In this document: piece by piece, positions 1 to 64,000 of the stretch
Layout: each line of letters starts with the position of its first letter
How positions within the stretch are numbered: position 1 is the first letter of the stretch
NCBI GenBank assembly: GCA_029582155.1
Contig: CM055902.1
Coordinates: forward strand, 19,231,248 to 19,295,247
Reading direction: 5' to 3'
DNA length: 64,000 bases
Origin: Panopea generosa
Taxonomy: Eukaryota; Mollusca; Bivalvia; Adapedonta; Hiatellidae
Made by a program: the position numbers and the translations under genes
Notes under the pieces: generated by a model
The model's input: only the letters and a program-made list of their open reading frames with translations
The model's database searches: none
What the model was told of the DNA's origin: nothing

Positions 1-303
1 CGAGACCATTCTATATATATATACACCTCTTCAGGATATAATTACAGGAAACTGTTTAATTTTTTGTCATTGTAATTATTTGATTTTGGTGTGATTGTCC
101 TTAAGGCACAAATTAAACTAATAAACGTTTTATGTGCTTCTCTATAACTTATGATATAAAAAGTAAAGATTAATATTTACATTTCAACAAGTATGGCTAA
201 CATGTTTCTTAGTATTGCAATAATAAATGTTGAAATAATAAATATCATGTGGACACGAATCGCTCTCGTATCTGTTTTCTGAGTATAACCAATACCGAGT
301 GGT

Positions 304-396
304 GTGTTTGAGAGACCATGGGGCCCAAATCTGGAATCGAACCCAGCAGCCTATGTCTTGAGCGGTCAGCACTCAATTCATTGCACTACCGGCCTA
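304..396 (-). repeat. tRNA-like SINE fragment
   Basis: Read on the minus strand this stretch has a pol III B-box-like core (GGGTTCGATTCC) preceded by an A-box-like stretch, the usual order in a tRNA-derived SINE head. No tRNA cloverleaf or intact acceptor stem is evident, so it is called a decayed SINE and not a tRNA gene. Confidence 0.5.
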
Positions 397-1744
397 TATA
401 CGATTATATTATTTCAAAATATTTCAATGGATTGTCGATATCTTCGCAAAGTCATCTTCTTATACAGCTTTAATCGTTTTCAAAATTATATTTTCTTCAA
501 TATTGAGAAACAAATTGTGTTCAGGTGTTCAGATACTTGGATTAAATGTGGAACTCATATCTGGTTGATCATATGGACGGTTAAGTGTGTGGCTGGAGAA
601 AGCAACTTCCATAATTACCATTGGAATGTACTAAAACTGACAAGTTAATGACCTCTGATCTTGATAGAAGATAGAGTCTCGATTTATGGCCTAGTTAACC
701 CGTAAAATTTCCAGATACATGTACTTGTTTTAGTGTTGTTTAATTTTAAGGCAAAACTTACGTCAAATGTGTAATTTAGTACTTTTAACAAATATGAAGC
801 CATTAAGATATCATTTTTTATAAGTATATATAATTAGCATTCAAATACTTATGTTAACTTTTGAAGTTTTAGAAAAAAAACAATGGCTATACTCCTACCA
901 CATTTTTATATTTTCTAAACAAACTCGCACGAAAGCCCCCTCTTTTTTTTCTTGGTAAGAAAAGGATCTTATGTATAGGAGACAGTTTGCTATGGAAAAA
1001 GACGTTCGTTATTTAACCCCGGTGCAAAATTGAATCTGACTTACTGAGCAGTGTTGGATTAAACAAAATACGAAAAAGCAGAAAGTCTCACCACAGATAT
1101 CCATATAGCCGATTATTTCTGAACATTGTAAACACCCATTATTACGGTGTTTAACATAATATGGAACTAATGCAGAAACCCCCAATTACTTTTTAAATTG
1201 ATGTGAACATTTAAATCACATATACATAAAAATAGTGGTTATTCTCGTTGTACGTTTTTATCATTATATCGCAACATAACTACATATTGTTAATATGATA
1301 CTTTTATTTGCAAATGATTATTGATGGTTAACCAGATGGTCACTGTGACTAGTTGATTTCAAACCGCAATAATAATTGTAAAAAGCGGACGTTTTTGTAA
1401 AAATAAAATCCCCTTTATTGCTATTTTGAGGAAATAACTTTTTGTAGATAAAAACGTCGCTGTTCAATATTGTTGCAAGACACAGCTACTATTCGAAATG
1501 ATGCCCCTCATATTTCTCTTTACAGAAAAACCTTTACATTTACATGCAGGTTATGCGTAGCCAAGATGCGGTCACGTGTGAACACACACACGTTTACGAA
1601 CTCTATCGATAGAGGTCAATTCGCGATCGTTTGCATAGCTTGAACAACGATGCATTTATTCCTGTTAATCTTCTGTAAAGTTTGTGTTATATTAACTGAA
1701 TATTAAATAGAAGATACATTTTAAATACATTGTGACTTATAAAA
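397..1744. other. AT-rich stretch, no gene seen
   Basis: Low-complexity AT-rich DNA with no open frame of convincing composition and no clear repeat unit. An ORF overlapping the SINE at its left edge reads through repeat sequence and is not credited. Confidence 0.5.
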
Positions 1745-2617
1745 ATGAACTGGAATATCGTATTGTGCTTGCTTATTTTGACAAGTTGTATTACCTTAGT
1801 GAGATGTACTGGAGGGAAAACAATCCAGTTGGTGAGTTATCAGTGTTATATATATAATTTTCATTACTTAAACAAAATAATAAAAAAGCTCAAAACCCAT
1901 TTGATTATCCTCAACCAAACCCTCCCTTCCTTCTTAACAAAACGCTAACGTTTAGATCAATTTTTTATAAAAAGGTGAGAGCTGTTGAACTTGTTCTGGC
2001 TTTTTTGTTAACGATTTAAAGCATGCTTATATATTTCAGTAACAACAACTCATAATTCAATATAACTTCATGTGAATATTAACTACCGTAAATGGTCTGA
2101 ATGGGGCTAATTGGAATATTTTCATTTTGATTTTATGCCGAAATTATGGCCCTTTAAAACGTACACATTCTGTTAAAAGTTTAAGGCATGCTGATATTGT
2201 TCAGTAATCACCAACTTTATATCAATGGAACATTATATCATAATTTAATGAAATCCTCTTTTTAGTAATTATTTTAGAAATGTTAATCATTTGGAGATCT
2301 GGAGTATTATTAAGTCAAACATAATTTAAAGCATTTGACATTTGAAACTCGTAATACACGCTGTTGGTATTTTGATCCCTTAACCTCTGCCGAGTTGTCT
2401 TGGTATGCTTATTAGTATAATTTTGAAAAGATACTTGTTTGTTTTTATAAATGTTGCAGGTTTCCTTACTCCTGAGATGTACCATAAGGACTTGGAATAT
2501 CACTGTTACATACCCAACGTCACGGCTCAATCTGGTGGAAAACGTTTTGGAGGGTTGCCATTTAGATTTGGAACACGATTTTATACACGCTACAACGTAA
2601 TGGTTCAATCTAAATAG
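1745..2617 (+). CDS. Candidate two-exon small secreted protein, unrecognised
   Basis: An ATG at 1745 opens a classic signal-peptide-like start: short polar N-terminus, hydrophobic core VLCLLILTSCITLV, then RCTGGK. A consensus donor GTGAGT follows at 1832. A second open stretch begins after TTGCAG at 2460. Joined at the strong donor, the protein is 75 residues and stops at 2600. If the weak donor at 1836 is used, exon 2 is read in another frame, ends at 2617, and contains a GGKR dibasic site and an LPFRFG stretch reminiscent of neuropeptide precursors. That stretch lacks the basic residue directly after FG that amidation needs. No family is recognised. The gene would lie antisense to the dipeptidase gene if that gene continues leftward. 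Unspliced read-through (67 residues) or no gene at all are real alternatives. Confidence 0.3.
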
Positions 2618-5600
2618 AAACTTTGAAAAAGTTACTTCTGACAGTTGCGGTCAGCAAAATATGAAACATTTTAAAATTAATATGATTTGTGTTTCCAATC
2701 ACTTTCACTCAGGATCGGTTTCATTTAGTTTAGCTGATCGTTTAATGTGAATTTAAGGTTACAAAGGTTATTGATATGTGTATTGATCCCAAGTAATATT
2801 ATGCTGTAATTTTATAAACATTTAATATCACAAACGTTGCCCTGTTTATATCGCATATAAAAGGCACATGATTGTTAACACTGTGTGTCTACTAACTTTA
2901 TAAGATAACATATAACAAATACAATATTTTTTCATCTAATATTTTCATTAATTGTCTTAATAACACCGTAGTCATTATAGTTGAGTTACCCAAGGCATTG
3001 AAATATTTTAAACTTGGATTCTTCTATATTTGTCATTTCATACATCTTTATTTTTAAAATGCTGCATCTATGTAAACATATATTGTTTATCATGTGAGTG
3101 AATTAATTAGTACTTTACAAAATTAGTTGTCAAAACCTATTTCACAGGAATATATCGATTTATCGATGTATAGGTAACAATAATTCTATACTGAATTTAA
3201 AAATAACGTTTACGATACTAATTATATATCATAAATGGTGGTAGGGAGCAAAATAATGATAACAATCAAGACAAAAATGAGTGATCTCACAACCTTAGAT
3301 AACACGTTAAAGCAGCATAAATGCACTTCTTTCCTATACTAAAATATAATTCCAATACTAAAACGAAAATCATATAGTCTTTAAAATGTAAATACCTGAA
3401 GTTATCACACAAAAATCATCACATCGAAATAATATCACATAGTATACATAATATCACATGAAGACATTTATAAGACATAAGTATTTATCTAAAAATATAA
3501 TGACTCTTATGAAAATCAAATACGTCTTGATGTATGGCATAATGCCGTCACCCAAAAACTCATACTTTATGCATATGTAAAAAAAATACATGATTTTAAA
3601 CGTACTTTAGACTTATTGAATTAAGTAGTATATTATATATATATATATACAATATTATATATAAGCTAATTGTTCAAGTCTTGAATATCACTGCAATAAA
3701 AACTGCCGACTTAAAACAATTTACTTTTGTTTTGTTTTTTTGTGATAAATTAAAAAAAATATCAAAGGCAGAAACTAGGTTTTTATAAAATGAGTTCCAT
3801 ACTGTGCGTTGTACTAAATAGATAATGTTTGTAGTACTGCATTGTGTGTGTGTGTGTGTGTGTTTGTGTACATGTGTATGTTCGTGCTTGAATGATCTTG
3901 AGTCATATGCTGTGTGTGTGCGGGAGGAGGGGGGAGTGGCTTGCATGCACGCGTGCATACATGTATATATATTAAAACAATATTATGTAAAACAATCAAA
4001 CATGAAAGTCATTGTTAATAAACGCGATATCTTGCATTTTGTTTTGGTAAGATATATGTATATTAAGGAGCCACTTAGACAACAATGACTTGTTTCAATT
4101 ATGTTAATTGTTTAAATGCATTATTGTTTGATAAAAATATCATGATTTAGTCATTCCCATTGTATAAAGGTAATCATTGTCGCCATGATGTTATGTAATA
4201 TTGAAATTATTTTCATATACTTATGCTGTTTATTATTTGTAAAATAAGGCATTTAATTCATGCAGTTAGAAACGTTGACGTTTATTCCACTAATTCTGGT
4301 TCGGGTATCAATAGTTAATACTTTACGGAACATATTATCTAGATATTTTGGCTCGGTTCCGTGAAAGATATAAAACACATGATTAAGTCTTAGTTGTTTA
4401 ACTCAGTCATTGACCTTTAATAATTTAACTGTTTCGAATTCATATTCTTTCATATTTGTATTATTTGTTTAGTAAACATGTTTGGATAATGCCCTATATA
4501 ACGTTGTGAAAGTGCACAATTAACAACATTGATAAATTTGCCTTCCGTGGCAGTGGAATAAATATATTTTATATAAAGTAGGTTATTATTTCGATGACGG
4601 TAGATGTGTTTCGAATGTGCTGTTGTATAATGTGTATATGCATTTCAAACGATACAATTGGTATCATTGTGTTATAATTCCAACATCATAATTCAATTAT
4701 GCAGCATTGCATCGATACCGGATATCAGGATATTAAGATTACGTCGGCACCTGCTGCGCATATTGTACGTGTTTAATGGTATAAAATGTATCTACATGGC
4801 TGTATAAAGAATATACATTGTATATGTAATATTTTTTCTTAATAAAGGTTGCATATAAACATTATGGACACACTTCCATAAATATTAATATAATACTAAT
4901 TAATAAAGTATTTTTTTGGATGCAAAACATACTTATTTTCAATTTTGTATTAATTAATATGTATCTCCATTGATTTCCTCTGCCAATTCGCCAGGTTAAG
5001 CATGTGATTAAGAAGTTGGTTTAACACTCTCGAATTGGAGAACAAACTTTCATTTACAATTTATTTTAAAAACTATCAGTGTTGGGTTTTAAAAAGTCTC
5101 TAATATCGAATCAACATCTTTATTTCTTTTTTTTCGCTGAAATAAAATGTGTTTTCTATAGTATGGTATAATTTTAGCGTATATTTTCAAAAGAAGGACA
5201 CGAATTTAAATACGATAATTAGATTAATAATACAGTCCAGAAGAGACTTTATTCAGTCACTAATGAAAACATCTAAAATAGATGAAAACATTCTAAAACT
5301 GTCGCAGTAAACAATCTAAGAAGTGTATCTTTTATAAACAAACTTACTTTTTACGATACTTCATTATGATTTGAATAGAGTTAATTGCAGTTTATCAAGA
5401 TATGAGATATATTTATTCCGATAAATGGATATAATCAAAGGCATTTTAAATTCTTTCTAAAAATGTGTTGTACATATCACAGTATCGCAAGTGTTTCGTG
5501 CTAATTTTTAAGTTTAAGTATGCGTTTTGGAAGTGGTTTAAACATTTAAATGTCTCCCATAAGAAATAAATATTCTGTTTAAAAAATTATCCAGTCTGAC

Positions 5601-5935
5601 GTGTTTAGATAATGGGTTCTCCTTACAGAACATGTTCTCATTGTATGTTTGTATATCGTTTTATCATTAATTTTGTACATATTTCAAGAAGTATAAAAAT
5701 ATAATTGTCTTTATATTATCTTTTCATTTTTAATTTCAAGTCCCAGAAATAATTTACTTTGTTCATAATATGGTCATATTTATGATGGAAAAGTATTATT
5801 GATTATACATGTATATGAATTATGATTGTCAGACTCGAAGGAAATGTGTTTTTTTTTTCTACTGATGTTTTTTTCGATATCTTTATCTTAAGATAATTTC
5901 GATAGAAAACATACTTCTATAATAGCAATTTCAGA
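2618..5935. other. AT-rich non-coding DNA with microsatellites
   Basis: About 3.3 kb with no convincing exon on either strand. It holds an AT tract near 3632-3662 and a GT run at about 3844-3863, which creates artefactual threonine/histidine and valine/cysteine ORFs. The remaining dipeptidase exons would fall here or further left, but no stretch resembling the expected active-site segments was found by eye. Confidence 0.5.
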
Positions 5936-5939
5936 GGTA

Positions 5940-6535
5940 ATATTCTGGACGAGAAAATTTCTTCTCTAGAAAAAGGTCGTATTCAACGCACGTATCGAAT
6001 ACAGTGCATAAAAGAAATTTCTCTTATGTTGCTAGCGAGAAATTTCTTCTCTTCTTATGCAAGCGAGATATTTCTCTTGTCCTGTAACTTTGATTACAAC
6101 GAGATAATCCAGAAGAGAAATTTTCTCTTCTGGGAGGGCCTTGCTTTTGCATACAATGCTTCTTATCTACTTGACACTTTTGAAAGATGCGTTCTTTCAA
6201 ACGCGTGCATTTGAACATTATTTCTAGAAGAGAAAATTTCTCTTGTAAAATATTGCTGGTAGAAAAGAAACCGTCTCTCATCTTGTCAGCGAGAAATTTC
6301 TTCTTTACTTATGCAAACAAGACATTGGTCTTGTTCTGCATACTTCTCCGATTACAACGAGACATTCCCAGAAGAGAAATTTTCTCTTCTGGAAGGGCAT
6401 TGCTTTAACATACACTACTGAACAGACATTTCCTTTCTACTTGATGGTTTTGAAAGAATCTTTCTTTCAAACGAGTGCAGTTTTAAACAATATTTCTAGA
6501 AGAGAAAATTTCTCTTGTAAAATATGTATTACAAC
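5940..6535. repeat. Palindrome-rich, tandemly duplicated block
   Basis: Copies of a short palindrome built on GAGAAA-TTTCTC recur on both sides of this block. The two best (near 6113 and 6372) have 10-nt perfect arms around one central base, within AGAAGAGAAATTTTCTCTTCT read as two arms. A unit of roughly 255 bp, from about 6110 to 6270, recurs from about 6370 to 6520 with the same order: palindrome, CTTGCTTT-like stretch, TCTTTCAAACG, second palindrome, CTTGTAAAATAT. It encodes nothing recognisable; the ORFs across it are by-products of the repeat. Confidence 0.65.
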
Positions 6536-6683
6536 AGCGTATATCATGAAAATATATTACTTTTTTGGTCTCATTCGTACTTTAAGTCCAATTCAGCTGA
6601 TTTGTAGGGGTAAAACACACTTTTGGATTTTCTCTTTTTATTTTGGAGAGCATTATAATATTATGGTATATTAAGTTTTATTG

Positions 6684-6750
6684 GTGGGGGAAGACCTCAG
6701 AATGAATCTGAGTAGAACCACCATCCTTCTGCAAGTAAATGGCAAAGTGC
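6684..6750 (-). repeat. SINE-B 3' fragment
   Basis: On the minus strand this matches the body of the SINE-B family seen at 32513 and 12395 (TTACTTGCAGAAGGATGGTGG, then CAGATTCATTCTGAGG). The tRNA-like head is absent. Confidence 0.55.
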
Positions 6751-7228
6751 AAGGACAATAACTCAGGGTCACAAAACTTATGTCATACACTTCTACATGT
6801 GATGTTGATCATGTATGCAAGTTTTTCGCGCAGAGAGGAGTCTCTGAATGCGTGATTAACTTCAACAGATATTCGAAAAATTTAAAGTACACAATTAAAT
6901 GTACTAGTATTAATAGACAAGAAATTAAACCCATTAATTTTCCCCCAGTGTTATTTTAAATAATACAGTTCAAAATACAATGCTGATCCCGAGCTGTTCA
7001 TTCCCCATGCAAATATACAACTATGAATAATAAATGTGATCCTGTAACAGTTTCTGTTAAATAGTCAATAAAACTGATTGATTCTGCAAATAAATTCAGT
7101 AATTTGCTTGTTTAATAGCTTTTATATGAATCTTAAATTCTTGAAAATTTGAGATTGAGTCTAAATCTCAGACTCAAAATATTGATGAATTTAGATCCTG
7201 GAAGGTTAACCTGTACTCAAGTACAAAC

Positions 7229-7309
7229 CTTTAAGAATGTGTCCTTCTTGGCAAACACCAAGTCATCCAGCCCCTCTGATCCTGATTCCTCCATACCCTC
7301 AAAGATAAA
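7229..7309 (-). CDS. CNDP2: CNDP2-like dipeptidase, coding exon 5
   Basis: 81-bp exon giving residues 157-183, in phase 0 with exon 4. The acceptor reads TTATTTCAG and the donor GTTTGT. It carries [11 protein letters not shown], the most conserved M20 active-site block. By comparison with human CNDP2, E163 is the general base (human E166) and E164 a zinc ligand (human E167). The following exons, expected to bring the next metal ligand (human D195) and the dimerisation lobe, are not visible between here and base 1. Confidence 0.92.
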
Positions 7310-7334
7310 CTGAAATAAGATGTAAATGATAAGT

Positions 7335-8035
7335 GGCAATAAAACAAGAGGACTAGATTGGCCCTTAAGCGCTCACCTGTGGCGAGGGAGACAAGGCCAA
7401 AGAAGGCAATTTTTTTATCATGCATGGCCGTACCTCAGACACTCAAATTTGGTCAGTTGAGATAGACATGTATATAGATATATAACTACTGTGGAATTTT
7501 GATGAATACCAAATGGAAACTGCAGGTGCTGGAGTGCACATAACTTCAAATAACACAAATTTATGACAATTCAGGTGCCATAACACCAACATTGTTTATC
7601 TGATATGGCCAGCTATAAAACTTGTCGAAGATATTATAGTTACATAACTACTGTGTAAGATTGGTGAAGATCAAATGATAATTGCGAAAGCTAGAATGCA
7701 CATAAATTCCAATAGCATAATTTTAGCTCTACTGGCCATAGGCCAACAGGGCTTACAATATTATTAAGTTGTCCGTTGTCATCCATTATCATCCATCTGT
7801 TAACCTTTTTCTTGTAACACAATAGCAAATTATTTTTTTATTGAATCTTAACCAAACTTAAGATCAAATGAAAAGTGAGAGTACTAGAGCGCACACAAAG
7901 TATTATATATAATTTTTAACAATTCAAGGGACTTGGTTTTAACACTTATTATCCCATTTTGCCAGTTCACAAACATCTCCAGAAATTGTAATTATATAAC
8001 TAAGAGGTTGTGTAAGTTAAGTGAAGATGAAATTA
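7335..8035 (-). repeat. Dispersed repeat with AGGTGAGC end motif
   Basis: On the minus strand the 7335-7380 end reads CACAGGTGAGCGCTTAAGGGCC, matching the end motif of the repeat at 30840-31710 on the plus strand. The body has degenerate sub-repeats on the theme of an AACTACTGTG-type phrase plus 'gatcaaatga'. It lies in dipeptidase intron sequence and encodes nothing. Confidence 0.45.
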
Positions 8036-8040
8036 AAAAG

Positions 8041-10980
8041 GATGTATTCTGTGCCACTCAATATAAATAATGTATTCTGTACCCACTCAATATAACTAAT
8101 GTATTCTGTGTCCACTCAATATTAAAAATGTATTCTGTGTCCACTCAAAATTAATGATGTACTCAGTGTCCACTCAAAATAAATAATGTTACTCTGTGTC
8201 CACTCAATATTAATAATGTACTCAGTGTCCACTCAATATAAATAATGTTTTCTGTGTCCACTCAATATAAATAATGTACTCAGTGTCCACTCAATATTAA
8301 TAATGTACTCAGTGTCCACTCAATATAAATAATGTACTCTGTCTCCACTCAGTATTAATAATGTATTCTGTGTCCACTCAATATAAATAATGTACTCTGT
8401 GTCCACTCAATATAAATAATGTATTCTGTGTCCACTCAATATTAATAATGTACTCAGTGTCCACTCAATATAAATAATGTATTCTGTGTCCACTCAATAT
8501 AAATAATGTATTCTGTGTCCACTCAGTATTAATAATGTATTCTGTGTCCACTCAATATAAATAATGTACTCTGTGTCTACTCAATATTAATAATGTATTC
8601 TGTCTCCACTCAGTATTAATAATGTATTCAGTGTCCACTCAATATAAATAATGTACTCAGTGTCCACTCAATACAAATAATGTATTCTGTGTCCACTCAA
8701 TATTAATAATGTATTCAGTGTCCACTCAATATAAATAATGTACTCAGTGTCCACTCAATATAAATAATGTATTTTGTGTCCACTCAATATAAATAATGTA
8801 CTCTGTGTCTACTCAATATAAATAATGTACTCTGTCTCCACTCAGTATTAATAATGTATTCAGTGTCCACTCAATATAAATAATGTACTCAGTGTCCACT
8901 CAATATAAATAATGTATTCTGTGTCCACTCAATATTAATAATGTACTCAGTGTCCACTCAATATAAATAATGTATTTTGTGTCCACTCAATATAAATAAT
9001 GTATTCTGTGTCCACTCAGTATTAATAATGTATTCTGTGTCCACTCAATATAAATAATGTACTCTGTGTCTACTCAATATAAATAATGTACTCTGTCTCC
9101 ACTCAATATAAATAATGTATTCTGTGTCCACTCAATATTAATAATGTACTCAGTGTCCACTCAATATAAATAATGTACTCAGTGTCCACTCAATATAAAT
9201 AATGTACTCAGTGTCCACTCAATATTAATAATGTACTCAGTGTCCACTCAATATAAATAATGTATTCTGTGTCCACTCAATATTAATAATGTACTCAGTG
9301 TCCACTCAATATAAATAATGTATTCTGTGTCCACTTAATATAAATAATGTACTCAGTGTCCACTCAATATTAATAATGTACTCAGTGTCCACTCAATATA
9401 AATTATGTTACCCTGTGTCCACTCAATATAAATAATGTATTCTGTGTCCACTCAATATAAATTATGTATTCTGTGTCCACTCAATATAAATAATGTTCTC
9501 TGTGTTCACTCAATATAAATAATGTATTATGTCCCCAATCAATATAAATAATGTACTCAGTGTCCACTCAATATAAATAATGTACTCAGTGTCCACTCAA
9601 TATAAATGATGTATTCTGTGTCCACTCAATATTAATAATGTACTCAGTGTCCACTCAATATAAATAATGTCTTCTGTGTCCACTCAGTATTAATAATGTA
9701 TTCTGTGTCCACTAAATATAAATAATGTATTCGGTGTCCACTCAATATTAATAATGTACTCTGTATCAACTCAATATAAATAATGTATTCTGTGTCCACT
9801 CAGTATTAATAATGTATTCTGTGTCCACTCAATATAAATAATGTACTCTGTGTCTACTCAATATAAATAATGTACTCTGTCTCCACTCAATATAAATAAT
9901 GTATTCTGTGTCCACTCAATACAAATAATTTATTTTGTGTCCACTCAATGTAAATAATGTACTCTGTTCCCACTCAATATAATAATGTATTCTGTCCCCA
10001 CTCAATATAAATAATGTACTTTGTCCCCACTCAATATAATAATGTACTCTGTCCCCACTCAATATAAATAATGTATTCTGTGTCCACTCAATGTAAATAA
10101 TGTATTCTGTGCCCACTCAATATAAATAATGTTTTCTGTGTCCACTCAATATAAATAATGTACTCTGTGTCTACTCAATATAAATAATGTATTATGTGCC
10201 CACTCAATGTAAATAATGTATTCTGTGCCCACTTAATATAAATAATGTATTCTGTGGCCACTTAATATAAATAATGTATTCTGTGGCACTCAATATAAAT
10301 AATGTACTCTGTGTCTACTCAATATAAATAATGTATTCTGTGCCCACTTAATATAAATAATGTATTCTGTGGCCACTTAATATAAATAATGTATTCTGTG
10401 GCACTCAATATAAATAATGTATTATGTGCCCACTCAATGTAAATAATGTATTCTGTGCCCACTTAATATAAATAATGTATTCTGTGGCCACTTAATATAA
10501 ATAATGTATTCTGTGGCACTCAATATAAATAATGTACTCTGTGTCTACTCAATGTAAATAATGTATTCTGTGGCATTCAATATAAATAATGTATTCTGTG
10601 GCATTCAATATAAATAATGTACTCTGTGCCCACTTAATATAAATAATGTACTCTGTCCCCACTCAACATAAATAATGTATTCTGTGTCCTATCAATATAA
10701 ATAATGTACTGTCCCTACTCAATATAAATAATGTACTCTGTGCCCACTCAATATAAATAATGTATTCTGTGCCCACTCAATATAAATAATGTATTCTGTG
10801 CCCACTCAATATAAATAATGAACTCTGCGTCCACTCAATATTAATAATGTATTCTGTCCCCACTCAATGTAAATAATGTATTCTGTGCCCACTCAATATA
10901 AATAATGTATTCTGTGCCCCTTGGCCCCAAAGCACCTACGCCTATGCTATATAAATAATGTACTCTGTGGCACTCAGAAC
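8041..10980. repeat. 29-bp tandem array, about 100 copies
   Basis: Nearly 2.9 kb of head-to-tail copies of a 29-bp unit, for example TGTATTCTGTGTCCACTCAA followed by TATAAATAA. Units differ at a few fixed sites: TATAAATAA or TATTAATAA, and TTCTGTG or CTCAGTG. From about 9930 onward, GTCCCCACT, GTGCCCACT and GTGGCACT variants dominate. The last copies are broken by an unrelated 27-nt insert near 10920. Since 29 is not a multiple of three, open frames here (for example 9916-10116 minus) are accidental. It lies in the intron between dipeptidase exons 4 and 5. Confidence 0.95.
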
Positions 10981-11871
10981 CCAGAGTCTGGTTTCACCAC
11001 CAAAATTGATAGTAATCATTGTCTATGGTTGTGCGTGTATAGGTCACCATTAAACAGATCTGATGTTCAGAGAACCACCATACACATCCTTACAGATGAA
11101 AACTTGTTTTTATTGTTAAACCATAATTAACACATCCAATCAGTCTTTAGCCTCAGGGAAACGATAAAATGCATGTTTGTATGCAGGTAGATTAATATCT
11201 CCAATATAGCAGAATTTGCATTTTACACACACACCTGTCATCTTGGTCACTACACTTTACTAGTTTATAGGGCACAAACATCAGCCAACTCATTTTCTGT
11301 ATATTCTGCTTACTGGGTATTATTATTATCAATTCTGGATGACTAGAGAGCATCAGAGGATGTTATATCACAATGCTGCAGTTGAACCAAGTGTGTTATC
11401 TTAAATAATTAACGATATACATGTATTTGTTTTCTCTCAATTATTTTTAAAATTATAAATAAATAGGTCTAAGGAATTTAAAATCTGGAATAAAATAAAG
11501 TTCTTTGCATTATGTCCTTATATGGCAACTGTAAATTAATGCCAATTACAAAATTGACCACAGTACACCAGTCCAGATTTTTCAACAACTAGCCAATTAA
11601 AATTAGTCTTCCACTTTGCCACGTTTTCAAAATGTAGTAAATAACTGATCTCATGTCTGTGACTGACACGGATACAAGTTTTTATCCATCAGTTTTTGGT
11701 GGCAGGTTATATTTGGCAACAGGTTATAATCTGTGGATTACGGTTTAAGGTTTCTAACTTTTTAGATACATTTCCCCCTCTCCATGTGTTCATATTTAGT
11801 CAATAAACAAAATTGTCATTTTCTTCCTTTGTACTCGAGGCTTAATTGCTAAAATGTCTAAAATTTGGTAC
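10981..11871. other. Intron sequence, nothing recognised
   Basis: Dipeptidase intron 4 between the 29-bp array and exon 4. No repeat family, RNA gene or conserved reading frame was recognised. Confidence 0.5.
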
Positions 11872-12027
11872 CTTCAAGTTTATTGGAAATTCCATGCCGT
11901 CTTGCTTCATGGCCTCAAGGCAGTTTATCCAGGCTAGCACGGGTCCTTTGTCGTCGGTGGATCCCCGCCCATACAGTTTACCGTCCTTCTCTGTCAGTAC
12001 AAATGGCTCAGTGTCCCACCCATCAGC
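11872..12027 (-). CDS. CNDP2: CNDP2-like dipeptidase, coding exon 4
   Basis: 156-bp exon giving residues 105-156, flanked by acceptor CACTACAG and donor GTACCA, phase 0 on both sides. It reads ADGWDTEPF, then [16 protein letters not shown], then WINCLEAM. The first aspartate of DDKGP (D129) corresponds to human CNDP2 D132, which bridges the two metal ions. The match is strong enough to fix the family without a database search. Confidence 0.95.
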
Positions 12028-12059
12028 CTGTAGTGAAGCAACATGCAAATAACAGAAAA

Positions 12060-12390
12060 TTGAGAAAACTTGCCATCAATTTTGTTGTTGTATGGTGTTT
12101 AGTCGCTTTCAACAATTTTTCAGTAATATCACAACGGTGTCTACCTGAAACAGTATTCTGAGTGCTGTCACACTGAAGTATCATGCTGCAGACACCCCAC
12201 CCAGTCACATTATACTTACACCGGGCCAACCCGTCCTAGAACTTTCCTCTAAATGTTGAGTGTCAAGCGAGGAAGCTTCAAGTACCATTTTTAAAGTCTT
12301 CGGTATGACCTTGTCGAGGATCAAACCACAATCTTCGGCATACGAGGCGGACGCTCTACCACTAGACCACGCTGTGGTCTCCCATCAATT
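12060..12390 (-). repeat. SINE-A, tRNA-Ala(CGC)-like head
   Basis: Minus-strand copy of a SINE of roughly 300 bp. The head (GGTCTAGTGGTAGAGCGTCC, then CGCCTCGTATGCC) resembles a tRNA A box and anticodon arm, and a B-box-like GGTTTGATCC follows. The body contains GGTACTTGAAGCTTCCTCGC and GTGACTGGGTGGGGT, and the 3' end is a CAACAACAA-type tail. Other copies lie at 39912, 41007 and 45992. It abuts exon 4 in the dipeptidase intron. Confidence 0.8.
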
Positions 12391-12394
12391 TCGT

Positions 12395-12608
12395 CTAAGC
12401 TGCCATATCAAGATCACTTACCTATCACCACTGAAGTTGTAGGTTCGAGTTCCACTCAAAAATCTTTATGTGAGAAAGTTTGTCATTTACTTGCAGAAGG
12501 ATAGTGGTTGTACCCAGATTCATTCTGAGGATTTCCTCCACCACTAAAACTGGATATGCCATATAACCTGAAATGTGTTGAAAATGGCATTAAACCCCAT
12601 TATAAATC
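12395..12608 (+). repeat. SINE-B copy
   Basis: Plus-strand copy of the family best seen at 32513-32750: CATATCAAGATCACTTACCT, a B-box-like GTAGGTTCGAGTTCC, the ATTCATTCTGAGG body and the end phrase CCTGAAATGTGTTGAAAATG. The 5' part of its head is degraded where it meets the SINE-A copy. Confidence 0.75.
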
Positions 12609-12684
12609 ATTAAACACATTAATTTTGCAGAAACAATTTAGCTCTTTTGTACTGGTATATATCCACCATTACTAAAGTTCTAAC

Positions 12685-12855
12685 CTTTTCTGCTGGTTGT
12701 ACGTCAAGATGACCATAAACAAGAAGTGTTTTTTTCTTCGGGTCATTTCCCAGGGTACCCAGCAATATTTCAGGAAGAGGAAGTTTGCTGCCATCAGGGA
12801 GTGTCTGATCTCCTATGTTCTCCAACGTGCATGTTGTACCAAGTTTTTCAAGCTC
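12685..12855 (-). CDS. CNDP2: CNDP2-like dipeptidase, coding exon 3
   Basis: 171-bp exon giving residues 48-104, phase 0 on both sides, between acceptor TTTTCAG and donor GTTAGA. It contains [15 protein letters not shown] and then [18 protein letters not shown]96 matches the first zinc ligand (human H99) and D98 the catalytic aspartate (human D101). The spacing H96, D98, D129, E163, E164 is exactly that of human CNDP2 shifted by three, so nothing is missing between these exons. Confidence 0.95.
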
Positions 12856-13009
12856 CTGAAAAGGAAAAAAATATATCCAAATGTTTAAAGGCCTGACATG
12901 TACTTTAGAAGTTTGTAGAAAATATTCCTACATGAAATGTGTCAGTTCCATACATTATGTTATGATGTGTCTTCACACATTCACTGATACATGAATATAG
13001 CACCTATTT

Positions 13010-13275
13010 GAAAGGATTGATTGATTGAATATTCATTAATTTTATGCCATTGAGGGCTATCAGAACCTAACCACTGTTTCCTAGGATCCTAGAAGGTTTA
13101 CTAGTAACTGAGCACACCGCTCTCTGCAAGTAACTGATAACTTTCCCACTTGAATCAGCAGTGAGAGACGAATGATAATGAGACGCAATGTCATATACCA
13201 ATCATCACGGAGACTGTGGCCATGAACCCTGGATTGACAGTCAGACATGCTACCAACTGAGTTAACTGGATCCGG
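13010..13275 (-). repeat. SINE-C copy
   Basis: On the minus strand: a tRNA-like head with GTTAACTCAGTTGGTAGCATG and GGGTTCATGG, a body with AAGTGGGAAAGTTATCAGTT, and the 3' phrase 'agccctcaatggcataaa' ending in a TTCAATCAATCAA tail. Related copies are at 33350 (+), 50480 (-) and, 3' part only, 43110 (+). Confidence 0.75.
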
Positions 13276-13569
13276 CTATTTTAAAGGAAGTACATGAACT
13301 TCAAATTTTAAAATTGGCAATATTTTTTTCTCTTCAATACTAATATATATGTATATATCATTTCCACGTAATTATACACATTGATCCTTTACTGATTTAA
13401 GTGTATCTACTAGTATTTGAACATGCTAAAATATTATATATTGAAAATTGATTTCCTTACTTGGCCTTAGGGACTAAATATATTTACCACTTAAAATTTC
13501 AATGTATTTTGTGACGAATCAAATGAGTCAGGTGATTTCATTTTTATTTTAATGTGATCTGTATTATCA

Positions 13570-13818
13570 TATATGGCCCAAAATGTGCACCTCTGCACAA
13601 GTATGTCCATTTGTAACCCACTATATGTCTTTGGTAACTGTGGTTAACTGTGGTTACTTGCTCTTTGGTAACTTTTGGTAACTAACTGTTTATCAATGAT
13701 TCTTATAGGCATTTTGTCGATTTGTAAACCACTATACTATGGTTACTTACTGTATGTTTTTGGTAACTACAGGATTATTTGGTATCCTGTCCTTAATAAG
13801 CACAGGAAGTTATTATTT
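13570..13818 (+). repeat. Dispersed repeat E (GGTAACT-rich)
   Basis: A 250-bp repeat full of GGTAACT / GGTTACT phrases. It begins with GCCCAAAATGTGCACCTCTG and ends near CCTTAATAAGCACAGGAAG. An inverted copy with high similarity lies at 28018-28290, so the two flank about 14 kb of the first dipeptidase introns in opposite orientation. No coding capacity is seen. Confidence 0.75.
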
Positions 13819-13954
13819 GGTCAAAATATTTTTGGTCGGATTTTGATGGATTTGAAATTTCCAGATAATTCCGTATTTCATTTGTTTATGATAATGAGAT
13901 GCTCAGTGTTTAGATATATATAGTGGTATTTCCTGCTACACTGCCTTTAAACAA

Positions 13955-14395
13955 TGAATGAATGAATGAATAGGGTTTTACGGCATACCAACACATTATA
14001 GGTTATTCAACGCCAACAGGAAGGAAGATTCCAGGTTCACTCTACATGTACAAAAACAACAAATTAACATACAGATTAAAAAAAATACATCAACAAATGA
14101 ATATGCAGAATGAACCTAAAACCTTGATACCTGCAGAACTGCAGAGTTTCAGCAAATTCCATCGTATTACTCAATTTGTCGCTTCTTACGACATGCATAA
14201 GCCACAGTGATCTTATTCTTGCCATCACTCCTATGGCTCCCTAAAACCACACAGGGGTTGATAGTTTAACCACAATAGTGAACATGACAAAAAATGATAA
14301 AAGAACACGACACCCATTCGGAGGATTCCTACCCCTCTGCAGAGATTGACAGTGATTCTATTCCTAGCCGGAACCACACGGGCTGCCTTTAAACA
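13955..14395 (-). repeat. Dispersed repeat D, minus copy
   Basis: Reverse-orientation copy of the sequence at 49833-50217. Shared phrases include CTCTGCAGAGGGGTAGGAAT, TTATGCATGTCGTAAGAAG, ACTCTGCAGTTCTGCAGGTA and a GGAATCTTCCTTCCTGTTGG end. The copies share two internal direct repeats (AAGAATAGAATCACTGT-like). Class unknown; it looks non-autonomous. Confidence 0.7.
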
Positions 14396-14399
14396 AGTT

Positions 14400-15793
14400 T
14401 TCATGCATAACATAATAATAACCATTTCTGAGACCAGCATATAAAGGGAACAGAATGCCTTTCTCTGCAAAGTTCATTAGGTAAAGCCAATGAAATTAAC
14501 CCCACCATGTATTTGAAACTTGTTGAACCTACCCCCCCCCCCTCCCCCCTACAAACACACACTTTAAATTATTCTGAATTTGTCTAAACAACTTTATCTA
14601 CTGGTGGAGTGGGGGGGGACTCATTTACACTTATCCCAACTCAAAATACTTGGTCTGGTTATCAAACCTGGACAAAGCATTTTGTCAATATAAATTGTGA
14701 CCAAGTTTGGTTTGAATATTAGATCACAAAAGTTAAGTTAGAGATGGAATAAATTCATATTTAAGAGTAACTATAGTGATCAGATTGGTGATAATCCTTA
14801 GACTACATATTTGCTAATAAACAGTGTGAACAAGTTTGGTAAAGATTGGATTGGAATATTTTGAAATTACTAACATTTAGAGAGGGAACATCTGCACATT
14901 TCAAATCCAAGGGCCATAACTCTGGAATAACTATCAGGCTTTTCATTTCTGACTTGATACTTTGCCAATAAACATTCTGTAACTCCCATATTATTTCAGG
15001 CTATTTTGCTGTTTATCGAACCTGACTGTGGTATTATACCAACATACAGTATTACCAAGTTTAATCAATATGGTTGAAATTACTTGAGGTAGAGAGGAGA
15101 CAATCCTAGGCAAAATTTGAACAATCCAAGTCCATAGAGCAGCTTAAAAGACTAACAGTTCAGGTGGGTTATTGTATTTTGGCCTACACATTTTACCAAG
15201 AAACATTCTGGACAAGTTTATTAAAGATTGGAATAAAATTAATCAAAGTTAGAGAGGAAAGATCAATACATGTATTTATATGAATTTCAAACAATTCAAG
15301 AACCATAACTCTAGAGAAAGTTGGGTTATTGGAATGATTATTGAACTTGAATTATAAATATTCTGACCTAGACTGGATTTAAATTATTGAGTTAAATACG
15401 TGACATGTACCTATTGCGCTAGTTACACGTATCAACCTTGGCCGAGACGTCTTGTCAATATTTATTATGACCAAGTTCAGTGAACACCAAGTTAAAATTA
15501 CTCAAGTAAGAAAGTTTGCAAATTTTGAACAATTCAAGAGCCATAACTCAAGAATTCCTCTAGGGCTATTGGACTTGTACCGAACTTGCTCTAGACATTT
15601 CTTGCAACAGACATTCTGACCAAGGTTGGATTAAATTAATAAACTTCATTATCCAGGAGGAAGGACAGAAATGCAATCTCTATATCAGTATTAAAAAATT
15701 ATATGCCGCTGTGTCCATTGGATCTGGGCATATTATTAAATTCCTAAATGTACAACATAATTTTTTTCCCAATCAGATAAAAACTATGTTTAC
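14400..15793. other. Intron with degenerate sub-repeats
   Basis: Dipeptidase intron 2. It starts with C and G homopolymer runs near 14530 and 14610. From 14640 to 15660 it carries loosely repeated phrases on the pattern 'gaccaagtttggt', 'agagaggaa', 'gccataactct' at roughly 150-180 bp spacing, typical of old molluscan dispersed repeats. No exon is seen. Confidence 0.45.
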
Positions 15794-15917
15794 CTCTTTG
15801 GTCCATTTGATCATCTTGGTGATTTCTTGTCTTGTTTCAGGCCATGCTGATACACTCTTGATTGCCACAACATCGGCAAGGCGTTTGATGTACACTGCCT
15901 CATTGCTGTCAATTCGC
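15794..15917 (-). CDS. CNDP2: CNDP2-like dipeptidase, coding exon 2
   Basis: 124-bp exon with acceptor TTTTTGCAG and donor GTAAAC. It begins with the last base of a split lysine codon and gives residues 7-47, including IDSNEAVYIKRLADVVAIK and SVSAWPETRQEI, the conserved M20 dipeptidase N-terminus (human CNDP2 has VAIQSVSAWPE). Its phase fits the 17-nt exon 1 at 28776. Confidence 0.94.
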
Positions 15918-17344
15918 CTGCAAAAATAAAATCATAAATATATTGAAACATCTTCCATCATCCCTACACATAAACAGAAATCATAATCATCCTAGCTATG
16001 TTGAGATGATTATAGCATTCCTGGACAAACAATTATAAATCATACCAGTGTTGAAATAATTCTATCCTGTTGACACCAAGACAAAAATCACATATATATC
16101 TCATATTCAGATGAATGTCATGCCTATACAGAAATTACATCTTTTATGATCTGGAATTGTGATATTTGATCTGGAAGTGTACAATTTATCTGCACTCATT
16201 CTATATCGAAAGGTCATGAATGGTAAATAAAACAAACTTTTCTTTAACTTAGTGTTTAACCTAATTTGACAACCAATGGAATCGCTTCAATTTTCAAATT
16301 TTGTCGTTCTTGTTTGTTAAAATAGCCAACAGAATAATTTAATTATTAAGAAGTTCATTCTTAATTAGTTATTAGTATTCAGTCATCATTGTGCATGCAT
16401 GAATGGCATTGCACAGACTCTGTGCTTGATTCAATTCTGAACGAGTCATGTACAAACTACAAAGTCCGTGCGAGCTATACTTAGAAACAGCCTTATCAAC
16501 GGATGGGTTTCAAAACATCAATCATCTCAGCTTTCATTGTAGCTTCACCCAGAGTTACATAAACTGTCAGTCAAATGGCGTTTAACACTCCTTGCTGTCA
16601 CTCGCTTTGTGTTTTTTATTTGTTAAATTTTTACTTAATGAACACTATGACATAAATACACAGCAAATGTTCATCTTAATTATGCCAGTGACTGCAGAGA
16701 CTTGCAGGCTAACATTAATATAATAAACATTGATGAAATTCCGGGTGGCTTCTTAAGTATTTCTTTAATAACTATGTGAATCTTTATCTGAATTAAATAA
16801 TTTTGGTACCAAAGGAAAACTGATAAAAATGATGACTATTTCCAATGATCAATTATTTAATATTTTTCTTCTGAATTTCAATAATTATGGTTTGAAAATG
16901 GAAATTTTTACGAAATATATTTATTTTTTAACAAAATAATAGTAGTGTAGTTGACTGAAAAAATATGTTTTAACAACAGGACAGAGAAATAAAAAAAATT
17001 ATGAAGAAAGATGAAGAAATAAGTTCTCCATTGGTGGCAAAAATTGCATATCTAGATATCCAAAGAAGTTTTTTTTTATTTCTTACTTTAAAAATGGGCT
17101 GAAAATGATCACACACAAAAATTGTACTAGTGTAGGCTTGAAATTTATTCATTTCTTTAAATTTAAAAAAAAAGTTCATAACCCAAAGTTACAATAAATC
17201 CTTTCTTTTGATACCAAAATCATCAAATATATTGGTTTGATCAGGTGTTGTGTTTTTAAGATTTAGAAAACACCACTGAAATTTAGACAATTGCCTTTTA
17301 TTGTTTGTATATCTCTGATAATCAGTCTTCCTATTTAGTTAATA
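15918..17344. other. Intron 1 sequence, nothing recognised
   Basis: Left end of the 12.9 kb first dipeptidase intron. AT-rich; the ORF at 16970-17179 is low-complexity and not credited. Confidence 0.45.
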
Positions 17345-17525
17345 CTAATTTATTTTAGCTCAATTGCGATGAAAGCTCAGAGCTTATATGAGCCACTCTC
17401 TAGTCCACTTCCTGGGTATAACCAGTACTATGTGTTGTTTTATGAGAGGCATCAGGTCGATCAGGGGATTGAACCCGCAACCTCTGGCGTGAGCGGCCAA
17501 TACTATCCATTACACTACCGCCCCA
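17345..17525 (-). repeat. tRNA-like SINE fragment
   Basis: Minus-strand head with TAGTGTAATGGATAGTATTG resembling an A box and AGGTTGCGGGTTCAATCCC as a B box, followed by a short body. It is a different family from SINE-A, B and C, and the anticodon arm does not fold cleanly as a tRNA. Confidence 0.55.
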
Positions 17526-18255
17526 CTTCTTCCTATTTACTGACAAGAAGCTTTTTTTGAAGTATTTATGTTGTTTTTCTTTGCATATTTTGGTGATACA
17601 TCATTTCAAATGCATTATGGATACATTTGTAAGTTATAAATTGCATTATACAGTGCTCCAGATAAGCTGCGTTATAATTTGCATATTTCACTCAAATAAG
17701 TTCGTAGAAAAAGCTAACAATTTTGTTATAAAGCGTACCCATTTACGCTTATAATTTTCCTTTCACGCAAAACATTGTTAATATATGCGTATCCAAACAG
17801 CTGTTTCACGTTTCCTGTAGATGGCAAACAGCCAGATAAACTGGTTCCCAGTTATTACGATTCATACCTCAGAAGCTATTAGTAGGGTGAAAGTAGAGAC
17901 GATTACCAGTTTATTCAGCCTTCTCATACAGGAGTTCGCATATTATTTGTACATAGTAATGAAAGCATCTAGATGATCAAAATCACACACTTTGAAAAAT
18001 GTTGAATTGAGAACGAAAATCTCAGCTTGCAACTTTAGAAAAAAAAACATGTTCTAACCCAAATCAATGTACAATTTTGAGTTACTTTTTGTCCCCAACA
18101 CCGGTTCCTTCAATAAGTAGTTTTAAAACAATAATATTTAACATTGTCAACAACGCATTAGACCAGTAATTATGAGCTGCAGCAAGGACTTATATAAAAG
18201 GACTTCTCTATATCACTCCTTGGGTGCAGGCAGCTGTATTTGTGCAAAAAGAAAC

Positions 18256-18428
18256 CAGTCAAACCTGTATAAGCAGCCACCGCTATTAAGCAGCCACTTG
18301 ACTTAAGCAGTCACATTTGCTATTTCCCGTTTCTATGTTTTAAGAGCAAATTAACCTGTATTAAGCAACAAACTGTCTTTAAAGCCAGTTTTGCTCTTTC
18401 CCTTGACTGGTTGCGACAGGTTTGACTG
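18256..18428. mobile_element. MITE with CAGTCAAACCTG inverted ends
   Basis: A 173-bp non-coding element bounded by CAGTCAAACCTG and its reverse complement CAGGTTTGACTG, with AGCAGCCAC phrases inside. At least four more copies or near-copies lie at 34284-34907 (split), 41355, 41537 and 44929. The short inverted ends and lack of any ORF suggest a non-autonomous DNA transposon. The parent transposase is not in the window. Confidence 0.75.
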
Positions 18429-20395
18429 ATTCGTTCAGCAACATGTGATACAATACTGATAATGCAAATCAAGAGTTGCTAGCAGCAACATTTTTACAAT
18501 ACAGTGCTTTTAATATACTATAGAACAGTTTAATCTAATTTACTTTCATTTAGAAAATTCTCCATGTTTCACTCAATTACTCTTAATTTACCGAGTGAAA
18601 ATCCCCACAATTAAATATTTGATTATAAGATTTCACTCAATTATATTAATTTTGAAGAGTTTTCATTCTATTCAGTCAATTCATATCTGGGTCACTGAAT
18701 ATATCTGGAAATTAAAGTTATCTTGCAATGGATATCCATACCGAAAAAATAACTGTCCTGGGCTTTTACCATTAGACAAACATTTTTGTTTGTTATGATG
18801 TGCATCTGCATTCATTATGAATCATATATATGAGGGGTTATCAAGAAGTTTGTGGACAAATCTCATAATACGAACAGGACATATTTAATCTGGCTGGAAC
18901 CTGTATGCAAAGTATGAAGAAAATATATATTCAAATTAAACAGTAACTTGTATTTCAAACATGCCATATACCCCGCAAGCTAGATTTACGTTACGGTGTT
19001 GCGACGTCAATTTTGTTTACAAGTCATTTTTCTATTCTTACTCGTTGCTCAACTCATATTCTTTTAGCAATCGGGGAACCCTGCGAGCACCTGAATGCAT
19101 TTATTCTTTATTATCATGTGCACTGTATTGAAACCTATACTTAATTCAAAGCATAGTTCATGAATTGTATTACAGCAATCCTTATTGAGGCACTTTTTAC
19201 CACTTTGACGTGACTTTGCATGATTTTGACACAGGGCGCCACACCTGTTATCAACATTTTTTTTTTTTCATTCTACACTTTAATGTTTGTGTCAATTGTA
19301 GACTACAAAATGCACTACAAATAACTTTCTCGGAGCTTTACTATGCATATCTATCGTCTGAATCAGTGTTTTGCTAATATTGACACAAACTGTATTGCTG
19401 CACATGATGTTTCACCTTTTCATCAGATACACTATTGCATACGAATAAGTCTACCTTTTCAATAGAAGTTTATCTAAACTCCTAACACCTGCACACACAG
19501 CTGGAATGACACATGCAGACATTGATGTCGTGTCTTTAATAATATATGATTCACCACGAGTTTTACAAGGAAATGATTGTTGTTTTTCACATATTTATCT
19601 ATCGAATTTTTCAACATTTTGAGCTGCAGCACTAATTATGTATGTATATTTTTATTATAACAGAAAAGGCGAGTGGTCAGTGAATGTAGCAATCAACATT
19701 CTTGTAATGAATACATATTGATTGCATTCAATTAAGTTTGAATTAAACACATTGTTAATCTTAAATTCTAAAACAATGTATAATTAATTAATTGCTTCTT
19801 CTTTTAATAATTACTTAAATGCCATAAAAATTCTCACACTGTTCATTGTCTAATTAAAATCCCACAAAAATGTTCATTGACCGTTGCATTTTTTTCTTTC
19901 TCTCTTTCTTTACAACAGCAACAAAACTACATAAATGTTAGTTGTAGGTTGATTATGCTAATGTTGGGCCTAAAGTTATGTCACAGAAGGGAAGAAATAA
20001 AGTGTTTTAGAAATGGTTACAAACATTTTTTCCAATCAATATGGTAGACCTTGATTTGATAGTCTTCAATTTCCCGCCATATGTCAAAGAGTGAAGCTGG
20101 ACTATAGTTAGCTGGCATTGGTGTAGGAGCGTTTTAATAAATGGGGGTGGCCAACCTGTACTTCCAACCTCCACAGTATATGCTGAAACTGAATATTGGG
20201 TCCCCCGCCCCCAGCTCCCACGCCTATGGGTCATGAACTCAAACACAAATGGAGGAAAATTTTAATTTAACGACAGTTTTCAAAAAATATTTTTAGAGTG
20301 TCATTTATAAAGCACACACTTTTTTTTTCACATGGTATACAGAGCATATATTCAAGAACAGATCTGCCAAGTTTAGAATTATGGAATATCCAGCC
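18429..20395. other. Intron 1 sequence, nothing recognised
   Basis: AT-rich sequence with short T and CT runs. The ORF at 20007-20246 minus has no recognisable motif. No repeat unit or exon signal was found. Confidence 0.45.
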
Positions 20396-20470
20396 CAATG
20401 TTAATACGGCCTCGTTACTAATCCGGCCCCTGGATGATATGTCCTTGGAATATCCGACCCCACATTAATT
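20396..20470 (-). repeat. Dispersed repeat F fragment
   Basis: On the minus strand this carries the GGGGTCGGATATTCCAAGG and CCAGGGGCCGGATTAG phrases of the family at 22345-22460 and 28325-28465. It is an old truncated copy. Confidence 0.45.
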
Positions 20471-21622
20471 TTAAAAATAATATCATTTATTATTTGGTAT
20501 TTCTAATGAAATATTGGAAAGTTATTAGATTACTTGAAACGTACATATTAATGGCTCATTAAACTTCCGAAACGGTCGTTTTTAGTTTTAATGCAAGTCA
20601 GTTTTACTCTTCCAGATGATAGAATACGGTACATGTTTATTTGATCACTGAGAGACTGTGCAAATGAAAAAGTAAATGTAAAGCAAATTATTAGTACATA
20701 ATTAATAACGGCTTTTGTTTACAAATTAATGTTCCTCTCTTTCCGATAAACATCTTTGGCAGAAAACTGGCAGTTACGAAGCTTGTTCGGAAATACGTCG
20801 GTCTGTAACACTTTAGAGAGAAACATAGAATGGGGAACAGTAGCAGTACAGTTAAAATTGAATAACGGCTTGCGGTTAGATAGATTTTAAGAACATCCCC
20901 TTTATTCCCCTTGGTAATGAACTGGAGCCCACAAGCCAGTTTATTGCAAGCAAGCGACAAATCGTTAATATAAAATTAAAATATAAAATTACTTTTTTTA
21001 ATAACTGTGCTTAAACAAACCACCTTGGTAGCCTCTCAATATTGACTGCAATAAATTGATTTGTGATGTAATAGCACGTATGATACTATCATGGGTATAT
21101 GCAAAGGAGAATCCTGAGCAAGATTAACTAGACCAAACTGGTATTCTGTATGCATTGGTTTCCGGTGCGTAAAAATAATATAATGCGTACTATACAGTTC
21201 AATACAGTTTTATTGCAGACATCAATATATTTAAAAAAAGAAAGAAAACCAAATAAAGATACATAATATTAGTGAAGCCATAACTTTTCTAATCTTGTAA
21301 ATGAACCCCTTATCTAGCGGTCTTAATCCGCACACTACCACTGCAGTATTCATTTGTGTACTTCCAAACACTGGCGAAGGTACAGTCGCAAAGCAACGGT
21401 GTCATTACAGAATTACTAAAATGTAAACAAAAGTTAAAAGTTCGGTCTGCTAGCCTAGGAAATGCACATTTCGATTAAAGATATTTATTTTTCTGGCTTT
21501 TTTAAAAACAGTCACTAATGGGTCTACAGGAATGGTTTTAGCAGTACTATCAACACATGTAATTACAATTATTATTGTTATTATCAATTTGTGTGCATTT
21601 CGGAAGTTTAATGAGGCTTTAA

Positions 21623-21625
<3 letters not shown>
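20471..21625. other. Intron 1 sequence, nothing recognised
   Basis: Includes an 89-codon minus-strand ORF (20691-20960) with a hydrophobic middle but no recognised motif and no flanking splice logic. It is left uncalled. Confidence 0.4.

Positions 21626-21712
<87 letters not shown>
21626..21712. repeat. (GTCT)n microsatellite
   Basis: About 22 uninterrupted GTCT tetranucleotides. The same motif, on the opposite strand and far longer, forms the array at 25301. The serine/valine/cysteine/leucine ORF across it is an artefact. Confidence 0.98.
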
Positions 21713-21714
<2 letters not shown>

Positions 21715-22344
21715 TCTTATAAGTACTTTTTTTTTGTCATTAATCATTGTAATTTGAAAGAAGACAATAAAAAAATGAATCGCATGTCTTCAGGTAATTG
21801 TAATACAATATTATGCAGTTAATTTTAGTGAATGGCAACGTCAACATACTGATGTCGCCAAGTATTCCTGATATAAAAGATTGTGCATGCACTCAATACA
21901 ATTTCATGGTAATTGTAAATAATGCTCCAACTCTGTCTTATTGATATTTATTGTGTGTGTCGTCTTCAGTTAGATTGGTTTGTAAAATGGCATATATGTA
22001 TGCAAACCTTTAAATGCTTCTTTATTTTTGAAACCTATAATATGATCGTAATTGATTCGAGTTACAAATATTTGCGTACCAACTCTGTTTATATGTATCG
22101 AACAAATGTTGTTTAATTAAATCAAAGAGTATATCTATTTTAAATTGGTATAACCAAATGTTAAGAAAACCGAGGTGATCATGTTATTTTTTAATTTGGT
22201 CTGCCCAATTGGTTTTATTGAAATTATTATTTTCAAAATCATTTTTTTAACATGATATAAACTTTTTTGGTTAACATATTAATGTTTATTTTTTTATGTA
22301 TGTATTGTTTATGATAAATAACCCTAATATTGCTATTAAAAAAT

Positions 22345-22460
22345 AAAAAGTGGGGCCGGATGGACCATGCTTAATGGGGCCGGATTTTCCAGGGGCCAGA
22401 TAATCTTGGGGACGGATTCTCCATGGCCATTTTGGAGTGAGGCCGGATTTTACAGGTTCC
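22345..22460 (+). repeat. Dispersed repeat F
   Basis: Carries GTGGGGCCGGATGGACCATG, GGGCCGGATTTTCCAGG and a terminal GGATTTTACAGGTTCC. A second plus copy is at 28325-28465, sharing the upstream phrase ATTGCTATTAAAAAA. No coding content. Confidence 0.65.
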
Positions 22461-22606
22461 TCAGAATACTATGTTTGATTTTAAAAGCATTTAGCCTACA
22501 TGTATCTGTGTAACCAAAAGCTTAATTTTGACTGGCTATTTAAATTACTGGTCTTAAACAGTCATCAATCACAAACAATTGCCTCGGGGTAGTGCAGCTG
22601 CAGAGA

Positions 22607-22845
22607 GGGTACCACTCAAAATACCCACGGTCAAAATACCCACACCTCAAAAATGGCAAAGTAGTCAAAATACCCACAGCAGAGTTTTCAGGGTATTCAA
22701 AATACCCACAGCAGAATTTTCAGGGTTTTCAAAATACCCACAGTAGAATTTACAGGGTATTCAAAATACCCACAGTAGAATTTACAGGGTATTCAAAATA
22801 CCCACAGTAGAATTTACAGGGTAGTCAAAATACCCACCCTGGGTT
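22607..22845 (+). repeat. 32-bp tandem hairpin repeat G
   Basis: Several copies of a 32-bp unit, AGGGTATTCAAAATACCCAC plus 'agtagaattta'. Each unit contains the inverted repeat GGGTATT-CAA-AATACCC. A reverse-complement copy of the whole array with its right flank (GGTTGTCACAAGTCCAAAAT) is at 27720-27965, showing that array plus flank moved or duplicated as one element. Confidence 0.85.
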
Positions 22846-23538
22846 GTCACAAGTCCAAAATTAATATTTTGTGCATGCATAGAAATAAGGGACCTAGAGA
22901 AAAAAAAATTAGCTCAATCTCGTCAAATAAAGGCTAGTTTATTTTTACCATTTCGAAAAATAACTTATACTTTTTCGTATAGCTCGGGTCAAAAATTAGT
23001 AACCCGTGCCAGAAAATGAGAGGCACGCGCATTGTTGTTATTCTTCATATATGTTGTAGAACATCTTATTCTGGGCAACTTTTGTTCTGACAGTGATCAG
23101 CTATCTGTCTTCGTTTAGTCCCAACTGCCCGTGCCAACACGTGCCACTCCAAAAACTTTTTGGTGCCATGTTCAAACCCTGGTACTAATGCCATTTTTGT
23201 GACGTTTTTAACCCAGACACAGGGTTCGACAGGTATTGCGTAGCTCTTGAGGTAATTGTATTTTTTTTAAGAAAATATGACCACCAGGGGTCGCAAGCAG
23301 GCCTCGAACTTAGGTTATGTTGTAGCACGTGCCGGAAAATGAGAGCCATGTGCATTGAGATTATGTTGATATATGTTGTAGAGAATTTAATTCTAAGCAA
23401 CATTTGTTCTTAGAGTGATAAGCTATCTGTCTCCCTGTATATCCGTGCAATTCCACCGATTTTGGCAAATTTAGGTGCCATGTTCAAACCCTTGCCCAGA
23501 GGCCATTTCTTGTCGGAATTTGATGATCTTGGTGTTGT
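22846..23538. other. Intron 1 sequence, weak repeats only
   Basis: Two related phrases (GTGCCAGAAAATGAGAGGCA near 23008 and a similar one near 23333) suggest an old internal duplication of about 300 bp. No gene is seen. Confidence 0.45.
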
Positions 23539-23856
23539 TTGACAAAATTTCGATGTGGTGTTGCACCAATACGGTTAGAAACCGGAAGGTATGAACGACT
23601 GCCAATTGAACACAGACTTTGCCCTTTTTGTAGTGATCAAGTCAAATCCGAGAAACATGTGATATTGAAATGCCCTTTATATAACGATATTAGACAACAT
23701 ATAACTGAAAAAGCTGTTCAAATTGATATGCAATACAGAAATCTATCAGATGAAAACAAACTTACTTTGTTGTTCACCAACCACGATCTTATACTCATAG
23801 TAGCCAAACCCTGCTTTCTAATTCTTGAAAGAAGATCTCTCTTTTTAAGCAAATAG
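23539..23856 (+). pseudogene. LINE ORF2 C-terminal scrap
   Basis: A 105-codon open stretch beginning TKFRCGVAPIRLETGRYERL, then CPFCSDQVKSEKHVILKCP. The cysteine/histidine spacing (C-x2-C, H-x4-C) following an 'ETGRY' motif is the zinc-binding tail found after the reverse transcriptase domain of many animal non-LTR retrotransposons. Upstream RT motifs are absent, so this is a 5'-truncated relic inside dipeptidase intron 1. Confidence 0.7.
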
Positions 23857-23929
23857 ACAGCATTTATGGTCTATTTAACGTTATCTTATAATGTATATAA
23901 TGATTGATATTGTTTAATTTGATATTGGA

Positions 23930-24620
23930 AATTTTAGTTGTGAATACACAGTCATTGTTAATCAGGTCATCGTTGGTACTTGTCTTGTCTATTTTAGGTA
24001 CCAAACGTTTGTTTTTCATTCCGTTGGTGCTTCTACTGTGTAACTTAGGTACCAAACACGTGCTTATTATGTAAGTAGCGCTTGTCTTATGTATATAAGA
24101 TACCAAAAGTGTTATTCTCATGGCCTTGATGCTTTGCGTTATTTAGTTACCAAACGTGTGCTTACCATGCAGTTGGTGCTAGTCGTTTTTAATTTACTTA
24201 CTTAACGTTTGTTTCTCATTCCGTTTATGCTTTAATTGTATAATAGGGACCAAACGTGTGCTTAGCATGCAGTTTGTGTTTGTCTTATGTATTGTAGGTA
24301 CCAAACGTTTGGTTCTCATTCCGTTGGTGATTTTATTGTGTAATTTAGGTACCAAATGTGTGGTTCTCAAGTAGTTGGTTCTTGTCTTGTATTATTTAAG
24401 TACCAAATACGTGTTTATCATGCAGGTAGCGCTTGTCTTATCTAAAAAAGGTACCAAACGTGTGATTCTCATGTCATTGATGCATGTGCATATCATACAG
24501 TTGGTGATTGTCTCGTGTAGTTTAGGTATTAAACGTGTGGATCTCACGTCGTTGGTGATCGAAGTTTTGGTTAACACAAAATATAAGTTTGCCTTTTGTA
24601 AATAGGTTACCAACATTTTC
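23930..24620 (+). repeat. Degenerate tandem repeat, TAGGTACCAAACG units
   Basis: About a dozen diverged copies of a unit of roughly 55-60 bp centred on AGGTACCAAACGTGTG, with CTTATCATGCAGTTGGTGCT and TTCTCATTCCGTTGGTG alternating, which suggests a dimer of about 115 bp. The copies give overlapping, meaningless ORFs on both strands. Confidence 0.75.
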
Positions 24621-24639
24621 CTGAAGCGCCTGATTCGTG

Positions 24640-24715
24640 GAGTGCTTGGTACATAGAGCAACGAACCGATTGGGGAGACGCGGGTTCGATACCCCGCCAC
24701 GGCTATGTGTAATGT
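24640..24715 (+). repeat. tRNA-like SINE head
   Basis: A-box-like TGCTTGGTACATAGAGCAAC followed at usual spacing by B-box GCGGGTTCGATACCCCGC. The D-arm region is irregular and no matching acceptor stem is seen, so it is a SINE relic and not a tRNA gene. Confidence 0.5.
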
Positions 24716-24904
24716 CTTTGAGCAAGACCTTTTATCCGCATATGTTTAAATAAGTTTAAATAATTTTTTTTCGGTGTAATGAAGTTACCAACGTATGTTT
24801 TTTCACGGTGTTGATTAAGTCATAGACACTGGTACTGGTGTGTTTGTGTAGTAAGGTTTTGAACACAAAGGTGTATAGGGAGAGAACATAAGAGGAGAAA
24901 GTGA

Positions 24905-24966
24905 AAATGAGGATAAAGTGACTTCAAACCCAGGAGTCGCAGGTTCGATCCCCCGCTCCTACATCT
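24905..24966 (+). repeat. B-box-containing SINE relic
   Basis: GTCGCAGGTTCGATCCCCCG is a strong B-box and T-arm-like sequence. The A-box half is missing or eroded. Confidence 0.4.
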
Positions 24967-25235
24967 AAAAATACTTATCAGTCTTTGGTATGAGACTTTA
25001 ACAAAAATGGAGAGACCATGTATCGGTGCTTTCATCGGGCATGTAAAAGACTCGGGGACCTACAAAAAAGTATTCTGTATCTCTGCACTTTCATCTAAAA
25101 CTCTAAAAATTACTAATACTCTTCTGGAGGCGTCGCCAATAGAGAAAACGGTGGCGACAATAAATGGAAATATCAACAACATGATAAAGTTATTGTATGG
25201 AAGAATGGAAGAATATTGGAACACTTAATGATAGA

Positions 25236-25842
<607 letters not shown>

Positions 25843-26534
25843 CACGTTAATGGGATGATCATGTCTCATATATACAAATATTTTATTTTGGAATGAATGA
25901 ATTGTAAGAGAATACTCAGCAACAAAATCGTTATAAAAGTTTATTTAAAATCATATAAGTACGAGACATTTAGATATTTTGTGTTTTGGATTTAAAACCA
26001 AATATAAAAATATATTAATGTCTGCATAAATATATATTATAAAGATACGCTTTCTATTCAATTTGCGCAGCTCGTGTGCATATCTATTACATTTGTTCAA
26101 AAGATATCGTCAGAGTTTTATAATATTATGCGTAATACTAGCTGTCATTCTTTGTACAATGACACCTGTTGAGTGTGCATAACCTCTTTAGTGCAGTACA
26201 TAAACACAAATCTAAACAAGTTTTAATGAAAACGTTGGTATAATATGTTACTGCATTTTCTCAAAAATAACTTGAGCTATGTAGATCTATAGCTTGCTTT
26301 TTTTTCCACCAAACCTGCCACGGAGTGGATCAGTATAAGGAAAATGGTTATACAAAATAATATAAGACTATTTATCACCATAAGGATTAGCATCAGAGAA
26401 TTCAGGGGGGGGGGGGGGGGGGGGGGGGGCTTCCCCTTCCCACAAACTCCTTGATACAAATACAGATACAAAAAGTAAAGAAAAGAGATTAAAAACGCTC
26501 AGGAAATGTGGAACATGAGATATAGGGAAGGAGG

Positions 26535-26565
<31 letters not shown>

Positions 26566-27176
26566 CCAGGCAGGTAGGCAGAGAGGAGACTAACTGGCTA
26601 AAAATGCAAATCTCTACAATAACATAATTGACTTGTTTACAAGTAGAGACAACCATAACCTTGTACTTTACTGCAGGTAAGGAAGCCTTGATATGCACAT
26701 TGTATTGTTAAATATCTGTTTTAAAACATATCGCGTTTTTCAATAGCGTACAAACATGACATGATCTGTAACAAATAGTTTATTAATGTTTTAGTGTTTA
26801 CTTTATTAAACATGAAACACTAGAAGGAATATAAAGCTTTAGATAATTGCGGTGTTACTAATCAAAGCAAAAAGATTTGTAAAACTGCTGCGTAATATAT
26901 CAGCTATTCACATTTATTAGCTTACTAAAATACTTTAAAGGGACACGCTGTAATTTTCACTTAAAACTATTTCTGAAAAGCATACAGACTTATTATGTAA
27001 AGTTACATTACCATAGCATATGTTAAGTCTTGTGTTGAAAAAAAAGTGCATAACTCTTGTAAATGGTTGAAAAACATTATATTTGGCAGATCTTCGACAG
27101 CAAGTGCAAATCATATAATTATTTCCTGAGTTGTATCGGAATGACAGAACTTGTTCCAAGTATATAAAGATGAATA
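25843..27176. other. Intron 1 with homopolymer and GA runs
   Basis: Mostly plain AT-rich sequence. It contains a run of 25 G at 26405-26429 and a GGGA/GA run at about 26525-26565. No gene or dispersed repeat is recognised. Confidence 0.6.
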
Positions 27177-27452
27177 CAGTAGAACTTCGATGGATCGAAC
27201 CCGACGGGACTGAACACAATAGTTTGAACGAAGAGTGTTAAAATACATTTAAATATGTTGGCTGGACCTAATTTCTAGTTCGACTCGGTGTTCTAGCAAT
27301 CGGAGGTAGAATAATAGAATTTAGATAGTATTTCGACCGGGCCCAGATAAGTGATTCAATGCAGAAAGCCCTTTTGAGAGCTTTGTGCATTACTTTCGAA
27401 CAATATTAAGTGATCACCTTTCTTAAGTGAACGCTTTATACAGGTTTGATTG
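27177..27452. mobile_element. Probable DNA-transposon MITE
   Basis: Starts TACAGTAGAACTTCGATGGA and ends ATACAGGTTTGATTGTA, with GATCGAACCCGACGGGACTG-type sequence at the left end. A CAGTAGAACTTCGAT start is a pattern often seen at the ends of pogo/Tigger-like elements. No transposase ORF; identity is tentative. Confidence 0.45.
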
Positions 27453-27719
27453 TACAAATATCCATTCAATTAAAATGGTGAAAGCATCACAATCTGCACT
27501 AATCCTATTTGGGTGACTTACCTTTCCCTTTCTCAACATATTTTCTGTCACCTAATGACAATGGTAAAAGTGCTAAAAGTGACCCAAAACAATCAATAAA
27601 TTCACAGTTTGACAAACTGAGTAAGGGTATTATAATAACAAACTTTATCAGTTTGGTAAAAAACTTGGTAAATGGCTTTATTTTTCAGTGAGTGTGTTTT
27701 TAACAATCCTATTAATTTT

Positions 27720-27965
27720 GGACTTGTGACAACCCAGGGTGGGTATTTTGACTACCCTGTAAATTCTACTGTGGGTATTTTGAATACCCTGTAAATTATA
27801 CTGTGGGTATTTTGAATACCCTGTAAATTCTACTGTGGGTATTTTGAATACCCTGAAAATTCTGCTGTGGGTATTTTGAATACCCTGAAAACTCTGCTGT
27901 GGGTATTTTGACTACTTTGCCATTTTTGAGGTGTGGGTATTTTGACAATGGGTATTTTGACATAC
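27720..27965 (-). repeat. 32-bp tandem hairpin repeat G, inverted copy
   Basis: Reverse complement of the array at 22607-22845, including the GACTTGTGACAACCCAGGGT flank. The two copies flank about 4.9 kb in opposite orientation inside dipeptidase intron 1. Confidence 0.85.
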
Positions 27966-28017
27966 ACTCCTGCAGAGAGCCATAAATCACACTCTTGTGC
28001 TAATGAAGGGCAATATA

Positions 28018-28290
28018 ACATAAGATTATGTAAGAACTTTCTGTGCTCATTAAGGACAGGACACCAAATAATCCTATAGTTACCAAAAAACATATGATAA
28101 GTAACACTAGTTACCAAAGACATATAGTGGGTTACAAATGGACAAAATGCCTGTAAGAATAATTGATAAACAGTTAGTTACCAAAAGTTACCAAAGATAT
28201 ATAGCAAGTAACTACAGTTAACCACAGTTACCAAAGACATATAGTGGGTTAAAAATGGACATACTTGTGCAGAGGTGCACATTTTGGGCC
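28018..28290 (-). repeat. Dispersed repeat E, inverted copy
   Basis: Reverse complement of 13570-13818: AGTTACCAAAGACATATAGT units, then GCAGAGGTGCACATTTTGGG. It sits directly beside inverted repeat G and repeat F, so the three may be parts of one larger composite element. Confidence 0.75.
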
Positions 28291-28324
28291 ATATATGGTT
28301 CTGTAGACAGTCAGTTCAAAGTTC

Positions 28325-28465
28325 AGCCTAATAACCCTGATATTGCTATTAAAAAAAGTAAAAAATGGGACCGGATGGACCATGCTAAATGGTGCCGGAT
28401 AATCTTTGGGCCGGATTCTCCATGGCCGTTTAGTAGTGGGGCCGGAATTTCCAGGTTCCCACGTT
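28325..28465 (+). repeat. Dispersed repeat F, second copy
   Basis: Matches 22345-22460: CTGATATTGCTATTAAAAAA, ACCGGATGGACCATGC, GGGCCGGATTCTCCATGGCC. Within 0.5 kb of the dipeptidase start codon. Confidence 0.65.
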
Positions 28466-28775
28466 TCAAACAAAGCTGTCATACATGAAATTTAATAAAA
28501 AAAAACTCCACTAGTGCTAACAGAGAATTCGGCGTAAATTGCCATTGTCCAGTGCTGCCTACTTTTATACTATGACTCCGACCGTTGAGTGTCAAAACAT
28601 ATACTATCCGATTAAAAAGGTACGTCCGAAATAGGCATACTCACATACTTTCGGTTCGGTCCAAAGTTCATTTTTCACTTTCTTTGTTATTTAATCAAAC
28701 TTAACTTGTTTGGTTAATTAAAGAATATGGTATAATGTGTAAAATATAAGACAATATGCTTACTGTTATACTTAC

Positions 28776-28792
28776 TTAAATAAGTTATCCAT
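28776..28792 (-). CDS. CNDP2: CNDP2-like dipeptidase, coding exon 1 (17 nt)
   Basis: This gene encodes a cytosolic zinc- or manganese-dependent dipeptidase of peptidase family M20, which hydrolyses small peptides such as Cys-Gly and other dipeptides. ATG at 28792 reads MDNLF plus two bases of a split lysine codon, then donor GTAAGT. The phase fits exon 2, which supplies the third base, giving MDNLFKRIDSNEAVYIKR, closely matching the family's short N-terminus before the first conserved block. Exons 1-5 join in frame for 183 residues with no stop, against about 475 for the full family protein. No signal peptide is seen, as expected for CNDP2 rather than secreted CNDP1. Intron 1 is about 12.9 kb. 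The exon is tiny and rests on phase, splice-site strength and N-terminal similarity together. Confidence 0.82.
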
Positions 28793-28900
28793 TCTTTCAC
28801 AAGATATTAGGCTGTCTGTGTTGCGGCGATCTTTTCTCTTACCCTTTTTCACGTGACTCAGCTGACCATGAAATCTGAATCACGTGATTTGCTAAGCCAT
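28793..28900. promoter_or_regulatory. Candidate promoter with two E-boxes and a MARE/ARE site
   Basis: Just upstream of the dipeptidase ATG lie two TCACGTGA palindromes (28849-28856 and 28880-28887). The first overlaps TGACTCAGC (28854-28862), which fits the core of AP-1/Maf/NRF2-type elements. TCACGTGA is the site of bHLH-ZIP factors of the USF and MiT/TFE type. The GXYLT gene runs the other way from about 29-32.9 kb, so this could be a shared bidirectional promoter. No TATA box is obvious. The binding assignments are inferred from motif match only. Confidence 0.5.
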
Positions 28901-30520
28901 CTCAACAGTCGACACTTGATCAATACAAAGGTTATCTTCTTGTTTTAATGGTGTGTACTTACTTGCTTCATTATCTTATATTTAAAAACAACACCGTGCA
29001 ATACTGTATTAAAAATGTTTTCTAATATTTTGATGTCATTAGTTTTCGCGCCTAAACAATGAGTAGATCTCGATGTTTTTTACTTGTTTGTGAAAATGTT
29101 TTGTTTACAAGTAGTTTGCAGCCTTATTTTAATCCAGATGTTTCACTATATATGTCGCTGGAACGTGCAAATGGATTTGTAAGACTGCATTTTTTTAATA
29201 CTGTTCTTGCAAACAATGGAACTGAAAAATGCAGCTTATGTAACCATATATATACCTAATACCGCGATATACCTATTACCGCGAATGCCCGTATAAAAAC
29301 AATCTGGGAAGACATGCGCAAAGCTCCAACTTCCGTTAGCGTCGGCATTTGTTTGCATTTCGTATCGGCAACTGTTTATTACTCCACATACTTGAGTAAC
29401 CTTATTACTGTTTATTATTGACGCCATTCTTTACATGGTTGAAAAAAAAATAGACTCGCGGTATAAGGTATGACCTGTATACATCATGTCTCAGTCGGTT
29501 TGTTTTTATTTCATGACTGACTGCATATTTTTCTTGTCGTGTTACATTGATGCCCAACATGGGACTGTGACTTACATGTATTCTGAGATGATGTAACCAC
29601 ACCATTGATTGTTTGTTCTTTATTCTGTAGTAAATAATAAAAGTTTGAAGGCTTTTCATTCATAGAGAGACCCAAATGAAAGAAGTGAAACTTAACATTT
29701 TACTGTTTGTCAACCTCTGCATTACCAAAATATGATGAGAAAAGTAGGGGTCATGTGTCATATAAAATATTTTTTTCTGCTCAGTGTGTACACTGTTGAC
29801 AAAGTGAAAGTAGACTACAGAAATCATGTATTCATAACCAAATTTCCAAGCATCATTCAATTTTTTTTCATAATTCACAGGCAACTGATTTTTTTACATA
29901 TACTGTAAGTTGTATCTAATCTTAGATGTTTAAACATGTTTCGACCATGCAAAATGATCTTGAATTAAAGATGTTGAGGTTTGAAGGGAAATTTCTCGTG
30001 ATTTATCGTTATTTTAGCTGCAGTATACAAATTTTGTAGTCAAAAATAACTTCAACAATTTTAAACATAAATTGCTTGGAATGGTATTGTTTTAATGAGA
30101 ATTTCATTCTGCATTGTACGAATTTTGATTTGTGTTCCTGAGATGAATGGAACTTAAGATAATTGAAAACGAGATATTGCGAGAATTTGTGTGAATACGC
30201 GAGCGTTCACAAAATCTCAATCATTTGCCTTTCCTTCTCTTTATAATTCCTTGTCAAAATACATCAATAATGCCATTAAAATAAAAAAAATAGCATAAAA
30301 GTAAGGAAAATGCATTTTTAAAGAAGAAGAAACGAGGATTATTTATAACAGCCATTATGCAAACTGCCCCATGGAAATACTTCCTTTTTCCAATGGTGGT
30401 ACTATGCCAGAAACATTCACATGATTCTCTGGCATATGAAAATATGGGGAAGAATTCTAAATTTGTGAGGGAATATATCACAGTGTCACTATGTACATAA
30501 CCTGTTAGGAGAGAAACATA
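28901..30520. other. Intergenic / GXYLT 5' region, nothing certain
   Basis: No repeat family is recognised. A non-coding first exon of GXYLT is expected in this area because the exon carrying its ATG begins with an acceptor. One possible donor is GGTGTGTAC near 28951, but nothing fixes it. The 66-codon ORF at 29059 has no recognised motif. Confidence 0.4.
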
Positions 30521-30524
30521 TGTA

Positions 30525-30605
30525 AGCAGTTTGCTGGCTCAATCGGAAGAGCATTCGCTCTACAAGCACAATGTCTGGAGCTCGAATCCAGGACTGGCTA
30601 CATAT
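30525..30605 (+). repeat. tRNA-like SINE head
   Basis: GCTGGCTCAATCGGAAGAGC is a good A-box and D-arm, and GGAGCTCGAATCCAGG a B-box at normal spacing. It looks like an eroded tRNA-derived SINE head without a clear body. Confidence 0.55.
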
Positions 30606-30839
30606 TTTTCTCATCCTTTTACACATGTATGCCAAATATCAAGTGGGTTAAAATTCGACTAGTCCTGGTAGAACTCTTGGCACAGACTAGTAATTTTGTA
30701 AAATTTGCAAGATTAAAAAGAAATATAAGACTGTATCGCATCAAACATAGTAAAGAAGAGTAAATATAATGATACCAAATGTCAGATAATCCCAGGCAGC
30801 TAAATGCTACAGTATAAACATTAATTTTTAGCTCATCTG

Positions 30840-31710
30840 AGCATTAAGCTCAAGGTGAGCTACTCTGATCTCCTGTTGTTGTCGTCTGTCATATTCTTTT
30901 TTGTTGTGTACACTCAAGCACCCACATTTTTCATTGGATCTTAACTAAACTTATATAGTAGTTATATAACCATAATATCTCAGACAAGTTCTTGAACTGG
31001 CCAATTCGGATTATTACTGTCAGACTTATGACCCTAACATTAAGAAATTGACTATTTAACCTTGTGTGCACCTTAGCACTGGCATTTTCCATTTAATTCT
31101 CACAAAACTTGCATGGTAGTTATATTACCATAATATCTCGGACAAGTTCTTGATCTGGACATATTTGATTATTAATCTCAAAGTTATGGCCCTTGAAGCT
31201 TAAAAAAATGCACTTTTTGACCGTGTGTGTGCACTCTAGCACCCACATTTTTCATTTGATCCTCGTCAAACTTGCACAGTATTTACATAGCCATAATATC
31301 TCAGACAGGTTCTTGAACTGGCCAAATCAGGTAATTAATGTCTGAGAAATGGCCCTTGAATCATCAAAAAATGCATTATTTGACCTTATGTGCACTCTAG
31401 CAACCTCATCTTTCATTTTGATCCTCATCAAACTTACATAGTAGTTATATAACCATGATAATCTTGGACAACTTCTTGAACTGGCCAAATCGGGTAATTA
31501 ATGTTTTAGTTATGGCTCTTGAATCAAAAAAAAATTGCATTATTTGACCTTGTGTGCATTTTAGTACTCACAGTTTTCACTTGATGTCCACCAAATTTAC
31601 ATAGTAGTTGTATAGCCATAGTAACTTTGACAAGTTCTTGAACTGGTCAAACTGTCTTCGGAATTGTCTCTGCCACAGGTGAGTGATTTAGGGCCATTCT
31701 GACCCTATTG
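30840..31710 (+). repeat. Five-copy 162-bp tandem repeat in a dispersed element
   Basis: Five copies, starting near 30903, 31062, 31222, 31386 and 31550, of a 159-164 bp unit. Shared phrases are CACCCACATTTTTCATTTGA, CATAGTAGTTATATAACCAT and ACAAGTTCTTGAACTGGCCA. The array is bounded by CAAGGTGAGCTACTCTGATC at left and CCACAGGTGAGTGATTTAGG at right. The end motif matches the repeat at 7335. Non-coding. Confidence 0.8.
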
Positions 31711-31869
31711 TTAATGGACACTGCCATTCGCTGGAACCAACTACCAGATAATGTCGTGCATGCAGATTCCTTGTCCAAGACTGCCCTAAGCAGGCTTCTC
31801 CATAGGCCATTAAAGCACAGGGGCACCTTGGCACTTGACTATCAGAAATGGTATTCCCCTAGCGCTTGA
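31711..31869 (+). pseudogene. LINE ORF2 C-terminus relic
   Basis: A 52-codon frame with DTAIRWNQLPDNVVHADSLS followed by KTALSRLLH and ending at a TGA at 31867. The 'WNxLPxxVVxAxSLxxFKxxL' pattern is the typical extreme C-terminus of CR1/L2/Jockey-type non-LTR retrotransposon polyproteins. Everything 5' of it is replaced by the 162-bp repeat element, so it is a 5'-truncated insertion or a 3' end carried within the composite. Confidence 0.65.
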
Positions 31870-32512
31870 ATTCTATAAAAATAAATTCAAAAGCTTACTT
31901 TCCTCTAAATCATTATTATTTTGCATATCTTTTCTCTTTTTAATGCCTAAAATGAAACGTACTAAATATGATCACTTTAAATGATTTACTAGTGAAATAT
32001 ATTTCAATGATTGACTTACACAGCGCTTGAAAATGTGTTGAAGGTGTTTACGCACTCTTACCCCAGCGCTTGCACTCCTTTCTGTGGAGAACCCTGGGCA
32101 ATAAGATCACCATCATAGCAGCGTATATAAACTTAGAATAAATTTGCTATTAAGCTGGACAAAAATAAACCTGTGTTTAGGGTTACTGATGGACCCTAAA
32201 ATTGAGTCCCAACCCAAGGGTTTTTTCTTATTGCTCTCATAATAAGTTTTTTATAGAACAGAAAAACAAGTTAAAATCAATTTACTAATAATAGTTCAAT
32301 AGTATGACATTTTGTCAATGAAATAAAAATTAGATAAGAAAAGACCCTATTTATTTTGGTCGAGTAACCCTAAACACAGATTTTTTCTGCTGACTTTACT
32401 ATTATTTTTACCCCTGAGTCCTGACATTTAGCTTTCCTAAATGTTGCTGCAATTGTATTGAACAGTTTTTCTGTCGGTCCAAAATTTATTATTAATTAAC
32501 ACTCTACTAGAG

Positions 32513-32750
32513 ATCCTCCGTGGCGGAGTTGTCCAAGGCGCCATCTCAAGATCACTTACCTCTCACCGCTAAGGTTGTAGGCTTGAGTCCTGCTCGCTTT
32601 ATGTGAGAAAGTTTGCCAGTTACTTGTGGAAGGATGGTTGTTCAACTCAGATTCATTCTGAGGTCTTCCACCACTACAACTGGATTAACAAACTTATATA
32701 ACCTGAAATGTGTTGAAAATGGTAATAAGCCCTATTCAAACAAAAAAAAG
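32513..32750 (+). repeat. SINE-B, best copy, tRNA-Leu(CAA)-like head
   Basis: Starts CCGTGGCGGAGTTGTCCAAG then GCGCCATCTCAAGATC, resembling tRNA-Leu(CAA), a class II tRNA with a long variable arm, then GTTGTAGGCTTGAGTCC as B box. The body contains AGAAAGTTTGCCAGTTACTT and ATTCATTCTGAGGTCTTCC, and the end phrase is CCTGAAATGTGTTGAAAATG. It lies immediately upstream of the first coding exon of GXYLT. Confidence 0.8.
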
Positions 32751-32874
32751 TAAAATAACACTGTACTCATTATTTTAATGTGTGTTTTTTAATGTATTTT
32801 CTCTTCTTTTCCATAGAAAAAAGAAGAAAATCTGCTGTCACTTAATTTTTAAATTTAATAAATTCAATTTTCAA

Positions 32875-33158
32875 ATGAAGTGGAAAATGTTTTTTAAGTT
32901 GGGATTGACAGTGATTATATTTGTGGCAGTGTACATGTATTATGCTATCAACAATCTGGACTCGACAGACATCATAGGAACCAAGGAGGAAAGTTTTGAA
33001 GTAAATGTAAAAAAGACTGTGGAAATTGATGAGACAGAAAAATCAAAAAGGAAAAATGATGAAATCGATGACTTAAAAGTGAAAGACAATGCCCAGGAAC
33101 CTGAAGATAAACAAAGGGATGCAGAACCTGAGATGCCAAAACAAACTGTTGAAACAAG
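32875..33158 (+). CDS. GXYLT: GXYLT exon 1: glucoside xylosyltransferase, start
   Basis: The gene encodes a GT8 family glycosyltransferase that transfers xylose from UDP-xylose to O-linked glucose on EGF repeats of Notch-type proteins in the secretory pathway. Seven exons (284, 166, 141, 193, 150, 173 and 153 nt) total 1260 nt: 419 residues plus stop, close to the roughly 440 of human GXYLT1/2. This exon gives a short cytosolic tail, one membrane anchor (about residues 6-24, LGLTVIIFVAVYMYYAI) and a charged Lys/Glu/Asp stem to about residue 94. That is type II topology. The ATG at 32875 is preferred over an in-frame one at 32782 because an acceptor (CTTTTCCATAG, ending 32816) falls between them and because MKWKMFF directly precedes the anchor. 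The donor GTAAGG splits an arginine codon. Whether it corresponds to GXYLT1 or GXYLT2 cannot be decided. Confidence 0.93.
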
Positions 33159-33349
33159 GTAAGGTCATGACAGTCTATGAACCTTCATGCAGAAGGTAAT
33201 GGATTCAGTTCAGTCACCGGCTAGGTCATGTATACCAAAACTTGAAATATAAATTGTTGTATATCACATCTGTTTTAGTATTGATACTGCTGAAATTGCA
33301 AAGTTAACTTTGTTTTTTAGTTTTCGGTATTCTAGATCCTGATCCGGGC

Positions 33350-33580
33350 CCAGTTAGCTCAGTCAGTAAACAGCCTGACTATCAATCTAGGGGTTATGAA
33401 TTTGAATCTCACTCGTTTGTCACTCACAACTGATTAAAGTAGGAAAGTTATCAGTTACTTCAGGATATGATGTGCTTGGGTACTGATTAGGATTCCAGGA
33501 AAGAATGGTTATGTTGACTGATCGTCTGATTTCACCCAAGTCGCCCTCTAGCATGGTCCCTGCGTAATAATACTTTTGCA
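33350..33580 (+). repeat. SINE-C copy in GXYLT intron 1
   Basis: Head CCCAGTTAGCTCAGTCAGTA with GTTATGAATTTGAATCTC as B box, and body AGTAGGAAAGTTATCAGTTA. Same family as 13010 and 50480, here in plus orientation. The 3' tail is truncated near GTCGCCCTCTAGCATGGTCC. Confidence 0.75.
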
Positions 33581-33694
33581 GCCCAGATTTGTGATGCTGT
33601 ATACTAATACATGTATGTATTCTACTGAACTTGTATCTGGGTATAACACACTTGAATATTATCCCCTTATCCCTGATTGATGCATAGCAAGGGG

Positions 33695-33835
33695 GTCCAT
33701 TGTGATCTAAGGCGCCATCTCAAGATCACTTGCCTCTCACCGCTAGGGTCATAGGTTCAAAAAGATTTTTCTTCACCAATAAAACTGGATATGCCAAATG
33801 TGTTGTAAATTGCATTTTACCTAATTAAAAAAAAA
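33695..33835 (+). repeat. SINE-B fragment in GXYLT intron 1
   Basis: Matches the SINE-B head (AAGGCGCCATCTCAAGATCA, CTCACCGCTAGGGTCATAGG) and then jumps to the 3' end (AAAACTGGATATGCCAAATG), so the middle of the body is deleted. Ends in an A-rich tail just before exon 2. Confidence 0.7.
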
Positions 33836-33883
33836 ACGATGCATAGCAATCATCTTTTTAATTTCATTAAAACTTTATTCCAG

Positions 33884-34049
33884 GAAGTCCCGCCACTGGA
33901 GGGAGGGCTTACACTTGTCTGTCGTCTGCTGCGGTGACAGAGTGGCGGAGACTGTCGTGATGTTTAAATCTGCCGTACTGTTCACAAAGTCTCTGCTTGT
34001 CTTCCATATATTTGCCGATACTGACTTACAGAAAGAGCTTCAAGAACAA
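33884..34049 (+). CDS. GXYLT: GXYLT exon 2
   Basis: Acceptor TTTATTCCAG, donor GTATGT. Residues 95 (split)-150. Contains LHLSVVCCGDRVAETVVMFK and LLVFHIFAD, the first beta-strand and nucleotide-sugar side of the GT8 fold. The human counterpart reads LAVVACGERLEET and LQFHIFAE. Phase fits both neighbours. Confidence 0.94.
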
Positions 34050-34283
34050 GTATGTGAAATATACTTTATTTTCAAACTAATCAAATATTAAAAATCGCTC
34101 TTACTTGTTGACACTTCTTAGCAATTTACATTCACATGCGTTTAGATTTTAGTAAGTTGCTTCAGTTCCGAAAATAAAAAAATGATAGAATTAGTGTAAG
34201 ATTAATGTTTAATAGGGCACCTGTTCTCTATGTTAATTAAATTAATACATTGTAATACATTGATGAACAGAGATTTAAATAGT

Positions 34284-34907
34284 TAAACCTGTCTTAAGCA
34301 GCCAGTCGAGGGAAAGAGGCATCTCCTATTCGTCTGATATTTTTAGGATAAAATATTTAATACTGATTATTTAAATGCTGTCATATAAATAAAATTATTT
34401 TATGATCATTGTGTTCAGAAACAGGACTGTGTTCTTTTCTGCTTCTGCAATGCGTGTTTTACAGTCAGAATGTGAAGTGCTGTTGTTGTCGATTAAATTA
34501 CATCCTGCTTTAAAGCGACAACAACTATCCTAAATCTGATCAATTCCAAGCAACAATAACAAATCTTCGGATTTCTAGAAATCAGTGCGTTCCGAAACTA
34601 ACCAGAGTTGGTTTCACTAAAATCAATCACGAATGCAATTGTTTGTATACAAACATTTTTCAACACTTAGAAAGAAACAAATGTTGTTGTAGAAAATCAC
34701 ACCCATTTCTTCAAGTTCCATGGGGATCTTGCAGACTAGATGCAGTTTTTTGTAGACAAAAATGTATTGGTGAGGCTTCTAAGTCAGGTTGTTGCTTAAT
34801 AAAGGCTAATTTGCTCTGTAAGTTAAGAAATGGAAAAAAGCAGATTTGGCTGCTTAAGACAAATAGCTGCTAAATAGAGGTGACCACTTACTCAGGTTTG
34901 ACTGTAT
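34284..34907. mobile_element. MITE (CAGTCAAACCTG family) split by an insertion
   Basis: The left part (about 34284-34322, AAACCTGTCTTAAGCAGCCA) and right part (about 34786-34907, ending CTCAGGTTTGACTGTA) together make one element of the family at 18256. About 460 bp of unrelated DNA lies between them. A nested insertion is the simplest reading; the inserted DNA is not recognised. Confidence 0.55.
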
Positions 34908-34990
34908 CTAGAATTACAGATTATTATATATATTTGTTCTAAGACAGGTTTTAAAGTACACGTCTGTGTATATAATAGAGGAGGCTGTTA

Positions 34991-35514
34991 CACGCCTTGT
35001 GATCTCCCAAACCATCACATAAATGTGATGCAATAAAATGTTCTGTAGCATTTCCTGTGGTGGTCCGGACACAAGAATATTGACAACAAAGATGAGTCGT
35101 CTTCAATGTTTCCATATTTTTCTTGTGCTTAAAAAGAAAATAAAAAAATCGGGAAATGTTGTACAATATTTATGCATACCCTGTTCACGCATACAGGTTC
35201 TTTTCAGATATGATACTTTGTTTGTAATCACTTCTGGAAACAAAATGGCCGTTGCAATTTTGTATATTTTCGGCATGACAAGTGGTAATTTCTTACCAGT
35301 TGCTCGAAGGATTGTAACTTGAATTGGCTTTAAATTGCCTATTGTATATGCCCGAGAAAGTGTTGTATTAAATAACGTCACATGCACTTCATTTTCGAGA
35401 GCAAATGGATTTTGTACAGGTCAATATTTCTTGTGACCTGACCATCACCGGAAATGGTACTGAACATTTTATTGCATCACATTTAGCTGATGGTTTGGAA
35501 GATTACCAGGCATG
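34991..35514. mobile_element. Foldback element with about 100-bp inverted arms
   Basis: The left arm 34991-35089 and right arm 35411-35514 are inverted copies. For example CATCACATAAATGTGATGCA at left pairs with TGCATCACATTTAGCTGATG at right, and AGAATATTGAC with GTCAATATTTCT. The centre (about 320 bp) has no convincing ORF. The right arm ends 12 nt before GXYLT exon 3, so the branch point region of that intron lies inside the element. Confidence 0.8.
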
Positions 35515-35526
35515 TTTTATTTACAG

Positions 35527-35667
35527 CTTGATTTCTGGCCACCAAAGTTCAGAGAAAAGGTAGAATATCATATTTACAACATAACATTTCCACCAAGTGA
35601 GGACGGTAAAATGGATAAATGGCGGACCATATTTAAACCGTGCGCTGCTCAGCGACTATTTATTCCA
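35527..35667 (+). CDS. GXYLT: GXYLT exon 3
   Basis: 141-nt exon, phase 0 on both sides, acceptor TTATTTACAG and donor GTAAGT. Residues 151-197 with YNITFPPSEDGKMDKWRTIF and FKPCAAQRLFIP. The last block is diagnostic of GXYLT (human LFKPCASQRLFLP). Confidence 0.95.
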
Positions 35668-37148
35668 GTAAGTATTTATTTATTAATTTTGGAAGAGTTA
35701 TAAGCCCCCCTTCCGGGTTCATCGGAAGGGACTATAGGTTAACTGTCAGCCAAGCTTCCATCTGGAAGGATTACTCAAAAGCTAGGTTTGTGACACTTTG
35801 CATGTTGATGCAGGGTAATAAGGAGATCATGCATGCTTTTTTTCCTGTAAACTGGTAGAGGACTTATGTATTGTGTGCAATACTTCAGTGTCTTGTTCTT
35901 TATGTTTTTGTCTGGTGTTTTTTGAAGAAAAATAAACATGATTTTATTTATTGTTTTTCTGTTAGCTGTAAATTTTTGTTGTTAGCCCCACTTCTTTGAA
36001 ACTGTTTGGCACAGAGTCACCTGATTTGTCCCACAGTTGTATCAGTGCTCCAGATAACACTTTTCTTGCAATTTCTATTTTACTCGCTGAATTAATATGC
36101 AATGCTGATTATTAAAATGCTAAGAGTGACTTACTTCTAAATCTTGTGTTTAGCTCCAGTTGGCATAGTGTCACAAATATTGATCCATAGTTCTGTTACA
36201 GGTAATTACAGTATTCCTAAAAATTATGCAGCATTTTTCTGGATGTCCTTGAATATTATGATAATTTTGTTTTTGTTTGACAACACTTTGAATCTTTGAG
36301 ATTTCGTGTCAGGTCTGTAACTGTCATACATGGACGGATTTCAAAAACTCTTGGCTCAGTTGATCAACATGACATGATGAAGTGATGTGTGTAAGACCCA
36401 AAACCTTTCCTCAAAGGTCAAGGTCAAACTTTCAGTTTGTTTGATAATTCGTGTCTGGTCTGTAACTTTGTCTTATATGGAGAGATTTAATCTGAATTGA
36501 TCAAGATGATATGTCGACTTGTCACACTTTGAGTTTGACAACACATGAATGGATTTCAAAAACACTTAGCCTACTTGATCAACATGGCATAATGACGTGT
36601 CACATGTAAGACCCAGAACCTTACCTCAGAGGTGATTTTCGATTATCCTAAATTCCATTCATTACAGAAATACAAATTAAAATTCTATCTTTGTACAATG
36701 GAATTCTCTACAAAATGAAACCCTTCCCATCAAATTGTGTTTAAAATTGTAATTTTGTAACCATAAGTACTTCACTTATGGTTACAAAATTTACAAAACT
36801 AAAAAATCAAGGTAAGTACTTGAAATTATACGTCAAATTGCAAAATTTTGAATTTTTTGTTTTAAACAATATAAAATATCTAAGGTTACATTTAACTTAC
36901 ATTATTTGTAAAAGAAATCAGCATGTGAAATTTGATTGATTAATTTGCCAATTTATGAATTCTTCGCATGCTTTTGATAAACATTTTGTAGAAAGATGCA
37001 AGTTTCCTATCCTTCTATATAAGTCCTTGATTTTGAGGTCTCCTTCCACCTGTAAAACTGGGTGCCATCATATATAATGTTGAATGTGATAAAGATGATG
37101 TTACACCTCTATTCGAATTATGAATGTTATTATTGTTTTTCTTTGCAG
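35668..37148. other. GXYLT intron 3 with loose repeats
   Basis: Around 36000-36640 phrases such as GTCTGTAACT, CATGGACGGATTTCAAAAAC and TTGATCAACATGACATGATG recur two or three times at spacings of about 110-190 bp, a degenerate tandem of dispersed type. No coding sequence is seen. Confidence 0.5.
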
Positions 37149-37341
37149 GATCTACTAAAAGAAGTAACTTCTCTGCTGTATGTGGACACAGACATTATCT
37201 TCCTGTCCCCAGTAGATGAGATCTGGTCCTTCTTTTCTAAATTCAACTCCACCCAGCTGGCTGCTGTCACTCCAGAACACGAGGACCGTGCTATAGGCTG
37301 GTACAATAGATTTGCCCGTCATCCATATTATGGAGAATTAG
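37149..37341 (+). CDS. GXYLT: GXYLT exon 4 (catalytic DxD)
   Basis: Acceptor TTTCTTTGCAG, donor GTAAAT, ending one base into a glycine codon. Residues 198-261 contain [19 protein letters not shown], where D210 and D212 form the DxD motif that holds the metal and UDP-sugar. [16 protein letters not shown] and [17 protein letters not shown] follow, nearly identical in pattern to human GXYLT1. Confidence 0.97.
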
Positions 37342-38180
37342 GTAAATTATACCAAAAAAATAAAAATGAAATGGTCGTCCTTAAAAAAATATATGTTTGC
37401 TGTGCTCCAATCCAGTATTTTTTATGTGTGTAAGTAGGTAGCTAATTTTTTTATTTTGCATGGTCATTTTAAAGAAAAATGAACAATCATGAAAAAAATT
37501 TAAATGCCTTGAAAGCCAGTAAAAAAAGTTGGCTGCAATTTTAAGTGAGTAGGTAAGAGCAAGACAAACAATTTATTTTTAAGGACGGCTTAACAGAACT
37601 AAAATTTAAACTATCCTGTGGACAGTCCTGTGGCAGAGTTATGGCCCTTTTTGGACTTAATTTTCAGGTTAAAATTTTTTATCAGGTAAGATTTCTATGC
37701 AACCACTCATTGGATATGAATGAAACTTCAAATGTGTGTTCACCATCATCGATGGAACACACAGAGACAAGAACCATTACTGGGGGTTGCATGTTGGCAA
37801 AGTTATGGCCCTTTTGGACTTAATTTTTCTTATGTAGACACCCAGGCTAAACTTTTGCGTTTAGTTTTGGTGTTTGCCTCCAGTCTCAATCTTTGCATGG
37901 GTGATGAGTTTTATCCTATCGGCGAGCTTTGTTGTCATCTGACAACTCTTGTTTATCAATCACCTGTTTTAAGGAGTCAGCTGGCCTGTACTACCTCAAC
38001 GCTTCACATCCAGTGGGTCTCAAGTCAGGTTATTACCTAACTAAGTGTTCAATTATAACATGTTATTCGTCCTCTGAATAATATTCAACTGATTAAAAAC
38101 CAACGATGAAAGCCAGTCAAATTTCAATTATTATAGCAGTTCAACAAGTTGTTGACACATTGTTGATTTATTTTGTGAAG
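37342..38180. other. GXYLT intron 4 with dispersed repeat
   Basis: Contains old molluscan-type repeat phrases (GTTATGGCCCTTTTTGGACT at about 37640 and a near copy at 37803). ORFs at 37641-38040 lie in this repeat and are not credited. Confidence 0.5.
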
Positions 38181-38330
38181 GAGTTAACTCTGGTGTGATG
38201 ATGATGAACCTTACAAGACTTCGTGCGTCGTCATGGCTACAGTCAATGAAAAACTACTACAAAGAATACAGACATAAGATTCCATTCGGTGACCAGGATC
38301 TCATTAATATTTACTTCCATTTCAACCCAG
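38181..38330 (+). CDS. GXYLT: GXYLT exon 5
   Basis: 150-nt exon after acceptor TTTTGTGAAG, donor GTAACT, ending one base into a codon. Residues 262-311 with GVNSGVMMMNLTRLR and then PFGDQDLINIYFHFNPG. D299 and D301 lie in the conserved GDQDL. The segment between LTRLR and GDQDL is about ten residues shorter than in human GXYLT1, a difference inside one exon and so not a missed exon boundary. The acceptor has a weak pyrimidine tract. Confidence 0.94.
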
Positions 38331-38444
38331 GTAACTTGTTTTATTTATATAAGACTCTTCCAGCATACGCGACTCGTGGTTGAAGACTTTTATTGCATAT
38401 TTGATGTCATCTATGACAGAAAGTGTAAAATCTTATTTAGTTTC

Positions 38445-39071
38445 AGTGTTCTTCAGATCATCTGTATGGTTTGTTTATGTTCTTCAGATTATCTGTATGG
38501 TTTGTTCATGTTCTTTAGATCATCTGTAAGGTTTGTTCATGTTCTTCAGATCATCTTTATGGTTTGTTCATGTTCTTCAGATCAACTGTATGGTTTGATC
38601 ATGTTCTTCAGATCATCTGTATGGTTTGTTCATGTTCTAAAGATCATCTGTATGGTTTATGTACTTCAGATCATCTGTGTATTTTGTTCATGTTTTCCAG
38701 ATTATCTGTATGGTTTGTTCATGTTCTTCTGATCATCTGTATGGTTTGTTCATGTACTTCAGATCATCTGTATGGTTTGTTTATGTTCTTCTGATCATCT
38801 GTATGATTTGTTCATGTACTTTAGATCATCTGTATGGTTTGTTCATGTACTTTAGATCATCTGTTTGGTTTGTTCATGTTCTTCAGATAATTTGTATGGT
38901 TTGTTCATGTTCTTCAGATAATTTGTATGGTTTGTTCATGTTCTTCAGATAATTTGTATGGTTTGTTCCTGTTCTCCAGATCATCTGTATGGTTTGTTTA
39001 TGTTCTTCAGATCATCTGTATGGTTTGTTCATGTCTTCAGATCATCTGTATGGTTTGTTTATGTTCTTCAG
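38445..39071 (+). repeat. 31-bp minisatellite copying the exon 6 splice acceptor
   Basis: About 20 head-to-tail copies of a 31-bp unit, 'gtttgttcatgttcttcag' followed by 'atcatctgtatg', run without a break into the true 3' splice site of GXYLT exon 6 (TTCTTCAG then ATCAACTGTATATTTTG). Each unit holds a pyrimidine-rich CTTCAG (or CTTTAG, TTCCAG, CTTCTG variant) plus a near copy of the first 15 exon bases. The intron therefore carries a series of potential decoy acceptors. Long ORFs across it are by-products. Confidence 0.95.
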
Positions 39072-39244
39072 ATCAACTGTATATTTTGAGTTGCGAGTGG
39101 AACTACAGACCTGACCATTGTATGTACATGAGTGTATGTAAGCCAGTACAGGAGACAGGGGTCTACCTGCTACATGGTTGCAGGCGAGTCTGGCATGAGG
39201 ATAAACAGCCGGCATTTAAAGCAGTCTACCGAGCATTTAAAGAG
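39072..39244 (+). CDS. GXYLT: GXYLT exon 6
   Basis: 173-nt exon; its acceptor is the last copy of the 31-bp repeat. Donor GTAGTT, phase 0 out. Residues 312-369: DQLYILSCEWNYRPDHC, then GVYLLHGCRRVWHEDKQPAF. The WNYRPDHC and LHG-DKQPAF blocks are GXYLT signatures; H346 and G347 match the GT8 HxG-type metal and phosphate site. Confidence 0.96.
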
Positions 39245-39911
39245 GTAGTTCATCATATCATTATGGATATTTCTACATAATAAAGTTGGGCTGGATGAAC
39301 TTTTGCTTTATTGGCAATGAAGGTTTATCTTCCAGCAACATACGAATTGATGATGTCATTGTTTTTGTAGTGTATTAAACTAACATTTAAACATTTTTTT
39401 TTACCGTTGATGAGCTACATGTATTTATAATGTCAGTGGATAGTAACTAATAACTGAGTCAAACAGTTTTCATAAAAAAACTACATTTTGTTTTGTTTGA
39501 ATTTTATCAATAAAATTTGGAACTTTTTCCAGATGCACTTTCGGCAGAAGTACACACATGCATTAATTTTGTTTGCTGGATAAAAATCAGTTGTTGCTTT
39601 TTTTTTAAAAAATAATTAAAACATGTAAATAATAGAATTTCATCATATGAACGCATACATAGTTTCTGATATATTTTATACGATTACTGTTTTGTCACGT
39701 TCAGTTAATTTTCTGCACAAGAATTTTTCAATAAACAGTTTTATCCATTCTTTTTGTACCGACATGGTAAAACCTGGCCAGGCCAGATTCTGATGTAATT
39801 ATTACTTTACTAGGACAAGGTGATGGATAATTGATTAATAGCTTACGTTGGTACAGGCTGGGTTCATTGATAATATAAATATAAGAAATTCACTTCATTT
39901 GTTGAAAAAAT
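39245..39911. other. GXYLT intron 6, left part, nothing recognised
   Basis: AT-rich intron with no repeat family or RNA gene seen. Confidence 0.5.
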
Positions 39912-40232
39912 GCAGCATGGTCTAGTGTTAGAGTGTCTGCCTCGCATGCGGAAGGTCCTGGGTTCAGTTCCCGACCCGGTCGTACCAAAGACTTTAAAAA
40001 TGGTACTATAAGCTTCCTTGCTTGATGCTCAGCATTCAGAGGAAAGTTCTAGGTCTGGTTGGCCCGGTGTCAGTTTAATGTGACTGGGTGGGGTATCATA
40101 CCATGTGTCTGCGGTATGATACTCCAGTGTGACAGAGCTCAGAATACTGTATCAAGTAGACACTGTTACGATATAACTGAAAAATTATTGAAAGTGACCC
40201 TTAATACGATACAACAACAACAACAGCAACAT
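39912..40232 (+). repeat. SINE-A copy
   Basis: Head CATGGTCTAGTGTTAGAGTG, then CTGCCTCGCATGCGGAAGG with CGC in the anticodon position, B box GGGTTCAGTTCCC, the shared body, and a CAACAACAACAGCAACA tail. Lies in GXYLT intron 6, sense orientation. Confidence 0.85.
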
Positions 40233-40309
40233 CATTTGTTGAACATTTACGAGATATGAACTTTCATTCAACAAGCAGAATTTACATAAATCTCCTTCTG
40301 GCTTCACTT

Positions 40310-40612
40310 ATTTCTATGTGGCATATGTAAATTCATATCTCATGAATATTCAAAAAAGGAAATTCATTCCTTACATAAACTCCTTCTGGCTTGCTTATTT
40401 CTTTGTGGCACATGTAAATTCATATCTCATGAATATTCAAAAAAGGAAGTTTATTTCTTACATAAACCCCTTCTGGCTCTATGTGGCACATGTAAATTCA
40501 TATCCCATGAATATTCAAAAAAGGAAATTCATTCCTTATATAAGCCTCTTCTGGCTTCACTCCTTTCCATGTGGCACATGTAAACTCATATCTCATTAAT
40601 ACTCAAAAAAAC
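40310..40612 (+). repeat. Tandem repeat, about 75-95 bp unit, four copies
   Basis: Four copies of a unit containing CATGTAAATTCATATCTCAT, GAATATTCAAAAAAGGAA and CCTTCTGGCTTCACT; the third copy lacks part of the spacer. The 93-codon ORF across it simply repeats the same peptide. Confidence 0.9.
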
Positions 40613-41006
40613 AAAATTCGTTCCTTAATTAATTTATAAATATCTGATGAATGCTTAAGATTTCTTTTGAGACCAAAAGATCAAGAATGCTTTTATTTTC
40701 AAAATAAGTAAAAAGTTAAACATCAATATATTTAATATTATTAATTACAAACCACATTAACGTTTCGGCACTATGCCTTTTTCAAGTTAATAATTATAAA
40801 CAGGAAATTGCATCATTTCAGTATCCAGCAGTGCTGTTGTAAATGGTGGTCATTGAGAATGTTATTACCAGGCTGGTTCTAATCCAAGATGGCTGCTGCT
40901 GCTGCTGAAAATATAAATATTAAATGTACAAGACTTAGTGTGACATCATCCAAACTGCTTCTCAAGTTCAAAATGGATAAAGTTAATCTTCCTTTCTTAT
41001 TTTATA

Positions 41007-41307
41007 GGCCGCGGCGTGGTGTAGTGGTAGAGCATCCGCCTCGCATGCGGAAGGTCCAGGGTTCAGTCCCCGACCCGGTCATACCAAAGACTTTAAAAAT
41101 GGTACTAGAAGCTTCCTCGCTTGACGCTCAGCATTTAGAGGAGAGTTCTAGGTCTGGTCTGCCCGGTGTTAGTATAATGTGACTGGGTTGGGTATCATAC
41201 CATGTGTCTGCGGCATGATACTCCAGTGTGACAGCGCTTAGAATACTGTCTCAAGTAGATATGACTGAAAAATTGTTGAAGCGATGCTAAACACCATACA
41301 ACATTAT
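41007..41307 (+). repeat. SINE-A, best copy
   Basis: GCCGCGGCGTGGTGTAGTGG, TAGAGCATCCGCCTCGCATG and GGGTTCAGTCCCCGACCC give near-canonical A and B boxes on a tRNA-Ala(CGC)-like head. The body is the same as at 39912. The nearly intact promoter suggests a relatively young copy. Confidence 0.88.
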
Positions 41308-41354
41308 TTTATAGATTTCAAAATGGCTTTATAATATATATATATATATACACA

Positions 41355-41532
41355 CAGTAAAACCTGTGTCAGCGGTTACTTCTATTAATCAGCCACTTGT
41401 CTTAAGCAGCAACATTTGCTTTTTCCCATTTCTATGCTTACAAAGCAAATTAACCTGTATTAAGCAACAACCTGTCTTAAAAGGTCACTATTGCTCCTTC
41501 CCTTGACTGGCTGCTTAAGACAGGTTTGAATG
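41355..41532. mobile_element. MITE, CAGTCAAACCTG family
   Basis: Bounded by CAGTAAAACCTG and CAGGTTTGAATG, with the shared AAGCAGCAACATTTGC and TTGACTGGCTGCTTAAGAC interior. Sits in GXYLT intron 6 head-to-tail or head-to-head with the next copy. Confidence 0.7.
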
Positions 41533-41536
41533 TATA

Positions 41537-41694
41537 CAGTTGAATCTGTCTTAAGTAACCAGTAAAGGAAGGAGCAAACATGGCCATTAAACACAGGTCA
41601 TTGCTTAATAAAGGTTAAATTGTTCTGAAAGCATGGAAATGGGAAATTGCAAGTGGCTGCTTAATATAGGTGACCGTTTACACAGGTTTGACTG
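41537..41694. mobile_element. MITE, adjacent second copy
   Basis: Starts CAGTTGAATCTGTCTTAAG and ends CACAGGTTTGACTG, four bases after the previous element. The interior runs in the opposite sense to the copy before it (AGGAGCAAACATGGCC against GCTCCTTCCCTTGACTGG), so the pair forms a large inverted structure 65 bp before the last GXYLT exon. Confidence 0.65.
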
Positions 41695-41759
41695 TATTTG
41701 TCTGTGAACACAACAAAAGAAACCACTGTTTTATAACTTTTATTCATGTTGTATTCCAG

Positions 41760-41912
41760 CATGACATGGGAGCCACCATAAAGTATGACCTGCTGGAGTC
41801 AATCAACCGGCACATGCTTGCTGCAAACGCATCCAACTGTGGGAAACTGGCACCAATATTTACAAAGCAGATACAGATCTTCATAGATGGTAGAAAACCG
41901 GACAAGTCCTGA
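41760..41912 (+). CDS. GXYLT: GXYLT exon 7, C-terminus and stop
   Basis: Acceptor TTGTATTCCAG, phase 0. Gives residues 370-419 and ends TGA at 41910-41912. The family's C-terminal region is variable; ASNCGKLAPIFTKQIQIF lines up with human TYCGKIYKIFIKQL. That supports this as the true last exon. Confidence 0.93.
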   Translation, partial: HDMGATIKYDLLESINRHMLAANASNCGKLAPIFTKQIQIFIDGRKPDKS

Positions 41913-42483
41913 AAGATATTGTTATTATGCATTATGAATCCAGCATTTTTAATGAGAACAGATCTGTGATATAATTATGATCTTACTTTCAGAAAGAGGC
42001 TTCCAGATTGATAAGATTTTGTGATATCTATATATAAAGTATATTTCTATTGTTGGATAATGGGGGACACAGCAATTTTGATGAAATTTTAGTCAACTCA
42101 TCTCTTTTTTTTGAAAACTCTTTAAAATGGTTGAAAGACATCATATTTTGCTCATTTTGGGTCAGGTGTGGCCAAAAAATGTTAACAAATACTCTATTTT
42201 CATCAGATTTTATCTGTATAATACTAAAAAATTCAAGGAAATATCAATTTGTATTTTTTGAGAAATTTTACTTTATTTTCAAAACTAGTGTAGTTGTTTT
42301 ATGAAAAAAAGGTCACATAAAGATTACTTTCTCTTACTTTAATATGAAGTTTGAAATAGTAGTACTGAAAAATTGCTATTTTCATCCAGTAGTTCTACAT
42401 TCACAAGTGTAAACACTTATTTGATGTATGGACATAAATTTTGTTTTATTTCAACGTTGCTGTGTTTCCCCATGAAGACTTAC
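41913..42483 (+). other. GXYLT: Probable GXYLT 3' UTR / downstream DNA
   Basis: AT-rich sequence right after the stop with no strong AATAAA close by; the first clear AATAAA seen is at 43157, inside a SINE. The 84-codon ORF at 42050 has no motif. Confidence 0.35.
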
Positions 42484-42715
42484 TTGACCCATCAGTAAGT
42501 GGGTTGGTTGTGACATCAGTAAGTGGGTTGGTTGTGACGTCAGTAAGTGGGTTGCTTTTGACGTCAGTAAGTGGGTTGGTTGTGATGTCAGTAAATGGGT
42601 GGTTGACCCATCAGTAAGTGGGTTGGTGGTGATGTCAGTAAGTGGGTCGGTTGTGACATAAGTAAGTGGATCGGTTGTGACGTAAGTAAGTGGGTTGGTT
42701 GTGACTGGAGCCTAT
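42484..42715 (+). repeat. 24-bp tandem repeat, about ten copies
   Basis: Unit GTCAGTAAGTGGGTTGGTTG plus 'tgac', with the first and sixth copies followed by TTGACCCATC variants. Each unit contains AGTAAGTGGG, which resembles a splice donor core, but there is no coding context. Confidence 0.9.
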
Positions 42716-43105
42716 ACTCAAAGTATTGTTTCAGAAATTGTTCATGAGATTCTAGAGTTCCATATATTTGTAAATGTCATAAAAATTGAATTGTGTGGAG
42801 AGAAAAAAAATGAATGAAAAGTGAAACACTACAGTGTGACTGATGTATGTTTGAATTAACCAAAATCCAACTGCCAATTATTTATTCTGTTCATCACTGA
42901 ATGTTGTACCTGTGAATATGCCATTACCTTGCTATCTTGCAAGGTGGAGATATATGGTAAACACTTTTCAATGAGCCCATGTATATGTAAACTTTACCTT
43001 AGAGGTACAATACATTGTTTACAATTATATGAATTCTAAAAATTTGAAAAATGAGAAATGGTCGGGTTACTCAAGTGCATTGATAATACAGAGTATTTAA
43101 AAATA
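42716..43105. other. Intergenic, nothing recognised
   Basis: AT-rich; no repeat or gene identified. Confidence 0.45.
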
Positions 43106-43109
43106 GGGC

Positions 43110-43335
43110 AGTAGTGGAGTGGATCGAGTTTTGGCCACTCATGATTGTAGTTTCAAAATAAAACCAAACGACACTCAGTGCTGGTTGTATCCAGAAAGCT
43201 CGTGAACACTTCTTGATATAGAAGCTCTAAGCTTACTGATCAGTTGAACTAAACTCAATATTTACATGTAGTGTACGTCTGTTAGCCCTCGATGGCATAA
43301 AAATGACGTAAATATTCAATCAATCAATCAATACA
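43110..43335 (+). repeat. SINE with SINE-C type 3' end
   Basis: Ends with TAGCCCTCGATGGCATAAAA and a (CAAT)n tail, the same 3' phrase as the SINE-C copy at 13010. The 5' part is different or too decayed to place. Confidence 0.55.
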
Positions 43336-43829
43336 TGTAGTGTAATCAAAAAGAGTATTAGGAATGTACTACTGTATATTTGTTGTCCCCTGCTTTGCGA
43401 AAAGCGGTAGACACTAATTTGGGTCTGTCTATCCGTCACACTTTGGTTTCTGCACAATAGTTGAATGCCTGAATCAAATCTTTTGAAATTTTAATACATT
43501 GTTAATAATGACAAAACACAGGCTTAGTTTGATATAAAGCATTGTGGCTTATGTCGTACTCCAGTTATGCCCCTTTAATTTGTGAAAAATCATATTTTTG
43601 GGGGTTTATATGCAATAACCCAAGAATGACTAAGTCAAATCTTTTGAAAAAAGCAGGGGACCTAAATTCACAGAATTTGCTTGTTGAACTCTAATGAGAT
43701 ATGAACCTATGCAATATAATAATGCTTGTACTAAAAGGTTCTCTTACTAACATTGTATTTGTTTATGTCTCATGAGTGTTCAACATTTTTTTACGTGTCG
43801 TTACTTGCAATAATTTTTTTTTTTTTATC
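43336..43829. other. Intergenic, old repeat phrases only
   Basis: Contains CCCCTGCTTTGCGAAAAGCG and TCCAGTTATGCCCCTTTAAT, typical of ancient dispersed repeats, but no defined element ends. Confidence 0.35.
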
Positions 43830-44410
43830 AGAACAGAAATTTTATTTTTTAGACATGAACATCATTGCTCATCGTCATATACAAATATGTTTAATGCATG
43901 CAATGTGATGGTTACAATATTGTACATAGTTCTAAATCAATATTGGTGAGAGTTGTTTTAAACAAAATCATATAGCTAGTATGGTAATAATAGTATTTCA
44001 TTAAGCAATATTAATATATAGATAATCATGTTAATTTAATTAACATATTAATGTATGTGAAATGCTGTGAATGGAATCCTTAAAAACAGGTTTTCACCTA
44101 TGAAGTTTTACTGATTTATTTAAGCCTAATATGACACATGAACAATTTCATATAACAGAACAGAACAGAAATTTTATTTTTGAGACTTGAACATCATAGC
44201 TCATCGTCATATACAAACATCTTCAATGTATGCAATGTGATGGTTACACTAATATATATAGTTCTATATCAATAATGGTGAGAGTTGTTTTAAACAAAAT
44301 CATATACGTGTACATGTAGCTAGTACCGGTAATAATAGTATTTCATTAAGCATTATTAGTATATAAATAATCATGGTATTTTGATTAACATATTTATGTA
44401 TGTGAAATGT
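43830..44410 (+). repeat. Direct duplication of a unit of about 330 bp
   Basis: CAGAACAGAAATTTTATTTT at about 43833 recurs at about 44160, and the order of downstream phrases is kept: CTCATCGTCATATACAAA, GTGATGGTTAC, GAGAGTTGTTTTAAACAAAA, TATTTCATTAAGCA. The second copy runs on into a TCATTCAGTGTACATGCTAT phrase at about 44622 that may be the 3' end of a larger dispersed element. Confidence 0.8.
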
Positions 44411-44928
44411 TATGCATAATTTATCCAATTTTGTGCATTTGAAAGCTTTTGGCCATTTGATGCTAACTTTGTTAACAACGATTTTGGTTTTGTATTTTAA
44501 AAGCTATAAACTTTACCATACTCATGAGTCGTCTGGTGTAATATGTTGGTATATTATTTGTCTCTTATTTGATTGTAGAATGGACAAACAATAATAAAAT
44601 GGTATTCATCTTCTATATCATTCAGTGTACATGCTATACACTTACAGTCTTTTCTTTAAATATTTTGGGGGCGCCCAGTTTCAAATAGAATTAACAAGAT
44701 GGTAAATAATGACAGAATAGTGTTGATGTGATAAACAGCTGAAACCCATGTTGGATTTTCTTTTTTTTTCTCGAGCCTGAGTGTAACACTACCAATGTTT
44801 AAAGTGTAATATTTATTGTTGATGATACATGTACACTTCTGGTGTATTTTGCTGTGGTATATTAGAAAAGTTTCTGATTCACTGGTGTGTTACATAAATA
44901 CTTACAAACTTAACTATACAGTCAAACC

Positions 44929-45097
44929 TGTTTTAAGCAGCCACTCAAGGGAAGGAGCAAAAGTGATGTTTTAAGACAGGTTGTTGCTTAATACAGATGA
45001 ATTCACTCTAAAAGCATAGAAATGGGAAATAACAAATGTGGCTGTTTAAGACAAGTGGCAGCTTAATAGAGGTGACCGCTTACACAGGTTTGACTAT
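44929..45097. mobile_element. MITE, CAGTCAAACCTG family
   Basis: CAGTCAAACCTGTTTTAAGC at left and TTACACAGGTTTGACTATA at right, with TATA-like flanks compatible with a TA target duplication. Best preserved ends of the family in the window. Confidence 0.75.
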
Positions 45098-45425
45098 ATT
45101 TAGTTACTTAGTTATTATTTAATCAATTGAGGTCTGTTAAATGATATGCACTTGTAATGGAGCATATAAACTTACTGTCACATAAAACACTTTCGTTAGG
45201 TTTTAGATATTTAGGTAGATTATAAACTGGAATATGTTCATGAAATGTGCATTATACTGGTGAAGAAAATATTTGTGGACATGCTTGTATAAAGTATTAG
45301 AGATTATACAATGTGATTTGCAGTGTGCCATAGATATTTATTTTGTTGCTCCTGCCATTCGAAGACTGGTGATAGGGCACTAGGTGTTAGTTTAAACTTA
45401 TTTATTTTATATTGATTGTGAAACA
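45098..45425. other. Intergenic, nothing recognised
   Basis: No repeat family, RNA gene or coding sequence seen. Confidence 0.45.
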
Positions 45426-45429
45426 AGTT

Positions 45430-45585
45430 CTAACATCTTAGACAAATCACGCTCGAAGTCTTCCTGGGTAGAACCAATAAAATGTCTATCTCAAGGACCT
45501 TACACACAGCTGTGCCGGAGGATCGAACCCATGACCCTAAGATCATGGGTTCGGTGCTCTACCACTGGACCACATGCTCAATTAA
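45430..45585 (-). repeat. tRNA-like SINE
   Basis: On the minus strand GAGCATGTGGTCCAGTGGTA, then GAGCACCG, then GGGTTCGATCCTCCG give strong A and B boxes. The anticodon arm region is replaced by a perfect hairpin (CCCATGATCTTAGGGTCATGGG), so it would not make a standard tRNA. A different family from SINE-A to C. Confidence 0.65.
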
Positions 45586-45990
45586 GTGTTACCCCTGTTT
45601 GTCTGTCCATTTATCTGTTTGTGCATCTGTGGTAAAATATTTGTTGCTGATCATTTAATTCTCAGTGAGTCTATGTATTTGACTGATACTTCGTATGTAC
45701 CTATATAATTATATGAAGTTTCATATTTGTCAATTGTGAGCAAATTTACAGGAGTGATACATGCTATTTTGAATTTTGATATGGTTTCTTATCAGTTATA
45801 TTACTGTATATATATATTAAGGAAACTCTAATCTCTGGGTCAACTGACCTTTTTTTTGTTTGTTGACATGAATGGTAGCTAGACAAAATATCGGATATAT
45901 CAATAACACTTTGTGAAGTGATATCTTTACACACACATACACAAAATGAAACAAATAGCAGTTAATAAAATGCTCTATGTTAAAAAAAAG
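45586..45990. other. Intergenic, nothing recognised
   Basis: AT-rich sequence without defined repeats. Confidence 0.45.
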
Positions 45991-45991
45991 G

Positions 45992-46506
45992 TGCCGCAGC
46001 GGTGGTCTAGTGAAAGAGTGCCTGTCTTGTATGCAGAACTTACGTGGGTTTGATCCTCAGTGGTGTCATAGCAGAAACTTGAAAAGTTGTACTAGTAGCC
46101 GCCTTGCCTAAAGGGAGTATATTAGAAAAATTCTCTTTAAATGTCTACAAAAATAAAATACTTTTTAAACAAAGAATCTCGTTATTAATATGTAACCAAT
46201 ATCATACATCAAATAGAAACCATCTATATGATTATATGTATGATATATTCGGAATTTTTTTTTTTTTCCAAATTAGAGTTGTCAAAAATCTGGATATACC
46301 GGTACTTTCTTTAGCACTCGGCATTTATAGGATAGTTCTATGGCTGGTCAGCCCAGTGTCAGTTTAATGTGACTGGGTAAAATATCATGCCATGTGTCTA
46401 TGGCATGATTCTTTAGTTTGGCAGCACTTGGAACACTATTTCAAACAGACACCATCATAATACGACTTAAAAATTGTTAAAAGCGAAGCTAAAAACCATA
46501 TTATAC
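45992..46506 (+). repeat. SINE-A copy interrupted by about 190 bp
   Basis: The head and first body part (to about 46112, CTAGTAGCCGCCTTGCCTAA) and the second body part (from about 46310, GCACTCGGCATTTATAGGAT) belong to one SINE-A. The 190-bp insert encodes a lysine/asparagine-rich stretch (LEKFSLNVYKNKI) in the plus sense and looks like a scrap of another retroelement. Confidence 0.7.
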
Positions 46507-46699
46507 AATGCCATAAAATAGAAACATGAATTTCTTCTCAATCTGGAGGTTCATACTTTACTCAACCTGCAGGTTCATACTTCAGCCTACTGGTACCTTA
46601 AATAGATATTTTCTGTATCAAACACTGAATTTTCTTTCAATCTGAAACAACAATAAGCAAAGTGAGGAGTTGTACTCAAGATGTTAAGAATCTTTTTTG

Positions 46700-48440
46700 T
46701 TTTTAATTTTTTTTATTATTTCATAATACATACATTTTACAGATATATTTGATATAATACATACAGTTTAACATGAATGTATTCTATGAAATAATGTTAT
46801 ACTAAGAAGAGAAGGGGAAATAAAAGGAAAGGGGAAAAAAGATGTGGATAGAAGAAGGAAAAGAGACAGTTGCAGACATGAAAAGAGATTAAGGTGCTTT
46901 ACACTGTCAATTTGAATTAAAGTTCAGTTGTGAGATTTTTTATTTAGAATAATTGCAGTTTATTCCATTTATTTTCATGTTGCGTCACTTTATCTTTTTT
47001 TACTCGCTATTATTTTTTCTAAATTTTCATGATATTTTAAGTATTTTATAAAATTGTTGAACTTTGGAATTGTTTGTTCATACTTGTTTTTGAAAAGAAA
47101 ATATTTTCCATAAACCAATATATACTTTAATAAACTTGAATAACTGCTCTGGTCAAGATTCCCAAAAGAAATCATTGAATAATCCAAAACTATTTCAATA
47201 AGTTTTCATTCAGATACACTTCAAGTTCTGTCCAAAAACCTCTCGAAATGTGACACTCCCAAAATAAGTGTTTGTTTGTTTCGACATGGCTATTACAAAA
47301 ATCGAATAAATTTGTATTATAAATATTACATTTATACAGAAATTCATTATTAGGTAAGATTCTCATTATGTATTTGTATTGGAATGCTCTTAATTTTGTA
47401 TTTATTAAACATTGAAAGGGTAGATTATGTATACTTTTCCAATTTAGAGTTGCTATTTCTTGTTCCCATTTAATATGCCATTTAATAGTTAGGTCGCTTT
47501 CAATATACTTTAACTGTTTATTATATAAATATTTATTTGAACTTTTCACATTTTTCGATATGCTGAAAAGTATAGTAAAGTAATACTTTTTGTCTATATA
47601 TTGTCAAAGATTTGTTCAACATATTTAATTCCTTTGTCGGACCAAGGTTTATAGAAGAATGTTTTATTATTATTTTTGATGTTTGAATTATTCCATAGTA
47701 TTTGTTTGTTTATATATTCAACATTTTCTTTAAAGTTAATACTTGACCATGACTGTACAATTTCTGATAAAAAGAGTCTATCTGAGTTGCATTATTTAAG
47801 TCATTTTTATTAATATTACATTCAAATATTAATGGTCCTCCTATTTTTGCTAGTTGGCCAATGTATATATGCTTCCAATCACCTGTATTACTCTGGTTGA
47901 TAATTCTTTTCACCCAACCTGCTTTTATTGACTTATTAGATATATTCAGATCTATCATTTTTAAACCCCCATTTTCATAATTTTGTATAATTATCTTTCT
48001 ACTTATTTTGTCTGGTTAGTTACCCCATAGAAAGTCAAACATGCTTTTTATTTATAATTTTAAAATGTTCTGTTGGTGGATTTTCTTAAACAGTTAAATA
48101 ATATATAAGTTTTGGTAATGCAAAGGTTTTAATCACTGCAATTTTACCAATCATAGATAATTTATGTTTTCTCCATTTATTAGGATAGTGGCAAAATTTC
48201 TTAATTTTTGGGAGAAGATTTAATTCATGATACATTTGTTTATCAATTGTAAAGACATCTTCAAGAGTAGCCGCACTCTCAGATGTCCATATAAATTGTT
48301 TATCTGTACTAGAAGTGTCATTTGAAGCTTTTAAGGAAGTACCTGATTGTAAAATTATAGATATTTCTATCTTGCGTGAGTTTGAGGTTCGGAAACCCGA
48401 AATAAAATTCCGTCTGTTTTGGTGGAGACTCGTTCCCACA
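46700..48440 (-). pseudogene. Decayed LINE, RT C-terminal part
   Basis: Minus-strand relic of a non-LTR retrotransposon. Going 5' to 3' it shows WRKHKLSMIGKIAVIKTFAL (about 48190), QNYENGGLKMIDLNI (about 47965), KLRAFQYKYIMRILPNNEF then LYKCNIYNTNLFDFCNSH and NKHLFWECHI (about 47400-47250), and finally NDYSMISFGN with a lysine-rich end at 46990. These are the thumb/connection region and the zinc-binding tail that follow the reverse transcriptase in L1-like animal LINEs. At least two frameshifts and an in-frame stop near 48015 separate the pieces. The endonuclease and RT core are missing. The A/T-rich end near 46690-46740 fits the 3' tail. Confidence 0.8.
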
Positions 48441-49538
48441 AAAAAAGTTAACCAAAGGGATGGAATTTTCTATCTGAACCGAAAATTCCATGTAATATTC
48501 TTTTTCTTGCCTTATTTTAATGTAAATCATTGCTATGTTTTTACCATGATGGTTTTAAAGTTTCGAACTAGATAAGTCATATATATGTGAAATCACATCG
48601 TCACATCATAAATGGTTGCAACATCACAGCAGGGTAGGATGAGCATGTGGAGAGGGTGTAGGATGAAAAATCCATACTGGGTTAAAATACGCTGAAATCC
48701 TTAACCATGAATATGCTTGAAAAAATGTATTTAGAGGTACCGATATGCTCCGAACTGCACATAATTGTCTGGCTGTTCAAAAATATTGATCTCTATATAC
48801 AATGCATAATTATGTATTTAAATTTTATGTACCTGGCTATTGGATCTCTTGGTGGCTGCAAATGGTACCATGCACAGTGTCACTGGAACAAGTCTGAAAT
48901 CATGATCACCTTACTGCTTTTCTTTTAAGTATTTTAAGTATATGTTGGTGAAACAGAAGCCAGCTTCAGAATGTGACTGGTTTATGATGAGGCACTGTTG
49001 TACGTATCCGTTTATAGTGCCAGATATGAATATTACAGAGATTTATCAATTAACTCATCATATAAGTCTTGTCAAATCTCGTATAACATTACTCGGATCA
49101 TCTGTTAGTCTTAGATGGCATAAAAAAGATAACATTCAAACAAAGATAACTTACAAATTATGTACCAAACTGGGCCAATATGTGTGAAAAATATGGCCAC
49201 TATGAACTTTGACCAACATGACTACTTTCGGTTATAAATTGGTGTTACAGGTCATTAATACTGTTATCATTATTTATTTATAAGTAATTTCATAATAACT
49301 GAGTCATAAGTCCTGGAACAGCCTTCGGTATATAACAGTCCTTGGACCTGTAACTGATCCTTAGATCGATAACTGAGTCAATTAGAAGGCATTTAATTAA
49401 TTATTTTGTAATATTAATCTTCCTAACAAAACTAAATGTAATACATGTACTAATTGTCCATATTTCATATCATTGATGTAAAGAATTAATAGTAATTTTA
49501 TATTTTGTATTTGTTTGCATTTTTTTGTTGGTATGTTT
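48441..49538. other. Intergenic, nothing recognised
   Basis: ORFs at 48318-48575, 48707-48928 and 48942-49187 lack recognisable motifs or supporting splice sites. The first overlaps the 5' edge of the LINE relic. Confidence 0.4.
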
Positions 49539-49633
49539 CCAATCTCATTAAAATCGGATCAATTTTAAGCTTCCATACGTTACTTTGCGAAAGTATGGAA
49601 GCTTCAAAGTTGATCTGATTTTAATGAGATTGG
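49539..49633. repeat. Near-perfect 95-bp inverted repeat
   Basis: Arms of about 40 bp (CCAATCTCATTAAAATCGGA at left, its complement ending TTTTAATGAGATTGG at right) around a 14-nt loop, with AGCTTCCATAC pairing with GTATGGAAGCT next to the loop. Probably a small foldback transposon copy. Confidence 0.85.
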
Positions 49634-49832
49634 TGTGTTTTATTATATATTTTACAAATTGAAATCCACACATGTGTGCGTTGACAGCATATTTATTATA
49701 TGTTCATTATAACCAATTAACAATTATGTGTTAATCTACACATAGCAATGTCATCTATTTTGTGTTCACTTGAGTTTGTTTTATTTCACGTTTTATTTTT
49801 TGTTTTATTATCTAATACTTGAAATGATGAAG

Positions 49833-50217
49833 CCCTGTGGCTCTGGCTAAGAATAGAATCACTGTCGATCTCTGCAGAGGGGTAGGAATCCTCCGAATGG
49901 GTGTCATGTTCATTTTATCATTTTTTGTCATGTTCACTATAATTGTGGTTAAATTATCAACCCCTGTGTGGTTCCAGGGAGCCACGAGTGATGGCAAGAA
50001 TAGGATCACTGTGGCTTATGCATGTCGTAAGAAGTGACAATTTGAGTAATACAATAGAATTTACTGAAACTCTGCAGTTCTGCAGGTATCAAGGTTCTAG
50101 GTTCATTCTGCATATTCATTTGTTGATGTATTTTTTTAATCTGTATGTTAATTTGTTGTTTTTGTACATGTAGAGCGAACCTGGAATCTTCCTTCCTGTT
50201 GGCATCGAATAACATTC
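49833..50217 (+). repeat. Dispersed repeat D, plus copy
   Basis: Direct counterpart of 13955-14395 in opposite orientation, with the same phrase order. The pair shows a mobile, non-coding family of about 400 bp. ORFs at 49837-50215 fall in it and are not genes. Confidence 0.7.
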
Positions 50218-50479
50218 ATTAAAATGACAAATGTCATATTTAACCTGTGACGGTTTTTTATTTTATTCTTATCTCGGACTCTATTCACTTCATGGGTTTG
50301 CATCAAAATGATGTTGATAATTTAAGTAAGGCTATTAAATTAAGTAATTTCTCAAGACATCCACTTTTGGGAGGCATATATGTATAATATTGAGATTTGG
50401 TTTACAGACATAGTCCTATAAATGTTTTATTATCATTTATTGATCCATAAGATACTGTAGATTGATTATTGATTGAATA

Positions 50480-50735
50480 GTTTTGTTTAGCGATCAGACG
50501 ATCAGCTAACTTACCACTCTTTCCTGGGACCTGGAATGTAACTAGCACTCTAGCACATATTATCTTGGCAAGTAACTGATAACTTTCCCGCTTGAATCGG
50601 CCGTGAGAGACGAAAGATAATGAGACGGAATGTCATATATCAATCATCAACAGAGACTGGCCAGACGGGGATTTGAACTCGTGATCCCTGGATTGATAGT
50701 CAGATGCGCTACCGATTCAGCTTATTTGGCCCGTA
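50480..50735 (-). repeat. SINE-C copy
   Basis: Minus-strand head with GAATCGGTAGCGCATCTGAC and GATCACGAGTTCAAATCCC, body AAGCGGGAAAGTTATCAGTT. The A and B boxes are the best preserved of this family in the window. The 3' tail is lost near 50480. Confidence 0.78.
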
Positions 50736-50939
50736 ATATTTTACAGTAGAAATCAACTGCAGAGTTAGTGTAGTAGTAAGGTAACAGCCTTTGATGTAGG
50801 AGGTTGTGTTACAATTCTCGGAAGGATAATGTTGAAGACGTTTACTGCTGAGGTTGTTCGACTACCGCTCAGTCCAGAAGTTTGCTAGATATGAGCAGAA
50901 AGATGGCGGTATAGACCGATGTATATGCATCCAAGGTTG

Positions 50940-51200
50940 TCTTCCACCAATAAAATGGTTGCCATATATAACCTGCAACCAATAAAAATGGTTGCCATAA
51001 AAAATCTAAAACCAATAAAAATGGTTGCCATGTATAACCTAAAACCAATAAAAAATGGTTGCCATATAAAATCTAAAACCAATAAAAATGGTTGTCATGT
51101 ATAACCTAAAACCAATAAAAATGGTTGCCATATAAAATTTAAAACCAATAAAAATGGTTGCCATGTATAACCTAAAACCAATAAAAATGGTTGCCATACT
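50940..51200 (+). repeat. 31-33 bp tandem repeat, AACCAATAAAAATGGTTGCC
   Basis: About eight copies of ACCAATAAAAATGGTTGCCA followed alternately by TGTATAACCTAAA or TATAAAATCTAAA, forming a dimeric pattern of about 64 bp. ACCA...TGGT makes a short inverted repeat in every unit. Three decayed copies recur at about 52340-52430. Confidence 0.92.
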
Positions 51201-51721
51201 GTAAGAACCATAACTAATTTAATAAATAACTTACTATAATAAATTGAAGTCAGTATTTATACACTTAGCTAATGAATATTTAGACCACTTCCTATTATAC
51301 TGAAGGTCACTATTAAACAGTTTATGTAATATATTTGAGGTGTAAAACTCTCCATTTGACAGTTGTCTGCCATATTTGTTGTTGTTGTTGTTAAAAGTAT
51401 CGATAACTGAGTTATGTTCTACAATTGTCTATTGTCATACCAGTTGATGAGTATTGCTGTGTAAATCTTATGGTTATTTATATAACTATTGTAGACAGAT
51501 TACATATTTATATAAAGAAATTTAATAAACAACATGTGGATTAGAGGTCACGTTGATCGTCTGAGACCTTTATTCATAAACCTATATTATATTCTTGTTA
51601 TGATGAAATTGCTGAAAGTTTATACTAAATGCAATATTGTGTATTTTAACTTACGTTACATGTTTACTTTAGTTGTGTTTCAAGGGCTGCTGACTTTTGA
51701 CAGGTCCGGTGAGCAGCTGGG

Positions 51722-51854
51722 CCCGGTTTCTCGAAAATACTTAAGTCTGCTTTTTTACTTAAACTCAAATAGTGTGCTCAATTTAAGTATAAAATTGAGC
51801 ACACTATCGAGTTTAAGTAAAATAAGAGACTTTAAGTATTTTTGTGAAACCGGG
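51722..51854. mobile_element. Foldback MITE with CCCGGTTTC ends
   Basis: A 133-bp near-perfect palindrome: CCCGGTTTCTCGAAAATACTT at left against AGTATTTTTGTGAAACCGGG at right, and AGTGTGCTCAATTTAAGTAT against its complement at the centre. An ORF across it (51534-51926) is therefore not credited. Confidence 0.85.
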
Positions 51855-52911
51855 ACAAGGTGCTCTCAGTCAGACTTGCACGGTTCACCAGTCTCGATAG
51901 TTGTCGGTGAGCTGTGCCTGTTCTGATTGGTTAGTCCAGCTGCCAAACCCCTCCAAGTCCTCAGCCATTGGTCGTATCAGGTCAGGTGGACATTTCCAAG
52001 AGGTTATAAATAAGAATTTGGCTCTCATTCGGGGACTTTCCATGTAAGCAAAGATGGCAACCAGCCATTGCTAGAAACAAAAACTCTGGTCACCGGGAGT
52101 TTTTGAATCTCCAGGGTTATATATAAATTCAATTATATATCTAAGAGATCTTGCGGGTAGATCATTATTACAACATAAAGTAAATTTAAGTAGCTCGTGT
52201 CTACCTAGCAGATAGCAAAATATAATAACACAATTAATTATTAGATATAGGTGCCAGAAATAAATCATATTGTTGATAGATCTCAATCGGCGTTGTTAGC
52301 TTTTTATTTCATGTTTACGGTCGCTGGTACCTTACAATATATAACCTGCCACCAATAAAAAATGTTGCCATGTATAACCTAAACCAATGAAAATGGTTGC
52401 CATATATATAACCTACCAATTAGATGATTGTCATATATACCCTGCCATATTGCAATCACTCCTATTACTGAACCTCTGGTTAGCTTAGTTGATAGCACAT
52501 CTTACTATCAATCTTACAAACAAAAATTGTTGTTGCTATGACAACAAATAGGTAAAAATGTGGTACCTATTGCAACAAAATTGGTAATGTTACAAATGCA
52601 GCCTAGATCCTGCAAGAAAACAGAAAGTTGTCAAGCTGAGTTTATGAAAAACACCAATAAAAGACTTGCGTATTACTTGCAGTACTATAGGTATAGGGTC
52701 CTGTTGAAAATGGTATTGAATGATGGTATCTTATGATGCACATTTTATGTTACTGTTAATAGAATCACATTCTTGTATTTGTGTCTTCAAGTATACTTTT
52801 TATGTTTAAAAATTATTTTATAGCATAATATTTGTCAAGAAAATCACATTATTTGTGGATATAATTAAATAAAAATAAAACATTGCTGTATGCTTTCCTA
52901 TTTTGTTAGAT
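51855..52911. other. Intergenic, minor repeats
   Basis: Apart from the three decayed ACCAATAAAAATG copies at about 52340-52430, no gene or repeat was recognised. Confidence 0.45.
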
Positions 52912-55900
52912 CAGAACTAGACCAAGCTATCAGTTTAAGTGATCCAAACCCCCTCAACACTACCTTAAAGGCGATGTACCACAATGATCCTAGAACTAAA
53001 CCAAGTGATTCATGCCCCCACAACACATCTTTAAAGGCGATGTACCACAATGATCCTAGAACTAGACCAAGTGATTCATGCCCCCACAACACCACCTTCA
53101 AGGCAATGTACCACAATGATCCTAGAACTAGACCAAGTGATTCATGCCCCCACAACACCACTTTAAAGGCGATGTACCACAATGATCCTAGAACTAGACC
53201 AAGTGATTCATGCCCCCACAAAACCACTATAAAGGCGATGTACAACAATGATCCTAAAACTTGACTAAGTGATTCATGCCCTCACAACACCACCTTAAAG
53301 GCGATGTACCACAATGATCACAACACCACCTTAAAGGTGATTTACCACAATGATCTTAGAACTAGACCAAGTGATTCATGCCCCCACAATACCACTTTAA
53401 AGGTGATGTACCACAATGATCCTAGAACTTGACCAAGTGATTCATGCCCCCACAAAACCACTTTAAAGGCGATGTACCACAATGATCCTAGAATTAGACG
53501 AAGTGATTCATGCCCCCACAACACCACCTTAAAGACGATGCACCACAATGATCCTAGAACTTGACAAAGTGAATCATGCCCCCACAACACCACCTTAAAG
53601 GTGATGTACCACAATGATACTAGAACTACACCAAGTGATTCATGCCCCCACAACACCAACTTAAAGGCGATGTACCACAATGATCCTAGAACTAGACCAA
53701 GTGATTCATGCCCTACCAACACCACCTTAAAGGCGATGTACCACAATGATCCTAGAACTAGACCAAGTGATTCATGCCCCAACAACACCACCTTAAAGGC
53801 GATGTACCACAATGATCCTAGAACTTGACCAAGTGATTCATGCCCCCACAACACCACCTTAAAGGTGATGTACCACAATGATCCTAGAACTAGACCAATT
53901 GATTCATGCCCCTACAACACCACCTTAAAGGTGATGTACCACAATGATCCTAGAACTAAACCAAGTGATTCATGCCCCCTCAACACCACCTTCAAGGCGA
54001 TGTACCACAATGATCCTAGAACTAGACCAAGTGATTCATGCCCCAACAGCACCATCTTAAAGGTGATGTACCACAATGATCCCAGAACTAGACCAAGTGA
54101 TTCATGCCACCACAGCACCACATTAAAGGCAATGTACCGCAATGATCCTAGAACTAGACAAAGTGATTCATGCCCCATCAACACCACCTTAAAGGTGATG
54201 TACCACAATGATCCTAGAACTAGACCAAGTGATTCATGCCCCCACAACACCAGCTTAAAGGCGATGTAACACAATGATCCTATACTAGACCATGTGATTC
54301 ATGCCCCCACAACACCACTTTAAAGGCGATGTACCACAATGATCCTAGAACTTGACCAAGTGATACATGCCCCCACAACACCACCTTAAATGCGATGTAC
54401 CACAATGATCCTAGAACTTCACCAAGTGATTCATGCTCCCGTAACACCACCTTAAAGGCAATGTACCATAATGATCCTAGAACTAGACCAAGTGATTCAT
54501 GCCCCCACAACACCACCTTAAAGGCAATGTACCACAATGATCCTAGAACTAGACCAAGTGATTCATGCCCCAACAACACCAATTTAAAGGAGCTGTACCA
54601 CAATGATCCTAGAACTTGACCAAGTGATTCATGCCCCCGTAACAGCACCTTAAAGGAAATGTACCACAATGATCCTAGAACTAGACCAAGTGATTCATGC
54701 CCCCACAACACCACCTTAAAGGCAATGTACCACAATGATCCTAGAACTAGACCAAGTGATTCATGCCCCAACAACACCACTTTAAAGGAGCTGTACCACA
54801 ATGATCCTAGAACTTGACCAAGTGATTCATGACCCCGTAACAGCACCTTAAAGGCGATGTAACACAATGATCCTAGAACTTGAACAAGTGATTCATGCCC
54901 CCACAACACCACCTTAAAGGCGATGTACCACAATGATCCTAGAACTTGACCAAGTGATTCATGCCCCCGTAACACCACCTTAAAGGCAATGTACCACAAT
55001 GATCCTAGAACTAGACCAAGTGATTCATGCCCCCACAACACCACCTTAAAGGCAATGTACCACAATGATCCTAGAACTAGACAAAGTGATTCATGCCCCC
55101 ACAACACCACCTTAAAGGCAATGTACCACAATGATCCTAGAACTAGACCAAGTGATTCATGCCCCCACAACGCCACCTTAAAGGTGATGTACCACAATGA
55201 TCCTAGAACAAGACCAAGTGATTCATGACCCCACAACACCACCTTAAAGGCGATGTACCACAATGATCCTAGAATTAGACCATGTGATTCATGCCCAATC
55301 GACACCACCTTAAAGGCGATGTACCAAAATGATCCTAGAACTTGACCAAGTGATTCATGCCCCCGTAAACCACCTTAAAGGCAATATACCACAACGATCC
55401 TAGAACTAGACAAAGTGATTCATGCCCCCCACAACACCACCTAAAAGGCAATGTACCACAATGATCGTAGAACTAGACCAAGTGATTCATGCCTCCACAA
55501 CACCACCTTCAAAGCAATGCACCACAATGATCCTAGAACAAGACCAAGTGATTCATGCCCCAACAACACCACCTTAAAGGCGATACACCACAATGATCCT
55601 AGAACTAGACCAAGTGATTCATACCCCCACAACACCACCTTAAAGGCGATGCACCAAAATGATCCTAGAACTAGACCAAGTGATTCATGCCCCCACAACA
55701 CCACCTTAAAGGTGATGTACCACAATGATCCTAGGACTAGACCAATTGATTCATGCCCCCACAACACCACCTTAAAGGTGATGTACCACAATGATCCTAG
55801 AACTAGACCAAGTGATTCATGCCCCCACAACACAACCTTAAAGGCTATGTACCACAATGATCCTAGAACTAGACCAAGTGATTCATGCCCAAACAGCACC

Positions 55901-58900
55901 ACCTTAAAGGTGATATACCACAATGATCCTAGAACTAGACCAAGTGATTCATGCCCAAACAGCACCACCTTAAAGGTGATATACCACAATGATCCTAGAA
56001 CTAGACCAAGTGATTCATGCCCTCACAGCACCATAATAAAGGCGATGTACCACAATGATCCTAGAACTAGACAAAGTGATTCATGCCCCCTCATAACCAC
56101 CTTAAAGGTGATGTACCACAATGATCCTAGAACTAGACCAAGCGAGCTTGCCCCTACAACACCAGCTTAAAGGCGATGTAACACAATGATTCTAGAACTA
56201 GATCAAGTGATTCATGCCCCCACAACACCACTTTAAAGGCGATGTACCACAATGATCCTAGAACTTGACCAAGTGATTCATGCCCCCACAACACCACCTT
56301 AAAGGCGATGTACCACAATGATCCTAGAACTTGACTAAGTGATTCATGCCCCCGTAACACCACCTTAAAGGCAATGTACCACAATGATCCTAGAACTAGA
56401 CCAAGTGATTCATGCCCCCACAACACCACCTTAAAGGCAATGTACCACAATGATCTTAGAACTAGAACAAGTGATTCATGCCCCTGTAACACCACCTTAA
56501 AGCAATGTACCACAATGATCCTAGAACTAGACAAAGTGATTTATGCCCCCACAACACCACCTTAAAGGTGATGTACCACAATGATCCTAGAACTAGACAA
56601 AGTGATTTATGCCCCCACAACACCACCTTAAAGGTGATGTACCACAATGATCGTAGAACTAGACAAAGTGATTCATGCCTCCACAACACCACCTTCAAGG
56701 CAATGCACCACAATGATCCTAGAACTATACCAAGTGATTAATGCCCCCACAACACCACCTTAAAGGCGATGCACCACAATGATCCTAGAACTAGACCGAG
56801 TGATTCATTCCCCCACAACACCACTTTAAAGGCGATGTACCAAAATGATCCTAGAACTTGACCAAGTGATTCATGCCCCCACAACACCACCTTAAAGGTG
56901 ATGTACAACAATGATCCTAGGACTAGACCAACTGATTCATGCCCACACAACACCACTTTAAAGGCGATGTACCACAATGATCCTAGAACTAGACCAAGTG
57001 ATTCATGCCCCCACAACACCACCTTAAAGGCGATGTAACACAATGATCCTAGAACTAGACCAAGTGATTCATGCCCCAACAGCACCACCTTAAAGGTGAT
57101 GTACCACAATGATCCTAGAACTAGACCAAGTGATTCATGCCCCAACAGCACCACAATAAAGGCGATTTATCACAATGATCCCAGAACTAGACAAAGTGAT
57201 TCATGTCCCCACAACACCATCTTAAAGGCAATGTACCGCAATGATCCTAGAACTAGACCAAGTGATTCATGTTCCCACAACACCACTTTAAAAGGTGATG
57301 CACACAATGATCCTAGAACTAGACCAAGTGATTCATGCCCCCACAACACCACCTTAAAGGTGATGTACCACAATGATCCTAGAACAAGACCAAGTGATTC
57401 ATGCCCCCACAACACCACCTAAAAGGCGATGTACCACAATGATCCTAGAACTTGACCAAGTGATTCATGCCCTCTCAACACCACCTTAAAAGCGATGTAC
57501 CACAATGATCCTAGAACTTGACCAAGTGATTCATGCACCCGTAACACCACCTTAGAGGCAATGTACCACAATGATCCTAGAACTAGACCAAGTGATTCAT
57601 GCCCCCACAACACTACCTTAGAGGCAATGTACCACAATGATCCTAGAACTAGACCAAGTGATTCATGCCCCCACAACACTACCTTAGAGGCAATGTACCA
57701 CAATGATTCTAGAACCAAGTGATTCATGCCCCAACAACACCAACTTAAAGGCAATGTACCACGATGATCCTAGAACTAGACCAAGTGATTCATGCCCCCA
57801 CAACACTACCTTAGAGGCAATGTACCACAATGATCTTAGAACTAGACCAAGTGATTCATGCCCCCACAACACCACCTTAGAGGCAATGTACCACAATGAT
57901 CCTAGAACTAGACCAAGTGATTCATGCCCCCACAACACTACCTTAGAGGAAATGTACCACAATGATTCTAGAACCAAGTGATTCATGCCCCAACAACACC
58001 AACTTAAAGGCAATGTACCACGATGATCCTAGAACTAGACCAAGTGATTCATGCCCCAACAACATCACTTTAAAGGCGATGTACCACAGTGATTCTTGTC
58101 CTCATAATACCACTTTAAAGGCGATGTTCCACAATGATCCTAGAACTAGACCAAGTGATTCATGCCCCAACAACATCACTTTAAAGGCGATGTACCACAA
58201 TGATCGTATAACTAGAGAAAGTGATTCATGCCCCCACACCACCACCTTAAAGGCGATGTACCACAATGATCCTAGAACTAGACCAAGTGATTCATGCCCC
58301 AACAACACCACCTTAAAGGCAATGTCGCACAATGATCCTATAACTAGACCAAGTGATTAATGCCCCCACAACACCACTTTAAAGGCGATGTACCAAAATG
58401 ATCCAAGAAGTAGACCAAGTGATTCATGCCCCCAAAACACCTCTTAAAGGTGATGTACCACAATGGTCCTCAAACTAGACCAAGTGTTTCATGCCCCCAC
58501 AACACCACTTTAAAGGCGATGTACCACAATGATCCTAGAACGAGACCAAGTGATTCATGCCCAATCGACACCATCTTAAAGGCGATGTACCACAATGATC
58601 CTAGAACTAGACCAAGTGATTCATGCCCCCACAACACAACCTTAGAGCAATGTACCAAAATGATCCTAGAACTAGACCAAGTGATTTTTGCCCCCACAAC
58701 ACCACCTTAAAGGCAATGTACCACAATGATCCTAGAACTAGACCAAGTGATTCATGCCCCCACAACACCACCTTAAAGGCGATGCACCACAAGGATCCTA
58801 GAACTAGACCAAGTGATTCATACCCCCACATCACCACCTTAAAGGCGATGTACCAAAATATTCCTAGAACTTGACCAAGTGATTCATGCCCCCACAACAC

Positions 58901-61900
58901 CACCTTAAAGGTGATGTCCCACAATGATCCTAGAACTAGACCAAGTGATCCATGCCCCCTCAACACCACCTTAAAGGCGATGTACCACAATGATCCTTGA
59001 ACTAGACCAAGAGATTCATGCCCCCACAACACCACTTTAAAGGAGATATACCACAATGATCCTAGAACTAAATCAAACTTTAAAGGCGATGTACCACAAT
59101 GGTCCTAGAACTAAACCAAGTGATCCATGCCCCCATAACACCACCTTAAACGGCGATGTAACACAATGATTCTAGAACTAGACCAAGTGATTCATGCCCC
59201 TACAACACCACTTTAAAGGTGATGTACCACAATGATCCTAGAACTAAACCAAGTGATTCATGCCCCCACAACACCACTTTAAAGAAGATATACCACAATG
59301 ACCCTAGAACTAGATCAAACTTTAAAGGCGATGTACCACAATGGTCCTAGAACTTGACCAAGTGATCCATGCCCCCACAACACCAGCTTAAAGGCGATGT
59401 AACACTATGATTCTAGAACTAGACCAAGTGTTTCATGCCTCCATAACACCACCTTAAAGGCGATGTACCACAATGATTCTAGAACTTGACCAAGTGGTTC
59501 ATGCCCCCACAACACCACCTTAAAGGCAATGTACCACAATGATACTAGAACTTGACCAAGTAATTCATACCCCCGTAACACCACTTTAAAGGCAATGTAC
59601 CACAATGATCCTAGAACTAGACCAAGTGATTCATGCTCCAACAACACCACCTTAAAGGCAATGTACCACAATGATCCTAGAACTAGACCAAGTGATTCAT
59701 GCCCCCACAACAGTACCTTAAAGGCAATGTACCACAATGATCCTAGAACTAAACCAAGTGATTCATGACCCCCGTAACACCACCTTAAAGGCAATGTACC
59801 ACAATGATCCTAGAACTAGACCATGTGATTCATGCCCCCACAACACCACCTTAAAGGCAATGTATCGCAATGATCCTAGAACTAGACCAAGTGATTCATG
59901 TTCCCACAACACCACTTTAAAGGTGATGCACACAATGATCCTAGAACTAGACCAAGTGATTCATGCCCCCACAACACCACCTTAAAGGTGATGTACCACA
60001 ATGATCCTAGAACAAGACCAAGTGATTCATGCCCCCACAACACCACCTAAAAGGCGATGTACCACAATGATCCTAGAACTTGACCAAGTGATTCATGCCC
60101 TCTCAACACCACCTTAAAAGCGATGTACCACAATGATCCTAGAACTTGACCAAGTGATTCATGCACCCGTAACACCACCTTAGAGGCAATGTACCACAAT
60201 GATCCTAGAACTAGACCAAGTGATTCATGCCCCCACAACACTACCTTAGAGGCAATGTACCACAATGATTCTAGAACCAAGTGATTCATGCCTCCACAAC
60301 ACCACCTTCAAAGCAATGCACCACAATGATCCTAGAACAAGAACAAGTGATTCATGCCCCCACAACACCAACTTAAAGGCAATGTACCACAATGATCCTA
60401 GAACTAGACCAAGTGATTCATGCCCCAACAACATCACTTTAAAGGCGATGTACAACAGTGATTCTTGTCCCCATAATACCACTTTAAAGGCGATGTTCCA
60501 CAATGATCCTAGAACTAGACCAAGTGATTCATGCCCCAACAACATCACTTTAAAGGCGATGTACCACAATGATCCTAGAACTAGAGCAAGTGATTCATGC
60601 CCCCACAACACCACCTTAAAGGCGATGTACCACAATGATCCTAGAACTAGACCGAGTTATTCATGCCCCAACAACACCACCTTAAAGGCAATGTCGCACA
60701 ATGATCCTATAACTAGACCAAGTGATTAATGCCCCCACAACACCACTTTAAAGGCAATGTACCAAAATGATCCAAGAAGTAGACCAAGTGATTCATGCCC
60801 CCAAAACACCTCTTAAAGGTGATGTACCACAATGGTCCTCAAACTAGACCAAGTGTTTCATGCCCCCAAAACACCACTTTAAAGGCGATGTACCACAATG
60901 ATCCTAGAACTAGACCAAGTGATTCATGCCCCCACAGCACCACTTTAAAGGAAATATACCACAATGATCCTAGAAATAGATCAAACTTTAAAGGCGATGT
61001 ACCACAATGGTCCTAGAACTTGACCATGTGATCCATGCCCCCACAACACCACTTTAAAGGTGATGTACCACAATGATCTTAGAACTAGACCAAGTGACTC
61101 ATGCCCCCACAACACCACCTTAAAGGTGATGTACCACGATGTTCCTTGAACTAGACCAAGTGATTCATGCCCCCACAACACCACTTTAAAGGCGATGTAC
61201 CACAATGATCATAGAACTATACCAAGTGATTCATGCCCCCCACAACACCACCTTAAATGCGATGTACCACAATGATTCTAGAACTAGACCAAGTGATTCA
61301 TGTCCCCACAACACCACTTTAAAGGCGATGTTCCACAATGATCCTAGAACTAGGCCAAGTGATTCATGCCCCAACAACATCACTTTAAAGGCAATGTTCC
61401 ACAATGATCCTAGAACTATACCAAGTGATTCATGCCCCTAGAACACCACTTTAAAGGCGATGTACCAAAATGATCCTAGAACTTGACCAAGTGATTCATG
61501 CTCACACAACACCACCTTAAAGGTGATGTACAACAATGATCCTAGAACTAGACCAATTGATTCATGCCCACACAACACCACCTTAAAGGCGATGTACCAC
61601 AATGATCCTAGAACTAGACCAAGTGATTCATGCCCCAACAACACCACCTTAAAGGCAATGTCGCACAATGATCCTATAATTAGACCATGTGATTCATGCC
61701 CCCACAACACCACTTTAAAGGCGATGTACCACAATGATCCTAGAACTAAACCAGGTGATTCATGCCCCACAACACTACTTTAAAGGCGATGTACCAAAAT
61801 GATCCAAGAAGTAGACCAAGTGATTCATGCCCCCAAAACACCACTGAAAGGCGATGTACAACAATGGTCCTCAAACTAGACCAAGTGTTTCATGCCCCCA

Positions 61901-63093
61901 CAACACCACTTTAAAGGCGATGTACCACAATGATCCTAGAACTAGACCAAGTGATTCATGCCCCCACAACACCACTTTAAAGGAAATATACCACAATGAT
62001 CCTAGAACTAGATCAAACTTTAAAGGCGATTTACCACAATGGTCCTAGAACTTGACCATGTGATCCATGCCCCCACAACACCACTTTAAAGGCGATGTAC
62101 CACAATGATCATAGAACTAGACCAAGTGAACCATGCCCCCACAACACCACTTTAAAGGCAATGTACCACAATGATCCTAGAACTAAACCAAGTGATTCAT
62201 GCCCCCAGAACACCACTTTAAAGGCGATGAACCACAATGATCCTAGAACTAGACCAAGTGATTTATGTCCCCATAACACCACTTTAAGGGCGATGGTCCA
62301 CAATGATCCTAGAACTAGACCAAGTGATTCATGCCCCATAACACCACTTTAAAGGCGATGTACCACAATGATCCTAGAACTTGACCAGGTGATTCATGCC
62401 CCCACAACACCACTTTAAAGGCGATGTGCCACAATGATCCTAGAACTAAACCAAGTGATTCATGCGCCTACAACACCAGCTTAAAGGCGATGTACCAAAA
62501 TGATCCTAGAACTAGACCAAGTGATTCATGCCCCCACACCACCACCTTAAAGGCGATGTACCACAATGATCCTAGAACTAGACCAGATGATCCATGCTCC
62601 CCAACACCACTTTAAAGGCAATGTACCACAAATCCTAGAACTAGACCAAGTGATTCATGCCCCCACAACACCACTTTAAAGGCGATGTACCACAATGATC
62701 CTAGAACTAGTCCAAGTAATTCATGCCCCCACAGCACCACTTTAAAGGCGATGTACCACAATGATCCTAGAACTAGACCAAGTGATTCATGCCCCCACAA
62801 CACCACTTTGAAGGCGATGTACCACAATGATTCTAGAACTAGATCAGATGATTCATGCTCCACATCACCACCTTAAAGGCGATGTACCACAAATCCTAGA
62901 ACTAGACCAAGTGATTCATGCCCCCTCAACACCACTTTAAAGGCGATGTACCACAATGATCCTAGAACTAGTCCAAGTGATTCATGCCTCCACAGCACCA
63001 CTTTAAAGGCGATGTACCACAATGATCCTAGAACTAAACCAAGTGATGCATGCCCCCACAACACCACTTTAAAGGAGCTGTACCACATTAATC
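52912..63093. repeat. 66-bp tandem array, about 154 units, with higher-order structure
   Basis: 10.2 kb of a 66-bp unit: GATGTACCACAATGATCCTA, GAACTAGACCAAGTGATTCA, TGCCCCCACAACACCACCTT, AAAGGC. Because 66 is a multiple of three, every unit repeats the same peptide in each frame (plus MYHNDPRTRPSDSCPHNTT..., minus ...WYIAFKVVLWGHESLGLVL). The longest frame, 342 codons, is on the minus strand. Units vary at fixed sites: ACTAGACC or ACTTGACC, CCCCCAC or CCCCAAC, AAAGGCGATG, AAAGGTGATG or AAAGGCAATG. Blocks are duplicated: 57301 onward recurs at 59929, 57970-58500 at an offset of 2369, and part again 1032 bp later. Frequent indels and TGA variants argue against coding; satellite or minisatellite DNA is the sober reading. 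Confidence 0.97.
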
Positions 63094-63308
63094 CCAGAAA
63101 TGTAGGATTTACAACCTAAGCAGAAAATCGCGAAGATGCAATTTTGTAGTTCCTTTTGAAAATAAATACAGCCATGTTACAAAGTTAAGGGGCAATAATT
63201 CTGTATATCACAAAGTTTGAAGTATGCACATCTACACTTGATATTGATCATGTATACAAAGTATGGAATCAATTGTCTGGAAAGTGGGAAAGTTGTTCAC
63301 GCCACAGA
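63094..63308. other. Unique DNA beyond the array
   Basis: Short non-repetitive spacer with no coding signal. Confidence 0.45.
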
Positions 63309-63657
63309 GATTCCAACATCATAAGTACAACAATGTTACCAGTTGCAAGGGAAATAACTCTGCATAGAATTTAGTCTGTGTACAAATGAACTATAAATTG
63401 TTCAACAGTCAAACAGACAAACAGACACCAACAAAACAACTGCTATATACCCTTTTGCAGTTGTATTCCAGTCACAAAAGATTCCAACATCATAAGTACA
63501 ACAGTGTTACCAGTTGCAAGGGAAATAACTCTGCATAGAATTTAGTCTGTGTACATATGAACTATAAATTGTTCCTCCACATGTTGCCAACAGTCAAACA
63601 GACACCAACAAAACAACTGCTATATACCCTTTTGCAGTTGTATTCCAGTCACAAAAT
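63309..63657 (+). repeat. 171-bp direct duplication
   Basis: GATTCCAACATCATAAGTAC at 63309 recurs at 63480 with the following sequence nearly identical through CTTTTGCAGTTGTATTCCAG. The second copy has an insertion of about 10 nt (CTCCACATGTTGC) and lacks a short CAGACAAA stretch. Confidence 0.92.
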
Positions 63658-63887
63658 TGCTGATACATGTACTTACTAATGGCAAATGACTTCATATATC
63701 ATATTGTATTTTCTGCTTAATTTTGCAAGAAACTGTTATAACTTCAAGTGTGTCTTATCTTATGAAAAGCAGAAATTAACTAAGACTCTTACAAACCAGC
63801 ACATGACCCAGGATATGTTCTTGTATCGTATTGATTTTTAACTCCCTTACAAAAAAAATCACACAAAATTTGATTATAAAAGTTGTT
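63658..63887. other. AT-rich tail, nothing recognised
   Basis: No exon or repeat seen. Confidence 0.4.
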
Positions 63888-63967
63888 TCAATCCACATTG
63901 GCGTAGCTTCCTTTACGCCAGACCGCCTGGGCTTGCACATTTTCTTGTGAATGCATCATTATATCTC
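63888..63967 (-). CDS. Candidate terminal exon, unknown gene
   Basis: On the minus strand an acceptor-like GTGCATTTCCAG is followed by an 80-nt stretch reading DIMMHSQENVQAQAVWRKGS then YANVD and a TGA at 63888-63890. Composition is protein-like and GC content is higher than the surroundings. No family is recognised, the upstream exons lie outside the window, and the length allows chance, so this is a weak call. Confidence 0.2.
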
Positions 63968-64000
63968 CTGGAAATGCACCCAGAACACATGAAATGCTTC

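Follow-up and report, generated by a model that had tools for sequence, protein, structure and literature searches.

Near-identical acceptor-like units of a minisatellite lead into exon 6 of a GXYLT-like gene in the bivalve Panopea generosa

Results

A GXYLT-like gene and the array before its exon 6

We analysed a stretch of 64,000 nucleotides of the Panopea generosa genome (contig CM055902.1, positions 19,231,248 to 19,295,247, forward strand; called the window below, with positions counted from its first letter). Exon joining gave a gene whose sixth coding exon is preceded directly by a minisatellite (Table 1); the end of exon 2 (34049) and the end of the stop codon (41912) were placed by eye from the sequence. 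The predicted protein has one Glyco_transf_8 domain (Pfam, E 4.7e-17), which places it in the GT8 family, and its N-terminus, read by eye, is hydrophobic. The eight PDB matches of the 419-residue protein include LARGE1 at 5e-18 and 6e-18 and, more weakly, XXYLT1 at 8e-5, with no GXYLT among them. GXYLT is a type II membrane protein, some 400-450 residues long, with a single GT8 domain, and in other animals it puts xylose on the O-glucose of Notch EGF repeats. The size and the single GT8 domain of the predicted protein fit this description, and it carries the motif WNYRPDHC, which we take to be GXYLT-like; on the basis of size, single domain and this motif we refer to the gene as GXYLT-like.

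Two other features of the gene region were recorded. Intron 6 holds two similar tRNA-like (SINE-like) sequences, placed by eye at about 39915-40215 and 41008-41300. Downstream of the stop codon lies a 24-bp x 9 array (42484-42705) in which the donor-like hexamer GTAAGT occurs 8 times; neither AATAAA nor ATTAAA was found between the stop codon and 43157, and this array may therefore be part of the 3' UTR.

Table 1. Positions in the window of the gene, its exons and the elements of the exon 6 array, followed by the junction-spanning arrays found at other genes
Feature	Position	Strand	Basis or remark
GXYLT-like gene, 7 coding exons, 419 aa	32875..41912	+	Exon joining; Pfam Glyco_transf_8
Coding exons 1-4	32875-33158, 33884-34049, 35527-35667, 37149-37341	+	Exon joining
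Exon 5	38181..38330	+	Exon joining
Left flank, intron end with candidate branch point CTTAT	38427..38456	+	A at -22 of first array junction
Minisatellite, 20 units	38457..39071	+	TRF and wraparound alignment; most copies end in acceptor-like CAG
First, exon-distal acceptor copy	38457	+	Splicing here would lengthen exon 6 by 615 nt; in-frame stop after 20 codons
Dead copy, TG in place of AG	38732	+	Junction-position listing
Dead copy, TG in place of AG	38794	+	Junction-position listing
Sole upstream acceptor copy with open frame	38949	+	Use would add 123 nt (41 aa)
Exon 6	39072..39244	+	Frame and phase; same exon edge in C12 paralog
Coding exon 7	41760-41912	+	Exon joining
Acceptor array L027			44 bp x 5.2; before myosin exon; most units end TTTCAG, then ATGAATTCC
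Acceptor array L039			60 bp x 2.6; myosin exon; units end CTGCAG or CTACAG, then GTTTGCTAT
Acceptor array L119			47 bp x 4.1; myosin exon; from second acceptor set
Donor array L022			41 bp; after ESKFPK; true donor by eye is the first copy, GTAAGT (script chose the second)
Donor array L040			34 bp; after LTLKAEQ
Donor array L063			43 bp, 35 copies to locus end; after HDLLDLK, kinesin

The original prediction had some 20 copies of a 31-bp unit running into exon 6, and this description was borne out by both methods. TRF called a 641-bp array (31 bp x 20.8, 38442-39082, 88% matches), and wraparound alignment divided it into 20 complete units, of which 18 have the full 31 bp and the others 27 bp (38643) and 30 bp (39011), with the last unit abutting the start of exon 6 without a gap. 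Read from the junction on, the consensus unit consists of approximately 17 nt that resemble exon 6, followed by approximately 14 nt that resemble the intron end and finish in TTCTTCAG. The phase across the exon 5-exon 6 join (CCA G/AT CAA CTG, the slash marking the junction) gives the reading NPDQLYILSCEWNYRPDHC, so the true acceptor is that at 39072, and it is the last copy of the array, as had been proposed. The statement that every unit copies the junction needs qualifying: the unit does combine an acceptor with an exon start, and of the 21 junction positions (true acceptor included) 10 have TTCTTCAG without a change and 19 have AG (18 of the 20 upstream). Mean pairwise identity of the 18 full 31-bp units is 0.886, and most of these units can therefore be distinguished from one another. 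The circular consensus unit has no stop in any frame; we rejected these open frames as a sign of coding, because single units do have stops and 17 of the 18 possible exon extensions are stopped.

Origin of the array

The exon-like part of the consensus agrees with the first 17 bases of exon 6 at 14 positions (14/17), in phase with the acceptor. This degree of agreement was reached by one of 63,324 other plus-strand 17-mers of the window and by none of the 3,206 17-mers that follow an AG in the window, the best of which reached 11. A paralog on C12 has the same junction (ATTCCAG followed by ATCAGCTGTACATG); its exon shares 13 of the initial 17 bases with exon 6 and encodes the similar DQLYMFNCEFNFRPDHC, and no array of at least four copies was found in about 1.5 kb upstream of its exon 6. 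Because a paralog free of such an array has the same exon start, the exon edge predates the array and seeded it; the units lie in phase with the true acceptor. On the other side of the array, the last ten bases of the intron end in the left flank, TGTTCTTCAG, are identical to those of the unit, as expected from tandem duplication across the junction.

A DNA search of the genome (1.47 Gb, 39 contigs) gave six other matches to the array at 68-71% identity, five in one region of C10 and one on C6. A mobile or satellite origin was considered and rejected on inspection of two of the six matches: L002 (C10) and L007 (C6) are AT-rich arrays built of other units.

Acceptor strength and candidate branch points

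We scored acceptors with a position matrix derived from 51 own-genome sites, all belonging to myosin or kinesin exons. The true acceptor at 39072 scores 2.98, the 39th percentile of this set (percentiles are rough, because the set includes some wrong picks, for example L040). The other acceptors of the gene score 10.67 (exon 4), 6.55 (exon 7) and -1.14 (exon 5), and the exon 6 acceptor of the C12 paralog scores 3.38. By this matrix, 6 of the 18 AG copies upstream equal or surpass the true acceptor: those at 38457, 38488, 39011 and 39041 tie with it, and those at 38980 (3.65) and 38701 (6.09) exceed it; the remaining 12 lie below, the lowest at -3.22. In their local sequence several upstream copies are thus indistinguishable from the true acceptor, and at that level the proposed ladder of near-identical acceptors is credible. 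In the C12 paralog a different array, 33 bp x 14, lies just within the intron after exon 6 (L014, 1005-1471); each of its units holds an acceptor-like ATTATTATCCAG on the gene strand, with a consensus score of 3.19.

The 4-mer with the highest z-score upstream of the 51 acceptors was TTAT (24 occurrences against 12.2 expected; z 3.4, uncorrected for the number of 4-mers). TTAT is thus weakly informative, and the broader YTNAY showed no enrichment before acceptors (30 of 51 versus 257 of 459), so the branch-point calls given here are weak. The candidates before the true acceptor are TTCAT, with its A at -41 and 9 nt ahead of another AG, and TTTAT at -11. Between CTTAT in the left flank and the true acceptor there are at least 18 AGs; with these array AGs between the flank candidate and 39072, correct splicing probably uses branch points borne by the repeats.

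Predicted consequences of using upstream copies

Splicing to an upstream copy would add 31 to 615 nt to exon 6. Such use had been predicted usually to shift the frame, which does not hold for 7 of the 18 upstream AG sites, kept in frame by the 27-bp and 30-bp units; a premature end is nevertheless predicted at nearly all sites, since 6 of these 7 carry a stop and 17 of the 18 overall give a premature stop in the extended exon, 130-726 nt before the exon 6-exon 7 junction. Under the 50-55-nt rule such transcripts are expected to decay, and nonsense-mediated decay is the expected fate of the products of those 17 sites.

Junction-spanning arrays elsewhere in the genome

We surveyed splice junctions in three gene families (myosin, kinesin and TCP1) of the same genome, whose exons are in part paralogs or near-identical copies (L048, L049) and so not all independent. 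From 140 exons we dropped 15 without an acceptor candidate and 7 with a score under -1.8. For the second acceptor set, 80 exons were taken by hand, in roughly table order, from 194 exon matches outside the sampled loci, passing over several that lay within loci sampled before or in long open frames. Usable donors came from 49 of 60 long loci (first set) and 33 of 40 short loci (second set), the latter 40 being a subset of the exons in the second acceptor set.

Arrays spanning the junction were found at both kinds of site. Among sampled acceptors the count was 3 of 118 (95% interval 0.5-7.3%), among sampled donors 3 of 82 (95% interval 0.8-10.3%). The pattern was noticed in the first acceptor and donor sets (2/49 and 3/49, respectively), and the second sets (1/69 and 0/33) give the cleaner estimate. 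The acceptor cases are confined to myosin (3 of 42 acceptors, against 0 of 49 in kinesin and 0 of 27 in TCP1), and the three donor arrays are in myosin and kinesin exons.

Junctions are not preferred places for arrays in this sample. Arrays cover 2.5% of positions lying 5 nt before an acceptor, compared with 5.9-8.5% at 100-350 nt, and in the first donor set they cover 6.1% at 5 nt, compared with 8.2% at 100-300 nt. Enrichment was rejected for both kinds of site: 3/118 acceptors is below the 6.9% used as background (binomial P 0.034), and 3/82 donors is not above 8% (P 0.098). An upstream in-phase copy was present at 113 of 2,170 decoy intronic AGs versus 3 of 118 acceptors, the decoy count being inflated because AGs cluster inside arrays.

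The window itself is rich in tandem repeats, with arrays of period at least 15 covering 26% of it. Among these features are two very long arrays (8042-10916, 29 bp x 99; and 52937-63099, about 10 kb of a 66-bp unit), and the same 32-bp x 5.5 array at 22661-22837 and 27739-27915, in opposite orientations and about 5 kb apart, as at the ends of mobile elements.

Comparison with known splice-site repeats

The exon 6 array consists of site-bearing tandem units continuous with a real exon junction, as do splice-junction VNTRs of the CBS, F7 and ABCA7 kind. Competing acceptors for a single exon are known from NAGNAG and other tandem acceptors, where two or a few sites lie some nucleotides apart; a minisatellite of 20 copies that also includes exon sequence is a different arrangement. 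The array in intron 7 of human F7 has fewer copies than the 20 units at exon 6. These 37-bp F7 repeats likewise form a ladder of highly similar splice sites adjoining an exon, but they lie on the donor side, and only the most upstream, exon-proximal donor is normally used (PMC6627357). In human CBS, the VNTR c.1444_1467+7(16_21) has a 31-bp unit in 16-21 copies; the unit by its name spans the end of an exon and the first 7 bases of the intron and thus carries a splice site, as the units at 38457-39071 do, whereas it differs in being on the donor (5') side of an unrelated gene and in varying between people (PMC2630376).

The VNTR in intron 18 of human ABCA7 (25 bp x 23.7) begins at the splice site of the exon, again on the donor side; the site of the next unit is used in RNA, giving an isoform that retains one unit at a level of about 2% that is unchanged with repeat length (PMC5954066). 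Repeat length did alter skipping of the next exon (PMC5954066), and a length effect of another sort is therefore possible for the exon 6 array. With its position on the acceptor side, the exon 6 array departs from the donor-side pattern of CBS, F7 and ABCA7, which in the present genome is represented by L022, L040 and L063. No acceptor-side minisatellite was found in the open-licence literature searched, and within that literature the exon 6 array is new relative to the three donor-side human precedents.

Discussion

We consider it likely, on the whole, that the array is a tolerated duplication of the junction, with splicing mostly to 39072 and a small unproductive leak. The junction between intron 5 and exon 6 would have been duplicated in tandem and then amplified to 20 copies, and each duplication would have been tolerated, since all sequence ahead of the final copy could leave with the intron. 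The spliceosome would mainly pick the exon-proximal 39072, favoured by exon definition, and would probably reach it through branch points within the repeats; a small leak to upstream copies would be destroyed by nonsense-mediated decay. Predominant use of 39072 with a small leak is what we expect from the behaviour of the F7 and ABCA7 ladders, and the array would then be close to neutral, a by-product of the abundance of tandem repeats in this genome, and would belong to a recurrent kind of splice-junction array seen at acceptors and donors. A duplication that spans the junction leaves a whole exon beside a working site, so such an array can persist and expand; this tolerance, together with the array load of the genome, accounts for the finding and for its recurrence, and its occurrence at other genes, no more often than intronic arrays in general, is as expected of tolerated by-products. 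Against this reading, the distal copy at 38457 is served by a better candidate branch point (CTTAT at -22) than the true acceptor, and simple scanning would favour it.

The same observation, together with the 6 of 18 upstream copies that match or exceed the score of the true acceptor and the 17 of 18 that give a stop well ahead of the last junction, speaks for the reading in which the ladder sets GXYLT dose, with upstream acceptors competing and repeat number fixing the unproductive fraction lost to nonsense-mediated decay. As a human precedent for dose, the 31-bp VNTR of CBS reportedly affects enzyme activity, to go by the title of a 2001 study by Lievers. Selection on the acceptor would be expected to leave its letters better kept, and we saw no sign of this in the 31-bp units, 18 of the 20: the share of altered cells is 2 of 36 for AG, 13 of 144 for TTCTTCAG and 22 of 414 for the other columns, with permutation P values of 0.60 for AG changing so little and 0.16 for the 8-mer TTCTTCAG changing so much. 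The AG and pyrimidine tract are thus conserved to no greater degree than the remaining positions, and like arrays are found at other genes with a frequency that does not exceed the background. The unit-retention isoform of ABCA7 does not change with length (PMC5954066). We regard regulation of dose as unlikely, and the proposal that repeat number tunes GXYLT output is not supported by the letters of the acceptor or by the intronic rate of such arrays.

It is very improbable that the array is older than, and unrelated to, the exon, the exon boundary having shifted onto its edge and the likeness of unit and exon being secondary. Arrays close to exons are common where more than a quarter of the window is tandem repeat, and acceptor-like units are not rare: 9 of the 43 listed arrays score at least 2.0 on one strand, a count that includes the array at 38457-39071 and one array listed twice. 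Against this stand the exon edge and start held in common with the array-free paralog (13/17 nt) and the in-phase match of unit to exon (14/17 nt versus 0/3,206 controls). An inflated or collapsed copy number from misassembly is just as improbable; some units are near-identical (38887, 38918 and 38949), but an array of 641 bp with differing units is short for long reads, and the contig (C9, 73.8 Mb) is chromosome-sized. Equally remote is a protein variant made by use of upstream copies: 38949 is in frame and open and would insert 41 residues, but it is one site of 18, its score of 2.0 is below the 2.98 of the true site and equal to that of neighbours that give stops, and the insert would be a repetitive hydrophobic stretch.

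Having preferred the tolerated duplication, we note a wider proposal that we hold to be unlikely, namely that junction arrays form a genome-wide class (approximately 0.5-7% of acceptors and 1-10% of donors, or thousands of exons with ladders of near-identical sites), in which copy number would set heritable unproductive splicing wherever the ancestral branch point has stayed with the distal acceptor, as may be the case here, a Notch-modifying xylosyltransferase included.

The acceptor ladder is best regarded as a natural test of choice among near-identical splice sites, and not as proven regulation of GXYLT. It bears on the old question of whether the first AG after the branch point (the distal 38457) or the AG adjacent to the exon (39072) is taken; the RNA expected here differs greatly between these rules. 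Should junction arrays prove to recur across the whole genome, a single RNA-seq set of the species would answer this question at many loci, and it would reveal to what extent exon edges can be shifted or blurred by tandem duplication free of cost. The recurrence of junction arrays within one genome is the part of these results most worth following.
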